Assembly: GCF_002742645.2 (NCBI RefSeq)
Contig: NZ_CP033875.1
Location: 2,148,001 to 2,212,000 of the forward strand
From: Caulobacter sp. FWC26
GTDB taxonomy: Bacteria; Pseudomonadota; Alphaproteobacteria; Caulobacterales; Caulobacteraceae
DNA: 64,000 nucleotides
Reading direction: 5' to 3'
Made by a program: the position numbers and the translations under genes
Notes under the pieces: generated by a model
Told to the model about the DNA's origin: nothing
The model's input: only the letters and a program-made list of their open reading frames with translations
Database searches by the model: none
In this document: positions 1 through 64,000 of the stretch, in pieces
Layout: the number at the start of each line of letters is the position of its first letter
Position numbering within the stretch: position 1 is the first letter of the stretch

Positions 1-916
1 GATCGGCGAGCGCGACCTTGGCGGCCTCTATGCGCCGGCCGTTGACGTAGTCGGCGAAGTTGCGGTGTCCCAGCGTGCCGTTGATCAGCTTGCGAAGCCG
101 ATGCTCGGGCGCGCCTACCAGGGCGGCCAGGCTCCCAATCGACAGGTCCTCGCCGCGCCAGACCTCGTTCTCGTTCATCGCCTTGTCGAGGCGGGCCAGG
201 ATCAGGCGGTCGGCGGGGGTGAGATCTAGGGTTTCGGCGGCCTTCGGGGGGGGCGCTTCGCCGGCCGCTGGCGAGACCTGGACCAGCACGGGTTCGGCGC
301 GCAGCAGCGCGAGGGCCGAGCCGACTCCAAGGGCTGCGGTCCCCAAGGCCTGAACGAGGCTTGGCAGGACGGGGCCTTGGCCGAAGCCGAAGTCACAGAG
401 AGTCTGCACGAACATGTAGCCCGTGGCCGCTGCGGCGATCGGCGCGCGCAGGTGGCGGCGACGCTCGACGAGGTCAATCCGCCAACCGCGCCAGGCCATC
501 AGAAGGATGTGGCAGTGAATCGCGACCGAAACTGCGGCGAAGCTCCACCAGACGGCGGCCCGCGCCGGTGACGGCGGAAGGAACGCGCCGGCCGCCCACT
601 GAACAATCACGAACGCGGGCACTACGAAGCGCCATGCTGGGATCTTCGGCTCGTCCTCGAACAGGACCGAACAGAACAGCCAGAACACGGCGGCGGTCCA
701 GGCCGACAGCGCCCAGGTCAGAATGCTGAAATGGCGCTGCTCGGCATAGAAGAAGTGGCTGTCGATGACGTGAGAGATCGCGCAGGCCATGAGCAGGACC
801 CCCAGCCAACGGACGGGGGTCATCTTCCGGCTGGCGGCGAGCGAAACGCCCGTGGCGGCGAAGGCGCCGACGGCGAGGCCGCGCACCGCGAGTTCGACTT
901 GCGCGAGATCGGTCAT
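1..916 (-). CDS. Membrane-anchored AraC-family transcriptional regulator (partial, runs off window start)
   Basis: I translated this reading frame by hand. It is open from an ATG at 916 down to the window edge, so the C-terminus is missing. The first ~200 residues are hydrophobic with several likely membrane helices. A Pro/Ala-rich linker follows, and then a segment with the first half of an AraC-type helix-turn-helix (LSIGSLAALVGAPEHRLRKL followed by NFADYVNGRRIEAAK). A membrane sensor fused to an AraC DNA-binding domain is a known architecture, and it suggests a regulator responding to a membrane or extracellular cue. The ligand and targets cannot be inferred. The peroxiredoxin upstream on the same strand is 68 bp away and need not be functionally linked. 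Confidence 0.75.
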   Translation of the reverse strand, partial: MTDLAQVELAVRGLAVGAFAATGVSLAASRKMTPVRWLGVLLMACAISHVIDSHFFYAEQRHFSILTWALSAWTAAVFWLFCSVLFEDEPKIPAWRFVVPAFVIVQWAAGAFLPPSPARAAVWWSFAAVSVAIHCHILLMAWRGWRIDLVERRRHLRAPIAAAATGYMFVQTLCDFGFGQGPVLPSLVQALGTAALGVGSALALLRAEPVLVQVSPAAGEAPPPKAAETLDLTPADRLILARLDKAMNENEVWRGEDLSIGSLAALVGAPEHRLRKLINGTLGHRNFADYVNGRRIEAAKVALAD

Positions 917-984
917 GGCCGATCATGGTGGCCAGCGAGCGCGCGCTTCAACCCGCGCCGCTGGCCGAAATCCGAAAACGCTCT

Positions 985-1524
985 CTACTTCTTGGCCTTG
1001 TAGGCCTTCACCGCGCCCATGGTCTGCTGGACGTGGCCCATGAAGTTGCCGTCGGTGTGGCTGAGCAGGATCTTGCCGTCGGGCGCGATCACATACGAGG
1101 TGCGATTGGACCAGTCCGGCTTCACCGCCAGGGCCACGTCATAGGCCTTGATCAGCGCCTTGTCGGCGGCGGCCACTGCGAACTTGTCGCGGCAGTGCTC
1201 CTTGGAGAAGTCCTTCAGGCGATCGATGTTGCCTGCCGTCACGCCGATCACCGTCGCGCCCAGCTTTTCGAACTCAGGCGTCGCCTCGGCGAATTCGTGC
1301 GCCTCTGCGGTGCAGCCCGAAGTGTAAGCCGCCGGGAAAAAATAAAGGACAACCGGCCCTTTCTTGAGCGCCTTGGCCAGGTTGAAGTCAAAGTCCTTGC
1401 CGGCCAGGGCTCCCTTGGCCGTGAAGTCCGGGGCCTTGTCGCCGACCTTGAGGGCGGCCAGGGCGGGGGAAGCGGCGGCAAAAGCCAGGGCGGCCGCGGC
1501 GACGCCGGCGAGAACGGATTTCAT
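985..1524 (-). CDS. Exported peroxiredoxin (AhpC/TSA, Bcp-like)
   Basis: A 179-residue thiol peroxidase that should reduce peroxides outside the cytoplasm. The start at 1524 gives a clear signal peptide (MKSVLAGVAA, hydrophobic core, ending ASPALA), whereas the longer upstream reading has none. The mature part begins with the family's GDKAPDF strand. The putative peroxidatic Cys71 sits in AYTSGCTAEA and a possible resolving Cys111 in SKEHC. Bcp-type enzymes normally have PGCT at the first site; here the Pro is replaced by Ser. It is separated from the + strand fab genes by a 168-bp divergent intergenic region. Export to the periplasm is inferred from the signal peptide. Confidence 0.85.
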   Translation of the reverse strand: MKSVLAGVAAAALAFAAASPALAALKVGDKAPDFTAKGALAGKDFDFNLAKALKKGPVVLYFFPAAYTSGCTAEAHEFAEATPEFEKLGATVIGVTAGNIDRLKDFSKEHCRDKFAVAAADKALIKAYDVALAVKPDWSNRTSYVIAPDGKILLSHTDGNFMGHVQQTMGAVKAYKAKK

Positions 1525-1692
1525 GGCGCGACTCCAAAGTGCGTGGATGCCTCGATTACGAGAGCCGTGGCACTTTGGACGTGGTCGCGGTGATTGCAAG
1601 CCTCGGCCGCCACGCGGCGTCGCACTTGCCCGTGTCTCGGCTTTACCCTAACCCTCGCGGCCTTGAATCTCTCAGAAGCGGAGCGGGCTTAG

Positions 1693-2637
1693 ATGAGCAT
1701 CGCCTTCATTTTTCCGGGCCAGGGCAGCCAGTCGGTCGGCATGGGCGTCGATCTGGCCGAGGCCTTCGTCACCGCGCGCGAGGTCTTCCAGGAGGTGGAC
1801 GACGCGCTGGGCCAGAAGCTGTTCGCCTTGATGAAGGACGGTCCCGAAGGCGACCTGACCCTTACCGAGAACGCGCAGCCGGCCCTGATGGCCGTGAGCT
1901 TGGCGGTGACCCGCACGCTGGAGAAGGAATTCGGAGTCGGGATCGACAAGGCCGCCTTCGTCGCCGGTCACTCGCTGGGTGAGTACTCGGCCCTGGCCGC
2001 CGCCGGCGCCATCAGCCTGGCCGACACCGCGCGTCTGCTGAAGCTGCGGGGCCAAGCCATGCAGCGCGCCGTGCCGGTGGGCGAGGGAGCCATGGCCTCG
2101 CTGATCGGTCCGAAGACCGATCTGGCCCTGGCCGAAGCCGCCGCCGCCGCCGGTTCGGAGGTCGGGGTCTGCGTCGTGGCCAACGACAACAACAACGGCA
2201 ACGTCGTGATCTCCGGCGCCAAGGCCGCTGTCGACAAGGCGATCGAGAAGGCCAAGGAACTGGGGGCGCGGGCGATTCCGCTGAACGTCTCAGCGCCCTT
2301 CCACTGTCCGCTGATGAAGCCGGCCGCCGACGAGATGGCGACCGCCCTGGCTGCGGCGACGATCATCGCCCCGCGCGCGCCGCTGGTCGCCAACGTCACC
2401 GCCGCGCCGGTCCACGATCCCGACGTCATCCGCAAGCTGCTGGTCGAGCAGGTCACCGGCCGCGTCCGCTGGCGCGAAAGCATGACCTGGATGGCGACCG
2501 AGGGCGGGGTCACGCGCTTCGCCGAAGCCGGCGCTGGCAAGGTGTTGTCGGGCATGGCCAAGCGCATCGCCCCGGACGCCGAAGCTGTCCCCCTCAACAC
2601 GCCGGCGGACCTCGAAGCGTTCGCCAAGTCGCTCTAA
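1693..2637 (+). CDS. fabD: Malonyl-CoA:ACP transacylase
   Basis: This 314-residue enzyme transfers malonyl from CoA to acyl carrier protein, making the extender unit for fatty-acid synthesis in the cytoplasm. Diagnostic features are the N-terminal FPGQGSQ motif, the nucleophile elbow GHSLGE with Ser94, Arg119 for malonate binding, and His204 in SAPFHCPLM. Length matches the family. A GGAG-type ribosome site lies about 9 nt before the ATG. It is the first gene of a + strand series with fabG (18 bp downstream), acpP and fabF, so it is probably the promoter-proximal gene of this cluster. Confidence 0.97.
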   Translation: MSIAFIFPGQGSQSVGMGVDLAEAFVTAREVFQEVDDALGQKLFALMKDGPEGDLTLTENAQPALMAVSLAVTRTLEKEFGVGIDKAAFVAGHSLGEYSALAAAGAISLADTARLLKLRGQAMQRAVPVGEGAMASLIGPKTDLALAEAAAAAGSEVGVCVVANDNNNGNVVISGAKAAVDKAIEKAKELGARAIPLNVSAPFHCPLMKPAADEMATALAAATIIAPRAPLVANVTAAPVHDPDVIRKLLVEQVTGRVRWRESMTWMATEGGVTRFAEAGAGKVLSGMAKRIAPDAEAVPLNTPADLEAFAKSL

Positions 2638-2655
2638 GCCCTAGGAAGTCCGAGC

Positions 2656-3396
2656 ATGTTTGATCTTACCGGCAAGACTGCGCTCGTCACCGGCGCCACG
2701 GGCGGCATCGGCGGCGCCATCGCCCGCGCCCTGCACGCCCAGGGCGCGCATGTCGTCCTCTCCGGCACGCGGGAATCGGCCCTGGCCGAGCTGAAGGCGC
2801 AGCTGGGCGACCGCGCCTCGACCGTCGTGGCCAACCTCTCCGACGCCGAACAGGTCGACGGCTTGGTCGCCAAGGCCGAGGAAGCCGCCGGCGCGCCGCT
2901 CGATATCGTGATCGCCAACGCCGGGATCACCCGAGACGGCCTGATCGTCCGCATGAAGGATGAGGACTGGGACACCGTGATCAAGGTGAACCTGGAAGGC
3001 TACTTCCGCCTGGCCCGCGCCGCCGCCAAGGGGATGATGAAGCGCCGCGCCGGCCGGATCATCGGCATTACCTCGATCGTCGGCGTCACCGGCAACCCCG
3101 GCCAGACAAACTACGCCGCCTCGAAGGCCGGCATGATCGGGTTCTCCAAGGCCTTGGCCCAGGAGCTGGCCAGCCGCGGCGTGACCGTCAACTGCGTCGC
3201 GCCTGGCTTCATCGCCAGCCCGATGACCGACGCGCTGAACGAGCAGCAGAAGGCCGGCATCCTGTCGACCATCCCCGCTGGCAAGCTGGGCGAGGGCGCC
3301 GATATCGCCGCCGCCTGCGTCTATCTCGCTAGCGACGAGGGCGGCTACGTCACGGGTCAGACCTTGCACGTCAACGGCGGCATGGCGATGATCTAG
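2656..3396 (+). CDS. fabG: 3-oxoacyl-ACP reductase
   Basis: A 246-residue short-chain dehydrogenase that performs the NADPH-dependent reduction of 3-oxoacyl-ACP. It has the Rossmann motif TGATGGIGG (residues 12-20), the NAG motif (88-90), and the catalytic Ser140, Tyr153 and Lys157 in YAASK. The C-terminus VTGQTLHVNGGMAMI is typical of FabG. It starts 18 bp after fabD, so co-transcription is very likely. The next recognised gene, acpP, is over 400 bp away, which is wider than usual for this cluster. Confidence 0.97.
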   Translation: MFDLTGKTALVTGATGGIGGAIARALHAQGAHVVLSGTRESALAELKAQLGDRASTVVANLSDAEQVDGLVAKAEEAAGAPLDIVIANAGITRDGLIVRMKDEDWDTVIKVNLEGYFRLARAAAKGMMKRRAGRIIGITSIVGVTGNPGQTNYAASKAGMIGFSKALAQELASRGVTVNCVAPGFIASPMTDALNEQQKAGILSTIPAGKLGEGADIAAACVYLASDEGGYVTGQTLHVNGGMAMI

Positions 3397-3469
3397 GGGC
3401 TTTAAGATCCAGCCGCTTTGGCGAAGCTTCTTTGTCGAGGCTTCCCAACTCAACGTCCTCCACGCGCCG

Positions 3470-3655
3470 TTGAAGCCCGGCGCGGATATGGCGCACGCTT
3501 CGCCTTGCTACGACGACTGCTTCGCCTTCACGCGGTTTCATTCCGTCTTCCTGCTGGGCAGGTCGCCGCATGTTCTGGCTGAGCGGACCGGATTCACGAT
3601 TGTTGATCGCGAGCGCGATGGCGAATACATCAACTACGTGTTTCAACGAGTCTGA
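3470..3655 (+). CDS. Possible small or degraded ORF between fabG and acpP
   Basis: I do not recognise this product. The frame is open from 3392 to the stop at 3655, but the only usable starts are TTG at 3470 (61 residues) or ATG at 3488 (55 residues), and neither has a clear ribosome site. About three quarters of the codons end in G or C, which is lower than its neighbours but above random. The peptide ends with a plausible strand-like run (GFTIVDRERDGEYINYVFQRV region). It could be a small gene, a 3' remnant of a lost gene, or chance. The rest of the 422-bp gap holds only the acpP leader, with a GAGGGA ribosome site about 11 nt before acpP. Confidence 0.25.
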   Translation: MKPGADMAHASPCYDDCFAFTRFHSVFLLGRSPHVLAERTGFTIVDRERDGEYINYVFQRV

Positions 3656-3818
3656 AATCGTCGACCGTTGAAGCCGCTCGCCGCAAGAGCGCTTCGCGGG
3701 AGATCGGCGGCGCTGGTCACCCGAAAAAGAACGTGATAGGCGGTGGCCCGACGAGCCGTGGTGATCTCCCTGGGAGGGGGCTGCGGCTTCTGAATTTGAT
3801 CAAGAGGGACTGAACAGA

Positions 3819-4055
3819 ATGTCCGACATTCTCGAGCGCGTGCGTAAGATCGTCATCGAGCACCTGGATGCCGATCCCGAGAAGGTCACCGAGAAGGCTT
3901 CCTTCATCGACGACCTGGGCGCCGACAGCCTCGACAACGTTGAGCTGGTGATGGCGTTCGAAGAAGAGTTCGACATCGAAATTCCGGACGACGCCGCCGA
4001 GCACATCCAAACGGTCGGCGACGCCGTGAAGTTCATCACGGAAAAGACCGCCTAA
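3819..4055 (+). CDS. acpP: Acyl carrier protein
   Basis: A 78-residue acidic helical protein that carries growing acyl chains on a 4'-phosphopantetheine arm. The attachment Ser37 is in the canonical [10 protein letters not shown] motif, and the overall sequence matches bacterial ACP end to end. It is the central substrate carrier for the FabD, FabG and FabF proteins encoded around it, and it also donates chains to lipid A and phospholipid synthesis. A strong hairpin terminator follows, which suggests abundant acpP mRNA can end before fabF, consistent with ACP being needed in excess over the enzymes. Confidence 0.98.
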
Positions 4056-4093
4056 GGTCTTCGGGTTCGCCTTGTTCGCGAACCGGAGTATTT

Positions 4094-4144
4094 CCGCCGC
4101 GCCGCACGGGCTCTTGCCATCGTGCGCGCGGCGGTTTTCGTTTT
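4094..4144 (+). terminator. Rho-independent terminator after acpP
   Basis: The 15-base arm at 4094-4108 pairs with 4121-4134 through about 14 base pairs with one bulged C, followed by TTTTCGTTTT. This is a strong intrinsic terminator between acpP and fabF. Confidence 0.85.
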
Positions 4145-4221
4145 AGGCCAAGATTCGCGGTGGCGCGGAGCGGGGGTCTTTCCCACATCCGTCGTCCCGC
4201 ATCGAAGGTTGGGAGTGAACC

Positions 4222-5502
4222 ATGCGTAGAGTCGTCGTCACGGGTATCGGCCTGCTGACCCCGCTCGGCCAAGGTGTCGACATCACCTGGAAGAACATCC
4301 TCGCCGGCAAGTCCGGCGCGAATCGCATCAGCGCGTTCGATCCCACCGACTATTCCTGCCAGGTCGCCTGCGAGGTTCCGCGCGTCGATGGCCGTGGCGG
4401 CGGCGGTCCCGATGTCGAAGGCTCGTTCGACCCCGACCAGACCATGAGCCCGCGCGACCAGAAGCGCGTCGATGACTTCATCCTGTACGGAGTCGCCGCC
4501 GCCGACGAAGCGATCAAGGACTCGGGCTGGGTCCCGGAGACCGACGAGGACAAGTGGCGCACCGGCGTCATCCTAGGGTCGGGCATCGGCGGCTTGTCGA
4601 CGATCGCCGACACCGCGCTGGAACTGGAGGCGAAAGGCCCGCGCCGCGTCAGTCCGTTCTTCATTTCCTCGGCCCTGATCAACCTGATCTCGGGTCAGGT
4701 CTCGATCAAATACGGCTTCAAGGGCCCGAACCACGCTGTTGTGACGGCCTGCGCGACCGGCGCTCACGCCATCGGCGACGCCGCGCGCCTGATCAAGTAC
4801 GGCGACGCCGACGTGATGATCGCCGGCGGCGCGGAAGCTGCGGTCTGCAAGGTCGGCATCGCCGGTTTCCAGGCCTGCCGCGCCGTGGCCACCGCGTTCA
4901 ACGACACGCCCGAAAAGGCCTCGCGTCCCTATGACAAGGACCGCGACGGCTTCGTGATGGGCGAGGGCGCCGGGGTGCTGGTGCTGGAAGAGTACGAACA
5001 CGCCAAGGCGCGCGGCGCCAAGATCTATGCCGAAGTCGCCGGCTATGGCCTGTCGGGCGACGCCTACCACATCACCGCCCCGTCGGAAGATGGCGAGGGT
5101 GGCGCGCGGGCCCTGGCCGCCGCCGTGCGTGACGCGGGCCTGAAGCCCTCGGACATCAACTATGTCAACGCCCACGGCACCTCGACCATGGCCGACGGCA
5201 TCGAAGCCAAGGCGGTCGAGCGGTTCCTCGGCGATCACGCCAAGAACGTCGTCATGTCCTCGACCAAGTCGATGACGGGCCACCTCCTGGGCGCGGCCGG
5301 CGCCATCGAGGCGGCGTTCTCTATTCTGGCCATCCGCGACCAGATCGCACCGCCGACCATCAATCTCGACAATCCGGATGTCGAGGTCGCCATGAACCTG
5401 GCCCCGCACAAGGCCGTGCCGATGAAGATCGACGTGGCCGTGTCCAATAGCTTCGGCTTCGGCGGCACCAACGCCTCCGTCGTGTTCAAGAAGGTCTCGT
5501 GA
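4222..5502 (+). CDS. fabF: 3-oxoacyl-ACP synthase II
   Basis: A 426-residue elongation condensing enzyme (KAS II). The thiolase-fold catalytic triad is visible as Cys177 in VVTACATGAH, His318 in NAHGTST and His354 in TGHLLGAAG, and the C-terminal NSFGFGGTNAS glycine motif is present. It extends acyl-ACP with malonyl-ACP made by FabD. A GGGAG ribosome site sits just before the ATG. Its stop overlaps the GTG start of mltG by three bases (GTGA), which suggests translational coupling of fatty-acid elongation with a cell-wall enzyme gene, a common alphaproteobacterial arrangement. Confidence 0.97.
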   Translation: MRRVVVTGIGLLTPLGQGVDITWKNILAGKSGANRISAFDPTDYSCQVACEVPRVDGRGGGGPDVEGSFDPDQTMSPRDQKRVDDFILYGVAAADEAIKDSGWVPETDEDKWRTGVILGSGIGGLSTIADTALELEAKGPRRVSPFFISSALINLISGQVSIKYGFKGPNHAVVTACATGAHAIGDAARLIKYGDADVMIAGGAEAAVCKVGIAGFQACRAVATAFNDTPEKASRPYDKDRDGFVMGEGAGVLVLEEYEHAKARGAKIYAEVAGYGLSGDAYHITAPSEDGEGGARALAAAVRDAGLKPSDINYVNAHGTSTMADGIEAKAVERFLGDHAKNVVMSSTKSMTGHLLGAAGAIEAAFSILAIRDQIAPPTINLDNPDVEVAMNLAPHKAVPMKIDVAVSNSFGFGGTNASVVFKKVS

Positions 5503-6599
5503 GCAAAAAGTCGCCGCCTCGCGCCCGTGCTCCCAAGGGAGCGGGCTCCCGCCGTGAGACGGCCTCCGCCGGCCGTCGCATGATGAGGGCCCTGTTCGGG
5601 GCCGCCGCTACGCTGGTCGTGGTCGGTATGGTCGCCTTGATCGGCGCGGCCTGGGTCTACAACGGTCCGGGACCGGCGGCGAAGGACGGCGACAAGACCA
5701 CCGTGGTTCTGCGCAAGGGCGCCAGCCTGCCCGAGATCGCCTCCAGCCTCGAGCGGGGCGGCGTGATCGGCTCTTCGTCGATCTTCATGACCGCCGCCAA
5801 GATCACTGGCGCGGCGCGGACGCTGAAGGCCGGCGAGTACGAGTTCAAGAGCCGGGCCTCGATGGCTCAGGTTTTGGACGCCGTGCGCCGGGGCCGCATC
5901 GTCCGCCACTGGATCACCATCCCTGAGGGGCTGACCTCGGACATGGTCATGGACATCCTCAACAAGTCGACGGTGCTGACCGGCAATGCGGCCACGCCGC
6001 CTGAGGGCGCGATCCTGCCCGAGACCTACGAGGTCCAGCGCGGCGAGGATCGGGCTGCGGTGCTTCAGCGGATGATGGACGATCGTGACGCGGTGCTGAA
6101 CGCGCTTTGGGCCAATCGGGCGCCCAATCTGCCGTTCCGCACCAAGGAGGAAGCCGTCACGCTGGCCTCGATCGTCGAGAAAGAGACGGGGCTAGCCGAG
6201 GAGCGCCCCCGCGTTGCCGCTGTGTTCGTGAACCGGCTGCGCACCGGCATGCGGCTGGGCTCGGATCCGACCATCATCTACGGCATTTCAAGAGGTCGGC
6301 CGCTAGGGCGCGGCATCCTCCTGTCGGAGCTTCGCCGCCCGACTCCTTACAACACCTATCTGATCGATGGCTTGCCGCCGACGCCGATCGCCAATCCCGG
6401 TCGCGAAGCGCTGGCGGCCGTGATGAACCCGCCCAAGAGCGACGATCTGTACTTCGTGGCCGATGGGACGGGCGGACACGTCTTCGCCCCGACGCTGGAA
6501 CAGCACAACGCCAACGTCGTTAAGTGGCGTCAGATCGAACGCGAACGCGCGGAAAAGGCGCCGACCCAGCCGGCGGCTCAGCCGCTCGCGGGGGGCTGA
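5499..6599 (+). CDS. mltG: Endolytic murein transglycosylase MltG (YceG-like)
   Basis: A 366-residue inner-membrane lytic transglycosylase that cuts nascent glycan strands and so limits their length. After a basic N-terminus there is one membrane helix (about residues 31-56), then a LysM-like region and the catalytic YceG domain. Visible hallmarks are ASIVEKETG with the catalytic Glu, RLGSDPTIIYG and YNTYLIDGLPPTPIANPG. The C-terminus is a short Ala/Pro/Gln tail. The GTG start is fixed by the 4-bp overlap with the fabF stop. Confidence 0.95.
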   Translation: MSKKSPPRARAPKGAGSRRETASAGRRMMRALFGAAATLVVVGMVALIGAAWVYNGPGPAAKDGDKTTVVLRKGASLPEIASSLERGGVIGSSSIFMTAAKITGAARTLKAGEYEFKSRASMAQVLDAVRRGRIVRHWITIPEGLTSDMVMDILNKSTVLTGNAATPPEGAILPETYEVQRGEDRAAVLQRMMDDRDAVLNALWANRAPNLPFRTKEEAVTLASIVEKETGLAEERPRVAAVFVNRLRTGMRLGSDPTIIYGISRGRPLGRGILLSELRRPTPYNTYLIDGLPPTPIANPGREALAAVMNPPKSDDLYFVADGTGGHVFAPTLEQHNANVVKWRQIERERAEKAPTQPAAQPLAGG

Positions 6600-6602
6600 G
6601 GC

Positions 6603-7484
6603 GTGGCGCTATCGGGGATGACCGGCTTCGCGCGCGTCGAAGGGGCGCACGGAGCCTGGTCCTGGGCCGTGGAGGCGCGCAGCGTCAACGGGCGGAACCT
6701 TGAGACGCGCTTCCGGGGTCCTCTGGGCTTCGAGGGCCTGGAACGCGTCGCTCGCGACGGCGCCCAAGCGCGGTTCCAGCGGGGCCAACTGACCGTCAAC
6801 GTCCAGGCCAGGCGCGCGGAAGCCTCGGGCGAGACCCAGGTCAATATCCAGACGCTTGAGCGCTACCTGACCGCTGGCGGGCCCTACGTGGCTACCGGCA
6901 TGGTCGCCAAGCCGACTCTCGACGGGCTGCTGGCTCTGAAGGGCGTGATCGAGGCGCGGGAAGACGTCGACGACGCCGAGGCCCGCGCGATCGTTGAAGC
7001 GGCCATGAGCGCCTCGATTAGCCAGGCGCTGGACGGGCTGAAAGCGGCGCGTCTGGAAGAGGGCGCGGCGCTGGATCCAGTGCTCGGCGGCCTAGTGACG
7101 CGCATCGAGCAGCTGACGGCCCAGGCCGAGCGGGAGGCCGCCGGGCAACCGGCCATCATCAAGGAACGCTTCGCGCGTCGCATGACCGAACTGGTCGGCG
7201 AGGCCGCCAGCGAGGAGCGCATCGTTCAGGAAGCCGCCGCCCAGGCGGTGAAGGCCGATGTGCGCGAGGAACTCGATCGCCTTGCGAGCCACGTCGCCGC
7301 CGCGCGTGGCCTGCTGTCGGGCGAAGGCGCGTCGGGCCGGCGGCTCGACTTTCTGTCTCAGGAATTCATGCGAGAATCCAATACCCTCTGCTCGAAGTCA
7401 GCCCTCACCAACCTGACCGCGATCGGTCTGGAACTGAAGGCTGTGATCGAGCAGTTCCGCGAGCAGGTTCAGAACGTTGAATAA
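6603..7484 (+). CDS. yicC: YicC/YloC family protein (putative endoribonuclease)
   Basis: A 293-residue protein with the typical start MALSGMTGFARVEG and the C-terminal DUF1732 region (FLSQEFMRESNTLCSKS). Family members in enterobacteria and firmicutes have been linked to RNA cleavage and stationary-phase fitness; the role here is inferred from family only. The GTG start lies 3 bp after mltG, and its 3' end overlaps the TTG start of gmk. The yicC-gmk pairing is widely conserved, which supports both starts. Confidence 0.9.
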   Translation: MALSGMTGFARVEGAHGAWSWAVEARSVNGRNLETRFRGPLGFEGLERVARDGAQARFQRGQLTVNVQARRAEASGETQVNIQTLERYLTAGGPYVATGMVAKPTLDGLLALKGVIEAREDVDDAEARAIVEAAMSASISQALDGLKAARLEEGAALDPVLGGLVTRIEQLTAQAEREAAGQPAIIKERFARRMTELVGEAASEERIVQEAAAQAVKADVREELDRLASHVAAARGLLSGEGASGRRLDFLSQEFMRESNTLCSKSALTNLTAIGLELKAVIEQFREQVQNVE

Positions 7485-8118
7485 GTCCCATCACCCTCAC
7501 CGCGGCCTGCTGTTGATGGTCGTCGCGCCCTCGGGCGTCGGCAAGACCTCGCTGACGCGTCGCCTCGTCTCCGACCATGGCGACCTGCACCTGTCGATCA
7601 GCGCCACGACCCGCGATCCGCGCCCCGGCGAACATGACGGCCGCGACTACCACTTCGTCTCGCGCGACAAGTTCCAGGGCATGTTGTCGGAAGACGCGTT
7701 CCTGGAATGGGCCGAGGTCTATGGAAACTTCTACGGCAGCCCCAAGGCGCCGATCATGGAGGCTCTAAATCGCGGCGAAAGCGTGCTGTTCGATATCGAC
7801 TTTCAGGGCGCGATGAAGGTGCACAAGCAGGCCGGGCCGGATAGCGTTCTGGTCTACATCCTGCCGCCGTCCTTGGCCGAGATGAGCCGTCGCCTGCATA
7901 CGCGCAGCCAAGACAGCGAGGAGGTGATCCACCGCCGCCTGTCGCGCGCCAAGGATGAGGTCGCCGCGTGGGAGCAGTTCGACTACGTGATCCTGAATGA
8001 CGATTTCGATAGGGCTTACGCCGATCTGGCGCACATCTATCATGCCGAGCGGCTGAAGCGCGCGCGTAATCCGTGGATCGGTGATCTCGTCAACGACCTG
8101 CTGCGGGAAGAGATATGA
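7477..8118 (+). CDS. gmk: Guanylate kinase
   Basis: A 213-residue P-loop kinase that phosphorylates GMP to GDP. The P-loop APSGVGKTS lies near the N-terminus, followed by the GMP-binding region (TTRDPRPGEHDGRDYHF) and the ILPPS lid segment. I keep the TTG start at 7477, because starting at the ATG at 7516 would remove the RGLL strand that normally precedes the P-loop. It overlaps the yicC stop by 8 bases, implying coupled translation. A 13-bp hairpin just after the stop separates it from the convergent gene. Confidence 0.95.
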   Translation: MNKSHHPHRGLLLMVVAPSGVGKTSLTRRLVSDHGDLHLSISATTRDPRPGEHDGRDYHFVSRDKFQGMLSEDAFLEWAEVYGNFYGSPKAPIMEALNRGESVLFDIDFQGAMKVHKQAGPDSVLVYILPPSLAEMSRRLHTRSQDSEEVIHRRLSRAKDEVAAWEQFDYVILNDDFDRAYADLAHIYHAERLKRARNPWIGDLVNDLLREEI

Positions 8119-8120
8119 GG

Positions 8121-8151
8121 CTGGGCGGCGGGTCCGCGACCCGCCGCCCAG
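8121..8151. terminator. Perfect 13-bp hairpin between convergent genes
   Basis: Positions 8121-8133 pair perfectly with 8139-8151 around a 5-base loop, between the stops of gmk (+) and the GlsB-like gene (-). There is no U-run on either side, so it may act as a bidirectional terminator or an mRNA 3' end stabiliser. Confidence 0.6.
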
Positions 8152-8157
8152 ACTGAG

Positions 8158-8415
8158 TTAAACGGCGCGTCGGCCAAAGATGAGGTGGTACAAGGCCAAG
8201 ATGACCACCGCCCCGATCGTGGCGACCAGCAGGCTGTAAAGATTGAAGCCCGAAACACCGGCGTTGCCGAACTGGTTGAACAGCCACCCGCCGACGAACG
8301 CGCCGACGATGCCGAGAACGATATCCAGCAGCACGCCGCTGCCAGTGCGGTTGACGAGCTTGCTGGCGATGAAGCCGGCGATCAGGCCCAGAAGCAGCCA
8401 GGCGAGAATAGACAT
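8158..8415 (-). CDS. GlsB/YeaQ/YmgE family stress-response membrane protein
   Basis: An 85-residue, very hydrophobic protein with three predicted membrane helices (AWLLLGLIAGFIAS, then ILLDIVLGIVGAFVGGWLF-like, then YSLLVATIGAVVILALYHLIF). The glycine-rich spacing is typical of transglycosylase-associated/GlsB proteins. The start at 8415 has a GGAG ribosome site 8 bases upstream, whereas the longer reading adds an unrelated basic segment. The family is associated with stress, but no biochemical activity is established. Confidence 0.85.
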   Translation of the reverse strand: MSILAWLLLGLIAGFIASKLVNRTGSGVLLDIVLGIVGAFVGGWLFNQFGNAGVSGFNLYSLLVATIGAVVILALYHLIFGRRAV

Positions 8416-8479
8416 CGGTGGAACTCCGTGAGCGGTCGCCCCTTTGCGACCCTGCCCAAACAAGAGCCCAGCGGCGCCG

Positions 8480-8599
8480 TTAGTTCCCTGCGCGAAGCCG
8501 GTCTTGAACGTAGGCGATCAATTTTTCAGCCGGCGGACGGCCAAGAGCGATGAATACGCCCGAGCCCAACACCGCCCCGATTAAGAATTCCAGGCTCAT
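8480..8599 (-). CDS. Small 39-residue single-helix membrane protein
   Basis: A short ORF that reads MSLEFLIGAVLGSGVFIALG, then a basic amphipathic tail (RPPAEKLIAYVQDRLRAGN region). The ATG at 8599 has an AGGAG ribosome site about 9 bases upstream, and codons favour G/C at the third position. One membrane helix spans about residues 4-18. It sits between the GlsB-like gene and an HWE kinase gene, all on the minus strand. I know of no named family; the function is unknown. Confidence 0.5.
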   Translation of the reverse strand: MSLEFLIGAVLGSGVFIALGRPPAEKLIAYVQDRLRAGN

Positions 8600-8698
8600 C
8601 GTGACACGCTCCTAAGATCACGTGAGCTAGTGCAGGCGCCGCGTGGCGAAGCCAAGGCGACATCGGGGCGCTGCGACGATCCGTCCCGAGCGCCGGCT

Positions 8699-10357
8699 TC
8701 AGGGGATCGCGCGTGTCGGCGTCTGGAGGGTGAAGACGCATGTCAGGCCCTCAGGCGCATAGTCGAAGGTGGCGGTACCGGCCAGATCGCCGCGCAGGCT
8801 TGAGGTGATAAGTCGCGATCCAAATCCCTTCCGCACAGGCGGGTGGGTGTGCGGTCCGCCGCGCTCTTGCCAGGTCAAGGTCAGCCGCGAGCGCCCCTCG
8901 TGCGACCAGCAGATTTCGATTTTCCCCTCGTCGGTCGAGAGTGCGCCGTACTTGGAAGCGTTCGTCGCCAACTCGTGGAAAATCATGGCCAGCGCCACGG
9001 CCGCATTCGGCGCCAACGGGGTGGGCGGCCCATCGACGCTCACCTGCGTCGCGTACGGCTGTAGAGCCTCCAAGACCAGTTCGCCAAGATCGGCGCCCTC
9101 CCAACTGCGCCGGGTGAGGAGATCGTGGGCGCCCGCCAAGGCCATGATGCGCTCATTGAACTGCGCCAGGCCGTCCTCGCCGCCATCCTTGAGGCTGTGA
9201 CGGGCCAGCGACTGGACGACCACGAGCGTGTTCTTCACCCGATGGTTCAGCTCATTGATCATCAGTTGCTGCCGCTCTGCGGCCGCGCGGGCTTCATCGT
9301 CACGGCGGCGCAGAATATCCGCCGCCGCGCGGAGCGAGCCGCGGACCTCGGCGATCTCCTGCAGGTGCGATGGCGCGGGCGCCAGGGAGTGGCCCGCAGC
9401 GAGCGCCTCGGCCTCGTCGACGAGGCCACGCACGTCCCGCGAGATCGGGCGGGCGAACGCCAGGGCGGCCATCACGCCGAGCGCGATCATCAGAGCCGAG
9501 CCGAGCATCGCAGGACCCAGCGAGCCCAGGATAGTTCTGTTCAGTTCATCGCGCGGCACGCCTACGATGAAGGTCCAGCCATAGGTTGGCGATCGGCTGA
9601 AGGCGGAAAGGGTCTCTACGCCATCGAGCGTGTGGGTGTTGACCACCCCGTCCTGCGCGAGGGCCATAGCCTTGCGCATGTCCGGGCTCGCGTGACGACC
9701 TAGCATCTTGTCCTGATCGCGGGAGCGGGCCAGCAAGGCGGCGTCACGATCCACGATGCTCGCGGTCCAGGTGTCGGGGAGGCCTTGGCCGCTCACCAAC
9801 GCCTGGAAGACGGCCGGATGCTGCATGTAGCCCAGAACATAGATCCGCCCCTTCACCAGCACAGGGACGTTCACGCCGATGATCGGGCCGGCGTACGGGC
9901 GCGGGATCAGGTTGCTGACATTGGACTTGCCCGTCGTCATCTCGCGCCAGGTCGCGTCGGTGATCGGCGCACGCGGCGGTGGCGCGCCGGGCGGCATGCG
10001 CGTGTTTATCCACTGCCGGTCCTGGCTCATCAGCACGACCCAGCCGTCACGGCCTTCGACAGCTTCGCGGGCTTGCTTCTCGAAGGTGGCGAGGTCGCCT
10101 TGGGAGAGGGCGGGGGACACCGCCAAGCCTTGCAGAACGCTCTGGCCCTGACCGATCTGGCGGTCGGTGGCCAGGGACAGGGCGCGCGTCGTGGTGACCA
10201 GCTGGGTGGCGAAGCGGCGCTGCCCCTCGCTGTATTGCATGGCGACCAGGGCGCCCATCAACAGGATGGCGGGCGCGGCCAGCGTCAGCGCCATGAACAA
10301 GAGCCGACGCGTCACGGTGGAAGGCGCTTTTGTTGCGCGGTTGATGGTCACTTCCAC
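8699..10357 (-). CDS. HWE-family sensor histidine kinase with periplasmic sensor domain
   Basis: A 552-residue membrane sensor kinase. Helix 1 (about residues 18-40) and helix 2 (about 280-300) flank a ~240-residue extracytoplasmic domain that resembles a Cache-type fold by its length and aromatic pattern. A HAMP-like linker and coiled coil follow. The kinase core has His372 in ELNHRVKNTL, the N-box HELATNASKYGAL and the WQE triplet that mark the HWE family. HWE kinases often feed stand-alone receivers or general-stress pathways; no cognate regulator is adjacent. The start is GTG at 10357, with a second GTG two codons later. Confidence 0.9.
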   Translation of the reverse strand: MEVTINRATKAPSTVTRRLLFMALTLAAPAILLMGALVAMQYSEGQRRFATQLVTTTRALSLATDRQIGQGQSVLQGLAVSPALSQGDLATFEKQAREAVEGRDGWVVLMSQDRQWINTRMPPGAPPPRAPITDATWREMTTGKSNVSNLIPRPYAGPIIGVNVPVLVKGRIYVLGYMQHPAVFQALVSGQGLPDTWTASIVDRDAALLARSRDQDKMLGRHASPDMRKAMALAQDGVVNTHTLDGVETLSAFSRSPTYGWTFIVGVPRDELNRTILGSLGPAMLGSALMIALGVMAALAFARPISRDVRGLVDEAEALAAGHSLAPAPSHLQEIAEVRGSLRAAADILRRRDDEARAAAERQQLMINELNHRVKNTLVVVQSLARHSLKDGGEDGLAQFNERIMALAGAHDLLTRRSWEGADLGELVLEALQPYATQVSVDGPPTPLAPNAAVALAMIFHELATNASKYGALSTDEGKIEICWSHEGRSRLTLTWQERGGPHTHPPVRKGFGSRLITSSLRGDLAGTATFDYAPEGLTCVFTLQTPTRAIP

Positions 10358-10431
10358 TCCGTTCTAAGCCGGGGGGAAGCTGGCGGGGCAGGCGTTTGGC
10401 GTCAATAGGAGTCGGCCACGCCTGTGCGTGT

Positions 10432-10551
10432 TTAGCCCGCCACTACGGCCGGCGATCGGGCTGTATGGCTAGTCGGACGGCGCCCGTCGGCAAGCACCGA
10501 CAATGCGGCCAAGGATAGCAAGGTGCAGATCAGAATCAGACGGATGGCCAC
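10432..10551 (-). CDS. Small 39-residue protein with N-terminal hydrophobic helix
   Basis: A short ORF beginning GTG at 10551 with a GAGGAG ribosome site 6 bases upstream. It reads MAIRLILICTLLSLAALSVL, followed by a short Arg/Thr/Ser-rich tail. The N-terminus could be a membrane anchor or an uncleaved signal. It lies 64 bp downstream of ksgA on the same strand, so it could be the last gene of the lptF-ksgA series. The longer reading from an ATG at 10578 lacks a ribosome site. No family is recognised. Confidence 0.45.
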   Translation of the reverse strand: MAIRLILICTLLSLAALSVLADGRRPTSHTARSPAVVAG

Positions 10552-10615
10552 GGCGGTCTCCTCGGCTTGCCTGCCCATCAAGCGGCGCCGTGGATGAACC
10601 GGAGCTGAAGGGGTC

Positions 10616-11455
10616 TTAGGCGGTTGGGCTGTCCAGCACGGCCCCGGCCAAGGCGAGGAACCCCGCAAGATCGATCACCTCGGCGCGGGCGTCGGGGCTG
10701 ATACCAGCGCGCTCGCACAGCGCCGCGCCACCCAGCGCCTTCAGGCTGGAGCGGAGCATCTTGCGCCTCTGGCCGAAGGCGGCGGCGGTCACACGTTCCA
10801 GGGCCGCCACGACTTCGGCCAGCGGTGGATCGGCCTTGGGGACGAGTCGCACGACGGCCGAGGCCACCTTCGGCGGCGGCGTGAAGGCCTTGGCGGGGAG
10901 GTCCATGACGGTTCGGGCTTCGCAAAGTGTCTGGGCGATCACCGCCAGGCGTCCATAGGCGTCGTCATCGGGCTGCGCCACGATGCGATCAGCGACTTCC
11001 TTCTGGAACATCAGGGTCATCGACAAGGGGCGGAACGGCCCCGTGAGCCAGTTGATCAGCAACTGGGTGCCGACATTGTAAGGCAGGTTCGACACCACGT
11101 GCGCCGGTCCGCCTGCAGCCAGCGCCGCATCAACTTTCAGGGCGTCGCCTTCGACAAGCTGAAGACGCCCGTCGGCCACGTCGGCGACCTCGGCCAGGAG
11201 CGGCAGGAAGCGGCTGTCCTTCTCGATCGCGACCACCCTCGCGCCGGTTTCGAGCAGGGCGCGCGTCAGGCCGCCGGGGCCAGGACCAACCTCGACCACG
11301 GTATCGCCCTCGTTGACCTGAGCCAGTCGCGCGATCTTGCGCGTAACGTTGAGGTCCAGCAGGAAGTGCTGGCCGAAGCTCTTGCGCGCCATCAGGTCGT
11401 GGCGTTCGAGGGCCTCGCGCAAGGGCGGCAGATCGGCCAGGCTCATGGTCTTCAC
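10616..11455 (-). CDS. rsmA: 16S rRNA (adenine(1518)-N6/adenine(1519)-N6)-dimethyltransferase
   Basis: A 279-residue SAM-dependent methylase (KsgA) that dimethylates two adenines near the 3' end of 16S rRNA during 30S maturation. Motifs are KSFGQHFLLD at the start, the SAM loop GPGPGGLTRALL, the acidic EKD that binds ribose, and the catalytic NLPYN. It begins with GTG at 11455, six bases after the pdxA stop, and an in-frame ATG three codons later is an alternative. The pdxA-ksgA neighbourhood is widely conserved in proteobacteria. Confidence 0.95.
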   Translation of the reverse strand: MKTMSLADLPPLREALERHDLMARKSFGQHFLLDLNVTRKIARLAQVNEGDTVVEVGPGPGGLTRALLETGARVVAIEKDSRFLPLLAEVADVADGRLQLVEGDALKVDAALAAGGPAHVVSNLPYNVGTQLLINWLTGPFRPLSMTLMFQKEVADRIVAQPDDDAYGRLAVIAQTLCEARTVMDLPAKAFTPPPKVASAVVRLVPKADPPLAEVVAALERVTAAAFGQRRKMLRSSLKALGGAALCERAGISPDARAEVIDLAGFLALAGAVLDSPTA

Positions 11456-11460
11456 GTCTC

Positions 11461-12462
11461 TCAGGCGCCGCGACGGGCGGCGATATCGGCCGCCAGCCTG
11501 ATGGCGGCGATCAGGCTATCGGGACGCGCGATCCCGCGTCCAGCGATGTCGAAGCCGGTGCCGTGATCGGGCGAGGTCCGAACGATCGGCAGCCCCAGCG
11601 TGATGTTCACGCCGCCCCAGAAGTCCAGCATCTTCACAGGGATCAGGGCCTGGTCATGATACATGCAGAGCACGCCGTCGAAGCGCGCGCGCGCTTCGGG
11701 ATGGAACAGGGTGTCGGCCGGCGCCGGGCCGTAGGCGTCGACTCCCAAGTCGACCAAGGCGCGCACGGCGGGGCCGATGACCTCGATCTCCTCGCGGCCC
11801 AGGGCCCCGCTTTCGCCGGCGTGCGGATTGAGCGCGGCGACGGCCAGACGCGGCTTGGCGACGCCAAAGTCGCGGCGAAGCGCCTGGGCGGTGACGAGAC
11901 CGCTGTTAACGATGCTCTGCAGGCTCAGAGCCGCTGGAACCTGGCTCAGAGCGGTGTGGATCGTGACAAGCGTCGCCCGCAGGTCGCCCGCCGCCAGCAT
12001 CATCACGGGCCCACGCGCGCCGTCCATGCTGGCTGCCGCCGTCAGCTCGGCCAGGAACTCGGTATGACCGGGAAAGGCGAAGCCGGCTTCGTAGAGCGGA
12101 GCCTTGGCGATCGGCGCCGTGACGAGGCCGCTGACCGCGCCGGACAGAGCCAAGCCGACCCCGGTTTCGATCCAGCGGATGATCTGAGGCGCGTGGGCGG
12201 GGGAGGGGCGTCCGGAAACGACCGGCGACAGCAGGGGGATGTCAAGGACGGGCAAGGCGTCCGCGAACACCCCCGGAGCGTCCTGGGGGCCTGTCACGGC
12301 GCGCACCTTCACCTCTCCGCCGGCGGAGCCGAGAAGCTGAGCGTCGCCGATGACCACGAAGGCGGGGCCTTCGTGGCGGAGCGCCCGCCAGGCCTTGGCG
12401 ATGATCTCCGCGCCGACGCCGGCCGGATCGCCGGCGCTGATGGCGAGCGGTCGTTGCGTCAC
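11461..12462 (-). CDS. pdxA: 4-hydroxythreonine-4-phosphate dehydrogenase
   Basis: A 333-residue metal- and NAD-dependent enzyme of the DXP-dependent vitamin B6 pathway. It has the N-terminal SAGDPAGVGAE motif, GHTEFLAEL with a metal-ligand His, YHDQALIPVK with the second His, and the C-terminal SPDHGTGFDIAGRG. The GTG start at 12462 overlaps the surA stop (GTGA), so translation is probably coupled to the periplasmic chaperone gene, an arrangement also seen in enterobacteria. Confidence 0.96.
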   Translation of the reverse strand: MTQRPLAISAGDPAGVGAEIIAKAWRALRHEGPAFVVIGDAQLLGSAGGEVKVRAVTGPQDAPGVFADALPVLDIPLLSPVVSGRPSPAHAPQIIRWIETGVGLALSGAVSGLVTAPIAKAPLYEAGFAFPGHTEFLAELTAAASMDGARGPVMMLAAGDLRATLVTIHTALSQVPAALSLQSIVNSGLVTAQALRRDFGVAKPRLAVAALNPHAGESGALGREEIEVIGPAVRALVDLGVDAYGPAPADTLFHPEARARFDGVLCMYHDQALIPVKMLDFWGGVNITLGLPIVRTSPDHGTGFDIAGRGIARPDSLIAAIRLAADIAARRGA

Positions 12463-13799
12463 CGGGTTTCGATGGTCGCCTGGTTGCGCAGATCGCGTAG
12501 ATAGCGCTTGGCGATCAGGGCCAGTTGCTGGCCGCGCAGGCGGTTCTCGATCTGGTCATGGGTCGGAGCGTTGGCGCCGCCCTGACGCTTGCCGCAGACG
12601 GCGATCAGATGGAAACCGGCGTCCGTGCGGATCGGGTCGGAGACTTGGCCGACCTCAAGCTTGTTGGCCGCTTCCTGGAACGCCGGGGCGAGATCGGTAA
12701 TTTCGGCTTCGCCAAGGTCGCCGGCCACAAGGCCGTCGATCTTGGCGGCCGTGGCTTCCAGCGTCTGGCAGCTGGTGATCTTGGGCTTGAGGTCCGCAAG
12801 CGTCTTGGTCGCGGCGTCGATTTGGGCCTGGCTCGCGTCGGCCGCCAGCGGCGCGGCCACCTGCTTGAGATCGACGATCGCCGTCTTGGAGCCGGCCCGC
12901 TTGTCCCGCAGGTAGATGATATAGACGCCGTCCCGGACCTGGATCGGTCGCGAGAGCTGGCCGGGGCGCAGCTGCTCAAGGGCGGCGTCGACTTCGGGGG
13001 GCATCTCGCCCTGGCTGACCCAGCCGACCTCGCCGCCGTTGGCGGCGGTGGCCGAACCCGAGAACTGGCGGGCGACGGCCGCGAATGGCGCGCCTTGCTG
13101 CATCTGGGTGATCAACTGGGCGGCGCCGTTCTGGGCCACTTCCATCCCGCCGACGCGGGCCGCGTCGAGGAAGACTTCGCTGATCTGGTACTGCGGCTTG
13201 GCGGCGGCGTCGGCCAGACGGCGCTGGTAGGCCTTGATCTGGTCTTCGCCGATCCGAAGACGCGAACCGTAGCGACCCTGGATCCAGGACTGCCAGCTGG
13301 ACTCGGCGCGCAACTGCGCGCGCCAGGTCTCAAGGCCGATCCCCTGCGCGACCAACTGCTGCTTCAGTTGGTCAGCGCTGACCCGGTTGGCCTGGGCGAT
13401 TTCGCCGATCTGCTCCTCGACCTCCTTGTCGGTCGAAATGATGGTGATCTTCTGCTGCTTCTCGACGCGCTTGAGCTCTTGCATCTGCAGGCGCTCGTCG
13501 ATCAGGGAGCGCAGGGCCTCCTGTTCGATCTGCGGCAGGTTTTCCTGAGTCGGTTGCATGCCGGAGGTCGCCATCAGCAGGCGCATCCGTTGCATCAGGT
13601 CGTAGCTGGAGATGATGTCGTCGTTGACGACCGCCGCCACGCTTTCGGACAACGGCTGTGGGCCAGCCGGCCGCTCCGCCGGCGGCGCGGCGACCTGGGG
13701 GGGCTGGGCCATCGCGGCCGAGCCGAGGCTCGCCACGGTCAGGGCCAGAATGGACGCGGCCCCGGCCGCGAAAGTCGTCACGCTACGCGCAGACCGCAT
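12459..13799 (-). CDS. surA: Periplasmic SurA-type peptidyl-prolyl isomerase/chaperone
   Basis: A 446-residue exported chaperone that helps outer-membrane beta-barrels fold. It has a signal peptide (about residues 1-31, ending SAAMA), a SurA N-terminal helical domain with the VVNDDIISSYDLMQR motif, and a parvulin domain around residues 200-300 (GGEVGWVSQGEMP). A C-terminal segment (LEVGQVSDPIRTDAGFHLI) looks like a second, degenerate rotamase domain. The ribosome site AGAGGAA precedes the ATG. It follows lptD, its likely client, and overlaps pdxA. Confidence 0.93.
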   Translation of the reverse strand: MRSARSVTTFAAGAASILALTVASLGSAAMAQPPQVAAPPAERPAGPQPLSESVAAVVNDDIISSYDLMQRMRLLMATSGMQPTQENLPQIEQEALRSLIDERLQMQELKRVEKQQKITIISTDKEVEEQIGEIAQANRVSADQLKQQLVAQGIGLETWRAQLRAESSWQSWIQGRYGSRLRIGEDQIKAYQRRLADAAAKPQYQISEVFLDAARVGGMEVAQNGAAQLITQMQQGAPFAAVARQFSGSATAANGGEVGWVSQGEMPPEVDAALEQLRPGQLSRPIQVRDGVYIIYLRDKRAGSKTAIVDLKQVAAPLAADASQAQIDAATKTLADLKPKITSCQTLEATAAKIDGLVAGDLGEAEITDLAPAFQEAANKLEVGQVSDPIRTDAGFHLIAVCGKRQGGANAPTHDQIENRLRGQQLALIAKRYLRDLRNQATIETR

Positions 13800-13922
13800 G
13801 GATAGTGTCGTTCCTCTAGGCCCAGCCGCTCCGTTCGGAGCGCGGTCGATTATTACGATTTCGGAGTCGGCGGTCGCCCTACCGGCGTTTCCTTTCGGCC
13901 GTCGCCCCCGATAGACGCGCCT

Positions 13923-13958
13923 GTCTGGCCTGCGGGCCCGCCCGCACGCCCCCCAGAC
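13923..13958 (-). terminator. Intercistronic hairpin between lptD and surA
   Basis: Positions 13923-13928 pair with 13953-13958, and an inner 5-bp stem (13932-13936 with 13941-13945) stacks inside. There is no U-run. It may partly terminate or stabilise the lptD message upstream of surA. Confidence 0.35.
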
Positions 13959-13966
13959 GTGGTCAG

Positions 13967-16375
13967 TTACTTGCTGCTGTACCCTGTATCACCCAATGTG
14001 GCGAGCGTTAGGCGGAAGACGATCGTTCGATCGGGCTGCAGCCGCAGGCCGCTGGCCGTCGAGGCGTAACGGTCTTCCTGTTGGTAGATGACATCGATCC
14101 GAATGCAGTCGTCCTGGTAGGCCAAGCCGAGGTCGCGGCGACGCCAGACATCCTGCACCATGTCGCGCTGGCCAAAGGCGGTCAGCGAGAAGCGTTGCGT
14201 CAGTTTCAGCTCGCCACGCGCTTCGAAGTTCTCTTGGCGATTGCCGTTGGCGTCCAGTTCGTCCTTCAGGTAGCGGACCGACCCGCTGCCGCGCTTGGTG
14301 AAGGCGTCGACCCCCGTCTCGATGCGGTGAATCTCTTGCGTCTTGGAGTCGAGGCGCGTGCGGACGAACGCGTTGATCCCGCGAACCGGAGTGACGGTCG
14401 CCGCCACGATCCAGTCGGACGACTTGCTCTGCAGACCGGTGCGGGTCGGCAGAAGCGGATCGAACTCGGACCGGAAGCTGCGGCCGACCAGAATGCTGCC
14501 GCCGCGGCCATCCGGTCGCGCAAAGGTCGCGCGGCCGCCGACGTTCAGGCGCTGGCCGCCTTCATAGAGGTCGAAGCCCGGCGACTTGTTAGCCTGGAAC
14601 AGGTTGGTTTCGTCAAACTCCAGCGTGGCGCTGTCTTCATTGTAGAGGTAGCGCCGGGTTCCATCTCGCGCCACGACGACCGGCACGCGCGAGCTGTCCG
14701 AGCCCACCGCCACCTGGGCTAGAGGTTCGAGCACCACGCTGCCGCCCTTCGCCAGCGGCTTGTAGAAGGGCAGGCTGAAGTCCACGCCGCCGACGCCAAG
14801 CGCCCGCGTGTAGGTTTCCTTGGTGTCGTCGCCCAGCGCCCGCGCGGCGGGCGTGACATAGGTCTTGATCGCATAGGCGTCGCCGCGCGCTTGCGCGAAC
14901 GGCGAGACCTTCAGGCCGGGCCCCACGATGGTGCTGCTGCGCCAGTCGGCCTTGACGCTGGCCCGGCTGGAGTCAACGCCGTTCTGGCCCTTGTAGGCGC
15001 CCAGGAAGTAAGGCGCTTCGCCGAACTGGGACTCCGAGCGGTTGAGCATCACGCCGGAGCCTTGCAGGCGCAGGCGTCCGCCCAGAACCGGACTTTGCGG
15101 CTCCCACCGGGCCTCGACCAACGGCCCGATCAGCGGGAACGCGCCGCTGTTTTCGAAGGCGTTCGCCGCGTTCGTGGCGGCGTTGATGCCGACGACGCGC
15201 AGGCCTTGCACGGAGACCGCCGACACCGACAGCCATGAGCGCTGCGCCTGGCGGGTGGCGTAGAGTTGCGAGACCAGACGATGGTCGTCGCTCGTGAACA
15301 GCCCGCGCTGCTGATAGACGTCGTTGACCTTGTACTTGTCGAACAGCAGGGCGTCCGAAACACGCTCGGCCGAGAAGCCCCACTTCCAGTGCCGGTCGAT
15401 GTCGAACTTGCCGCTGGCGAGGATGTAGCTGCGGAGCGTTTCTTCGCCGAAGCGGTCGCCCTTGATGTCGAATTCCTTGTCGTACGTGAAGCCGCCACGC
15501 GCCTCGAGCATCCCGGAATAGAAGCGCTTGCGATAGTTCACGTTCAGGAACGGATTGACGTGACTGTTGATCTGCGGCGCGACGATGACGTCCGACGACG
15601 GCGAGATCACGTAATAGTAGGGCTGATTATACGAGACGCCGCGGCCCTTGGAGAAGTCGAGCTTGGGCGCCAGGAAGCCCGAGCTGCGCTTGGCCTGCGG
15701 ATCAGGGTGCCAGAACAGCGGCAGGTAGAGCACCGGCGCGCCCCACATCCGGATCACCGCATTCTTGTAGTAGATGAGCTGCTTGGGCTTATCCTGCACG
15801 ATCTTGTCGGCCGAGACCGACCAAGTCGGCGTCGGCTTTTCGGCGCAGACTTCACAGGGGGTGTAGATCGCCCTGTTCAGCTCCTGAATGTTCTCGTTGC
15901 GACGCACGGCGCTCGCCGCAGCGATCTTCATGTTCTGCTCGAGCCTGGCCGAGAAGTTGCGGGCGAAGCCCGCCTTCATGTCGCGGTCCAGCTCAAGATG
16001 GTCGGCGAACTCCGCAGTGCCGTCCGGATTGATCAGCTGCACGTGCCCATCAGCCGTGATCGCGCCGGTCTTGCTGTTGTAGACCACTTTGTCGGCGCGC
16101 AGCGTGCGGCCTTGGTACCGCGCTTCCACCGAGCCCTCGGCGGTCATGATCTGGTTCTGGTCGTCCCGGATCAGCAGGTCGGATTCAAGGTAGTAACCGT
16201 CATCGCCCAGGCCGTCGGCCGGGGGCGCCTTCACAAGCGGCGCTTGCGGGATGGTCGCGAGACTTTGTTGGTCCTGTGCGTGGGCCGCGCCCGCGCAGGC
16301 CAGCGCCAGCCACGCCGCGCCGGTCATCAGCAGCGCGCGGCACACGGACGGGACGCTGGAACGCGTTTCAGACAT
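13967..16375 (-). CDS. lptD: LPS-assembly outer-membrane protein LptD (OstA/Imp)
   Basis: An 802-residue outer-membrane barrel that inserts lipopolysaccharide into the outer leaflet. The start at 16375 gives a signal peptide (helix LLMTGAAWLALACAGAAHAQ) and has an AGGG site upstream. The longer reading overlaps lptG and lacks a signal. An OstA/jellyroll domain occupies about residues 60-190 (ATAEGSVEARYQG-like repeats), followed by the barrel. A CEVC pair lies near residue 195 and one Cys (DDCIRIDV) near the C-terminus, consistent with a disulfide linking plug and barrel as in E. coli LptD. LptF and LptG, encoded upstream, supply the inner-membrane part of the same bridge. Confidence 0.95.
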   Translation of the reverse strand: MSETRSSVPSVCRALLMTGAAWLALACAGAAHAQDQQSLATIPQAPLVKAPPADGLGDDGYYLESDLLIRDDQNQIMTAEGSVEARYQGRTLRADKVVYNSKTGAITADGHVQLINPDGTAEFADHLELDRDMKAGFARNFSARLEQNMKIAAASAVRRNENIQELNRAIYTPCEVCAEKPTPTWSVSADKIVQDKPKQLIYYKNAVIRMWGAPVLYLPLFWHPDPQAKRSSGFLAPKLDFSKGRGVSYNQPYYYVISPSSDVIVAPQINSHVNPFLNVNYRKRFYSGMLEARGGFTYDKEFDIKGDRFGEETLRSYILASGKFDIDRHWKWGFSAERVSDALLFDKYKVNDVYQQRGLFTSDDHRLVSQLYATRQAQRSWLSVSAVSVQGLRVVGINAATNAANAFENSGAFPLIGPLVEARWEPQSPVLGGRLRLQGSGVMLNRSESQFGEAPYFLGAYKGQNGVDSSRASVKADWRSSTIVGPGLKVSPFAQARGDAYAIKTYVTPAARALGDDTKETYTRALGVGGVDFSLPFYKPLAKGGSVVLEPLAQVAVGSDSSRVPVVVARDGTRRYLYNEDSATLEFDETNLFQANKSPGFDLYEGGQRLNVGGRATFARPDGRGGSILVGRSFRSEFDPLLPTRTGLQSKSSDWIVAATVTPVRGINAFVRTRLDSKTQEIHRIETGVDAFTKRGSGSVRYLKDELDANGNRQENFEARGELKLTQRFSLTAFGQRDMVQDVWRRRDLGLAYQDDCIRIDVIYQQEDRYASTASGLRLQPDRTIVFRLTLATLGDTGYSSK

Positions 16376-16397
16376 GGACGACCCTGGAAACAATGAC

Positions 16398-17501
16398 TCA
16401 CCCATCTTCCGTATAGCAAAGCAAAGTGAAGCCCACCAAAAGCGCGACGGTCGGCGGGGTCCAGGCGGCGATGAACGGGGCCAGAACGTCGGCCTTGCCC
16501 AATGTGCTGCACAGCTCGTTGAAGAAAAAGAACCCAAAGCCCAGCGCGACGCCTGAGCCGGCCAGCATGGCCAGGCCGCCCAGGCGCATCAGGCGCAGCG
16601 AGAAGGCGGCCGCCAGCACCGACATGGCCGCGAACAGAAGCGGCGTGGCCATGTCCTGTTGCAGGCGCAGCTTGAAGGGCGCGGCCGAGAAGCCTGCGTC
16701 CTCGGTTCGCTTGATCGTGGCCGGAAGCCGCCAAAGCGCCACCGCCTGAGGCGAGTTGAAACGTTCCGACGCGGTGCGGTCGTCCAGGTTCGACGGGATG
16801 GACAGGCTGTCCGAGCGAATGGCGCCGGCCCCCGGCGTCGCCTCGCGCACGCCGCTCAGGCGCCAGAAGCCGGGCTCCAGCCGCGCCTCGTTGGCCTCGA
16901 TCCGGCGCGTGAAGTCCATGACGCCCTTGGCGTTCAGCGTGTAGACGAACAGCGACACCCCGCGAAGGCGCACTGAGCCGTCGATGACGTCACGGGCGCG
17001 GGCGCGGATGACGATCTGAGTCTTGTCGTCGCCCTGACGAAGCCACGTGCCCTTCGGCGTCTCTTTCAGGTAGCCGTTCATGGTGCGGTCGCGCTCGGTC
17101 TCGAACTTGGCGGTCATCGCCGTGGTGAGCGGGTTCAGCAGCGTGATGGTCAGAAGGCCGATGACGAACGACGCGGCGGCGGCGGGCATGATGAAGCGCC
17201 ATGCCGAGATGCCAGCCGCCCGCATCGCGATCAGTTCGCTGCGTCGGTTCAGTTCGACAAACGCCCACATGGTGCCGAACAGAAAGACGAACGGCGCCAG
17301 GACCAGGATCGTCGCCGGGGCCTGGAGGAGGGTGAGGTAGAGCAGGCGCAGGAAGCTCGCGTCGGCCCGGGTGCCGACATTCCGCGCGATGTCGACGAAG
17401 GCGATCAGCATCACCATCGCGCCCAGGACCGCCAGGGCGGCGACCAGCGCGCCCATCGTGCGCCTCAGCACGTACCGCTCCACCATGCCCATCGTCAGCA
17501 T
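16398..17501 (-). CDS. lptG: LPS export permease LptG
   Basis: A 367-residue inner-membrane subunit of the LptB2FG extractor. It has the YjgP/YjgQ pattern: helices near residues 15-40, 60-85 and 95-120, a periplasmic beta-jellyroll (about 150-270), and three more C-terminal helices. I place the start at 17501, where ATG overlaps the lptF stop (ATGA). The frame extends 32 codons upstream but those lie inside lptF. The C-terminal GVALGFGFFFFNELCSTLG motif is typical of the family. Confidence 0.93.
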   Translation of the reverse strand: MLTMGMVERYVLRRTMGALVAALAVLGAMVMLIAFVDIARNVGTRADASFLRLLYLTLLQAPATILVLAPFVFLFGTMWAFVELNRRSELIAMRAAGISAWRFIMPAAAASFVIGLLTITLLNPLTTAMTAKFETERDRTMNGYLKETPKGTWLRQGDDKTQIVIRARARDVIDGSVRLRGVSLFVYTLNAKGVMDFTRRIEANEARLEPGFWRLSGVREATPGAGAIRSDSLSIPSNLDDRTASERFNSPQAVALWRLPATIKRTEDAGFSAAPFKLRLQQDMATPLLFAAMSVLAAAFSLRLMRLGGLAMLAGSGVALGFGFFFFNELCSTLGKADVLAPFIAAWTPPTVALLVGFTLLCYTEDG

Positions 17502-18640
17502 CAGGCGGCTCCCGTCAGGGCGGGGATAGCCTTGGAAGGCGTGGCCTTGGAGCGCGAGCTGATCTTCTGGCGGAAGATCTGCGACATGCTCCACCACACA
17601 GCGGCCATGGGCACCAGGTACTGCAGCACGTTAAGCCACGGATCGTCCTCGCAGGCGGCCTGCACGCCGAACCCGACGATGCGGACGATGGCGGCGGCCG
17701 CGCCGACGGCGGCGATGCGCTTGCCATAGCCCATGCGGCTGAACGATCCGCCCAGCACCGCCGCCAGAGCCATGCTCATCAGGGCGATGTTGTAGAGCGG
17801 GCCGGCGAAGCGCGAATGGCCCTCGGCCAGCAGCTTGTCCTTGTTGCGCTGCTCCCACTCCTGGGTCAGGTCCGGGAAGAACAGCTCGTGGGGATATCGG
17901 TCAGCGATCTTGTAGTGCAGCAGCTCGTCGCTGTTGAACAGGCTGGACAGGTCGAAGGTGTACTCGTCGAACGAGGTGTATTGCAGCACGCCCTCGCGGG
18001 AGAACTGCTGGTTGCTGCCGTGCCGCATGATCAGCACCGGCTCACCCTTTCGGGTGGCGATCTCGGCCTCGCGCGACGAATAGGTCGTCGCCGCGCCGTT
18101 GGGCAGATCCTGATGGATGAATAGGTTCTGGATCTTGTTGTCGCGATCGATCGACTGGGCATAGACGGTCAGACCGGGGCCAGGTTCGGTGAACTGTCCG
18201 GGCTGGACCAGGGTCGAAGCGACATCGGTCTTGATCTGGAAGGCCGTCTCGCGGATCTGACGCGCGCTCCACGGCTGCAGCCAGAGGCCTGAAATCAGCG
18301 AAATCAGGGCCGCGATCATGGCAAGGCGGATGGCCGGCGAGATCACGCTCCAGCGGCTCATGCCGCCCGCGAAGCAGACCACGATCTCCTGCTCGGTATG
18401 CAGGCGATTCAGGGCCACCAGCGCCGCCACGAACAGCGCCAGCGGCATCATGATGCCCAGCAGTTGAGGCAGGGCCAGCAGGATTATCTTCAGGAACACC
18501 ATCGCGCTTTGGCGCTGCTCCACCAGCACGTCGAATTCCGACAGGCTGCGCGCCAGCAGGGCGAGCGCCACCAGGGCCGCGGTCGCCAGAAGCGTCGGGC
18601 CGAGCAACTGCCGGAAGAGATAGCGTTCTATGAGGCGCAT
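17501..18640 (-). CDS. lptF: LPS export permease LptF
   Basis: A 379-residue partner of LptG. It begins MRLIERYLFRQLLGPTLLA at 18640; an upstream extension in frame looks non-coding. Six helices flank a periplasmic beta-jellyroll domain, and the family segment LHTEQEIVVCFAGGMSRW follows the third helix. It is the first gene of the minus-strand series lptF-lptG-lptD-surA-pdxA-ksgA, which joins LPS transport, outer-membrane folding and two housekeeping enzymes. Its promoter must lie in the 224-bp divergent region shared with pepA; I see no confident promoter there. Confidence 0.93.
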   Translation of the reverse strand: MRLIERYLFRQLLGPTLLATAALVALALLARSLSEFDVLVEQRQSAMVFLKIILLALPQLLGIMMPLALFVAALVALNRLHTEQEIVVCFAGGMSRWSVISPAIRLAMIAALISLISGLWLQPWSARQIRETAFQIKTDVASTLVQPGQFTEPGPGLTVYAQSIDRDNKIQNLFIHQDLPNGAATTYSSREAEIATRKGEPVLIMRHGSNQQFSREGVLQYTSFDEYTFDLSSLFNSDELLHYKIADRYPHELFFPDLTQEWEQRNKDKLLAEGHSRFAGPLYNIALMSMALAAVLGGSFSRMGYGKRIAAVGAAAAIVRIVGFGVQAACEDDPWLNVLQYLVPMAAVWWSMSQIFRQKISSRSKATPSKAIPALTGAA

Positions 18641-18864
18641 GAAGACGGGGTCGGGGCGGATGGATTCGTGGGACGAACCCCGAAGATGCGCCGTTCTACA
18701 CGGCGCCCTTACGCCAGCACAACCGGGGACCTGACTTGAGTGTTTCGACTGGAGCCGAACGGAGCCTTTTCTAAGGCGCGGCATTGGACTATGCCGCCTT
18801 GAAGAGAAAAGCCGGCGCACGGTCTGTCGCGCGGCTTCGGTCGCCCAAGATACAGGAGCGCGGC

Positions 18865-20346
18865 ATGCGTATCGAGTTCGTCCCCGTCGACACCCAGGCC
18901 GGCGCCACCGCCGCGCTCGCGGTCCTGGCCCACGAAGGCGCGGCCCTGTCGCCGGAAGCCCGCGCGGCCAACGAGGCCACGGGCGGCGCGCTCGCTCGCG
19001 CCATCGCCGGCGGACGCTTCACCGGCGCCAAGGGCCAGACGCTGGACATCGTCGCGCCGCACGGTCTGGAGGCCGCGCGCGTGGTGCTGGTCGGCGTGGA
19101 TGGTTCGGGCGCGGTCGAGCCGGAAGCCGTCGAACTGGCCGCCGCCTCGGCCTTTCACGCGGTCAAGACCTCGGGCGTTGTCGAACTGGTGCTAAAGCTG
19201 GGCGCGGACGCCGAGAGCGCCGCCCGCGCCGCGTTCGGAGCCCGCCTGGCCGCCTATCGATTCGACAAATACCGTACGACCGAAAAGGCCGAGAAAAAGC
19301 CCTCGGTTCAGGTCATCAAGATCGCCGCCGCCGACCCGATCAAGGCGCAGAAGGCCTACGAGCCGCTGGCGGCCCTGGCCGACGCCATCGTCTTTAGCCG
19401 TGACCTCGTCTCCGAGCCGGCCAACATCCTGCATCCCGAGGAATTCGCCGCCCGCGCCAAGGGCCTGGAGAGCCTCGGTCTCGAAGTCGAGATCCTGGGC
19501 GAGGCCGAGATGGCCAAGCTGGGCATGGGCAGCCTGCTGGGCGTGGGTCAAGGCAGTGTCCGTGAAAGCCAGCTTGTCATCATGAAGTGGATGGGCGCGG
19601 CCGATAAATCCGCCCAGCCGATCGCCTTCGTGGGCAAGGGCGTGTGCTTCGACACCGGCGGTATCTCGATCAAGCCGGCCGACGGCATGGAAGACATGAA
19701 GTGGGACATGGGCGGCGCAGCCGCCGTGGCTGGCGTCATGCACGCCCTGGCCGGCCGCAAGGCCAAGGTCAACGCCATCGGCGTGCTGGGCCTCGTCGAG
19801 AACATGCCCGACGGCAACGCCCAGCGTCCTGGGGACGTGGTCACCTCGATGTCCGGCCAGACCATCGAGGTCATCAACACCGACGCCGAAGGCCGCCTCG
19901 TGCTGGCCGACGCCCTTTGGTACACGCAGGAGCGTTTCAAGCCGCAGTTCATGATCGACTTGGCCACCCTGACCGGCGCGATTATCATCTCTCTGGGTCA
20001 TGACTACGCTGGTTTGTTCAGCAATAACGATGGCTTGTCGGAAAAACTTCTCAGCGCGGGCAAGGCCGAGCGCGAGACCTTGTGGCGCCTGCCGCTACCG
20101 GCCGCCTACGAGAAGCAGATCGAAAGCCCGATCGCCGACATGAAGAATATCGGCGGTCGCCCTGCGGGTTCGATCACGGCGGGTCTGTTCCTGCAGCGCT
20201 TCGTCAATAACGTGCCGTGGGCGCACCTCGATATCGCGTCGGTGGCCTGGAAAAAGCCGTCGGCCGACCCGACCGTGCCCGACGGCGCGGTGGGCTTTGG
20301 CGTCCGTCTGCTCAATCGCCTCGTCGCCGACGCCTACGAAGGCTGA
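18865..20346 (+). CDS. pepA: Leucyl (cytosol) aminopeptidase, M17 family
   Basis: A 493-residue dinuclear zinc exopeptidase that removes N-terminal residues from peptides. The C-terminal catalytic half has the metal/active-site segments FDTGGISIKP, MKWDMGGAAAV and the signature NTDAEGRLVLADAL. The start at 18865 has a CAGGAG ribosome site 6 bases upstream; the longer reading lacks one and adds an unrelated basic segment. The E. coli homologue also binds DNA in Xer recombination; nothing here shows whether that applies. holC follows after 2 bp. Confidence 0.95.
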   Translation: MRIEFVPVDTQAGATAALAVLAHEGAALSPEARAANEATGGALARAIAGGRFTGAKGQTLDIVAPHGLEAARVVLVGVDGSGAVEPEAVELAAASAFHAVKTSGVVELVLKLGADAESAARAAFGARLAAYRFDKYRTTEKAEKKPSVQVIKIAAADPIKAQKAYEPLAALADAIVFSRDLVSEPANILHPEEFAARAKGLESLGLEVEILGEAEMAKLGMGSLLGVGQGSVRESQLVIMKWMGAADKSAQPIAFVGKGVCFDTGGISIKPADGMEDMKWDMGGAAAVAGVMHALAGRKAKVNAIGVLGLVENMPDGNAQRPGDVVTSMSGQTIEVINTDAEGRLVLADALWYTQERFKPQFMIDLATLTGAIIISLGHDYAGLFSNNDGLSEKLLSAGKAERETLWRLPLPAAYEKQIESPIADMKNIGGRPAGSITAGLFLQRFVNNVPWAHLDIASVAWKKPSADPTVPDGAVGFGVRLLNRLVADAYEG

Positions 20347-20348
20347 GC

Positions 20349-20810
20349 GTGACGGCCGCGCCCTGCGAGGTCTGGTTCTACCACCTGGAGCGTTCGCCGC
20401 TCGAGGCGGTGCTGCCCGAGCTTCTGGAAAAGACGCTCGGCAGGGGCTGGAAGGCGCTGGTGCGCGGCGGTGACCCGCGGCGGATCGAGGCGCTGGATCA
20501 GCACCTGTGGACCTTTCGCGAGGACAGCTTCCTGCCGCACGGCCTTGCTAGCGAGCCGATGGCCGAGCGCCAACCGGTGCTGCTGACAACCGCCGAGGGG
20601 AACCCCAACAGCGGCGATGCGCTGTTTCTCATCGACGGGGCCGAACCTGGAGATCTTTCAGGGGTTTCGCGCTGTATCCTGTTGTTCGATGGCCGTGATG
20701 AACGGGCCTTGGCGCAGGCGCGGGGCCGTTGGTCGATGTTCAAGAAGGCCGGTCATCCGGTGTCCTACTGGCGTCAAGGCGCCGAGCGCGGTTGGGAGAA
20801 GCAGGCATGA
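20349..20810 (+). CDS. holC: DNA polymerase III chi subunit
   Basis: A 153-residue clamp-loader accessory protein that in E. coli links the replisome to SSB. It shows the family's start (VWFYHLERSPLEAVLPELLEK region), a central Arg/Trp pattern (GDPRRIEALDQHLWTF) and the GDALFLIDG segment. The GTG start at 20349, two bases after the pepA stop, removes an unrelated upstream extension. The pepA-holC pair is conserved in proteobacteria. Its stop overlaps the next gene's ATG. Confidence 0.9.
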   Translation: MTAAPCEVWFYHLERSPLEAVLPELLEKTLGRGWKALVRGGDPRRIEALDQHLWTFREDSFLPHGLASEPMAERQPVLLTTAEGNPNSGDALFLIDGAEPGDLSGVSRCILLFDGRDERALAQARGRWSMFKKAGHPVSYWRQGAERGWEKQA

Positions 20811-21148
20811 AGCGGTTCGCGTCCGTGTTGGTCCTGGGTCTGGTCTTGGCCTCGTGCTCCAGCGCGCCGGAGCCCGCGCCGCCTCCGCCGCCCACGACAC
20901 CGACGGCTCCGCCCGCCATCGCTCTGCCGGCGCCCCCGCCGCGTAGCGAACCCAGGGACGAGTGCGGCCTGAAGGACGCTCAGCGTTTCGTCGGCCAGCC
21001 GCGCACCAGCCTCCCGGCGCCGGTTGACCCGTCGCGCTGGCGCGTGGCCTGCACGACCTGTCCGGTGACCATGGACTACCGCGCCGACCGTCTGAATATC
21101 CTGTTCAACGCCGACACTGGCATCGTCCAGCAAGTGAAGTGCGGCTGA
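20807..21148 (+). CDS. I78-family (peptidase-inhibitor-like) lipoprotein
   Basis: A 113-residue lipoprotein. A signal peptide ends in the lipobox LASC, so Cys17 should be lipidated. A Pro-rich linker follows, and the C-terminal ~60 residues match the I78 pattern, with CGLKDAQRFVGQP, then PVTMDYRADRLNI and a final KCG. Known I78 proteins inhibit serine proteases, but most bacterial members are uncharacterised. The ATGA overlap with holC implies coupling. The stop codon lies within the first of three 13-bp tandem repeats. Confidence 0.75.
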   Translation: MKRFASVLVLGLVLASCSSAPEPAPPPPPTTPTAPPAIALPAPPPRSEPRDECGLKDAQRFVGQPRTSLPAPVDPSRWRVACTTCPVTMDYRADRLNILFNADTGIVQQVKCG

Positions 21149-21181
21149 AGATAGAGGCTGAAGACATCGGCTGAAGACCTA
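21143..21181. repeat. 13-bp imperfect tandem repeat, three copies
   Basis: GGCTGAAGA recurs at 21143, 21156 and 21169 with an exact 13-base period, and a decayed GGCGGCTAAG follows. The first copy spans the stop codon of the I78-like gene. The array is short and probably arose by slippage. Confidence 0.7.
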
Positions 21182-21229
21182 GGCGGCTAAGCTTTTGTGG
21201 CGTGTCTGCAAAGCGCATGAAATAACGGA

Positions 21230-21251
21230 ATCAGCCCTTTCAAAGGCTGAT
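21230..21251 (+). promoter_or_regulatory. Hairpin over the translation start region of the hybrid kinase
   Basis: ATCAGCC (21230-21236) pairs perfectly with GGCTGAT (21245-21251) around an 8-base loop, ending 8 bases before the ATG at 21260. The only Shine-Dalgarno-like run, AAAGG (21242-21246), is split between loop and stem, so the hairpin could limit ribosome access. Confidence 0.35.
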
Positions 21252-21259
21252 GCAAAAGC

Positions 21260-23743
21260 ATGGTTGTCAAACCGACGTCAGAGACAGGATCACGGGGTGA
21301 TCTGGGCGGAGCGGCCTTGGCCGGTCTGGTCGCTGCGGTCGGTTTTGCCTTTCTGGCCTATCTGTGCGTCGAGGTGCCGCGCGCCTACGACCATGTGACG
21401 CCGATCTGGCTGTCAAACGGATTTCTCGCCGCTTTTCTGCTGTCGTCGCCGTCACGCCGCTGGTCGGCGATCATCCTGGGTGGGATCGTCGGCGCGCTGG
21501 CCGCCGGCGCGCACGCCGGCGACAGCCCCATGGTCAATGTGATCCTGGTGACCATGAACGTCTCGCAGGCGGTTCTGGCGGCTTTCCTGGTTCGCAAAGC
21601 CGTTGGCGAGGCGATCGACTTGGGACGCCCGCGCCACATGTTGGCCTTCGTCCTGTTGGCGGGAGGATTGGCGCCGCTCGTCACCGGCCCCATCGCGGCC
21701 TTAATCCATACCGCCCTGCGGGGTGGGGCGTTGCTGCACAACGTCATCGCCTGGGCGCTGAACGACATCCTGGGCATGCTGTGCATCGGCCCTGCGATTT
21801 TGGTGTTCCTCAAGGCTCGGCGCTACCTCCAGGAAAAGCCGCTGACCCGGGACGGCGTGTTTTCGATTCTGGCCTGTTGCGCGATGACGCTGATCGTCTT
21901 CGCCCAGACCCGTTACCCGCTGCTGTTCCTGGTGCCGCCGATGATGCTGATCGCCGCCTGGCGCCAGGAGGTGTTCGGCGCGGCGCTCTGCTCGGTGTTA
22001 GTGGCCGCGATCGCTTTGGTGCTGACGCTCGCGGGGCGGGGGCCGATCAACCTCATCAACGGCGGCGCCTATGATCAGTCGTCGGTGCTGCAGTTCTTCC
22101 TGGCGGTTTCGACTTTCGTCAGTCTGCCGGCAGCGGCGCTCCAGCGGCAACGCCGCGATATCGTGGCCAAGCTGATCACGGCGCGCGCCGAAGCCGAGTT
22201 GAGCGAGGCGCGATACCGTCTCCTCGCCGAAAATGCTCTCGATATCATCGCCCATAGCGACCTTGAGGGCCGGATGACCTACATGTCGCCGGCGACGCGC
22301 ACGATCCTTGGATACGACGCCAAGGAGCTGCTGGGATGGGCCTATATGAAGGTGCTCCATCGGGAAGATGCTCCACGGATTGCTGATCTCGTGAGGGCTC
22401 AGCGCGAGGCCAGCGGCCGCGGCGAGGTGATGAGTATCACCGTCGAATACCGTGCTTTCCGCAAGGACGGCGCGATGATCTGGCTGGAGTCGCGCCCGAC
22501 CCTGGCCTGTGATGCGCGGACAGGCCAACCTGTCGGGGTCACCGACATCATCCGCGATATTACCGCGCGCAAGACGCTTGAGATGGAGCTGCGGGCCGCG
22601 CGCGCAGAGGCCGAGACCGCCGCCGCCGTAAAGGGCGAGTTCCTGGCCAATATGAGCCATGAACTGCGAACGCCGCTGACGGCGGTTATCGGGTTCGCCA
22701 ATCTCTTGTCCGAGGAGCCCGACCTAGGCGCGCGATCAAGGCGTTATGTCGACCGTATCGCCACCGGCGGTCAGACCCTGCTGACGACGATCAACGACAT
22801 CCTGGACTTCTCGCGGCTGGAACAGGGGCGTATCGCCCTTCAGCCGCGCCCGATCGCTGTTGTGGATCTAGTCGCTGATGTTCTGGAGATCCTGACGCCG
22901 TCCGCACAGGAAAAGCAGCTGACGCTGCGGTCCGCGGGCGCCGACGCCATTCCTGAGCGCGTGATCCTTGATCCCGAGCGGGTTCGCCAGGTGCTGCTGA
23001 ACCTCGTCGGCAACGCGGTGAAATTCACCGAGGTCGGCGAGGTGGTGCTGGAGGCGGCCTACGACAATGAGAAGGGCCGCTTGCGCATGAGCGTGATCGA
23101 CACCGGCCCAGGGGTTGTTGAGGCCGATCAGGCCCTGATCTTCACCCGCTTCGCCCAGATCGACGCGGCCCTTAATCGCAAGCATGGCGGCGCCGGCCTG
23201 GGCCTAGCCATCTCCCGCGGGCTGGTGGAGCTGATGGGCGGCGAGATCGGCGTGGCGAGCAGCCCAGGACAGGGCGCGCGCTTCTGGTTCGAAATCCCAG
23301 CGCCGATCGCGTCGACGCACGCCTCAGCAGACGATGACGACGTCCCCGATTTTCCGATCCCGCCGTCGGGGCTTCGCGTGCTTGTCGTCGACGACAACGC
23401 TGGTAACCGCGAACTGGTCCGTTCGGTGCTCGAAGCCGTCGGCGTCGAGGTGGCCGAAGCTGTCGACGGCGAAGACGGTGTCGCCGCCGCAGGCGCGGCG
23501 TCCTATGACGCCATCTTGATGGATTTGCGAATGCCACGCCTGGACGGGGTGGCGGCGGCGCTGCGGATCCGCGCCGAGCGCGGCCCCTGCGCCAAAGCGC
23601 CGATCATCGCCTTTTCGGCTGACGTGCGTGCTGGGCCCTTGGACCCCGTATTCGATGGCGCCACGCCTAAACCGCTGACCGTGATGTCGCTGCTCTCGAC
23701 GCTGGTCCAGGCCTTGGAGCCCCCCAAGCCGGTAACGGCCTGA
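21260..23743 (+). CDS. Hybrid sensor histidine kinase (MASE1-PAS-HisKA-HATPase-REC)
   Basis: An 827-residue hybrid kinase. Residues ~15-300 form a MASE1-like membrane sensor with about eight helices (TPIWLSNGFLAAFLL early on). A PAS domain with PAC motif covers ~310-440 (ILGYDAKELLGW). The HisKA phospho-acceptor is His467 in FLANMSHELRTPL. The ATPase has N-, G1- and G2-box segments (LVGNAVKFTE, DTGPGV, GGAGLGLAI). A C-terminal receiver carries Asp755 in LMDLRMPRLDG and the Lys in PKPL. The N-terminal signal is unknown. No paired output protein is next door, so it likely acts through a phosphorelay encoded elsewhere. Confidence 0.93.
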   Translation: MVVKPTSETGSRGDLGGAALAGLVAAVGFAFLAYLCVEVPRAYDHVTPIWLSNGFLAAFLLSSPSRRWSAIILGGIVGALAAGAHAGDSPMVNVILVTMNVSQAVLAAFLVRKAVGEAIDLGRPRHMLAFVLLAGGLAPLVTGPIAALIHTALRGGALLHNVIAWALNDILGMLCIGPAILVFLKARRYLQEKPLTRDGVFSILACCAMTLIVFAQTRYPLLFLVPPMMLIAAWRQEVFGAALCSVLVAAIALVLTLAGRGPINLINGGAYDQSSVLQFFLAVSTFVSLPAAALQRQRRDIVAKLITARAEAELSEARYRLLAENALDIIAHSDLEGRMTYMSPATRTILGYDAKELLGWAYMKVLHREDAPRIADLVRAQREASGRGEVMSITVEYRAFRKDGAMIWLESRPTLACDARTGQPVGVTDIIRDITARKTLEMELRAARAEAETAAAVKGEFLANMSHELRTPLTAVIGFANLLSEEPDLGARSRRYVDRIATGGQTLLTTINDILDFSRLEQGRIALQPRPIAVVDLVADVLEILTPSAQEKQLTLRSAGADAIPERVILDPERVRQVLLNLVGNAVKFTEVGEVVLEAAYDNEKGRLRMSVIDTGPGVVEADQALIFTRFAQIDAALNRKHGGAGLGLAISRGLVELMGGEIGVASSPGQGARFWFEIPAPIASTHASADDDDVPDFPIPPSGLRVLVVDDNAGNRELVRSVLEAVGVEVAEAVDGEDGVAAAGAASYDAILMDLRMPRLDGVAAALRIRAERGPCAKAPIIAFSADVRAGPLDPVFDGATPKPLTVMSLLSTLVQALEPPKPVTA

Positions 23744-23843
23744 GACGGTTGGCCGGGCTCGGGAGGCCTGGACCTTACGCGGTCGTCCGGAGTTGGTGAC
23801 TTCATGGCAAGGAGGCATCGTCATAGCGACGGGAGTGACCGAG

Positions 23844-24227
23844 ATGCGACACCTACTGATAAGCGCTCTGGCGATGGTGGCCCTGATGGCGCCGGCGATG
23901 TCATCGGCCCAGTCGTCGCGATCCGCTGGCGTCGCCGACGACGCTATCCCGGGTTCGCCCGCAAGGGGGGCGGCCTTCGCGTCCAAGCAATGCGCCAGTT
24001 GCCATGCGATCACCGCCGATGGCGTCAGCCCGCGTTCCGACGCTCCGCCCTTCGGAGAGGTCGCCAAAAAGTACGCTGACTATCGGCTGGATTGGGAACT
24101 GGAGGCGATCGCGTCTGTCGGCCACTACGCCATGCCGCCCAAGGCGATGACGGCGATACAGATCGCCGATGTCACCGCCTATCTTCGCACACTGTACGAC
24201 AAGCCGCGCGACGACTCCCGTCGCTGA
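23844..24227 (+). CDS. Exported mono-haem class I cytochrome c
   Basis: A 127-residue protein with a signal peptide (residues 1-22, ending SSAQ). One haem-binding CASCH has Cys50, Cys53 and His54, and the likely distal ligand is Met97 in HYAMPPKAM. The fold pattern GAAFASKQCASCH at the start and IADVTAYLRTLYD at the end is typical of small c-type cytochromes. The start at 23844 has a GGGAG ribosome site. It is a soluble periplasmic electron carrier; partners are not evident from neighbours. Confidence 0.88.
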   Translation: MRHLLISALAMVALMAPAMSSAQSSRSAGVADDAIPGSPARGAAFASKQCASCHAITADGVSPRSDAPPFGEVAKKYADYRLDWELEAIASVGHYAMPPKAMTAIQIADVTAYLRTLYDKPRDDSRR

Positions 24228-24239
24228 TAGGGCGCGCCG

Positions 24240-24638
24240 TCAGCGCTTGCCCACGCCCGGAAACTGCGCGACGCCGTCTTCGAAGACGCCAAGATAGCCG
24301 AGCTCGCCGAGCAGGGGCGTCAGGTCCTCGACCAGATCGCCCGACTTCGGCAGGTGGACCGGGCGGTCCTTCTGATCGTGCAGGCGATACACCGTCCACA
24401 TCTTGCCGCGCGGCGCCGGCGCGCCGGGCTGAATGAACTTGTGCTCCCAGCCGACCAGAGCCGGCGAGCGGCCGACTTCAACGTCGAAGGGGCGGTCGCG
24501 GAAGGCCAGGTCCATCTCGATCCGCAGGGCCTCGCCGATCCGGGTGTTCACCCACTCGGCGAACGCCTCCAGCACGACGTGCGACGACAGCCCCTCGGGG
24601 TTGGCGACGACATGGTTGCGGGGGTGACCTGTGCTCAT
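24240..24638 (-). CDS. Hypothetical protein, ~132 residues
   Basis: I do not recognise this protein. It lacks a signal or membrane helix and looks like a small soluble alpha/beta protein with acidic and aromatic segments (VLEAFAEWVNTRIGEALRIE; GWEHKFIQPGAPAPRGKMW). Codon use matches neighbours. I chose the ATG at 24638; an in-frame start four codons earlier is possible. An 11-bp perfect inverted repeat sits 13 bp upstream of the start. It is convergent with the cytochrome gene (12-bp gap). Confidence 0.7.
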   Translation of the reverse strand: MSTGHPRNHVVANPEGLSSHVVLEAFAEWVNTRIGEALRIEMDLAFRDRPFDVEVGRSPALVGWEHKFIQPGAPAPRGKMWTVYRLHDQKDRPVHLPKSGDLVEDLTPLLGELGYLGVFEDGVAQFPGVGKR

Positions 24639-24650
24639 AGGCCGCACCAT

Positions 24651-24675
24651 GCGCTTCCAGACGTTCTGGAAGCGC
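24651..24675. promoter_or_regulatory. Perfect 11-bp inverted repeat between ABC-F gene and hypothetical gene
   Basis: Positions 24651-24661 pair exactly with 24665-24675 around CGT. It lies 38 bp past the ABC-F stop and 13 bp before the next start, both on the minus strand. It could be a terminator without a U-run, or an operator. Confidence 0.45.
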
Positions 24676-24713
24676 TAAACGACATGGTTTAACGGCCGTT
24701 CACCTGAGGCGGC

Positions 24714-26588
24714 TCAGCCCTCGGCTTCAGCCAGTTCCTCCGCCAGGGTCATCCAGGCCTCTTCGGCCTCGCTCAGCTTGGCCTGAGCGTTGTCCCGACG
24801 TTTGGTCAGCTCGGCGACCTTGCCTGGGTTCTTGATGTAGAGGTCCGGGTCGCCAAGCTGGGCCTCCAGTTCGGCGAGGTCCCGGGTGCGGCGGTTCATC
24901 ACCTGCTCGGCGGCCTCGACCTTGCGACGTAAAGGCTCGATTGCGACCTTCTTCGGCGCGGGCGAAGGGGGGGCGGCGGCCTTGACGTTCTCGCGCGCGA
25001 CCTGGGTGGGCTTTACGGCCTGCTTGGCGCGTTCCAGCACGAACTTGGCGTAGTCGTCCATGTCGCCGTCAAACGGCTTGATCGTACCGTCGGCCGCCAG
25101 CCAAAGCCGGTCGGCGACCAGCTCCATAAGCGAGCGGTCGTGGGTGATCAGGATCACCGCGCCCATATAGTCGTTCAGCGCGTCCAGCAGGGCCCGGCGG
25201 CTGTCGATGTCGAGGTGGTTGGTCGGTTCATCGAGGATCAGCAGGTGGGGCGCGTCCATCGCCACTAGGTTCAGCAGCAGGCGGGCCCGTTCGCCGCCCG
25301 ACAGCGCCTCCACCCGGGTCTCCTGCTTCTCGAACGGCAGACCAAACTGGGCGAGGCGTGAGCGACGCGAGGCCTCCGTGGCCTCCGGCATGGCGCGGCG
25401 AATGATCTCCAGCGCCGTGTCGTTGGGATCCATCGCCTCGATCTGGTGCTGGTGGAACCAGCCGACCTTCATCTTCTTGTCGCGGTGGAACTCGCCGCTC
25501 TGCACGTCAAGCGCGCCGGCGATCAGCTTGGCGAAGGTCGACTTGCCCGCACCGTTGACGCCCAAGAGGCCGATGCGGTCGTCCAGGTCCATCCGCAGGC
25601 CCAGACGCTTGAGGATCGGCCGACCTTCCTCGTAACCTACATTGGCTTTCTCCAGCCGGATCAGCGGCGGCGGCAACGGCTTTTCGGGCGAGGGCAGGGT
25701 GAAGGGGGCGACGCGCTCCTCAAGGGTCACCGACACCGGCTCCATCTTGGCCAGACGCTTCATTCGCGACTGAGCCTGAGCGGCCTTGGAAGCCTTGGCC
25801 TTGAAGCGGTCGATGAACGACTGCAGGTGGGCGCGCTCGGCGTCCTGCTTGGCCTTAGTGGCCATCTGCAGACGGGCTTTCTCGGCGCGGCGCTTCTCGA
25901 AATCGTCGTAGCCGCCCGTGTAGAGCTCCAGCTTGGCGTTGGCCATGTGCAGGATGTGGGTGCAGCTGTTGTTCAAGAGCTCACGGTCGTGGCTGATGAT
26001 CAGCGCGGTATGCGGATACTTGACCAGCCGCGCTTCCAGCCATAGCGCGCCTTCCAGGTCCAGATAGTTGGTCGGTTCGTCGAGCAGCAGCATGTCGGGT
26101 TCGGCGAACAGCGCCGCCGCCAGCGCCACCCGCATCCGCCAGCCGCCGGAAAACTCGCTCATGGGGCGGGCGAGGTCCTCCTGGCTGAAGCCCAGACCCA
26201 CCAGGATTTCGGAGGCGCGGGACGGGGCGGCGTCGGAGTCGATCTCGATCAGCCGAGCCCAGATTTCGCCCATCTCTTCGGGGTTGGCTGTCTCCAGGCG
26301 GGTCAGCAGGCTGTGACGCTCCTCGTCGGCCTCCAGGACGGTGTCGAGCAGCGATACGGGCGTGGCCGGGTGTTCCTGGTCCACCGAGCCGATACGGGCG
26401 TTCTTGGGCAGGCTGATCTCGTCGTCGTTGGCGTGCAGATGGCCAAGGATCAGCTTGAACAGCGTCGACTTGCCCACACCATTGCGGCCCACCAGGCCGA
26501 CCTTCGCGCCGGGCGGCAGGCTGACGCTGGCCTTGTCGAAGAACCGCCGGCCCCAGGCATCGAAAGTCAGGTCGTTGATCTGAAGCAT
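24714..26588 (-). CDS. ABC-F family ATPase (Uup/YheS-like ribosome-associated)
   Basis: A 624-residue protein with two ABC ATPase domains and no membrane segment. Domain 1 has GRNGVGKST and the signature [12 protein letters not shown]; domain 2 has GVNGAGKST and [12 protein letters not shown] charged linker joins them, and a C-terminal coiled coil (about 545-624, [20 protein letters not shown]) is present. ABC-F proteins act on the ribosome in translation or antibiotic protection, or on DNA/recombination in the case of Uup. The subtype cannot be fixed here. The start at 26588 (MLQINDLTF) leaves a short divergent region to ndk. Confidence 0.92.
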
Positions 26589-26612
26589 TTTTGTGAAGGT
26601 TACGCGGCGGGG

Positions 26613-26640
26613 TTGGCGGGGGCGGGGCGCACGGCTATAA
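26613..26640 (+). promoter_or_regulatory. Probable housekeeping-sigma promoter for ndk
   Basis: TTGGCGG (26613-26619) and GCTATAA (26634-26640) are separated by 14 bases, close to the Caulobacter vegetative consensus (TTGaCgS, 10-14 bases, GCTANAWC). The ndk start lies 44 bases downstream. Confidence 0.6.
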
Positions 26641-26684
26641 GCCCGCAACCTCCCAATTCACAACTTTTCTGTGAGATCACTACC

Positions 26685-27104
26685 GTGACCGAACGCACCT
26701 TCTCGATCATCAAGCCGGACGCCACCCGTCGCAACCTGACCGGCGCCATCAACGCTGTGATCGAGGCCGCCGGCCTGCGCATCGTCGCTCAGCGTCGCGT
26801 GAAGCTGACCGAAGCCCAAGCCAAGAAGTTCTACGAAGTCCACGCCGAGCGTCCGTTCTACGGCGAACTCGTGGCTCAGATGACCGCCGAGCCGGTCGTC
26901 GTCCAAGTCCTGCAAGGCGACAACGCCGTCGCGAAGTACCGCGAAGTCATGGGCGCCACCAACCCGGCCAACGCCGACGAAGGCACCATCCGCAAGCAGT
27001 TCGCCCTGTCGATCGGTGAAAACTCGGTCCACGGTTCGGACAGCCTGGAGAACGCCGGCATCGAAATCGCCCAGTTCTTCACGGAAGAAGAAATCGTCGG
27101 CTAA
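26685..27104 (+). CDS. ndk: Nucleoside diphosphate kinase
   Basis: A 139-residue enzyme that moves the terminal phosphate between nucleoside triphosphates and diphosphates. It has the N-terminal [10 protein letters not shown] strand and the phospho-histidine His116 in NSVHGSDS, and it matches the family over its full length. The start is GTG at 26685; the frame is open far upstream but that overlaps the divergent ABC-F gene. A promoter-like element and an intrinsic terminator flank it, so it is probably monocistronic. Confidence 0.98.
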
Positions 27105-27134
27105 TCGCTTGCGACTTTTCTGATGACCAGAGGC

Positions 27135-27168
27135 GGCCGGATCGGTGACGATCCGGCCGTTTTCTTTT
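27135..27168 (+). terminator. Rho-independent terminator after ndk
   Basis: GGCCGGATCG (27135-27144) pairs perfectly with 27149-27158 around GTGA, followed by GTTTTCTTTT. Confidence 0.92.
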
Positions 27169-27184
27169 GCGCGGGAGTCGGGAC

Positions 27185-27826
27185 GTGCAGCACTACGGAC
27201 GCGGCGAGGTGGCGTTGGCGGTCACGCTGTCGGGGGTGGCGGGTTATGTCGACGCGATTGGCTTCCTCAAGTTGGGCGGCTTCTTCGTCTCGTTCATGAG
27301 CGGCAACTCCACGCGCCTGGGTGTGGCGCTGGCCACCGCGCATTGGGCCGCGGCGCTGACGGTTTTCGGTCTGGTGACGGCTTTCGTTACGGGCGTGGTG
27401 CTAGGCGCGCTGACCGCGAGAGCCTTTGGAGAAGAGCGGCGTTCGCCGGTGCTGATCCTTGAGGCTACATTGCTGGCCGTCGGAGCGATCCTGCTGGCGC
27501 TGGGCCACGATCGAGCCGGTATCGCTGCGGTCGCCATGGCCATGGGCGCGGAGAACGCTGTCTTTCAACGCAACGGCGATGTGGTGGTCGGATTGACCTA
27601 CATGACCGGCGCCCTGGTGAAGGCCGGGCAGCGCATCGCGGGCGCTCTGGTGGGGCGCGAACCGCGTGATTGGCTGCGTTACGTGCTTCTGTGGACGGGA
27701 CTTGCGTCCGGCGGCGCTCTTGGCGCGCTGGCCTATCTGACCGTTGGCGCGGCTTCGCTTTGGGTGGCTGTGACGATGGTGCTGGGTGGCGCCTTGTGGG
27801 CCGAGCGCCGCTGGCGTTCGGTATAG
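27185..27826 (+). CDS. YoaK/DUF1275 family membrane protein
   Basis: A 213-residue integral membrane protein with about six helices and the family-typical start (VAGYVDAIGFLKLGGFFVSF, then SGNSTRLG). The mid-protein GAENAVFQRNGDVVVGLTYMTGALVK segment is also characteristic. The substrate is unknown; it is usually annotated as a possible transporter. The GTG start at 27185 has a GGGAG ribosome site. An earlier TTG at 27167 falls in the ndk terminator and is rejected. Confidence 0.85.
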   Translation: MQHYGRGEVALAVTLSGVAGYVDAIGFLKLGGFFVSFMSGNSTRLGVALATAHWAAALTVFGLVTAFVTGVVLGALTARAFGEERRSPVLILEATLLAVGAILLALGHDRAGIAAVAMAMGAENAVFQRNGDVVVGLTYMTGALVKAGQRIAGALVGREPRDWLRYVLLWTGLASGGALGALAYLTVGAASLWVAVTMVLGGALWAERRWRSV

Positions 27827-27896
27827 GCGGCAACTCTCGTCGCGTTCAGACGCTCTCTCCTCCGGCGCAACCCGCCAAACGGAGAAGAAGACACCG

Positions 27897-28244
27897 ATGA
27901 GCCTCACCAAAAGCAGCGACATCCTCGGCATGGACCTGACCGGCGAGGGCGGTGGCAAGCTAGGGACAGTTCGCGAGACGTTCATCGACCTTGCGTCGGG
28001 TCAGATCGGCTACGTGATCGTGGAGGCCCCAGGGCTACTGGGTGGTTCGGGCAAGTATCATCCGGTGCCCTGGGCGCTGGTCCGCTTCGATCCTGTCGCC
28101 AAGACCTTCCAGGCCGACATTAGCAAGGAGCAGTTCAAAGGCTCTCCCAGCTATGACCGGACCCAGCTTGCCAATCGGGACTATGCTTGGGACGAGCTTT
28201 CGGAGCGCTATTTTAACGCCGCCAACGCGGACGTTGACCACTAG
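27897..28244 (+). CDS. PRC-barrel domain protein
   Basis: A 115-residue soluble protein with a single PRC-barrel. The first half (SSDILGMDLTGEGGGKLGTV, then DLASGQIGYVIVEA) gives the paired-strand pattern of the fold, and the C-terminal third is acidic and helical. PRC-barrels occur in photosynthetic reaction centres and RimM; stand-alone versions are uncharacterised. A GGAGAAG ribosome site precedes the ATG. It ends tail-to-tail with the DedA gene, sharing a CTAG palindrome as both stops. Confidence 0.8.
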   Translation: MSLTKSSDILGMDLTGEGGGKLGTVRETFIDLASGQIGYVIVEAPGLLGGSGKYHPVPWALVRFDPVAKTFQADISKEQFKGSPSYDRTQLANRDYAWDELSERYFNAANADVDH

Positions 28245-28864
28245 ACGGTCAAGGCGCGGGCCGCCGGACGTCGCATCATCATCCAGCCGGTCGCTACGAC
28301 GATCATCACGGCGACCGCCAGGGGACCCGCGATGCCAGGGTCGAGGTTCAAACGCTGCAGGTTGCTGACCGCCAGGTAGCCCGGGGCCATCAGCGAGACG
28401 ACCCAGATCGGCGCGGTCAGCGCACTGGCGATATGGAAACGCCAAGGCCGCGCGCGGCTCATGCCGGCCAGGATCGGGATCATCGGGCGAACGGGGCCCA
28501 GATACCGAGCCGCGACAATGGCGATCGCGCCATGGCGCCGGGCCAGCAGCTTGGCGCGGGCGAATAGACGGCGGCGACCAGAGAACAGCATGCGCGCGCC
28601 GTTACGGCCGCCAAGGCGGTGGCCGATCATGTAGGAGAGGGCGTCACCCACCGCCGCGCCGGCGCTGCACCACAGCACCGCCTCGACCGGATGCATGACG
28701 CCTTGGGCGACCAAGGCGCCCGCCGCGAGCATCACGCCGACGATCGGGATCAGCACGCCGACGACCAGCAGCGCTTCCAGCAGGGTCAACACGAACAGCA
28801 CGCCCCCCGCCAACAGGCTGTTGTCGGCCGCGAGAGCGAAGGTCTGATTCAGGAAGGCGTCCAT
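28241..28864 (-). CDS. DedA family membrane protein
   Basis: A 207-residue inner-membrane protein of the DedA/SNARE-associated family, some members of which flip lipids such as undecaprenyl phosphate. It has about five helices. The conserved region AGAAVGDALSYMIGHRLG contains the acidic residue typical of the family, and the motif ARYLGPVRPMIPILAGMSR carries the conserved arginines and proline. The lipid substrate is not shown by sequence. Its stop overlaps that of the PRC-barrel gene by four bases. Confidence 0.88.
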   Translation of the reverse strand: MDAFLNQTFALAADNSLLAGGVLFVLTLLEALLVVGVLIPIVGVMLAAGALVAQGVMHPVEAVLWCSAGAAVGDALSYMIGHRLGGRNGARMLFSGRRRLFARAKLLARRHGAIAIVAARYLGPVRPMIPILAGMSRARPWRFHIASALTAPIWVVSLMAPGYLAVSNLQRLNLDPGIAGPLAVAVMIVVATGWMMMRRPAARALTV

Positions 28865-28927
28865 GCCGACAGTATCGTTACCGACTGTGACGAATCTCTG
28901 ACCCAGTGTCGTAAACGCGCGTGAACC

Positions 28928-29524
28928 TTAGTCTTTCGCGGCGCCAAGGCCGCGACAGAAGGTCGCCAGGGTGTCGGCATACAGCCGGTGCTCCTGCGCC
29001 AGCACGCGCGCGGCCAGGGCGTCGGCGTCGTCGTCGGGCAGGATCGGTACGCGAGCCTGACCTAGGATCGGGCCCTCGTCGACGCCTGCCGTGACCAGAT
29101 GGACCGTGCAACCGGCCTCGACCTCGCCGCCTGCTAGCGCGCGGGCGTGGGTGTCCAGACCCGGATAGGCGGGCAGCAGGGAGGGGTGGATGTTCAGCAT
29201 CCGGCCTTCCCAGGCGTCGACCAGGAACGGCGTCAGGATCCGCATGTAGCCGGCCAGGGCGATCACTTCGACCCCGCGCGCACGCAGGGCCGCATCAATG
29301 GCGCGCTCGTGCGCCTCGCGGTCCTTGCCGAACGGCTTCTGGTCGACGCAGAGCGCCTCGACCCCGGCTGCGGCGGCGATCTCCAGGCCCTTGGCGTCCG
29401 GCTTGTTGGCCAGGACGAGGGTGATCTCGAACGGGCAGCCGGGCGCCTGGGCGGCGCGGACCAGGGCTTCCATGTTGGAGCCCCGACCCGAAATCAGGAC
29501 GGCGACCTTAGTCCTGGGGCCCAT
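28928..29524 (-). CDS. purN: Phosphoribosylglycinamide formyltransferase
   Basis: A 198-residue enzyme that transfers a formyl group from 10-formyl-THF to GAR, the third step of purine synthesis. It has the N-terminal LISGRGSNMEAL phosphate-binding loop, LAGYMRILTPF, and NIHPSLLPAYPGLDTH with the catalytic Asn-His. The start at 29524 overlaps the purM stop by one base (TGATG), so translation is coupled. The longer upstream reading overlaps purM and is rejected. Confidence 0.96.
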   Translation of the reverse strand: MGPRTKVAVLISGRGSNMEALVRAAQAPGCPFEITLVLANKPDAKGLEIAAAAGVEALCVDQKPFGKDREAHERAIDAALRARGVEVIALAGYMRILTPFLVDAWEGRMLNIHPSLLPAYPGLDTHARALAGGEVEAGCTVHLVTAGVDEGPILGQARVPILPDDDADALAARVLAQEHRLYADTLATFCRGLGAAKD

Positions 29525-30549
29525 CAGGCCTTGACCAGCTGGCCGCAGATGAAGGCGTCCTCGCCGGCGTTCAGCAGGGCCGCCAACACAGGCTCGGCGT
29601 CGGCTTGCGCCACGATGATGATGAAGCCCACGCCGCAATTGAACGTGCGGCGCATCTCGTGCTCGGTGATCCCGCCGGTCTTGGCCAGCCAGTCGAACAC
29701 GGGTGGCATGGCCCAGCTGTTCCAGTCGAACTCGGCGGCGAGGCCCTCGGCGATGGCGCGCGGCGGGTTCTCGATCAGGCCTCCGCCGGTGATGTGGGCG
29801 CCGCCCTTGACGCGGCCCGACTTCAGCAGCGGCAACAGCGACTTCACATAGATGCGGGTCGGCGCCATCAGGGCTTCGGCGAGGGTCTTGCCGGCCTCAA
29901 AGGGGCAAGGCGCGTCCCAGGCCAGGCCCGAACGCTCAACCACGCGCCGCACCAGCGAATAGCCGTTCGAGTGCGGACCCGAAGACCCCAGACCAATGAT
30001 GATGTCGCCGGCGCGCTGTTGGTCCAGCTTCGGCAGGACCGCGTCACGATTGACCGCACCGACCGAGAAGCCGGCCAGGTCGTACTCCCCGTCGGCGTAC
30101 ATGCCCGGCATTTCGGCGGTCTCGCCGCCCACCAGGGCGGAGCCGGAGATCTTGCAGCCCTCGGCGATGCCGGCGACGACGCTCTTGGCCGTCTCGACGT
30201 CGAGCTTGCCGGTGGCGAAGTAGTCGAGGAACATCAGCGGCTCAGCGCCCTGGGCCAGCAGGTCGTTGACGCACATGGCCACCAGGTCGATGCCCACCGT
30301 GGCGTGCATGCCGGTGTCGATGGCGATCCGCAGCTTGGTGCCGACGCCATCGGTGGTCGTGACCAGCAGCGGATCATCGTAGCCGGCGGCCTTCAGGTCG
30401 AACAAGGCGCCAAAGCCCCCGAGGCTGGCTTCCGCGCCCGGACGACGGGTCGCCTTGGCCAGCGGCTTGATGGCGTCCACCAGGGCGTTGCCCGCATCGA
30501 TGTCGACACCCGCCTGGGCGTAGGTGAGGCCGTTGGGCAGATCGCTCAT
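29524..30549 (-). CDS. purM: Phosphoribosylformylglycinamidine cyclo-ligase (AIR synthetase)
   Basis: A 341-residue ATP-dependent enzyme that closes the imidazole ring to give AIR. It begins [20 protein letters not shown] at 30549 and has the family motifs [21 protein letters not shown] and [14 protein letters not shown], plus the C-terminal [17 protein letters not shown]. It forms a two-gene operon with purN. A 125-bp divergent region separates it from rnd. Confidence 0.96.
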
Positions 30550-30674
30550 TCGCTCGCTCTGGTCTGTCGGACGGCGATGACGCCGACCGCACTCGCGGAA
30601 AATTTGCCTCCCAGCCACGCTTGGCGCGTCTTGACGCTTGCAGACTCGGGGGTGCGCGAGGCTATTAGCAGCGG

Positions 30675-31844
30675 ATGAAGCCGATCACCACCACCGCCGA
30701 GTTGGCGGCGTTCTGTAATAGCCTTGCGGGCGAGCCTTTCGTCGCCGTGGACACTGAGTTCATGCGCGAGACGACCTATTGGCCGATGCTGTGCTTGATT
30801 CAGGTCGCGTCTCCCACGCATGAAGCCGTCATCGACCCGTTGGCCGACGGCATCGATCTGGAACCGCTGCTGGCCGTGATGCGTGACGAGCGCATCCTGA
30901 AGGTCTTCCACGCAGCGCGTCAGGACGTCGAAATCTTCAACAACCTCAAGGCGATGCCCAAACCGCTGTTCGACACGCAGGTGGCGGGCATGGCGGCCGG
31001 CTTCGGCGAGCAGATCGCTTATGACGCCCTGGTGCGGCAGATGCTGCGGATCGAGATCGACAAGTCGAGCCGCTTCACCGACTGGGCGCGGCGTCCGCTG
31101 ACCGACGCGCAGCTGAGCTACGCCCTGGCCGATGTGACCCACCTGGCCAAGCTGTTCCCGATCCTGCGCGAGCGTCTGGAGACCTCCGGTCGCCTGGCGT
31201 GGGTGGAGGAGGAGATGACCGCCATCTCCGATCCCGCCGCCTATGACGTGGACCCGGAAAAGGCCTGGCGTCGCCTTCGCCCGCGCAAGACGCAGGCCAA
31301 GTATCTCGCGGTGTTCAAGGCCGTCGCCGCCTGGCGCGAGCGCACTGCCCAGAACCGCGACCAGCCGCGCGGCCGAATCCTGAAGGACGAGGCCATCGAC
31401 GAACTGGCCACCCAGGCGCCGACCAGCCTGGAGGCGCTGAACAACCTGCGCGGCGTGCCAAAGGGTTTCGGCGGCAGCAAGTTCGGTCCGGATCTTCTGG
31501 CCGCCATCAAGGCCGCCTTGGCCGATCCTGAGGGTTATGCGCCCGTCGTCGACAAGCCTGGTCCTCCGCCCCCGCAGAACGCCGGCGCCGTGGTCGAGCT
31601 TCTGAAGGTGCTGCTCAAGGCTCGCGCCGAAGAGGCCGGCGTGGCGTCCAAGCTGATCGCCACGGTGTCGGACCTCGAAAAGATCGCCGCCGACGACAAC
31701 GCCGCGACGCCTGCCCTGACCGGTTGGCGGCGCGAGGCCTTCGGCTCCGACGCCTTGAAGATCAAGCGGGGCGAACTGGCGCTGGTGCTGGATGGCGCGC
31801 GCGTGCGCGTGGTCGAGGTGCGTCGCGCCCCCAAGGGCGAATAG
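30675..31844 (+). CDS. rnd: Ribonuclease D
   Basis: A 389-residue 3'-5' exoribonuclease for tRNA and small RNA 3' trimming. The DEDDy exonuclease residues are visible in [26 protein letters not shown] and YALADVTHL, and an HRDC-type helical domain follows (about residues 210-290, [20 protein letters not shown]). The C-terminus carries a second helical region. A strong terminator ends the unit. In several alphaproteobacteria rnd lies near ppk/ppx and hdaA, as here. Confidence 0.94.
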
Positions 31845-31900
31845 TTCTCCCCAGATTGCGCCGTTGGGCCTGGTTGGGCCGGGCGCCGAGTCTGCCTAGA

Positions 31901-31949
31901 AGAGGTCGGGTCGTCGGCGTTCAGCGCCGCGATCCGACCTCTTTTTCGT
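31901..31949 (+). terminator. Rho-independent terminator after rnd
   Basis: AGAGGTCGG at 31901 pairs with CCGACCTCT near 31934-31942, with more pairing inside (TCGTCGGCG with CGCCGCGA), followed by TTTTCGTTT. Confidence 0.85.
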
Positions 31950-31952
31950 TTC

Positions 31953-33260
31953 ATGAGTAGACGCGTGTTGGATACCGGCGAGCAGAGCGACTGGGAGCGG
32001 CGGCGGCGCTTGAAGTGGCTGGCCTTCGGCGGGGCTGGTCTGGTTCTGGCCGGTCTGGCGACCTTCCCGTTTCTCAAGGACGCCGCGCCGAAGATCCTTC
32101 CGGCGCCATTGTCCCAGGCCGTTGCGCCGATCCCGGAGCGCCCAGCGGACTGGCATGGCCGGATCGACTACCGCGCGATCGATGCTCGCCTCAGAGCGAT
32201 GATGACTGATCGTTCGATGCAGGGGCTGGCGGTCGCGATCGTCGAGGACGGGCGGCTCGCCTTCGTTCACGGCTATGGCTACACCGCCGCCGACAACGCC
32301 CAGCGCGTGGATGCGCGGACGGTGTTTCGCTGGGCGTCTCTGTCGAAGACAATCGCGGGGACACTGACGGCCCGGTTGGCCGCCGACGGCGCGCTGTCGT
32401 TGCAAGACCCGCTGTCGGTCTTCAACACAAGCCTGCGCCTGCCTGGCGACGCCCAGGTCGGGCTGACTCTGGAGCAACTGCTCTCCCAGCGCACCGGCCT
32501 TGGTCGCAACGCCTATGACGGACGACTGGAAGACGGCGAAGACCCGACGGTCATCCGGGGTTCGTTCGCGACGCTGAAGCCTGTGTGTCCGCCCGCGACC
32601 TGCCACACCTATCAGAACATCGCCTACGACACGATTTCGGAGGTGATCCGCGCGCGCACGGGCCTAGACTATGGCGAAGCGGTCAAGCGCCGCTTGTTCG
32701 AGCCTCTGGGCATGAAGAGCGCGACGTTCGGGGCGGCGGGGCTGAAGGCGTCGGCCAATTGGGCCCATCCGTCACGCCATGGGCGAGCCTTGCCGTTCTC
32801 GGAGGCCTACTACCACGTGCCCGCAGCGGCGGGAGTGAACTCGGACATCGTGGACTTGGCGATCTGGATGCAGGCCCAGATGGGGCTGCGGGGCGACGTC
32901 CTGTCGAGGGATGTGCTGAGTGAGGTTCAGAGGTCGCGTGTCGGCACCGGGCGGCCCTATGGTCGCCTCAACATCGCGCGAGAGCTGAAGCAGCCAGGCT
33001 ATGGCCTGGGGATGCGCAGTTTCACCTACAAGGGCCATGACCTTGTCGGGCATAGCGGCGGTGTGGCGGGTTATCGCTCGACCATGATGTTCGACCCGGC
33101 GACGCGGACTGGCATCGTGATGCTGTGGAACAGCGACGCCAACCTGCCATTCCGATACCAGGCCGAGTTCTTCGACCGCGTCTATGGCCAGCCGTTCACC
33201 GACTTCCTAGAGCTCGAACGGGGAGACCCGATCACGAGCGGCGCGGAACTGGCGGACTGA
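31953..33260 (+). CDS. Membrane-anchored serine hydrolase (class C beta-lactamase / penicillin-binding fold)
   Basis: A 435-residue protein with a charged cytoplasmic start, one membrane helix (about 22-42) and an extracytoplasmic beta-lactamase-family domain. The three active-site motifs are present: SxxK as Ser129-Lys132 in WASLSKT, YxN as TYQN, and HSGG near the C-terminus. Such proteins range from D-Ala carboxypeptidases to esterases; the substrate is unknown. The ATG at 31953 follows the U-run of the rnd terminator directly and has no Shine-Dalgarno, so it may start within the message from another TSS or be leaderless; TTG at 31968 is an alternative. Confidence 0.87.
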   Translation: MSRRVLDTGEQSDWERRRRLKWLAFGGAGLVLAGLATFPFLKDAAPKILPAPLSQAVAPIPERPADWHGRIDYRAIDARLRAMMTDRSMQGLAVAIVEDGRLAFVHGYGYTAADNAQRVDARTVFRWASLSKTIAGTLTARLAADGALSLQDPLSVFNTSLRLPGDAQVGLTLEQLLSQRTGLGRNAYDGRLEDGEDPTVIRGSFATLKPVCPPATCHTYQNIAYDTISEVIRARTGLDYGEAVKRRLFEPLGMKSATFGAAGLKASANWAHPSRHGRALPFSEAYYHVPAAAGVNSDIVDLAIWMQAQMGLRGDVLSRDVLSEVQRSRVGTGRPYGRLNIARELKQPGYGLGMRSFTYKGHDLVGHSGGVAGYRSTMMFDPATRTGIVMLWNSDANLPFRYQAEFFDRVYGQPFTDFLELERGDPITSGAELAD

Positions 33261-33268
33261 TCCAGCTC

Positions 33269-33306
33269 GAGCATTGCTCCGATCTGTCTGGATTGGAGAA
33301 ATGCTC
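33269..33306. repeat. Imperfect 12-bp palindrome between convergent genes
   Basis: GAGCATTGCTCC (33269-33280) pairs with GGAGAAATGCTC (33295-33306) with one mismatch and a 14-base loop. No U-run is present. It resembles short dispersed palindromes seen in alphaproteobacteria and may act as a convergent 3' end. Confidence 0.5.
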
Positions 33307-33332
33307 TAGACGCGGTCAGAAGCTGGTGGCGT

Positions 33333-33599
33333 TCAGTGGGCGAACTGCGCCAGGGCGCCGCCGGCGGCAAGACCCAAGGCGCAGAAGACGCCTAGGTGGA
33401 AGACGATCCCGATCGCCACGGTGCGGCGAACCGACCAGCTGGTTTCCTGGGCGAAGACGCGGCCCAGTTCCGATTGCAGGGTGCGGGCGGCGCTGGTGAC
33501 CGGCGCGTCGTGGTCATTGGCGACACGCAGTTCCAGGCGCTTGCGAGCGGCAGGAGCCGGAGCGATCGCGTCGAGATAGTCGAACTTACGCTGCAACAT
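33333..33599 (-). CDS. Small single-pass membrane protein, 88 residues
   Basis: I recognise no family. The start at 33599 has a perfect GGAGG site 6 bases upstream, which decides against the longer reading. The N-terminal ~60 residues are charged (MLQRKFDYLDAI, then APAARKRLELRVANDHDAPV). One membrane helix lies near the C-terminus (TVAIGIVFHLGVFCALGLAA), giving a tail-anchored look. It sits alone between a serine hydrolase gene and ppx, convergent with the former. Confidence 0.7.
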   Translation of the reverse strand: MLQRKFDYLDAIAPAPAARKRLELRVANDHDAPVTSAARTLQSELGRVFAQETSWSVRRTVAIGIVFHLGVFCALGLAAGGALAQFAH

Positions 33600-33760
33600 C
33601 ACTGACCTCCACATTTGTTGTTGAGGGCAGGTTGTGCGAGGTAGGGCTAACAAATCGTGCTCTTTCCGCACGTTTCAGCCGTCTCAAAAGCTCATCTCCC
33701 CCGTAATGGGGAAATTCATCTGCAGTTAAGTATGATCTATACTTGTGTTGTAGACGGAGA

Positions 33761-35260
33761 TTAAGCGGCGATAATCTTTGTCTTCAGGCCAAGGTGCTGA
33801 GCGGCGGTGTTGGCGCGCTTATTGGTCTGTTCACCAAGAAGTAGATCGGCAAAGCCAGGCTCGGCAGCCAGGATCAGATGGCTCTTGTCGAGGCTGAGGG
33901 TCGAGCGCGCCAGAAGGCTGGGGCTCCGGCCCGACAGATCGCACGCCAATCGGATCGTGGCGCCGAGCGCGCGGGCGCGCTTCAACTGCGCCGGGCTCAG
34001 CAGGCGCTCCAGCGTCTCGAGTTCCGGCGGATGGAAGTTGGTCGCATGGCGCGCGTGGGCGGCCGTGGCCAGGAAACACCGCTCGGCATGACCCTGACCC
34101 GCGATCGGCGCGCGCAGCACCTGTTCGAAGACGAGGTCCGCCCGATGGTCGGGGTGCAGGCGAACGCCCATGTCGGCCAGGCGGCAGGCCGCTGAGATCA
34201 AGATCGGGTCCCGGTCGCCGAACAGGGGCGGCAGGTCGGCGAAGGCGGGCGAGATCCAGGCGTCCAGCGCCGGTCCCAACTCGTCGGCGACGCCTTGACG
34301 GTGGCCCAGCGCACCGCAGCCTTCGATCAGGGGGTCCAGTCCGCGAACGCGCGGCGGCATGGCCTCGAACAGCAGGCCTTCGCGCACGCCATAGGCCGAG
34401 ATCTCGATCCGCTTCAGGTGAAGCTGTTCGATCAGCGTCTCCAGGACGATCGCGGCGTAGGGCAGGGTCTCCGAGCGCTTCTTGCTCATGCCCTCGATCC
34501 GCTCCAGCGAGCTCTTGGACTGGTGGGCGACCAAGCGGGCGGCCTCGAGCGCCTCGGCGGCCGTGATCTCGTACTGATGGACGACGTGCAGCGGATAGCC
34601 CGACAAGCGCATGTGCAGCAGGGCCAGATTGCGCCAGGCCCCGCCCACGGCGTGGAAGGTCTCGGTCCGGAAGTCAGCCGCGACGGGAAGCAGCCGGTCT
34701 TGGGCCAGGCGTCGCACGCGGTCGGGGTCAAAGCCGTTGGCGGTTCCCGCCGGACCGGCCAGGCTGAACGGCCCCAGCGGCAGGGTGACGCCCCGGCCCG
34801 CGCCCGTGCTCGACAGGTGGACGAGCTCGAGGCTCGCGCCGCCCAGATCGCCCACCACGCCGGTGGCGTTCGGGGCGCCCGCCAGCACGCCCACGGCGGC
34901 GTAGTGCGCCTCTTCCTCGCCGGAGAGGACCCGGACCTTGAAGCCGGTCTCCTCGCGGACGCGGGCGATGAAGTCCGGACCGTCTTCGGCGTCGCGGGCC
35001 GCAGCGGTGGCGACGACGAACGTCTCGGCCGGTGTCACCGCTTCCAGCACGGCCCGGAAGCGCTTCAGGGCCTGCAGGGTCTGGATGACGCCTTCGGGCG
35101 ACAGGCGGCCAGTCTTTGAGAGGTCGCGGCCAAGGCCGGCCAGCACCTTCTCGTTGAACACGGTCCAGATGGCGCGGCCTTCCAGTCGGTACACCACCAG
35201 GCGGACCGAGTTCGAGCCGATATCGATGACAGCCGCGTCGCGCGGGGCCTGGAAGGGCAT
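33761..35260 (-). CDS. ppx: Exopolyphosphatase (Ppx/GppA family)
   Basis: A 499-residue phosphatase that should release phosphate from polyphosphate ends or hydrolyse pppGpp. It has the ASKHA-fold phosphate loop DIGSNSVRLVVYRL at the start, the catalytic-Glu region SGEEEAHYAAVGVL, and VGDLGGASLELVHL as the second phosphate loop. The C-terminal ~180 residues form an all-helical HD-like extension. An AAAGGA ribosome site precedes the ATG. It follows ppk and a small lipoprotein gene, placing synthesis and breakdown of polyphosphate together. Confidence 0.92.
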   Translation of the reverse strand: MPFQAPRDAAVIDIGSNSVRLVVYRLEGRAIWTVFNEKVLAGLGRDLSKTGRLSPEGVIQTLQALKRFRAVLEAVTPAETFVVATAAARDAEDGPDFIARVREETGFKVRVLSGEEEAHYAAVGVLAGAPNATGVVGDLGGASLELVHLSSTGAGRGVTLPLGPFSLAGPAGTANGFDPDRVRRLAQDRLLPVAADFRTETFHAVGGAWRNLALLHMRLSGYPLHVVHQYEITAAEALEAARLVAHQSKSSLERIEGMSKKRSETLPYAAIVLETLIEQLHLKRIEISAYGVREGLLFEAMPPRVRGLDPLIEGCGALGHRQGVADELGPALDAWISPAFADLPPLFGDRDPILISAACRLADMGVRLHPDHRADLVFEQVLRAPIAGQGHAERCFLATAAHARHATNFHPPELETLERLLSPAQLKRARALGATIRLACDLSGRSPSLLARSTLSLDKSHLILAAEPGFADLLLGEQTNKRANTAAQHLGLKTKIIAA

Positions 35261-35349
35261 GGGCGTCCTTTAGCCTATTCCCGGCGTCGGGAAAGCGGGA
35301 CCAAGGGTCTCTGGTCGATTTTCCATGGGGATGAACGCGCGGAGGCCGT

Positions 35350-35745
35350 TTAGCGGTTGATCCGGCAGGCCACGGTGCGCCAGCCATCAGCTTCGCGCCG
35401 GTGGTAGCAGGTGCCGTAGGCGACCTGGTGGCCGTCGGCGCGGGGGCCGCCCTTGGTCAGGGCCCACGGGGCGGGCCCCAGCAGCAGCATGTCGGTGGTC
35501 TGAGCGCTGGGACCGCAGGGACCCCACCAGCGCACGCCATAGCCGCCGGCGATCCCGGGACCGTAGACCTCGGCCGTCGCCTGGGCGGCTTTCTCCACGC
35601 CCGGCGGCGGCGCGCCGAAGCGGTCGAAGCCGGGGCGGGCGGGCAGGGCCTGGATCGCGCAGATGTCAGCCCGCCGCTCGCCCTTGGGCGCGCAGGCGGT
35701 CAGAGCCGGCAGCAGGGCCATGACGACGAGGGCGGCGCGCCTCAC
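35350..35745 (-). CDS. Small lipoprotein between ppk and ppx
   Basis: A 131-residue lipoprotein. The signal peptide [18 protein letters not shown] ends at a lipobox (LTAC, Cys18). The mature part has Cys residues and a repeated GxGW/Y pattern ([19 protein letters not shown], then [13 protein letters not shown]). I know no named family. The GTG start overlaps the ppk stop (GTGA), so it is coupled to ppk and may have an envelope role linked to phosphate or polyphosphate physiology; that link is inference from position only. Confidence 0.75.
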
Positions 35746-37958
35746 CGCTTGCGCTTGGGCCCCACGTGGTCGAAGGCGCGCGGCAGGTCGCGGGCGCCGT
35801 GACCACGTCCCGACAGGCTGGGATTGGTCATGAAGTAGTCGTGCGCCGAGAAGGCGCCCTTGCTGTTCCAGGCCGGATCGCGCGCGTAGTCGCCTTCGCT
35901 GTCCAGCTTCCAGCTCTGGGCCTCGTCATTGAGGTTGGCGACCATGATCTGGTCCAGGACCTGCTGGTGGACCGTCGGGTTCTCGATCGGCACCAGGCTC
36001 TCGACCCGGCGGTCGAGATTGCGCGGCATCCAGTCGGCCGAGCTCATATAGAGCCGCGTCTGGGCGCTGGGCATCGGCGCGCCGTTGGCGAAGGCCACGA
36101 TGCGCGAGTGCTCCAGGAACCGGCCGACGATCGACTTGACCCGGATGTTCTCCGACAGGCCCTTGATGCCCGGACGCAGACAGCAGATGCCGCGCACCAC
36201 GAGGTCGATCTGCACCCCGGCCTGGCTGGCCGCGTAGAGGGCGTCGATGATCTGCGGATCCACGACCGCGTTCATCTTGGCCCAGATCGCCGCCGGACGT
36301 CCGGCGCGGGCGGCTTCGGCCTCCAGCGCGATCATCCGCAGCAGATCCGGCTTCAGCGTCTGGGGCGAGAACGACAGCTTCTCCAGCCGGCCCGGTTGGG
36401 CGTAGCCGGTGATGAAGTTGAACAGCTTGCCGCCGTCGCGTCCCAGGGCGGGGTCGCAGGTGAACAGCGACAGGTCGGTGTAAACCCGGGCCGTCTGCGG
36501 GTGATAGTTGCCGGTGCCGAAGTGGCAGTAGGTGCGTAGGGTCTCGCCCTCGCGGCGCACCACCACCGACAGCTTGGCGTGGGTCTTCCAGTCGACGAAG
36601 CCGAACACCACGTGCACGCCGGCCCGTTCCAGGTCGCGCGCCCACTTGAGGTTATTCTCCTCGTCGAAGCGCGCCTTGATCTCGACCAGCGCCGTGACGT
36701 TCTTGCCGTTGTCGGCCGCCTCGATCAGGGCCGCCACGATCGGGCTGTCCTTGGAGGTGCGGTACAAGGTCTGCTTGATCGCCAGCACGTTGGGATCGCG
36801 CGCGGCCTGGCGCAGGAACTGCACCACCACGTCGAAGCTCTCGAACGGGTGGTGAACGAGAATGTCCTTCTCGCGGATCGCGGCGAAGCAGTCGCCGCCG
36901 TGGTCGCGGATGCGCTCGGGGAAGCGGGCGTTGAAGGGCGGGAATTTCAGGTCCGGACGGTCGGGCGGGATCAGCTCGGACATCTGGGCCAAGCCGAGCT
37001 TGCCGTCGACCAGCACCACGTCTTCGGGCTCGGCGCGCAGGCCCTCGATGATGAACTCGCGCAGGTCGGCCGGCATGGTGGTCTGGATCTTGACCCGCAC
37101 CACCTGGCCCAGGCGACGCTTCTTCAGCCGCGCCTCGAACTCGCGCACCAGGTCTTCGGCCTCTTCCTCGATTTCGAGGTCGCTGTCGCGGATCAGGCGG
37201 AACAGACCCCGGCCCTCGACCTCGTAGCCGGGAAACAGGTGCTCCAAAAACAGGATGATCATGCTCTCCAGGGCGACGATCTTGCGCTGGCGCTTGCGGC
37301 CGCGCGCGACCACCGAGGAGAGCTCCCAGAACCGCCGCACCTGCGAGGGGATCGGCGCCAGGGCGTACAGGTGCTTGTCGTCGGCGATCCGCCGCAGCTT
37401 CAAGGCCAGGCAGAAGCCCAGGTTCGGGATGAACGGGAACGGATGCGCCGGATCGATGGCCAGCGGCGTCATCACCGGGAAGATCTGGTTGAGGAAGATT
37501 TCCTCGGCCCGCTTGCGGTCGTCGCCCTCGATGTCCTTGGCGTCCAGCAGCTTCAGGCCCTCGTCCCACAGCTGGGTGCGGACCTGACGCCAGATCGTCT
37601 GCTGAGCGGCCATCAGCTCGGCGGCCGAGGCGTTGATGCGCGTCAGCTGCTCGCCGGGGGTCAGGCCGTCCTGGCTGACCACCCGCACGCCCTCGCGCAC
37701 CTGACCTTTCAGGCCGGCGACGCGCACCATGTAGAACTCGTCGAGATTGTTGGCGCTGATCGACAGGAACCGCAGCCGCTCCAGCAGCGGGTGGCGCGGA
37801 TTGGAGCTCTCCTCCAGCACCCGCTGGTTGAAGGCCAGCCACGAGAGCTCGCGGTTGAAGAACCGCTCGGGCGAGGCCATCAGCTCGGCGTCGAGCGTCA
37901 GCGCGTCGGCGGTTGCGGCGACAGGAGCGTTGGCGGCGATCGGCAGGGCGTCGGTCAT
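35742..37958 (-). CDS. ppk: Polyphosphate kinase 1
   Basis: A 738-residue enzyme that polymerises the ATP gamma-phosphate into polyphosphate. The N-terminal domain begins [18 protein letters not shown]. The catalytic C1 domain contains [14 protein letters not shown] and the autophosphorylated His479 in [11 protein letters not shown]. The C2 domain has [19 protein letters not shown]. Length is typical. The ATG at 37958 has no Shine-Dalgarno, and a promoter-like -10 sits so close that the mRNA could be leaderless. The next two genes, a lipoprotein and ppx, follow on the same strand. Confidence 0.96.
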
Positions 37959-37964
37959 GGACTC

Positions 37965-37990
37965 TATCTAGGCGAACTTTGTTCCGTCAT
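37965..37990 (-). promoter_or_regulatory. Possible promoter for ppk with little or no leader
   Basis: Read on the minus strand, ATGACGG (37990-37984) and CCTAGATA (37972-37965 region) are about 11 bases apart, close to the Caulobacter vegetative consensus. The predicted transcription start falls at or next to the ppk ATG. Confidence 0.4.
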
Positions 37991-38033
37991 GGTGAATGAG
38001 GCAAGTGACGCGGTGACGACAGGGGAAAATGAA

Positions 38034-38215
38034 TCCCTCTCTCTTTGAGAGAGGGAGGGGCCCGCGCCGCAGGCGCGGGAGGGTGAGAGGTTGCAGCCCT
38101 TAAAGCCCTGGCCTGGATCGTCATTCGGCGGCGCGAACGCCGGGAAGGTTTATCCTCTCACCCTCCCACCGCTGCGCGGCGGGCCCCTCCCTCTCTCCAC
38201 GAGAGAGGGATTTTT
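38034..38215. repeat. Palindromic intergenic element, copy 1 (hairpin-capped inverted repeat)
   Basis: Both ends carry a 10-bp hairpin TCCCTCTCTC/GAGAGAGGGA (38034-38056 and 38188-38210), with A/T-rich bases outside. Inside are GC-rich hairpins in opposite orientation (CCCGCGCC with GGCGCGGG at 38061-38079, and its counterpart near 38168-38186). A 48-base stretch (38047-38094) recurs exactly at 41123-41170. It separates the ppk promoter from the hdaA stop, which abuts its right end. No coding capacity is evident. Confidence 0.8.
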
Positions 38216-38912
38216 ACCCCGCCTCATCCTCCCCCTCGAACCCCTCCAGCACCTCCCGCGCCAGGGCCTTGTTCAACTCGCGCCGGCGCGAGGCGGCTTC
38301 CTCGTCCAGCAGGTCGGCGGCGGCGATGGCTTCGGCGGCCGAGCGGGGCAGGCGGGCGACGAGGTAGGGATAGAGGTCGGGCTCGGGCTTCAGGAGCCGC
38401 TGGGCGAAGGCCCGCCGCAGCACCGCCTCCAGCACCCCATCGTCGGGCTCGTCGAGGACCGCCACCGACAGGGCGTTCAGCCGCGAGCGCAGGTCCGGCA
38501 CCGCCGTCTCCCAGGCCAAGGGCGCGACCCGGCCGGTCAGCAGCACGGTCCCGCCGTCCACCCCGGCCATGTTGAGAAGATGAAATAGCGCCTCGTCGCT
38601 CAGCGCGCCGCCCTGCGCGCGGCGTTCGGCGTCCTCGACCAGCACCGGCCGGCCGCGCAGGGGCGCCAGGTCCAGCGGCGCGGCGGCCGGATCGGCCGCG
38701 TCCACCACCACGGCCCCGACCTCATCGGCCCAGGCCCGCGCCAGATGCGTCTTGCCGCTGCCCGCCGGCCCCACCAGGGCCAGCCGCCCCTCCGGCCAGG
38801 CCGGCCACGCATCGACCCGCGCCACCGCCTCGGCGTTGACCGACGAGACGGCGAAGTCCTCCCGGCCATAGCTGGGGGTGAGGGACAGCGGCAGTCGAAA
38901 CTGGGTGGACAA
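38214..38912 (-). CDS. hdaA: DnaA-inactivating regulator HdaA
   Basis: A 232-residue DnaA-like AAA+ protein lacking the DNA-binding domain. In Caulobacter HdaA works with the beta clamp to make DnaA hydrolyse ATP and so prevents over-initiation. The N-terminal TQFRLPLSL is the clamp-binding stretch; Walker A is GPAGSGKTHL, and the Walker B-like strand is RPVLVEDAE. The TTG start at 38912 (LSTQFRLPL) is chosen because the clamp motif should be N-terminal; the frame runs further upstream through Pro/His-rich non-coding sequence. The stop abuts a palindromic element. The gene upstream on this strand is foreign-looking. Confidence 0.88.
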   Translation of the reverse strand: MSTQFRLPLSLTPSYGREDFAVSSVNAEAVARVDAWPAWPEGRLALVGPAGSGKTHLARAWADEVGAVVVDAADPAAAPLDLAPLRGRPVLVEDAERRAQGGALSDEALFHLLNMAGVDGGTVLLTGRVAPLAWETAVPDLRSRLNALSVAVLDEPDDGVLEAVLRRAFAQRLLKPEPDLYPYLVARLPRSAAEAIAAADLLDEEAASRRRELNKALAREVLEGFEGEDEAG

Positions 38913-39048
38913 GCCCTTGGGGTCCGGCGTGGTGAACGTCAGGCCAAGGATATAGGCCGCTTCGGCGGGGCGGGGGAGGTGGCGGAGCTGGGGATGATGG
39001 GGATTAGGCGGTGGGAGGTGTGGATGGAGGAGCGGGCATTCGGCGTCA

Positions 39049-39756
39049 TTAATGGCCTGGGTCAGGTGGACGGGGATCATCCAGCGTTGGTAACTGTCGT
39101 CGCCATTCTTCAATGAGTAAACTTGTCCGATTAATAGCGTGCAGCTGGATACTAATTGATACGACGATCGCATTTGCAGCTATAAGTCCGTGCGAATTTT
39201 CCGGCTGCGGGCCAAACGAAGTTTCAAAATCTTCGTAGTTCGTCTTTGCAAAAAGTCCCAGAGCCCCGCTCCAATTTGGATGCGCGACCTCGCAGAGGCC
39301 GAAATATGTTTTGTCCAGCGCGGGAAACTCTAGCGCCATGCGCGGGATGGTTGTGAGTACGTTTATAGCCTCGACATCGCCAATCGACTTGTCTTTATGT
39401 CCGAGCAACATGCGATCAAGCTTCTCGTGGAAGTGCGCGGCCGGGGTAAGGTGAACGCCTTCCATCGTCCGTTTTAATTCCCAGGAGAGGGCGCTGGTTT
39501 CCATTGCAGCTCGGGCTAAGGTGGCTGCAGAAGCCCACTTCCGTCGCTCGAGCGCTTCTGCCGACATCTCAACGAGATCGAGCATTCTGTGGCCAAGCGA
39601 AGTGCTAATACAGAGTGCCTTGTAGGGCGCTTTTGACCAAACGTTCAGTTCTGAAGCGGATATTATTGAGGGTAATACGCTTGAAAGCTCGCGACAATAA
39701 TTTCTAGCCTCGCTGATTTTGGACGAAATTTCTTTAAAGTATATGGATTGTTCCAC
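39049..39756 (-). CDS. AT-rich hypothetical protein of foreign composition (235 residues)
   Basis: I do not recognise a named family with confidence. The gene is far more AT-rich than everything around it, uses AT-ending codons (ATA, TTA, AAA) freely and starts GTG with a GAGGAAT ribosome site. The product looks soluble and all-helical, with a segment ATLARAAMETSALSWEL after KALCISTSLGHRMLDLVEMS. That Arg...Glu helix resembles proteins in DUF5677-like and HEPN-like groups, but this is a weak impression. The last residues (LPTLDDPRPPDPGH) are GC-rich, as if the ORF reads through its insertion junction into native DNA. Likely horizontally acquired. Confidence 0.75.
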   Translation of the reverse strand: MEQSIYFKEISSKISEARNYCRELSSVLPSIISASELNVWSKAPYKALCISTSLGHRMLDLVEMSAEALERRKWASAATLARAAMETSALSWELKRTMEGVHLTPAAHFHEKLDRMLLGHKDKSIGDVEAINVLTTIPRMALEFPALDKTYFGLCEVAHPNWSGALGLFAKTNYEDFETSFGPQPENSHGLIAANAIVVSISIQLHAINRTSLLIEEWRRQLPTLDDPRPPDPGH

Positions 39757-39861
39757 CTATTCCTCGAAATTATATTTATGATTCCTGTTAATAGACATTT
39801 TGGAGGCGCGCGCACTCCCGTCCTTAAATCTCTTGGAGGCTGTAGCGTGCAGGACTGACCA

Positions 39862-39928
39862 AGTCAGTCAAGGACCGCCCTGCGGGCGGCCGCGCGGCGG
39901 CGACGCGGAGCGTCGTCCTTGAGTGACT
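39862..39928. repeat. Three-armed palindromic element
   Basis: The outer arms 39862-39875 and 39915-39928 form 14 bp with one mismatch. They enclose two perfect hairpins (CCGCCC/GGGCGG at 39875-39889 and CGACGC/GCGTCG at 39901-39915). The result is a cruciform-like unit immediately upstream of the AT-rich ORF. Confidence 0.65.
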
Positions 39929-39969
39929 CGGACAGCCCTGCGATCGTCTCGCCGGGAGATGTAAGGCGG

Positions 39970-39993
39970 GCTCCTTCTCGGGCGAGAAGGAGC
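39970..39993. repeat. Perfect 10-bp hairpin
   Basis: GCTCCTTCTC (39970-39979) pairs with GAGAAGGAGC (39984-39993) around GGGC. It is one member of the palindrome cluster between the AT-rich ORF and the EcsC gene. Confidence 0.6.
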
Positions 39994-39997
39994 GGAA

Positions 39998-40155
39998 CTG
40001 GATCCCACCAAACCCCCGACTTCCCCGGCGAATGCCGGGGCCCAGATTCATCCGGAACGGTTTGGGTGGGCGCGCCCTGCGGCCTTGCGAGCGCTTCGAC
40101 GGCGGCGGGTTCGATCTGGACCCCGGCGTTCGCCGGGGAGGTCGGGTTTGGGGGC
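39998..40155. repeat. Inverted pair of GC-rich dispersed repeats
   Basis: Two diverged copies of the same ~28-base unit face each other: CCCCGGC-GAAT-GCCGGGG near 40022-40040 and CCCCGGCG-TT-CGCCGGGG near 40121-40138, each next to a CCAGAT block. The outer arms (CCAAACCCCCGAC and GTCGGGTTTGG) also pair imperfectly. This resembles dispersed alphaproteobacterial intergenic repeats. There is no credible ORF. Confidence 0.65.
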
Positions 40156-40173
40156 TTCAAGCCCTCCTTATCG

Positions 40174-40293
40174 TGTCATCCCGGAAGCCTCGCAGAGGCT
40201 ATCCGGGACCCAGGGGGTGCTGGAACGCCGCGCGCGCGGCCCCTGGGTCCCGGCTCTCCCCCCGGCTTTCGCCGGGGTCCGGCCGGGATGACA
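40174..40293. repeat. 120-bp multi-hairpin palindromic element
   Basis: An outer 11-bp stem (40174-40184 with 40283-40293) encloses three hairpins: AGCCTC/GAGGCT (40186-40200), a perfect 14-bp stem (40203-40216 with 40240-40253), and CCCCGGC/GCCGGGG (40260-40277). This looks like a REP/MITE-like unit. ORFs crossing it in any frame are structural artefacts. Confidence 0.75.
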
Positions 40294-40382
40294 CATGAAG
40301 GGGGCGAAAACCCTGCTCCCCTTGCGGGAGAAGGAAGACCGCGCGCCTTCACCCGCGCGCGCCAAACCCCTATCTCCACCCC

Positions 40383-41123
40383 ATGACCCTCTCCCCCGAC
40401 CTCCTCGCCTGGCGCGCCGACCTGATCCAGCCGCCGGGGCCGTTGAACGGTCTGGCGCGGGCCGCGCAGCAGCGGATCAACAGGATCATCCCCGAGAAGG
40501 TCCACGCCGCCATCACCACGGCCATCGAGGGCATGACGCGGGCGATGCTGACCGGGGCCGACTTCGCCACGGGCTCGCCGCTCTATAACCTGACGCTGGA
40601 CGAGCGCCGGGCGCGGGCGGCCAAGGCGATCGACGGCTGGAAGAAGACGGCCGCGGTCGAGGGCGGCGTCACCGGGGCCGGGGGCTTCCTGATGGCGGCG
40701 GCCGATTTCCCGCTGCTGATGAGCTTCAAGATCAAGCTGTTGTTCGAGATCGCCGCCATCTTCGGCCATGACGGGACGGCGCTGCCCGAGCGCCTCTTTA
40801 TCCTGCACGTCTTCGAGCTGGCCTTTTCCGACGGCGCGCACCGGGCCGGGGCGCTGGCGGCGCTGGACCACTGGGATTCCAAGCCCCATCCCCAGCACCT
40901 GGACGACTTCGACTGGCGGGCCTTCCAGCAGCAGTACCGCGACCACATCGACCTGGCCAAGCTGGCCCAGTTCCTGCCCGTGGTCGGCGCGCCGCTGGGG
41001 GCCATCGTCAACTGGCGGCTCGTCGAGAAGCTGGGCCACACGGCGGTGATGGCCTATCGGATGCGGGCCGAGCAGGGGGCTTATCCCCAGATTGGAACGG
41101 GCGCCGAAGTCCCTCTCTCCTAG
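40383..41123 (+). CDS. EcsC family protein
   Basis: A 246-residue protein of the EcsC family, named after a gene near the Bacillus EcsAB transporter and lacking a known activity. It has a basic N-terminal helical region and a glycine-rich amphipathic segment (TAAVEGGVTGAGGFLMAAAD), then FPLLMSFKIKLLFEIAAIFG and a C-terminal hydrophobic stretch (LAQFLPVVGAPLGAIVNW). No ribosome site is evident at the ATG. Its last codons and the stop lie inside the left hairpin of a repeat element, so the element has supplied the C-terminus (EVPLS). Confidence 0.8.
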   Translation: MTLSPDLLAWRADLIQPPGPLNGLARAAQQRINRIIPEKVHAAITTAIEGMTRAMLTGADFATGSPLYNLTLDERRARAAKAIDGWKKTAAVEGGVTGAGGFLMAAADFPLLMSFKIKLLFEIAAIFGHDGTALPERLFILHVFELAFSDGAHRAGALAALDHWDSKPHPQHLDDFDWRAFQQQYRDHIDLAKLAQFLPVVGAPLGAIVNWRLVEKLGHTAVMAYRMRAEQGAYPQIGTGAEVPLS

Positions 41124-41293
41124 AGAGAGGGAGGGGCCCGCGCCGCAGGCGCGGGAGGGTGAGAGGTTGCGGCTTTGACCGTGAAAGCCCCGCCCTTTCA
41201 GTTTCTTGTCAGGTCCTGCCTGGTCCGGAAAGGGTGTAACCCCTCCCTCTCCCAAGCTTTGCTTGGGTCCCTCCCTCTCCCTTTGGGAGAGGG
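41110..41293. repeat. Palindromic intergenic element, copy 2
   Basis: The left end is the same 10-bp hairpin as copy 1 (41110-41132), followed by 38 more identical bases to 41170. The right end is CCCTCTCCC/GGGAGAGGG (41273-41293) with CCCAAGC/GCTTGGG (41251-41267) inside. The middle differs from copy 1. The EcsC stop codon lies in the left hairpin loop. Confidence 0.8.
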
Positions 41294-41328
41294 GATTGGG
41301 TGGGCGTTTTCGCCGTTTCATCCCCGGC

Positions 41329-41354
41329 TTGAAAACCTGGCGTAGTCTCTATCC
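41329..41354 (+). promoter_or_regulatory. Possible promoter for the structured RNA candidate
   Basis: TTGAAAA (41329-41335) and TCTATCC (41348-41354) are spaced 12 bases apart, compatible with the Caulobacter vegetative pattern. A start near 41361 would lie just 5' of the first predicted helix. Confidence 0.35.
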
Positions 41355-41360
41355 ACCTCG

Positions 41361-41690
41361 TCGCGAGGAAGGGGCGCATGGCCAGCGACCATTTGCGGCG
41401 GCGGGGGGCGGTCGAGCGGGGACAGGTTCGAGGGGGATACTCGGACGGTCCGGGGATCTGGTTGCTGGCCAGACCCGCCCGCCGTCGGCGTGGTCGAGGG
41501 AAAGGGTTCGTCCCTCTTCGATCGCCGGGCGCTGCCGGAAACGGAAGCGCCCGGGTCCCGGTAAGGCCCGAACAGGGCCACCTTCCCGGGACGCTGGCGG
41601 ATAACGACTGCGCGGAGCGTCGGCTTCGTCGAAACGGTATTTATCAATCAACTCCGGACGGATGTCCGGCGCTCCGCGTCCCTTTCCAGA
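41361..41690 (+). ncRNA. Candidate structured non-coding RNA, unknown class
   Basis: No frame looks coding (Arg/Pro-rich), but the + strand folds on paper into a closed multi-branch RNA. P1 is 41367-41374 with 41680-41687 (8 bp, closing the ends). P2 is 41380-41391 with 41459-41470 (12 bp), with an inner hairpin 41427-41432/41440-41445. P3 is 41492-41501/41511-41523. P4 is 41525-41533/41546-41554 plus CCG/CGG, capped by a GAAA tetraloop. P5 is 41556-41561/41586-41591 with inner GGCCC/GGGCC. P6 is 41611-41619/41670-41678 (9 bp), stacked on 41654-41659/41664-41669. G-U pairs in P1, P2, its inner hairpin and P3 would be A/C mismatches on the other strand, so + is the RNA strand. I see none of the conserved cores of RNase P, tmRNA, SRP or 6S RNA. 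Confidence 0.4.
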
Positions 41691-41714
41691 CCTCCAGCGG
41701 CTAGCCGCGTGAGG
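41691..41714 (+). terminator. Hairpin following the RNA candidate
   Basis: CCTC-CA-GCGG (41691-41700) pairs with CCGC-GT-GAGG (41705-41714) around CTAG. No U-run follows, so termination is uncertain. Confidence 0.3.
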
Positions 41715-41723
41715 ATGATCTCA

Positions 41724-41828
41724 CTTGCCCCCACCTGACCGCTTCGCGGTCGTCCGCCCCCAAAGGGGGCGGAAGGACGCGCGCACCTTCTTCCCCCTGT
41801 GGGGAGGAGCGCGCAGCGCGGAGGGGCG
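41724..41828. repeat. Third palindromic intergenic element
   Basis: Hairpins GACCGC/GCGGTC (41737-41751) and TCCGCCCCC/GGGGGCGGA (41753-41773) are followed by a CCCC-TGTG-type hairpin and a CGCGC/GCGCG palindrome near 41806-41820. It resembles GC-rich dispersed intergenic units; together with copies at 38034 and 41110 it makes 41.1-41.8 kb almost wholly repeat or RNA candidate. Confidence 0.6.
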
Positions 41829-41846
41829 AGGGCCAGCGTGTCTACC

Positions 41847-42362
41847 CTAAAGCCTCAGCCCATAGACCCGCCGGTCGCGGCGTTCGCCGTCGCGGTGCAC
41901 GGCGCCGACGATGTAGCCGTCGGGGCGGAAGCCCAGCTTGGCCAGCAAGCGTTCGGCGGAGGTGTCGCCGACATGGACGCGGGCGGTGACGGTCTTGAGG
42001 TCGTCGGCGGCGATCTGGGCGAGCAGGGCGCTCAGGGCCTCCAGGCCAAGGCCCTGGCCCCAGCCCTCGCGGGCGATGGCGAAGCGGATCTCGGCGCTGT
42101 CGCGGCGGCGGTCGATGTCGAACAGCTCGCAGAAGCCGATGAAGGCGCCGTCGGCCGCGCGGCGGATGGCCCAGTAGGCGGCTTTCCCGCCGGCCATCTC
42201 CTCGACCTGGGCCGTCACGCGGGCGGTGACCTCGTCGGGATCCTCGATCGGCTCCTGGTCGAGGCTGGACATCACCTCGGCGTCGCTGAGGAACGGATAC
42301 AAGAGCGGCGCGTCTTCCACCGTCAGCGGGGCGATGATCAGGCGTTCGGTTTCGAGGATCAT
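41847..42362 (-). CDS. GNAT-family N-acetyltransferase (RimJ/RimL-like)
   Basis: A 171-residue acetyltransferase that uses acetyl-CoA. It starts MILETERLIIAPLTVEDA, and the acetyl-CoA pyrophosphate loop is visible in AREGWGQGLGLEAL (Q/RxxGxG/A-like). The late strand VHVGDTSAERLLAKLGFRPDG is typical of the RimJ/RimL type acting on protein N-termini or small molecules. The substrate is unknown. An AAAGGA site precedes the ATG. It diverges from secG. Confidence 0.88.
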   Translation of the reverse strand: MILETERLIIAPLTVEDAPLLYPFLSDAEVMSSLDQEPIEDPDEVTARVTAQVEEMAGGKAAYWAIRRAADGAFIGFCELFDIDRRRDSAEIRFAIAREGWGQGLGLEALSALLAQIAADDLKTVTARVHVGDTSAERLLAKLGFRPDGYIVGAVHRDGERRDRRVYGLRL

Positions 42363-42429
42363 GCGGTCCTTTGGTGGGGCTTATGGGCTTGCGTTGGCGC
42401 GGACGCTTCCCAGCTATGGCGTGCAGCCG

Positions 42430-42481
42430 CCTCTAGTGGTAGAGGGGCCGCTTCGTTTTTCGCGCGGGGTTTGTCCCGCGC
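42430..42481 (+). promoter_or_regulatory. Two hairpins in the secG leader, the first terminator-like
   Basis: CCTCTA/TAGAGG (42430-42445) is followed by CTTCGTTTTT, like a weak intrinsic terminator. GCGCGGG/CCCGCGC (42462-42481) follows 16 bases later. They lie 23-74 bases upstream of the secG ATG and could form an attenuator-like leader. Confidence 0.4.
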
Positions 42482-42503
42482 CCGGATCGAGAATTCATTC
42501 GTC

Positions 42504-42965
42504 ATGCTCATCGGCGTTCTGCTGGCCATCAACATCGTCGTCTGCCTCGCCCTGATCGGGGTGGTGCTGCTGCAGCGCTCCGAGGGCGGCGCGCTGGGCA
42601 TGGGCGGCAACTCGGGCGGCCTGATGACCGCGCGCGGCGCCGGCGACCTGTTGACCCGCATTACCTGGATCCTGTTCTCGATCTTCCTGATCATCAGCCT
42701 GGCCCTGACCATCCTGACCGGCCGCCTGGACAAGAGCGGCTCGGTCGCCGACCGCATCAAGGGCCTGGACGCCAAGACGCTGCAGACCGTCCCGGCGCCG
42801 GCCCCGGCGCCCGGCTCGCTGAACTCGCTGCCGTCGGCCCCGCAGCCCGGCGGCATCCAGGCGCCGACGCCGCAGATCAACACGCCGGCCCCGGCGGCTC
42901 AGCAGCCGGCGCTCCTGGCCCCCGCAGAGCCGACCCCGGCTCCGGCCAGCCAGCCCAAGCCCTAA
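42504..42965 (+). CDS. secG: Preprotein translocase subunit SecG
   Basis: A 153-residue inner-membrane subunit that assists SecYE/SecA export. Two helices lie at about residues 3-22 and 53-73, with the conserved loop LLQRSEGGALGMGG between them. The C-terminal half is a long Pro/Ala/Gln-rich tail typical of alphaproteobacterial SecG. The start at 42504 gives the standard N-terminus; the frame is open far upstream through non-coding sequence. A strong terminator follows. Confidence 0.95.
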   Translation: MLIGVLLAINIVVCLALIGVVLLQRSEGGALGMGGNSGGLMTARGAGDLLTRITWILFSIFLIISLALTILTGRLDKSGSVADRIKGLDAKTLQTVPAPAPAPGSLNSLPSAPQPGGIQAPTPQINTPAPAAQQPALLAPAEPTPAPASQPKP

Positions 42966-42990
42966 CCGTCCCTGACGGCGCTTTCACCGA

Positions 42991-43023
42991 CCCCCGAGGG
43001 CCACCTCGGGGGTTTAATCTTGT
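42991..43023 (+). terminator. Rho-independent terminator after secG
   Basis: CCCCCGAGG (42991-42999) pairs perfectly with CCTCGGGGG (43004-43012) around GCCA, followed by TTTAATCTT. Confidence 0.88.
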
Positions 43024-43073
43024 TGATGAACGCGGGTCTTTCTCCCCGCGTCCACGAATCACGGGTAATCTGA

Positions 43074-44732
<1,659 letters not shown>

Positions 44733-44780
44733 TCACGAGGTTGCATCTTCCAACAGATTCGGGCATAAGCCCGCCCTCAC

Positions 44781-44820
44781 GCGGCGGCTCGGGCGCTCCC
44801 AAGCCGCCGCTCTCGATTTT
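44781..44820 (+). terminator. Terminator-like hairpin between pyrG and rpmF
   Basis: GCGGCGGCT (44781-44789) pairs perfectly with AGCCGCCGC (44802-44810) around 12 bases, followed by TCTCGATTTT. It could end pyrG or form part of the rpmF leader. Confidence 0.5.
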
Positions 44821-44846
44821 CACGCTCAGCGAGCAGAGTCACTTCG

Positions 44847-45029
44847 ATGGCCGTTCCTAAAAGAAAAACTTCGCCTTCTCGCCGGAACATGCGCCGGTCG
44901 CACCACGCCCTGGGCGCCAACTCGTTCATCGAGGACAAGGACACCGGCGAGCTGCGCCGTCCGCACCATGTCGATCTGAAGACCGGCATGTACAACGGCA
45001 AGCAGATCCTGACGCCGAAGGAAGACTAA
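44847..45029 (+). CDS. rpmF: 50S ribosomal protein L32
   Basis: A 60-residue basic ribosomal protein beginning [20 protein letters not shown], a near-perfect match to the L32 family pattern. The usual zinc-binding cysteines of some L32 proteins are absent, which is common in alphaproteobacteria. It is flanked by terminator-like hairpins, consistent with a separate short transcript. Confidence 0.97.
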
Positions 45030-45054
45030 GTCTCCTTTCGCCTCTGACGACTCG

Positions 45055-45088
45055 AAAGCGCCGCCGGGCTCGTTCCGGCGGCGCTTTT
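45055..45088 (+). terminator. Rho-independent terminator after rpmF
   Basis: AAAGCGCCGCCGG (45055-45067) pairs with CCGGCGGCGCTTT (45075-45087) around a 7-base loop, followed by further T residues. Confidence 0.9.
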
Positions 45089-45149
45089 CGTCGTATTTTT
45101 GTCGCTTACGTCGAAACGGTGGTAGCCTCCTGTCGGGAGGACAAAGCCG

Positions 45150-46151
45150 ATGTTCACGCGTCGCCTGTTGGCCGGAGGGCTGGGATCGATCCTCGCCGCG
45201 CCCGGCGTCGCCGGGGCATCCGCGCTCACCCCGATCCCCAGCCAAGCGCCGGCGCTGCCTCAGACCGGCAGCGACGTCCCGCAGGCCGCCGAGGATCCGC
45301 TGGTGATTCTCGACGCGACGCTCGACAGCGACGCCAGGCTGACCGTCGCGACCAGCGTAAACGATACGGGCGGCTTCCGCTTCGTGGTCGACACCGGCGC
45401 CGACAAGACGGTGCTCACGCCTGCGATCGCGGAACGTCTGAACCTGCCGCGCGGTCCCGATGTGCTGGTGCATGGCGCTTCGGGATCCTTGACCTGCCCG
45501 ACCGCGCTGGTCCGGATCCTGCGGGCCGGGGAGACCGGTCTGACCAACAGCATCCTGCCGGTGCTGCCCTACGAGCGGGTCGGCGCGGATGGGCTCCTGG
45601 GGGTCGACGCGCTGGAGGGCCGCAATGTGGTCATCGATTTCCAGCGCAAGCAATTGGAGGTGCGACGCAGCGCGCCCAGTTTCGAGCCCTTCAAGACCTC
45701 GCGGGAGGTCAATGTCGCGGCCAATGCCCGGTATGGACGCCTTACCTTGGCGGACTCCCGGATCGGCGGCGCCCGGTCGCTGGCGTTTATCGACTCCGGC
45801 GGTGGGGTCACGATCGGGAACATGGCGCTGGCCCGCGCTATCGCCGCGAAGCGTCGCCGTTCGCCGGATTTTGTGCGACGTATCCGACTGCTGACGGCCA
45901 GCGGCGAGATCCAGCTGGGCGAGTTTCGGATCATTCCGACGATCGCGATGGGGGACTTACGCCTCAGCAACACGCCGATGGCGTTCGCCGACCTGCATGT
46001 CTTCAATCACTGGGGTCTAAACGATCGGCCGGCGGCGCTGTTTGGCGTGGACGTGCTGCGGCTCTTCGCCCGCGTCGAGCTGGACTTCGGGGCGGGCCAA
46101 GTGCTGTTCAGGCTAGGGCAGGGTGGGTTTTCTCCCGTGCTCCAGGCCTGA
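45150..46151 (+). CDS. Exported retropepsin-like aspartyl protease with two Asp motifs
   Basis: A 333-residue protein with an N-terminal signal or anchor (MFTRRLLAGGLGSILAAPGV). The first aspartyl-protease motif is Asp81 in FVVDTGADKTVL, followed by a GLLGVDALEG flap-side segment. A second motif is Asp214 in FIDSGGGVTIGN, again followed by a partner segment (FGVDVLRLF). Bacterial retropepsin-like proteins usually have one motif and dimerise; two in one chain suggest an internally duplicated, pepsin-like arrangement. A GGGAGG ribosome site precedes the ATG. The substrate is unknown. Confidence 0.85.
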   Translation: MFTRRLLAGGLGSILAAPGVAGASALTPIPSQAPALPQTGSDVPQAAEDPLVILDATLDSDARLTVATSVNDTGGFRFVVDTGADKTVLTPAIAERLNLPRGPDVLVHGASGSLTCPTALVRILRAGETGLTNSILPVLPYERVGADGLLGVDALEGRNVVIDFQRKQLEVRRSAPSFEPFKTSREVNVAANARYGRLTLADSRIGGARSLAFIDSGGGVTIGNMALARAIAAKRRRSPDFVRRIRLLTASGEIQLGEFRIIPTIAMGDLRLSNTPMAFADLHVFNHWGLNDRPAALFGVDVLRLFARVELDFGAGQVLFRLGQGGFSPVLQA

Positions 46152-46162
46152 GGGTGGCGGTC

Positions 46163-46933
46163 CTATTGTCCGCGACCACGCTCCATGACCTGTCGTCGCC
46201 GCTGCTCGACACGTTCGGGGGTAACGTCAGCGTTGTGCGCGCTCGAGCGTTCATGCTCAAGCGCGAGGCCTTGGCGGAAGGCCATGCCATATCCGTCGTC
46301 GATCAGCCCCTTGTAGAACGCAAGCGTCTCGACGGGGATCGAGGTCATGTCTTCGGCCAGGACTAGCGCCTCGGACAGAAGCCGGTCGGCCGGGACGACA
46401 CGATTGACCAAGCCCCACTCGGCCGCAGTCCGGGCGTCCAGGAAGTTCCCGGTGAGGGACAACTCCTTGGCGCGATAGGGGCCGATCAGCCGCGAGAGCT
46501 TTTGAGAGAGGCCCCAGCCGGGCATGATGCCCACTCGGGCATGGGTGTCGGCGAACCGGGCGTTCTCCGACGCGATCAGGACATCGCACGCCAGGGCCAG
46601 CTCGAAGCCGCCTGTAATGGCGACGCCGTTGATCGCCCCGATCACCGGTTTCCGGCATGTCTCGACCGCGCGAACCGGGTTCGAGCGAGCATCCTGATCG
46701 TTGGCTGCGCCCATCGCGGCCGGATCGGCGCCAAGCTCCTTCAGGTCCAGCCCCGCCGTGAAGGCGCGTTCCCCCGCGCCGGTCAAGATCACCGCGCTGA
46801 CATCCGGGTCCTGATCGAACTGGACCATCGCCTCGTGAAGCGCTGATCGCAGGGCCTTCGATAGCGCGTTCATCGCCTCGGGCCGATTCAGCGTCACTAT
46901 GGCTATGCGGCCGCGTCGTTCGATGAGCAGCAT
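46163..46933 (-). CDS. Enoyl-CoA hydratase/isomerase (crotonase) family protein
   Basis: A 256-residue crotonase-fold protein. It has the oxyanion-hole segments AFTAGLDLKEL and INGVAITGGFELALACD, the first catalytic Glu being in GGFELA. The position of the second glutamate of classical hydratases (normally PE before LG) reads THARVG, so that acid is absent. It may therefore act as an isomerase or another crotonase rather than a standard hydratase. An AAGGAGG ribosome site sits before the ATG. It diverges from eno and is not in a fatty-acid oxidation operon. Confidence 0.87.
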   Translation of the reverse strand: MLLIERRGRIAIVTLNRPEAMNALSKALRSALHEAMVQFDQDPDVSAVILTGAGERAFTAGLDLKELGADPAAMGAANDQDARSNPVRAVETCRKPVIGAINGVAITGGFELALACDVLIASENARFADTHARVGIMPGWGLSQKLSRLIGPYRAKELSLTGNFLDARTAAEWGLVNRVVPADRLLSEALVLAEDMTSIPVETLAFYKGLIDDGYGMAFRQGLALEHERSSAHNADVTPERVEQRRRQVMERGRGQ

Positions 46934-46988
46934 TTCGATCCTCCTTAGGGTTATCGACGTTCACACGCCCTCCCAAAGGGAAGTCAAG

Positions 46989-48328
<1,340 letters not shown>

Positions 48329-48355
48329 GGCGCCTGTAGACGCATGACATCAAGG

Positions 48356-48386
48356 GGCGCGGCCGCACATGTGGCCGCGCCTTTTT
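48356..48386 (+). terminator. Rho-independent terminator after eno
   Basis: GGCGCGGCC (48356-48364) pairs perfectly with GGCCGCGCC (48373-48381) around 8 bases, followed by TTTTT. Confidence 0.93.
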
Positions 48387-48681
48387 CGCATCCGATTCCC
48401 GCAAGAACACCCCAAAAGGCCGCAAGGGGCGGCCGCAGGAAAAGGTGTTAACCCACAAATTTTCTAAAAGGCTTGAAGTGGTTTCAAACGAGACCAAATC
48501 CAGCCTGTTCGCCAACGCGAAATGACTTCGGCGGCGCGGCATCTAGATGCGCTTGAAACGATCTCAGGTGAAAGCAATGTTCGCCTGTCGCGCGACCAGG
48601 CGGCGAGCTGGCGCAACGCCTAGATTTAGAAGGCGTTAAGGCTGGTCGGCGATCCTGCGAATCCCCCTTTGGGACGCTAAG

Positions 48682-48984
48682 ATGTTCGCCCGACTGCAAC
48701 CTTTCCTGCCGACTGCGGCGATCTTTTTCCTGATTTTCTACTTCGCCTTTCACGCTCTGACGGGTGATCGGGGGCTGCTTTCTATTTCGCAACGCAACGC
48801 GGACCTCGCAGCAAAAACCAGAGAACTCAGGAAGATACACGCCGAGAGGATGGACCTGGAGGCCCGCGCTCGTCTATTACGCAGCGGCAGTCTGTCGGCT
48901 GATCTTCTGGAGGAGCGTGCGCGTTCCCTCTTGGGATATGCTGACCCGAGGGACTATGTGATCAGGGTCAAGCGTCCGCGCTGA
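48682..48984 (+). CDS. ftsB: Cell division protein FtsB (DivIC/septum formation initiator)
   Basis: A 100-residue bitopic divisome protein. A short cytoplasmic start is followed by one membrane helix (about residues 10-27, AAIFFLIFYFAFHALTG), a periplasmic coiled coil (about 36-70, rich in Leu/Ala/Glu/Lys) and the conserved C-terminal segment ERARSLLGYADPRDYVI. It scaffolds FtsL and FtsQ at the septum. It lies between eno and pdhA, its usual place in many proteobacteria. The 295 bases after the eno terminator contain no ORF of note, only presumed ftsB regulatory sequence. Confidence 0.9.
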   Translation: MFARLQPFLPTAAIFFLIFYFAFHALTGDRGLLSISQRNADLAAKTRELRKIHAERMDLEARARLLRSGSLSADLLEERARSLLGYADPRDYVIRVKRPR

Positions 48985-49149
48985 TCCGGCGCTATATCTC
49001 GGAACACGCTGCCGGTCGTTCGTGGATCGTGTGGATCCATGTGCGATCGCAACGGACAGCAGGGCGTTTCCTTCGCGGAACCGACGAATTTTCGGCGGGA
49101 AGCGCTTTTAGCACGAAGGCCGCGATGAAGATTGGCCAGGGAGATTTGA

Positions 49150-50181
49150 ATGGCGCGCACGCGCAAGGCTGATGCCTCCGAGGGGAAGGCGCCGGAAACC
49201 GGTGTCAACGCCTTCGTCGGCAAGGACGAACTCCTGAAATTCTATCAGGACATGCTGCTGATCCGCCGCTTCGAGGAGCGCGCCGGCCAGTTGTACGGCA
49301 TGGGCCTGATCGGCGGCTTCTGCCACCTGTACATCGGTCAGGAAGCCATCGCGGTCGGCATGCAGTCGATCTCGCAGAAGGGCGACCAGATCATCACGGG
49401 CTACCGTGACCACGGCCACATGCTGGCCGCCGGCATGGATCCCCGCGAAGTCATGGCTGAACTCACCGGCCGGGCCGGCGGTTCGTCCAAGGGCAAGGGC
49501 GGGTCGATGCATATGTTCGACATCGCCACGGGCTTTTACGGCGGTCACGGCATCGTCGGCGCCCAGGTTGCGCTCGGCACGGGTCTGGCGCTGGCCAACA
49601 GCTACAAGAACAACGGCAACGTCTCCTACGCCTACATGGGCGACGGAGCGGCCAACCAGGGTCAGGTCTACGAGAGCTTCAACATGGCCCAGCTATGGAA
49701 GCTGCCGGTCGTGTACGTGATCGAGAACAACCAGTACGCCATGGGTACGGCCGTTGAACGCGCCGCGTCGGAAACCGCGTTCCACAAGCGCGGCGTCTCG
49801 TTCCGCATTCCGGGCGAGGAGGTCGACGGCATGGACGTGATCGCCGTCCGCGAAGCCGGCGCCCGCGCCACCGAGCACGCCCGCAGCGGCCAAGGTCCGT
49901 ACATCCTTGAGATGAAGACCTATCGCTATCGCGGCCACTCGATGTCGGACCCTGCCAAGTACCGCACCAAGGAAGAGGTCGACGAGGTCAAGACGACCCG
50001 CGATCCCATCGACCACATCAAGGAACGCCTGGCCAAGGCCGGCGTCACCGAGGACGACCTGAAGGGCGTCGACGCGGAAGTGAAGCGCATCGTCGCCGAG
50101 GCCGCCGAGTTCGCCCGCACGAGCCCCGAGCCTGATCCCTCGGAACTGTATACCGACGTCTACCTGGAGGCCGCCGAGTGA
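49150..50181 (+). CDS. pdhA: Pyruvate dehydrogenase E1 component, alpha subunit
   Basis: A 343-residue thiamine-diphosphate enzyme subunit that decarboxylates pyruvate with PdhB. The ThDP/Mg motif begins [19 protein letters not shown] and ends at ENN ([12 protein letters not shown]). The phosphorylation-loop-like region [11 protein letters not shown] is also present. An AGGGAG site precedes the ATG. Its stop overlaps the pdhB GTG (GTGA), so the alpha and beta subunits should be made in equal amounts. Confidence 0.97.
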
Positions 50182-51533
50182 CGGACATCCTGATGCCCGC
50201 GCTTTCCCCCACGATGGAGGAAGGCACCCTGGCCAAGTGGCTGGTGAAGGAAGGCGACACCATCAAGGCCGGCGACGTGATCGCCGAGATCGAGACCGAC
50301 AAGGCGACGATGGAAGTCGAAGCCGTCGATGAAGGCGTGATCGAAGCCATCCTGGTTCCGGCAGGCAGCGAGAACGTCAAGGTCAACACTCTGATCGCCC
50401 GTCTGAAGGGCGAGGGCGAAACCGCTGCTCCGGCTCCGTCCGCTCCCGCCGCCGAAGCCGCCCCTGCGCCGGCCGCCGCGGCTCCGGCCGCTGGCGGACC
50501 GATCTCGGCCGCGTCGACCTTCGCCGATCCGGAAATCGCCGACGGTACGCCGCTGAAGAAGATCACGGTCCGCGACGCCCTGCGCGACGCCATGGCCGAA
50601 GAGATGCGTCGCGACGACCGCGTGTTCCTGATGGGCGAGGAAGTCGCTCAGTACCAGGGCGCCTACAAGGTCAGCCGCGAGCTGCTGCAGGAGTTCGGCG
50701 ACCGTCGCGTCATCGACACCCCGATCACCGAGCACGGCTTTGCCGGCATGGGCGTCGGTGCGGCTATGGCCGGGCTGAAGCCGATCGTCGAGTTCATGAC
50801 CTGGAACTTCGCCATGCAGGCGATCGACCACATCATCAACTCGGCCGCCAAGACGCTCTACATGTCGGGTGGCCAGATCAAGTCGTCGATCGTGTTCCGC
50901 GGCCCGAACGGCGCGGCTTCGCGCGTCGGCGCCCAGCACAGCCAGGACTACGCCGCGTGGTACGGCAACGTTCCGGGCCTGAAAGTCATCGCGCCCTACG
51001 ACGCCGCTGACGCCAAGGGCCTCTTGAAGGCTGCGATCCGCGATCCGAACCCGGTCGTCTTCCTCGAGCACGAGATGATGTACGGCCACGAGTTCGACAT
51101 CCCGGACGTCGAGGAGTGGGTCGTGCCGATCGGCAAGGCCAAGGTCCGTCGCCAGGGTTCGGACGTCACGCTGGTCGCCTACAGCCGCATGGTGGGCTTC
51201 GCCCTGAAGGCGGCCGAGGAACTGGAGAAAGAGGGCATCGCCGCCGAGGTCGTTGACCTGCGCACGATCCGTCCGATGGACCACGCGACCATTCTGGAAA
51301 GCGTCAAGAAGACCAACCGCCTGGTGACGGTCGAGGAAGGCTGGGGCCCGATGGGCGTCGGCGCCGAGATCGTGGCGCGCATCACCGAGCACGGCTTCGA
51401 CTACCTGGACGCCCCGCCGCTGCGCGTGCACCAGGAAGATGTGCCGCTGCCGTATGCGGCGAACCTGGAAGCCATGAGCCTGCCTTCGGTCGAGAAGATC
51501 GTGAAGGCGGCCAAGGCGGTCTGCTACCGCTAA
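50178..51533 (+). CDS. pdhB: Pyruvate dehydrogenase E1 beta subunit with N-terminal lipoyl domain
   Basis: A 451-residue E1 beta subunit preceded by a full lipoyl domain (residues 1-80) with the lipoylated Lys in [12 protein letters not shown]. An Ala/Pro linker (about 82-115) leads to the transketolase-type domain ([11 protein letters not shown], then [14 protein letters not shown] and [16 protein letters not shown]). Lipoyl domains on E1 beta are typical of alphaproteobacteria and let acetyl groups be passed between subunits. The domain's DNA shares a 67-base exact repeat with the E2 gene. Confidence 0.96.
50263..50329 (+). repeat. 67-base exact direct repeat within lipoyl domain codons (copy 1)
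   Basis: This stretch is identical base for base to 51765-51831 in the E2 gene. It encodes the lipoyl-lysine hairpin and its preceding strand. Confidence 0.95.
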
Positions 51534-51539
51534 GAGATC

Positions 51540-51566
51540 GCGGCCCTCGCCCCTGGCGGGGGCCGC
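51540..51566 (+). promoter_or_regulatory. 12-bp hairpin between pdhB and pdhC
   Basis: GCGGCC-CTCGCC (51540-51551) pairs with GGCGGG-GGCCGC (51555-51566) around CCT, just after the pdhB stop. There is no U-run. It may stabilise the upstream mRNA or tune E2 relative to E1. Confidence 0.5.
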
Positions 51567-51676
51567 TGCTCTTGGCCAAGACATTCATCCCGCCCTAAAG
51601 CGGGGTATCGTGGACGCCGGCCCTCTAAGACGAAAAGGGGTTCGCTAACGTCCCGAACGATTGAGGAAAAAGCTCA

Positions 51677-52966
51677 ATGTCGATCGACATCCTGATGCCC
51701 GCCCTGTCGCCCACCATGGAGGAGGGAACCCTCGCCAAGTGGCACGTCAAGGTCGGCGACACCGTCAAGGCCGGCGACGTGATCGCCGAGATCGAGACCG
51801 ACAAGGCGACGATGGAAGTCGAAGCCGTCGACGAAGGCGTCGTGGAAGCCATCCTGGTCGAGGCCGGGACCGAGAACGTCAAGGTCAACGCCCTGATCGC
51901 CAAGCTGGCGGGCGAGGGCGAGAGCCCCGCGCCGGCGCCGAAGGCCGAGGCCCCCAAGGCCGCCGCCGCAGCGCCGGCTCCGGCCGCCGCCGCCCCGGCG
52001 CCGGCCGTGCCCGCGCCGGCCGCTCCGGTCGCCGCTGACGGTTCGCGCGTCTTCGCGTCTCCGCTGGCCCGCCGCCTGGCTTCGGCCGCCGGTCTGGACC
52101 TCAAGACCATCAAGGGCACGGGCCCACACGGCCGTGTCGTGAAGTCGGATGTTGAAGCCGCCAAGTCGGGCGCGCCGACCGCCAAGGCCGCTTCGGCTCC
52201 GGCTCCGGCAGCTGCGGCTTCGGCCGCCGCGGCGCCGCGTCAGGTCCAGTCGCTGGAGCAGATGGGCATCCCCGCCGGCTCCTACGACCTCGTCCCGCTG
52301 GACGGCATGCGCAAGACGATTGCTCGTCGCATGACGGAGAGCTTCCGCGACGTGCCGCACTTCCCGCTTCAGATCGATCTCGAGATCGACGCCCTGCTGG
52401 CCGCCCGCGCCAAGATCAACAGCCTGCTGGAAAAGCAGGGCGTGAAGGTCTCGGTGAACGACATTGTCATCAAGGCCGCCGCCGTGGCCCTGAAGCAGGC
52501 GCCGGAAGCCAACGCCAGCTACACGCCGGAAGGCATCGCCATGCACCACCACGCCGACATCGCCGTCGCCGTGGCGGTCGATGGCGGCCTGATCACCCCG
52601 ATCATCCGCAAGGCCGAGACCAAGGGCCTGGCCCAGATTTCCGCCGAGATGAAGGACCTGGCCCAGCGCGCCAAGGACAAGAAGCTGAAGCCTGAGGAAT
52701 TCCAGGGCGGCACCTTCTCGATCAGCAACCTCGGCATGTTCGGCATCAAGTCGTTCGCCTCGATCATCAACGAACCGCAAGGCGCGATCATGAGCGTCGG
52801 TGCGGGCGAGCAGCGTCCGGTCGTCAAGAACGGAGAGATCAAGGTCGCCACGGTCATGACCGTGACCCTGACCTGCGATCACCGCGTGGTCGACGGCTCG
52901 GTCGGCGCCAAGTTCCTGGCGGCCTTCAAGCCGCTGATCGAAGAACCGCTGACCCTGATCGTCTGA
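51677..52966 (+). CDS. pdhC: Pyruvate dehydrogenase E2 (dihydrolipoamide acetyltransferase)
   Basis: A 429-residue core subunit. It has one lipoyl domain (residues 1-78, Lys in [12 protein letters not shown]), an Ala/Pro linker, a peripheral-subunit-binding domain (about 120-160, [16 protein letters not shown] and [11 protein letters not shown]), a second linker, and the catalytic acetyltransferase domain. The active site is His402 and Asp406 in [16 protein letters not shown] site precedes the ATG. It lies 143 bp downstream of pdhB; GPx and lpdA genes follow. Confidence 0.97.
51765..51831 (+). repeat. 67-base exact direct repeat within lipoyl domain codons (copy 2)
   Basis: Identical to 50263-50329 in pdhB, about 1.5 kb upstream in the same orientation. 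Sequence flanking the repeat differs, so identity is limited to the functional core. Confidence 0.95.
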
Positions 52967-52989
52967 TCAGGTTGCGGGGAGGGATGGCC

Positions 52990-53466
52990 ATGTCGGTCTA
53001 CGACTATTCCGCCAAGACGTTGGACGGCCAGGACGTGAGCCTGGCCGACTATCGCGGACAGGTGCTGCTGATCGTGAACACCGCCAGCAAGTGCGGGTTC
53101 ACACCTCAGTATGAAGGCCTGGAGGCGCTCTACAAGGCGTACAAGGATCGTGGCTTCACGGTGCTGGCCTTCCCCTGCAACCAGTTCGGCGCTCAGGAGC
53201 CGGGCGACGCCGCCGAGATCGCGAACTTCTGCTCGCTGACCTACGACGTCAGTTTCCCGGTCATGAGCAAGATCGATGTGAACGGCGCCGACGCCCATCC
53301 GCTCTACAAGTTCCTTAAGAAGGAACAGAAGGGCGTGCTGGGCACCGAGGCGATCAAATGGAACTTCACCAAGTTCCTGATCGGCAAGGACGGTCAGGTT
53401 GTCGATCGTTTCGCGCCGACCGTGAAGCCGGAAGACCTCAAGGTCGCGGTCGAAGCGCTCCTCTAG
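52990..53466 (+). CDS. Glutathione peroxidase family protein (Cys type)
   Basis: A 158-residue thiol peroxidase. The GPx tetrad is visible: Cys in NTASKCGFTPQY, Gln-region FPCNQFGAQEPG, and Trp-Asn in KWNFTKFLI. It has Cys instead of selenocysteine and no signal peptide, so it is cytoplasmic and probably thioredoxin-dependent. The ATG at 52990 is chosen because the GGGGAGGG site sits at proper spacing; an earlier ATG is too close to it. It lies inside the PDH cluster between E2 and E3. Confidence 0.9.
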   Translation: MSVYDYSAKTLDGQDVSLADYRGQVLLIVNTASKCGFTPQYEGLEALYKAYKDRGFTVLAFPCNQFGAQEPGDAAEIANFCSLTYDVSFPVMSKIDVNGADAHPLYKFLKKEQKGVLGTEAIKWNFTKFLIGKDGQVVDRFAPTVKPEDLKVAVEALL

Positions 53467-53548
53467 TTTCTCCCAGACCGGTTTGCAGACCGGTCGATCG
53501 GCGCCGCGCGCTCCCCCGTGCGGCCGTCAAAGTCAGGGTTAGAAGAAC

Positions 53549-54949
53549 ATGTCCACGGAATTCGATGTCGTCGTCATCGGCGCCGGTCCTGGCGGCTATG
53601 TGGCCGCGATCCGCGCCAGCCAGTTGGGCCTGAAGACGGCAATCGTCGAGCGTGAGAACCTGGGCGGCATCTGCCTGAACTGGGGCTGCATCCCGACCAA
53701 GGCGCTGCTCAAGTCCGGCGAGGTCTATGAACAGCTGTCGCACCTGGGCGGCTATGGCCTGTCGGTCGAGAAGGCCTCGTTCGACTTCGGCAAGATCATC
53801 GAGCGCTCGCGCGGCGTGGCCAAGAACATGTCGGGCGGCATCGCCTTCCTGATGAAGAAGCACAAGATCGAGGTGATCGAGGGCGAGGCCAAGCTCGAGA
53901 AGGGGGCGCCGGCGCCGAAGGTCGTCATCGCCCTGAAGGCCGGCGGCAGCCGCACCGTGCAGGCCAAGCACGTGATCCTGGCCAGCGGCGCGCGCGCCCG
54001 TGAGATCCCGGCGATCGGCGCGGTCTCGGACGGCGACAAGATCTGGACCTATCGCGACGCCCTGGCGCCGAAGTCGATGCCGAAGTCCCTGGTCGTGATC
54101 GGCTCGGGCGCCATCGGCATCGAGTTCGCGAGCTTCTATCGCGCCCTGGGCGCCGAAGTGACCGTCGTCGAAGCCATCGACCGCATCATGCCGGTCGAGG
54201 ACGAAGAGGTCTCGAAGGCCGCCCAGAAGGCGTTCGAGAAGCGCGGCATCAAGTTCCGCGTCGGCGCCAAGGTCAGCAAGATCGAGAAGACCAAGGACGG
54301 CGTGGCCGTCACCGTGGAAGCCGGCGGCAAGATCGAGCAGCTCACCGCCGAGAAGTGCATCGTGGCCGTCGGCATCGCGCCGAACAATGACGGCCTGGAA
54401 GCCCTGGGCGTCAGCCTGGATCGCGGCCACGTCGTCACCGACAAGCACGGCCGCACCAATGTGCCTGGCCTCTACGCCATCGGTGACATCGCCGGCGCGC
54501 CCTGGCTCGCCCACAAGGCCAGCCACGAGGGCATCCACGCGGCCGAGGCCATCGCCGGCTACAAGACGCCGAACGTCCACTCGCCGATCCCGGGCTGCAC
54601 CTACGCCAATCCGCAGGTCGCCTCGGTGGGCTACACCGAAGCCGGCGCCAAGGCGGCGGGCATCGAGGTCAAGGCTGGCCGCTTCCCGTTCCGCGTCAAC
54701 GGCAAGGCGGTGGCCGCCGGCGAGACCGAGGGCTTCGTGAAGACCGTGTTCGACGCCAAGACAGGTGCCCTGATCGGCGCGCACATGATCGGCCACGAAG
54801 TGACCGAGATGATCCAGGGCTTCGTCACCGCCATCACCCTGGAAGCGACCGAGGAAGACCTGCACGGCGTCGTCTACGCCCACCCGACCATGTCGGAAGC
54901 GATGCACGAAGCGGCTCTGGACGCCTACGGGCGCGTGCTGCACATCTAA
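53549..54949 (+). CDS. lpdA: Dihydrolipoamide dehydrogenase (E3)
   Basis: A 466-residue FAD flavoprotein that reoxidises dihydrolipoamide with NAD. It has the FAD motif VIGAGPGGYVAA, redox Cys42 and Cys47 in GICLNWGCIPTK, the NAD motif VVIGSGAIGIEFASF, the second FAD motif YAIGDIAGAPWLAHKA, and the C-terminal HPTMSEAMHEAAL with the catalytic His-Glu. The TrpGlyCys after the first Cys differs from the more common ValGlyCys but occurs in this subfamily. It completes the PDH complex encoded just upstream. Confidence 0.96.
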   Translation: MSTEFDVVVIGAGPGGYVAAIRASQLGLKTAIVERENLGGICLNWGCIPTKALLKSGEVYEQLSHLGGYGLSVEKASFDFGKIIERSRGVAKNMSGGIAFLMKKHKIEVIEGEAKLEKGAPAPKVVIALKAGGSRTVQAKHVILASGARAREIPAIGAVSDGDKIWTYRDALAPKSMPKSLVVIGSGAIGIEFASFYRALGAEVTVVEAIDRIMPVEDEEVSKAAQKAFEKRGIKFRVGAKVSKIEKTKDGVAVTVEAGGKIEQLTAEKCIVAVGIAPNNDGLEALGVSLDRGHVVTDKHGRTNVPGLYAIGDIAGAPWLAHKASHEGIHAAEAIAGYKTPNVHSPIPGCTYANPQVASVGYTEAGAKAAGIEVKAGRFPFRVNGKAVAAGETEGFVKTVFDAKTGALIGAHMIGHEVTEMIQGFVTAITLEATEEDLHGVVYAHPTMSEAMHEAALDAYGRVLHI

Positions 54950-54968
54950 GGCGGCATAGGGAGTCTGG

Positions 54969-56426
54969 ATGGCGCGCAAGGCCGCCGCGACAGCGGGTGA
55001 CAAGCCGAAGGTTCGGAAGGGGTCGAAGACGACCCTCTCCGAGGCCAATCTGGCGGATCTCGGCGCTGAGCGGCTCGCCGCCATTCTGCTCGACCTCGCC
55101 AGCGACAGCCACGTCAAGCGCGTGCTGCGGCTGGAACTGTTCGCCGAGGCCAGCGCCGAAGGCCTGGCGCTGGAAATCTCCAAGCGCCTGGCGACGATCG
55201 GCAAATCGTCTTCCCGCATCCACTGGCGCAAGCGTCCGGCGTTCGCCCGGGACCTCGATTTGCATCGCCGGATGATCGAGCGGCTGGCGCAGGACGACGC
55301 AACCGCTGCGCTCGACCTTATGCTGGACCTCCTGGACCTGGCTTCGCCGACGTTGGATCGGCTCAGTCAACCCGATGGGCCAATCGGCGATGTCTTCCTG
55401 GCGGCCCGCGACTCCATCGGCGCCATCGCCGAGAAAGCCGTGCCCGAGCCGATTGCTCTGGCGGAGCGGACCGCCAAGATCCTGGCGACCGACTACCACG
55501 CCCAAATGGGGCCGCTCGCCAGTGCGCTCGGGCCTGCGATGGGGCCCCAGGGGCGCGCCCACCTGCGGCAGGTGCTGGAAACCGTTCTGGCGATGAACGC
55601 CAAGCGGCTGCGCGGCGCGGACCCTATGGCGGCGGTCTACAAGGACGCCTTGCGACGCCTGGCCGACGCCAGCGGCGATATCGACGCCTTCGAAGCGACC
55701 TTTGCGCCGGAGCTTCGCCGTACGCCGCTGGTCTCGGCCGAGATCGCCCGGCGCTTGCTTGCGGCTGGCCGTGGCGAAGACGCCTTGGCCACGCTCCAGG
55801 CCGGCGCACCCGGCGAAGCGCGGGGACGTCATCCCACGTCTGTCGAAGAGCGCGCCGCCTGGGAAGAGGTGATGCTGGAGGCGCTGGAGGCGACCGGGCA
55901 TCAACAGGAGGCCCAACAACGTCGCTGGGCGGAGTTCGAGCGCACGCTCTCCATTCCGCTGCTGCGGACCTATCTGAAGGGGCTTCCAGACTTCGATGAT
56001 GTCGAGGCTGAGGATCAGGCCAAGGCCGTCGTGCGTCGCTACCCACGCTTTGACACGGCGCTAGCGTTTTTCGTGTCCTGGCCCGACTTCGCTGCGGCCT
56101 CGCGTCTGGTCCTGTCGCGCTCGGGCGAGATCAACGGCGCGGACGACATTCTGATCACCGAGGCGGCGCGGCGGTTGGAAGGGAGCTACCCGCTGGCGGC
56201 CACGCTGCTGCTGCGCGCCTCTATCCAACACGTGCTGACCTTCGGCGTCGCGACACGCTACGCGGAGGCCGCGCGTCAGTTGCTGGAGGCCGAGTCCCTA
56301 GCGGCCATGATCGCCGATTTCGGCGAGTATCCGGACCACGCCAGCTTCGTCGCCGACCTTCGAGCTTCGCACGCCCGCAAGCAGGGCTTCCGCGCCGAGC
56401 TTGAAGCGCTCGGCGCGACGTTCTAG
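54969..56426 (+). CDS. Large helical protein resembling DUF6880
   Basis: A 485-residue soluble, almost wholly helical protein without signal or membrane segments. It starts with a basic tail, then ANLADLGAERLAAILLDLA and helical repeats to the end, in the manner of tetratricopeptide-like folds. It resembles DUF6880 proteins; that assignment is from memory. A GGGAG site precedes the ATG, 19 bp after lpdA, so it may be co-transcribed with the PDH genes. Its function is unknown. Confidence 0.65.
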   Translation: MARKAAATAGDKPKVRKGSKTTLSEANLADLGAERLAAILLDLASDSHVKRVLRLELFAEASAEGLALEISKRLATIGKSSSRIHWRKRPAFARDLDLHRRMIERLAQDDATAALDLMLDLLDLASPTLDRLSQPDGPIGDVFLAARDSIGAIAEKAVPEPIALAERTAKILATDYHAQMGPLASALGPAMGPQGRAHLRQVLETVLAMNAKRLRGADPMAAVYKDALRRLADASGDIDAFEATFAPELRRTPLVSAEIARRLLAAGRGEDALATLQAGAPGEARGRHPTSVEERAAWEEVMLEALEATGHQQEAQQRRWAEFERTLSIPLLRTYLKGLPDFDDVEAEDQAKAVVRRYPRFDTALAFFVSWPDFAAASRLVLSRSGEINGADDILITEAARRLEGSYPLAATLLLRASIQHVLTFGVATRYAEAARQLLEAESLAAMIADFGEYPDHASFVADLRASHARKQGFRAELEALGATF

Positions 56427-56440
56427 CCAGCCGAGCTTTC

Positions 56441-57994
56441 TCAGGCCGCTTGAGTGTCTGTTTCAGCCATGCGCTGGATCGCGACGTAGTCCGTCTTGCC
56501 GCTCCCCAAGACCGGCACCTCGGTGACCTTCAGGATCTTGCGCGGCACCGCCAGCTCCGGGGCTCCGATCGTCTGGGCGTGTGCGACCAGCGGCGCGACA
56601 TCAGCGTCATGGCGATCGGTGACCAGGATGAGCTTCTCGCCCTTCTTCTTGTCGGGCATCGAGATCACCGCATGGCGACCGTCCGGCCAGACTGCGGAGG
56701 CGAGATCTTCTGCGGCGGTCAGCGAGACCATTTCGCCGCCGATCTTTGCGAAGCGCTTCACGCGGCCCTTAATGGTGATCCATTGATCGTCGGTCATGCT
56801 GACGACATCGCCGGTGTCGTGCCAACCGCCCTCAGGCGCATCGATTCCGCCATCCTCGCGGAGATAGCCGGCCATGATGTTGGGACCGCGCACGAACAGG
56901 CGCCCGCCTTCGGGAATGCCCTCGACGGGCTCGATACGAACCTCTTGGCCGGGGAGGAGGCCGCCGACGGTGCCGGGACGGTTGTCCTTGGGCTTGTTCA
57001 CGGCAATGACGGGCGATGCCTCGGTCGCGCCGTAACCTTCGAGCAGCGGCACGCCGCCGAAGCGTTCCTTGATCAGCGTGTGGGTCTCATCGCGAACCTT
57101 CTCGGCGCCGCAGACCACAAACTCCAGACCTGACAACTCATCAGACTCGGCTGCTCGCGCGTACTGGTTCACGAACGTGTCGGTGGCCAGCAGGATCGAG
57201 GCCTTGGAGTCCTTGATCAGCGGCGGGATCTGCTTGGTGTGCAGCGGTGAGGGATATTGGAACGCCTTCATGCCGGTCAGGATCGGCAGGATGACGCCGC
57301 CGGTCAGGCCGAAGCAATGGAAGACGGGGAGGGGATTGAACATCACCCAGTCCGGGTCGAGCTCGATGTGAGCGGCGACCTGCATGGCGTTCTGCACCAA
57401 GTTCTCCTGGGTCAGCACCACACCGCGCGGGGCGCCGAAGCTGCCGGAGGTGAACAGTACGACACCCTTGTCCGAGGGCTTGGCTGGCGCACGGAAACGG
57501 CGAGGGAACATGCCCGCAGCGGCGGCGAACAGCTTGTCCGGCAAGCTGATCGTGCCGCGTACATCTTCCAGATAGGTCACCTGCGCCTGTTCGCCGATCG
57601 CGTCGACGATATCGTGCAGCTTCCCCAGTTCGACGAACTTGTGCGCGGTGAGAACCCGCGTGACCTTGGCCAGTTTACAGGCTGCTTTGATATTCCGAAT
57701 GCCCGCAGTGAAGTTCAGCATCGTCGGCACGCGACCGAACGCGTGCAAGGCGAAGAAAGTGACGACGGAGCCTGCGCCGGAGGGCAGCAGGACGCCGACG
57801 TTCTCGCCCGGCTTCGTCATCGCCGCGATCTTGCGGCCCAAGGCGAAACTGGCTCGGATCAGATCGGTATAGGTGAGCGGGTTGCGATCCTGATCCTCCA
57901 GGATCGGCTTCTTGGCGCCGAACTTGTCGCGGGCGTCAATGAGGGCGTCGAAGATGGCCTTTTGGCCGTTCCGCACGTCGTAAACTACCGGCAT
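56441..57994 (-). CDS. AMP-dependent acyl-CoA/acyl-ACP synthetase family protein
   Basis: A 517-residue adenylate-forming enzyme that activates a carboxylic acid, probably a fatty acid. The P-loop reads LFTSGSFGAPRGVVLT, where the canonical form is TSGTTGxPKGV. The A5 motif is YGATEASPVI, and A7/A8 are WHDTGDVVSM and KIGGEMVSL. The overall pattern resembles the synthetase half of Aas-like acyl-ACP synthetases. A GGGAGG site precedes the ATG. It is a single-gene unit convergent with the DUF6880-like gene. Confidence 0.85.
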   Translation of the reverse strand: MPVVYDVRNGQKAIFDALIDARDKFGAKKPILEDQDRNPLTYTDLIRASFALGRKIAAMTKPGENVGVLLPSGAGSVVTFFALHAFGRVPTMLNFTAGIRNIKAACKLAKVTRVLTAHKFVELGKLHDIVDAIGEQAQVTYLEDVRGTISLPDKLFAAAAGMFPRRFRAPAKPSDKGVVLFTSGSFGAPRGVVLTQENLVQNAMQVAAHIELDPDWVMFNPLPVFHCFGLTGGVILPILTGMKAFQYPSPLHTKQIPPLIKDSKASILLATDTFVNQYARAAESDELSGLEFVVCGAEKVRDETHTLIKERFGGVPLLEGYGATEASPVIAVNKPKDNRPGTVGGLLPGQEVRIEPVEGIPEGGRLFVRGPNIMAGYLREDGGIDAPEGGWHDTGDVVSMTDDQWITIKGRVKRFAKIGGEMVSLTAAEDLASAVWPDGRHAVISMPDKKKGEKLILVTDRHDADVAPLVAHAQTIGAPELAVPRKILKVTEVPVLGSGKTDYVAIQRMAETDTQAA

Positions 57995-58104
57995 CCCGGC
58001 GAAACCTCCCCGAAGAGCGGTAAGCGCTCTCGTTCTTTAAACGCCGACACTGCCGAGGAAGGTCCAGCTTTGCAAGAAAGAGTCACAATCCGTGACCCTG
58101 GTCC

Positions 58105-59160
58105 TTAGCGGATTGGGTTTTCGGCGGATGTTGGAGGTGCGGCAAAGGCCGTGACTTGGCTCAGCCAAGCGTTGCGGATGGGGTCCGATTCCATGTGCAG
58201 ATCATGGCCCGCCGACGGATAGCGGATCTCGCGACAGCTCTTCATCGCCTCGCAAAGACGCGTTTGCGGCGCCGGCGTGACGACAGTGTCTCGCCCTGCG
58301 TCGAGCATGAGAACCGGGACCGCGACCTTTCGAATGTCGTGCGCGGCGGCTTCCGAGGCGTCGAAGAAGGCGGCGAACCAGCCGAGGCTTCTACCGCCCA
58401 TGCGAAGATCCGGGTTCGCGAGCATCCATGCGGCCTGAACCTTGCCACGCGCCGCGTCTTGGGTCAGGCCTTGCGCCTTCCCGTCAGGGGCTTCTCGTCG
58501 CCAGGGCTGCTGATCTGGCGATCGAATCCAGCCGAGCCGTAGCGCCCTGAGCGCGGGCGCGAACCGTGCGAAGTCGGATCGGGGCCGGGGGAGGGCTTTC
58601 AGGCCGAAAGCGGGCGAAGACAGAACCAGTCCCTGCATCGGCAAGCCACCTTGCGCCGCTCTCAGGGCGATCAGACCGCCTTCGCCATGACCGACCACGA
58701 TCAGGGGAACGCCCCCCGCCGGACGGATAACAGCCGTAACCAAGGCTTTGACCGCCGCGACGTCGGGACCGAAGCTGTCGACATGGCCCAGGTCGCGCCA
58801 AGGGGTCAGCCGTTCGGAGCCGCCTTGTCCCTGGCGCTCCAGCACCCAAACGCTGAAACCTTGCTTTGTGAGGTCGGAAGCCGTCTCGAACCACTTTTCG
58901 GCCGTTTCGCCATAACCCGGAAGAACCAGGATTGTCGCGCGCGATGCGACGGGCGGTGAGGTGACGCCGTAACGCTGTACGGTCGAATCTCCGGTCTTCA
59001 CGTAGCCCCAGGCCCAACCCTGGGGCGGGTGGAAGCGTGAGGCCACGGCCGGAGGCGTCCGACTCTCGGCAAACGGCGCACGCGACGCCCCGTCACCGCA
59101 CGCGGAAACGGCCAGGCAAAGTGCGATAGCCGAGGCGGCTGCAGGGAGACGAAGACGCAT
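58105..59160 (-). CDS. Lipoprotein of the alpha/beta-hydrolase fold with altered nucleophile elbow
   Basis: A 351-residue lipoprotein (lipobox ending SAC, Cys21) with an alpha/beta-hydrolase domain of the monoacylglycerol-lipase type. The oxyanion segment is [14 protein letters not shown], and Asp and His candidates are in VLMLDAGRD and SAGHDLHME. The nucleophile elbow, normally GHSxGG, reads GHGEGG, so the Ser is Gly at residue 159. The codon is GGC, one base from AGC. The protein may be a non-catalytic binder or use another residue. Start is ATG at 59160, with a GAGG site; GTG at 59169 lacks one. Confidence 0.82.
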
Positions 59161-59242
59161 ACGCCTCACTCATTTCGCGCCTTGGGGCCTTACGCAAGAT
59201 CAAGCGCTTGATCCTGACGGCAAGAAGACCGATTTAGGCGCC

Positions 59243-60220
59243 ATGGCCACGGTGATCGATACGCTGAAGGCTCGCGGCTCGGAAGACCGGGCGGCGCGCC
59301 ATCCCGAAAAGCAGAACCGCCCGGATACGCCGGTGCTCCGCAAGCCGGAGTGGCTGCGCGTGCGGGCCCCCGGCTCGGGTCAGTACAACGAAACCAGGGG
59401 CATTGTGCGCGAGCACAAGCTTCACACGGTGTGCGAGGAAGCGGCCTGTCCGAACATCGGTGAGTGCTGGAGCCAGAAGCACGCGACCATGATGATCATG
59501 GGCGAGATCTGCACCCGCGCCTGCGCCTTCTGCAACGTCACGACGGGCTTGCCGACGCAACTGGATCCGGATGAGCCGCGCCGCGTGGCCGAGGCTGTCG
59601 CCAAGATGGGCCTCAAGCACGTGGTCATCACTTCGGTGGATCGTGATGACCTGCTGGACGGCGGCGCGCGCCATTTCGCCGAGGTCGTGACGTCCATCCG
59701 AGCCGCCGCTCCGGGAACGACGATCGAGATCCTGACACCGGATTTCCTCCGCAAGGACGGCGCCGAGAACGTGGTGATCGACTCCAAGCCGGACGTCTTC
59801 AATCACAACCTCGAAACGGTGCCGCGGCTCTATCTGAAGATCCGTCCCGGCGCGCGTTACTATAACTCGCTGCGCCTGCTGGATCGCGTGAAGCAGCGCG
59901 ACCCCTCCCAGTTCACCAAGTCGGGCTTGATGGTCGGTCTGGGTGAAACCAAGGAAGAGGTCATGCAGGTCATGGACGACATGCGCTCGGCGGGCGTCGA
60001 TTTCATCACCATCGGTCAGTACCTGCAGCCGACCCGCAAGCACGCGGCGATCGACCGGTTCGTGACCCCTGAAGAGTTCAAGGCCTATGAGGCGATCGCG
60101 CGGGCCAAGGGCTTCCTGATGGTCTCGTCCAGCCCGCTGACGCGTTCGTCCCACCACGCGGGCGAAGACTTCGCCAAGCTCCAGGCGGCGCGGCGCGCCC
60201 TCGACGCTCGCACGGCGTAA
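59243..60220 (+). CDS. lipA: Lipoyl synthase
   Basis: A 325-residue radical-SAM enzyme that inserts two sulfurs into octanoyl-ACP or octanoyl-protein to make lipoate. The auxiliary cluster cysteines lie in [14 protein letters not shown], and the radical-SAM CxxxCxxC in [10 protein letters not shown]. The C-terminal serine motif [11 protein letters not shown] ligates the auxiliary cluster. It serves the PDH lipoyl domains encoded about 7 kb upstream. The RatA/Coq10 gene follows after 3 bp. Confidence 0.97.
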
Positions 60221-60223
60221 GCC

Positions 60224-60670
60224 TTGCATCGACACGTCGTTACGAAGCTGCTGCCTTACACGCCCGATCAGCTGTTCGAGCTGGTCGGAGACGTCGAGGC
60301 ATATCCGAAGTTCGTCCCCTGGATCACCGGGATGCGCACTTGGAATAGCCGCGTCGAAGGCTCAGTCAGCTTGGTGGACGCAGAGGCCCAGGTCGGCTTT
60401 TCGTTTTTGCGTGAGAAGTTTGCTACGCGCGTGCGGCGCGACCGGGGCGCGCGCTCAATCGACGTCAGCCTGCTCTACGGGCCCTTCAAGCGCCTCAACA
60501 ACGGCTGGCGCTTCGTGCCTGAGGGGGATGCGACGCGGGTCGAATTCGTTATCGAGTTTGCCTTCAAGTCCGCTCTACTCGACGCGATGCTGGCGGCCAA
60601 TATGGACCGTGCGGCGGGCAAGCTGATCGCCTGTTTCGAGGCACGCGCGCAGCAACTCCACGGCGCTTAG
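60224..60670 (+). CDS. RatA/Coq10-type START-domain protein
   Basis: A 148-residue SRPBCC/START-fold protein. It begins at TTG 60224, three bases after lipA, and has the family's YTPDQLFELVGDVEAYPKF. The late LYGPFKRLNNGWRF segment is also typical. Family members bind ubiquinone (Coq10) or were reported to block ribosome assembly (RatA). In alphaproteobacteria the lipA link favours a metabolic role in respiration. Its stop overlaps that of the convergent CinA gene by 4 bases. Confidence 0.85.
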   Translation: MHRHVVTKLLPYTPDQLFELVGDVEAYPKFVPWITGMRTWNSRVEGSVSLVDAEAQVGFSFLREKFATRVRRDRGARSIDVSLLYGPFKRLNNGWRFVPEGDATRVEFVIEFAFKSALLDAMLAANMDRAAGKLIACFEARAQQLHGA

Positions 60671-61158
60671 GCGACAGCCTCTCGAAGCATCTCCAGCGCG
60701 GTCCGGACGGCGGCGAGTTGGACGGCCTCGCGCGTCTCGCCATCGAAACGCTCTTGGCGGTGCGTCACCGAGCGGTTGGCGCGCGCCACCGCGAAATGCA
60801 CCGTACCGACGGGCTTCATAGGCGTTCCGCCGCCTGGCCCGGCGACGCCGGTGATGGCGACCGCCACATGGCCATTGCTCTCCCGCAGAGCGCCCTCAGC
60901 CATCGCGCGCGCCACCGGTTCGGACACCGCGCCGTAGTCGGCGAGGAGATCCCCCGCCACGCCCAGCATCTCGGACTTGGCGCGGTTGGTGTAGGTCACG
61001 AAGCCCCGCTCAAACACATCCGAAGCGCCGGAGATCGAGCAGATTGCACCGGCCACAAGCCCGCCCGTACAGCTCTCCGCCGTCACAAGCCGTAGGGACC
61101 GCGCGCGCGCTTCGTCGATCAGCAGGCGCGACAGGGTCTGGATTTCGAGGGGGAACAT
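60667..61158 (-). CDS. pncC: CinA-family nicotinamide-nucleotide amidohydrolase
   Basis: A 163-residue protein corresponding to the C-terminal CinA domain alone. This domain deamidates nicotinamide mononucleotide in NAD recycling. The signature TAESCTGGLVAGAICSISG contains the conserved Ser-Cys-Thr-Gly-Gly, and AITGVAGPGGGTPMKPVGTV is the second hallmark. The start at 61158 has a GGAGA site upstream. It is convergent with the RatA-type gene and downstream of ispDF. Confidence 0.92.
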   Translation of the reverse strand: MFPLEIQTLSRLLIDEARARSLRLVTAESCTGGLVAGAICSISGASDVFERGFVTYTNRAKSEMLGVAGDLLADYGAVSEPVARAMAEGALRESNGHVAVAITGVAGPGGGTPMKPVGTVHFAVARANRSVTHRQERFDGETREAVQLAAVRTALEMLREAVA

Positions 61159-61196
61159 GAGGGTCTCCGATCTCGCGGGCATTCAGCCTAACTCAA

Positions 61197-62345
61197 TCAG
61201 GCGGGCGTCTCGACGGCGACGACGGCCGAGGCGGCCAGGCCTTCGCCACGACCGGTGAAGCCCATTTTCTCGGTCGTGGTCGCCTTGACGCTGACCCGGT
61301 CAAGAGGGAGCGAAAGGATGTCGGCCAGACGTTCGCGCATCGCTTGCCGGTGCGGCTTGATCTTGGGCCGTTCGCAGATCAGCGTGACGTCGACATTGAT
61401 GAGCGCGCCGCCCCTCGCGATGACCAGATCAACGGCGTGTTTCAGGAACTGGTCAGAGGCCGCGCCCTTCCACTTCGGATCCGTCGGCGGGAAATGGTCG
61501 CCGATGTCGCCTTCTCCGATCGCGCCCAGGATAGCGTCGGTCAGCGCGTGCAGGCCGGCGTCCGCGTCGGAGTGTCCAATGAGCGTTTCGTCATGCTTTA
61601 TGGCGACGCCGCACAGCCAGACTTCCTCGCCCGGTCCCCAACGATGCGCATCGAAGCCTTGCCCGACGCGGGTCACGCGCGCAGCGCCGGCGAGACGTTC
61701 AGCCATGGCGAAATCCTCTGGATAGGTGAGTTTGCTCAGAAGCGGATCGCCTTGCGTGATCACGATGCGGCCGCCCACCGCTTCGACCACCTGGGCGTCG
61801 TCGGTGGGTTCGGGACCGGACCAGGCTGCATACGCGGTCAATAGGCGGTCGCGCCGGGCCGCCTGAGGCGTTTGGGCGCGCCAGAGATGGTCGCGAGACG
61901 TGGTTTGGATCTCGTCGCCGGGCGTCTGGCGCTTGAGGGTGTCGGCGACGGCCAAGGCGGGGAGGGCGAGATCCGCCGTCGCCAGCGCCCCCAGCAGATT
62001 GTCGATGACCGCGCGCGTCACGAAGGGCCGAGCCGCATCGTGGACCATCACGGGTTCACCGGCCGGACGATTGGACAGCGCCGCCAGCCCAGCTTGCACC
62101 GATAAGGCGCGGCTCGCCCCGCCCCGAGCGCTCCGCCATCCTGAAAGACCGGCTAGAACGGAAGGCAGGACCTTTTCTCCATCCTCTGTCGTCACGATGA
62201 CGACTTCAGCCGCGCCCGCCGCCAGAAAGGTTTCGACCGACCAGCGCAGCACGGGCTTTCCGGCGAGAAGTCGCCATTGCTTGGCCTGGCCGGGGCCGGC
62301 CCTGGTCCCTGAGCCGGCGGCGACAATCACGACAGAGAAGGTCAT
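61197..62345 (-). CDS. ispDF: Bifunctional IspD/IspF isoprenoid enzyme
   Basis: A 382-residue fusion of two MEP-pathway enzymes. Residues 1-~225 are IspD (cytidylyltransferase), with VIVAAGSGTRAGPGQAKQW, VHDAARPFV and the late LSKLTYPEDFA. Residues ~228-382 are IspF (cyclodiphosphate synthase), with metal ligands in GFDAHRWGPG and the signature LIGHSDADAGLHAL. The fusion is typical of alphaproteobacteria. It supplies isoprenoid precursors for undecaprenyl phosphate and ubiquinone. Confidence 0.96.
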   Translation of the reverse strand: MTFSVVIVAAGSGTRAGPGQAKQWRLLAGKPVLRWSVETFLAAGAAEVVIVTTEDGEKVLPSVLAGLSGWRSARGGASRALSVQAGLAALSNRPAGEPVMVHDAARPFVTRAVIDNLLGALATADLALPALAVADTLKRQTPGDEIQTTSRDHLWRAQTPQAARRDRLLTAYAAWSGPEPTDDAQVVEAVGGRIVITQGDPLLSKLTYPEDFAMAERLAGAARVTRVGQGFDAHRWGPGEEVWLCGVAIKHDETLIGHSDADAGLHALTDAILGAIGEGDIGDHFPPTDPKWKGAASDQFLKHAVDLVIARGGALINVDVTLICERPKIKPHRQAMRERLADILSLPLDRVSVKATTTEKMGFTGRGEGLAASAVVAVETPA

Positions 62346-62444
62346 GTCGGGTGTTTAGTCTCGCCACGTCGCTTGTCCAGTCGATCCGGGCTTTACTGCG
62401 GCGCACAATGTGCCTAAAAAGACAGCTTCGGGGATGATTACAAA

Positions 62445-63452
62445 ATGAGCATCAAGCTCGATATCGGTGGCGTCGAGGTTCCGGGGCGGGTGTGGATTGC
62501 GCCCATGACCGGTGTGTCAGACCTGCCGTTCCGAGAGACGGCCTCGGCGCTCGGCGCGCCTTATGTGGCCACGGAAATGGTCGCCAGCGCGGAATTCGCG
62601 AGGGGAAGGCCTGATGTCGTGCGTCGCGCGGCGGTCGGAGACGGGCTCCCGTTGACGGTGATCCAGCTGGTCGGACGCGATGTCGCCTTCATGGCGCAGG
62701 GCGCGCGAATGGCTCAAGAGGCCGGCGCCGAGATCGTCGACCTGAACTTCGGCTGCCCTGCCAAGGAGGTCGCGGCCGGGGCGGCTTGCGGATCGGCGCT
62801 GATGCGCGAGCCCGAACTTGCCGAGGCCTTGGTGGCCGCGGCCGTCGAGGCGGTCGACGTTCCGGTGACGGTCAAGATGCGGCTCGGTTGGGACAGCGAT
62901 AGCCTCAACGCGCCGGATATCGCGCGTCGCGCAGAAGCCGCAGGCGCAAAGGCCATCACGGTGCACGGCCGCACGCGCAATCAGTTCTATAAAGGTGTCG
63001 CCGACTGGTCGGCCGTGGCTGCGGTGAAGGATGCGGTGTCGGTGCCCGTTCTTGTGAACGGCGACATCGTCGACGGCGACAGCGCAAAACGGGCGCTCGC
63101 GCAGTCCGGCGCTGACGGGGTCATGATCGGGAGGGGCGTCTATGGCCGCCCTTGGATCGCCGGCGCGATCGAGGCGGCCCTGATGGGGGAGGGCTTCCGG
63201 GAGCCGGACGCCGAGGAGCGCCTGGCGATCGCAATCACGCATTTTCGTCGAAGCCTGTCCTTCTACGGGGAGCGTCTTGGTCTGAAAATGTTCCGCAAAC
63301 ACTTGGCGTCCTACATTGAGGCGGCGCCCTGGCCCGAAACCGCCGAGGCGCGCCGGGCCGCGCGCGCCAGCCTATGTCGGCTCGAAGATCCGGCGGCGGT
63401 CGAAAGCGCGCTCCACGATCTTTGGATCGCGGAGCGGAGGAGCGCGGCATGA
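62445..63452 (+). CDS. dusB: tRNA-dihydrouridine synthase (NifR3/DusB type)
   Basis: A 335-residue flavin enzyme that reduces uridines in the tRNA D-loop. It has the FMN-binding WIAPMTGVSDLPFR near the start, the signature DLNFGCPAKEVAAG with the active-site Cys in the following AACGSALM, VKMRLGWD, and VHGRTRNQFYKG. The ATGA overlap with ntrB reflects the nifR3-ntrBC order conserved in alphaproteobacteria. Confidence 0.96.
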   Translation: MSIKLDIGGVEVPGRVWIAPMTGVSDLPFRETASALGAPYVATEMVASAEFARGRPDVVRRAAVGDGLPLTVIQLVGRDVAFMAQGARMAQEAGAEIVDLNFGCPAKEVAAGAACGSALMREPELAEALVAAAVEAVDVPVTVKMRLGWDSDSLNAPDIARRAEAAGAKAITVHGRTRNQFYKGVADWSAVAAVKDAVSVPVLVNGDIVDGDSAKRALAQSGADGVMIGRGVYGRPWIAGAIEAALMGEGFREPDAEERLAIAITHFRRSLSFYGERLGLKMFRKHLASYIEAAPWPETAEARRAARASLCRLEDPAAVESALHDLWIAERRSAA

Positions 63453-64000
63453 CGGATCGTGCTCGCGTTCTCGGCGGGGTCGCCACCGAAGCGCTCAAGG
63501 CGGCGGCTTTCGAACTGAGCCCCGAGCCCGCCTTGGTGGTGGATCACGACGGCGGTTTGATTGCGGTCAACGAAGCCGCCGAAGCGCTGTTTGGACACGG
63601 ACTTTCGCTCCTGGCGCGCGGACGTTTCCGAGCCGCCTTGCCGCCCGGGTCGGTGCTGGTGTCTCTACTGGATCGGGCCGTGTTTGAGGGCGCGCTGGTT
63701 CGTGAGCATGGAGTCGAAGTCAATCTCTTTGGCCAGCCTCCGTTCGAGGCTGATGGTGCGGCGGTTCCGCTTGGCGATGGCTCCGTCCTTCTGACCTTGC
63801 ACGTCAAGGGCGTGCTTGGGGTTGATCGAAGCGCGGAAGCCGCCGGACTTCGCTCGGTGGTGGGCCTTGGAAAGATGTTGGCCCACGAGATCAAGAACCC
63901 GCTCGCCGGCATTCGCGGCGCGGCGCAACTGCTGAAGACGGGGGCGAGCGCGGTTGACCAGCCGCTGGCGCAACTGATCGTCGATGAAACCGACCGGATT
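63449..64000 (+). CDS. ntrB: Nitrogen-regulation sensor kinase NtrB (partial, runs off window end)
   Basis: The first 184 residues of a soluble sensor kinase that phosphorylates NtrC according to nitrogen status. A PAS domain (about residues 15-115, FELSPEPALVVDHDGGLIAV) precedes the phospho-acceptor His146 in KMLAHEIKNPLAGIRGAAQL, the classic NtrB H-box. The ATPase domain is beyond the window. The ATG overlaps the dusB stop. The gene order points to ntrC next. Confidence 0.93.
   Translation, partial: MTDRARVLGGVATEALKAAAFELSPEPALVVDHDGGLIAVNEAAEALFGHGLSLLARGRFRAALPPGSVLVSLLDRAVFEGALVREHGVEVNLFGQPPFEADGAAVPLGDGSVLLTLHVKGVLGVDRSAEAAGLRSVVGLGKMLAHEIKNPLAGIRGAAQLLKTGASAVDQPLAQLIVDETDRI

Follow-up and report, generated by a model that had tools for sequence, protein, structure and literature searches.

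A multicopy family of structured RNAs with constant ends and exchanged centres in Caulobacter and Brevundimonas

Positions 41353-41714 (+) of the window, i.e. the whole 64,000-nt stretch of Caulobacter sp. FWC26 DNA which was analyzed, are one copy of a multicopy family of structured RNA genes. The family is present in Caulobacter, Brevundimonas and one further genus of the Caulobacteraceae. Its members do not encode a protein, their ends are constant and their centres are exchanged between copies. That the family is a selected structured RNA is considered highly probable. The main reading goes further and is given a probability of about 0.5: the Caulobacteraceae would have a family of structured, non-coding RNA genes, each transcribed on its own, in which a constant chassis carries an exchangeable centre. 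A large folded non-coding RNA family of this kind in Caulobacter and Brevundimonas is apparently undescribed. If the family is transcribed, a genus that includes a leading model bacterium would make a large folded RNA which is absent from Rfam 15 and has up to 53 genes in one genome, and the hypothesis is directly testable in Caulobacter. The features of the window copy are listed in Table 1.

Table 1. Features of the window copy of the RNA family and of its upstream region (positions in the window).
Feature	Positions	Strand	Description
Promoter-like region	41321-41353	+	-10-like TAGTCT at 41343-41348; AAAC at 41333-41336; TCC-rich stretch near 41321-41328
Structured RNA, window copy	41353-41714	+	From 5' hairpin to 3' terminal hairpin; BLAST edges of at least 44 copies; fold z -5.12; fold kept in 79 copies
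Closing stem, 5' strand	41367-41374	+	Partner 41680-41687; canonical in 99-100% of copies; double changes at 3 of 8 pairs
Inner long-range helix, 5' strand	41381-41386	+	Partner 41593-41598; mean canonical 0.95; no double changes in 79 copies
Hairpin with loop around GGGGGATA	41426-41446	+	Double changes at 6 of 7 pairs, two of them significant
Variable hairpin	41457-41473	+	41457-41463/41467-41473; 0.88 canonical; double changes at 5 of 7 pairs, 4 significant
Long hairpin with GAAA cap (41538-41541)	41525-41554	+	Double changes at 12 of 13 pairs; mean canonical 0.80; GAAA in 65 of 79 copies
Conserved arm GGCC/GGCC	41565-41579	+	Canonical in 78-79 of 79 copies; double changes at 3 of 5 pairs, two significant
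3' module	41602-41678	+	Stem 41612-41619/41670-41677 around invariant GTCGAAACGGT, plus hairpin 41654-41659/41664-41669; alignment A1, model R1
Variable, nearly G-free single-stranded linker	41639-41651	+	G at most 5% per column versus 36.8% over the whole RNA (79 copies)
Closing stem, 3' strand	41680-41687	+	Partner 41367-41374
3' terminal hairpin without U tract	41691-41714	+	Pair 41700-41705 is GC in 34, AT in 23 and CG in 4 of 67; no terminator-like site

The initial annotation had proposed a structured RNA at about 41361-41690. The region was correct and the edges were slightly short, as BLAST of family copies placed the start of the conserved unit at 41352-41354 and its end near 41714. 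For the shorter interval, the minimum free energy (MFE) on the plus strand was -185.4 kcal/mol (z -5.12) and none of 100 shuffled sequences was as good; the minus strand reached z -2.96, likewise with none of 100 shuffles as good. The mean z was -3.19 on the plus strand versus -1.98 on the minus strand in 16 evenly sampled of the 79 aligned copies, with the plus strand lower in 13 of the 16.

For the predefined-fold test, the 110 pairs of the MFE fold of the window copy (41361-41690) were mapped onto 79 copies. These were the window copy and 78 others, obtained from 121 distinct full-length copies, of which 116 had less than 97% identity and 38 distant or short rows were left out. Covariation model and tests were our own scripts and not R-scape; significance was defined as E < 0.05 against 100 simulated alignments. 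Mean canonical pairing of the fold derived from the window copy was 90.5%, compared to 36-49% when the 3' partners were slid by 1-3 positions. Double changes occurred at 48 pairs, versus 27-37 in the slid controls, and 9 of the 110 pairs covaried significantly, versus 1-2 in the slid versions. When covariation was computed over all column pairs, no pair was significant among 116 sequences including distant, poorly aligned ones, and at most two pairs had an E of 0.05 or below among 78 sequences (one clear, one at about 0.05). Since covariation over all pairs is weak, the structural case rests on the predefined-fold test. As to homologues in which substitutions break the helices without compensation, named in the initial annotation as evidence against an RNA, the outcome of this test favours an RNA.

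Of the helices originally drawn by hand, three were confirmed, namely the closing stem of the two ends, the hairpin capped by GAAA (both Table 1) and a 9-bp long-range helix 41611-41619/41670-41678. In the 9-bp helix, canonical pairing averaged 0.97, dropping to 0.73 at the first pair, and 2 of 9 pairs showed double changes. A postulated 12-bp helix, 41380-41391/41459-41470, had to be given up, with a mean canonical pairing of 0.81 and a double change at 1 of 12 pairs; its bases have better partners in the inner long-range helix (0.95) and within the variable hairpin (0.88). The pair 41382-41597 of the inner long-range helix is broken in 19 of 79 copies. Four G-U pairs had been taken as specific for the plus strand. 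Three of them (41371-41683, 41428-41444 and 41493-41522) belong to helices with support, where A-U or G-C takes their place in other copies, whereas 41387-41463 was not upheld because the 12-bp helix containing it is unsupported. A candidate pseudoknot of GTCGC, 41360-41364 with 41385-41389, was 0.95 canonical with 0 double changes. Another one, GATAA/TTATC, was rejected (0.56 canonical).

Two open reading frames overlap the RNA, namely 41378-41704 (+) and 41318-41647 (-), with 108 and 109 codons. The initial annotation had regarded no ORF of this region as convincing and had named a conserved ORF as an observation against an RNA. On the plus strand, none was found: of the 79 copies, 12 keep the ORF open over 100 codons, the lengths of the copies fall into all three frames, and substitution rates are similar in the three codon phases (0.189, 0.162 and 0.163). 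Neither ORF had a match in Pfam. A short protein gene in either frame is therefore given next to no weight as an explanation, the presence of the two ORFs being the observation in its favour.

A promoter-like element just upstream of the RNA had been reported as well. In an alignment of 74 non-redundant upstream regions, anchored at the 5' end of the RNA, a -10-like element was conserved: its A was present in 94% and its last T in 98%. AAAC was likewise conserved at -21 to -18. Upstream of the window copy, no match to the sigma-70 consensus was found. Judged from this conservation, the RNAs of the family are probably transcribed from the promoter-like element, and a transcription start site is predicted near the 5' end. 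No terminator-like site and no U tract were found at the 3' end of the RNA. Taken together, the proposal of a structured non-coding RNA on the plus strand is supported by the z-score of the fold, the pairing in 79 copies, the absent coding signal and the conserved promoter-like element. In five copies of the own genome (L032, L034, L035, L036, L110), a further shared stretch was seen by eye about 60-120 nt before the RNA, comprising AACGCTCGG, GAAATCA and CACTTTTAC; this is perhaps a regulator site or an UP element.

The 52-sequence alignment A1 of the 3' module served to build a covariance model, R1. Two foldings compete inside the module. The hairpin 41654-41659/41664-41669 was 0.97 canonical with a double change at 1 of 6 pairs in the 79 copies and showed a GC/AU exchange in 20 of the 52 sequences of A1, whereas the competing MFE folding was 0.92 canonical with a double change at 1 of 11 pairs; the hairpin is preferred. 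The linker preceding it is nearly devoid of G: after GTCGAAACGG, G amounted to 4.0% in 220 contexts, and in the linker of a second type of the RNA (see below) to 4.5% in 16 contexts. Its length differs between copies, and its composition is conserved while its sequence is not (0.54 majority). Being poor in G though variable in sequence, the linker is read as selected to be an unpaired tether, which argues against a guide role.

The exchange of the centre was recognized at a site shared between species. The gene for the GNAT acetyltransferase downstream of the window copy was present in 64 genomes, and the best 30 loci were examined for a 3' module beside it. Among these 30, the module scored above 77 bits at 18 loci and 26-29 bits at 3 loci, and was absent from 9, two of which end at a contig edge, one of these showing the end of a second-type RNA. 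The low-scoring loci (26-29 bits) represent this second type (type II), which has both ends of the same architecture and a different core. By BLAST, it had matches in 52 of the 75 genomes of the genus including the own genome, a count which shared end sequences may inflate. For one example of the type II RNA, the MFE was not below that of shuffled sequences (z 0.02), which counts against the main reading.

Between tpiA (Pfam TIM) and the acetyltransferase gene, the RNA was found in five species; in G040, the two genes are adjacent with few bases between them and no RNA, which fits gain or loss alike. When G031 and G010 were compared at this site, identity was 80% upstream and 96% in the initial 70 nt; the 3' module and the end reached 83% and 86%, respectively. 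The centres were 54% identical, versus 52% for shuffled letters. The same was seen for the centres of G031 and G071 (55%, shuffled 54%) and of G010 and G071 (53%, shuffled 52%). As copies at the same site are alike at the ends and at the level of shuffled sequences in the centre, the ends are kept and the middle is exchanged. Clustering of 141 distinct elements by centre gave groups of 89, 17, 14 and 13 plus 8 singletons, at least two of which (L119, L226) are stretches of coding sequence that the anchor matched by chance; three (L277, L266, L269) of the 15 loci at the tpiA/acetyltransferase site were left out of the clustering. At least four kinds of centre therefore recur, one substituting for another on a constant chassis.

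The own genome contains 10 copies (R1 search, 150 candidates scored), in one of which (L038) the 5' half is replaced. This copy adjoins a cobalamin riboswitch (RF00174, 127.5 bits, L038:2002-2190, +). Within the genus, 51 of 75 genomes had R1 matches, with 1-53 copies each, and 24 had none, not all of the latter being free of the family, as some (e.g. G056, G057) match the second type by BLAST. The 24 genomes without a match to the 3' module indicate that the RNA is dispensable, another point against the main reading. BLAST with 41340-41710 gave matches in 59 of the 75 genomes, at several places per genome. At the level of the order, 34 of 299 genomes, belonging to 2 of 54 genera, matched R1 (strict filters; in each genome, 16 candidates were scored). 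A sensitive R1 search in 16 chosen genomes added a third genus (G101, 4 copies) and gave no match in 11. At the level of the class, 3 of 385 sampled genomes matched, all of them Caulobacteraceae. A pattern scan of named genomes returned at least 120 stretches, and among the 80 loci listed all but five were from Caulobacter or Brevundimonas. Those five were on two Alphaproteobacteria MAG contigs, in alpha proteobacterium L41A, in an uncultured Caulobacterales MAG and on one Methylobacterium contig; the last (L203) was dismissed as a chance match, having 15 bits with R1. Collections of phages, plasmids and viruses (IMG/VR, pattern search) gave no match. Many copies keep the same flanks across species. 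In G059, seven copies, many of them at contig ends, have equal scores and identical 3' modules. In three genomes (G046, G014, G058), strong (60-73 bits) and weak (33-43 bits) R1 matches occur side by side, which suggests further subtypes.

In the initial annotation, the conserved cores of RNase P, tmRNA, SRP RNA and 6S RNA had not been seen. The search of Rfam 15 agreed, as neither these nor 4223 other families matched at the gathering cut-off. Over 40900-42400 and 13 related loci, the cobalamin riboswitch beside L038 was the only match above the cut-off; matches to H19, MIR1437, MIR1858 and whalefall-1 at a relaxed threshold were taken as chance. ARAGORN predicted no tmRNA or tRNA genes in the window. 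Large, ornate bacterial RNAs are exemplified by OLE, GOLLD, ROOL and HEARO. The family resembles them in its size of a few hundred nucleotides, its many helices, its GNRA tetraloop, its stand-alone gene and a function which is not obvious. It differs in having no match in Rfam 15, in being multicopy with interchangeable centres and in being confined to one bacterial family in the samples searched.

No report of the RNA family was found in the open-licence literature, including the accessible portions of PMC4117421, PMC12559287, PMC11005374 and PMC3951458. The alphaR8 siblings SisA-D are, according to the accessible part of PMC12559287, multicopy Caulobacter sRNAs with a Rho-independent terminator and a UUUCCUCCCU core, for which that study found no common upstream motif. 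As far as described there, both are multicopy RNA families of Caulobacter, but the core of the Sis RNAs is absent from the window RNA, which has no U-tract terminator, and a shared upstream element is present here and not in the Sis RNAs. In C. crescentus NA1000, 133 ncRNAs have been mapped (PMC4117421, accessible text). These are likewise intergenic and of the same genus; the main text, to the extent available, describes no such family and does not contain the words "copies", "repeat" or "paralog". Single copies may sit unnamed among the ncRNAs mapped in that study.

Among the alternatives to the main reading, the strongest is a non-autonomous mobile element (SINE- or MITE-like). It would carry a promoter together with an RNA whose fold serves the propagation of the element, and would depend for its spread on a transposase or reverse transcriptase acting in trans. 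This is judged less likely than not. It would agree with a copy number from 0 to 53 inside one genus, with the equal-scoring copies of G059 and their identical 3' modules, with the sharp unit edges and with the presence or absence of the RNA between intact tpiA and acetyltransferase genes. The family also shares with MITEs and REP elements that it is a dispersed, intergenic, non-coding repeat in many copies. It departs from them by its own promoter-like element and its compensated long-range fold, and the terminal inverted repeat has at most 6 letters at the ends of the window copy, the one copy inspected. Many copies having the same flanks in different species likewise speaks against mobility, and so do the enzymes: the own genome, with its 10 copies, has no Y1_Tnp or RVT_1 match, Y1_Tnp occurs in 13 of 24 R1-negative versus 9 of 51 R1-positive genomes (kinship ignored) and RVT_1 in 3 of 24 versus 13 of 51. 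Both were rejected as partners, as no link with carriage of the RNA was seen in the 75 genomes. The two readings may also hold together, as a functional RNA gene which spreads as well.

The other explanations are far less probable. A repeat acting as DNA (REP/BIME-like or a recombination site), with hairpins mattering as DNA, is quite improbable: repeats resembling those at 41106-41300 and 41722-41830 recur at the loci of other copies and flanks have been exchanged between copies, so that copies recombine, but the supported helices have G-U alternatives, the plus strand folds better, the conserved promoter-like element is directional and the long-range closing stem has compensatory changes. 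Even less weight is given to a guide or tracr-like RNA of an RNA-guided nuclease or transposase (HEARO/omega-RNA-like). The variable single-stranded stretch inside an otherwise constant 3' module would suit such a role, whereas its being nearly G-free and variable in length is unlike a guide, no Rfam match was obtained and no nuclease gene was recognized beside the own copies when ORF translations were read. A cis-acting leader, i.e. a riboswitch or attenuator, could be expected to have the conserved fold with a terminal hairpin seen here; it is most improbable, because the gene next to the window copy is on the other strand and points towards the RNA, neighbours differ among the own copies, there is no U tract and a consistent downstream gene was not seen.

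Within the main reading, though with less confidence, the RNA may be viewed as a modular scaffold acting in trans. The chassis is formed by the promoter-like region, the 5' hairpin, the stem joining the ends, the conserved 3' module and the terminal hairpin, and carries the exchangeable centre. A shared partner could use as its handle the constant 3' module, which contains the invariant GUCGAAACGGU and the G-free single-stranded tether; this partner would most likely be a protein that binds RNA and prefers it unstructured and rich in A, C and U. The centre would confer its own specificity on each type, and the many copies would provide dosage. Naming Hfq or any other protein as this partner would be a guess. 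Ro60 was considered as a partner for a Y-RNA-like role and rejected, since a TROVE protein was found in 6 of 75 genomes, not including the own genome, and was unlinked to carriage of the RNA. A more speculative and rather doubtful extension is a changing repertoire of 10 to 50 RNAs per strain, whose centres would be swapped wholesale at fixed sites and offer different specificities on one shared handle. Such a repertoire would correspond, at the level of RNA, to polymorphic-toxin or variable-domain systems, perhaps with phages, rivals or a changing target on the other side of a conflict. Fixed ends with exchangeable centres are a pattern familiar for proteins; to our knowledge, it has not been described for any bacterial RNA.

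Upstream of the window copy lies a gene for an EcsC protein, and its 3' neighbours are a GNAT acetyltransferase gene followed by secG and pyrG. Reading of the ORF translations around the own-genome copies revealed no common neighbour gene. The upstream and downstream flanks of the window copy occur together in G069 (L045) and separately in G072, there beside two oppositely oriented copies (L002, L041), one flank each. From this, RNA copies have recombined and act as recombination points, and the RNA marks a rearrangement breakpoint at one place. Tandem or near-tandem copies, or 3' modules about 100-200 bases apart, were seen at L011 and at G018:C7:742579-742859 and G018:C7:1083995-1084171. The repeats on both sides of the window copy (41106-41300 and 41722-41830) are palindromic and REP-like; further occurrences lie at the loci of several other copies and, within the window, at 38034-38097.
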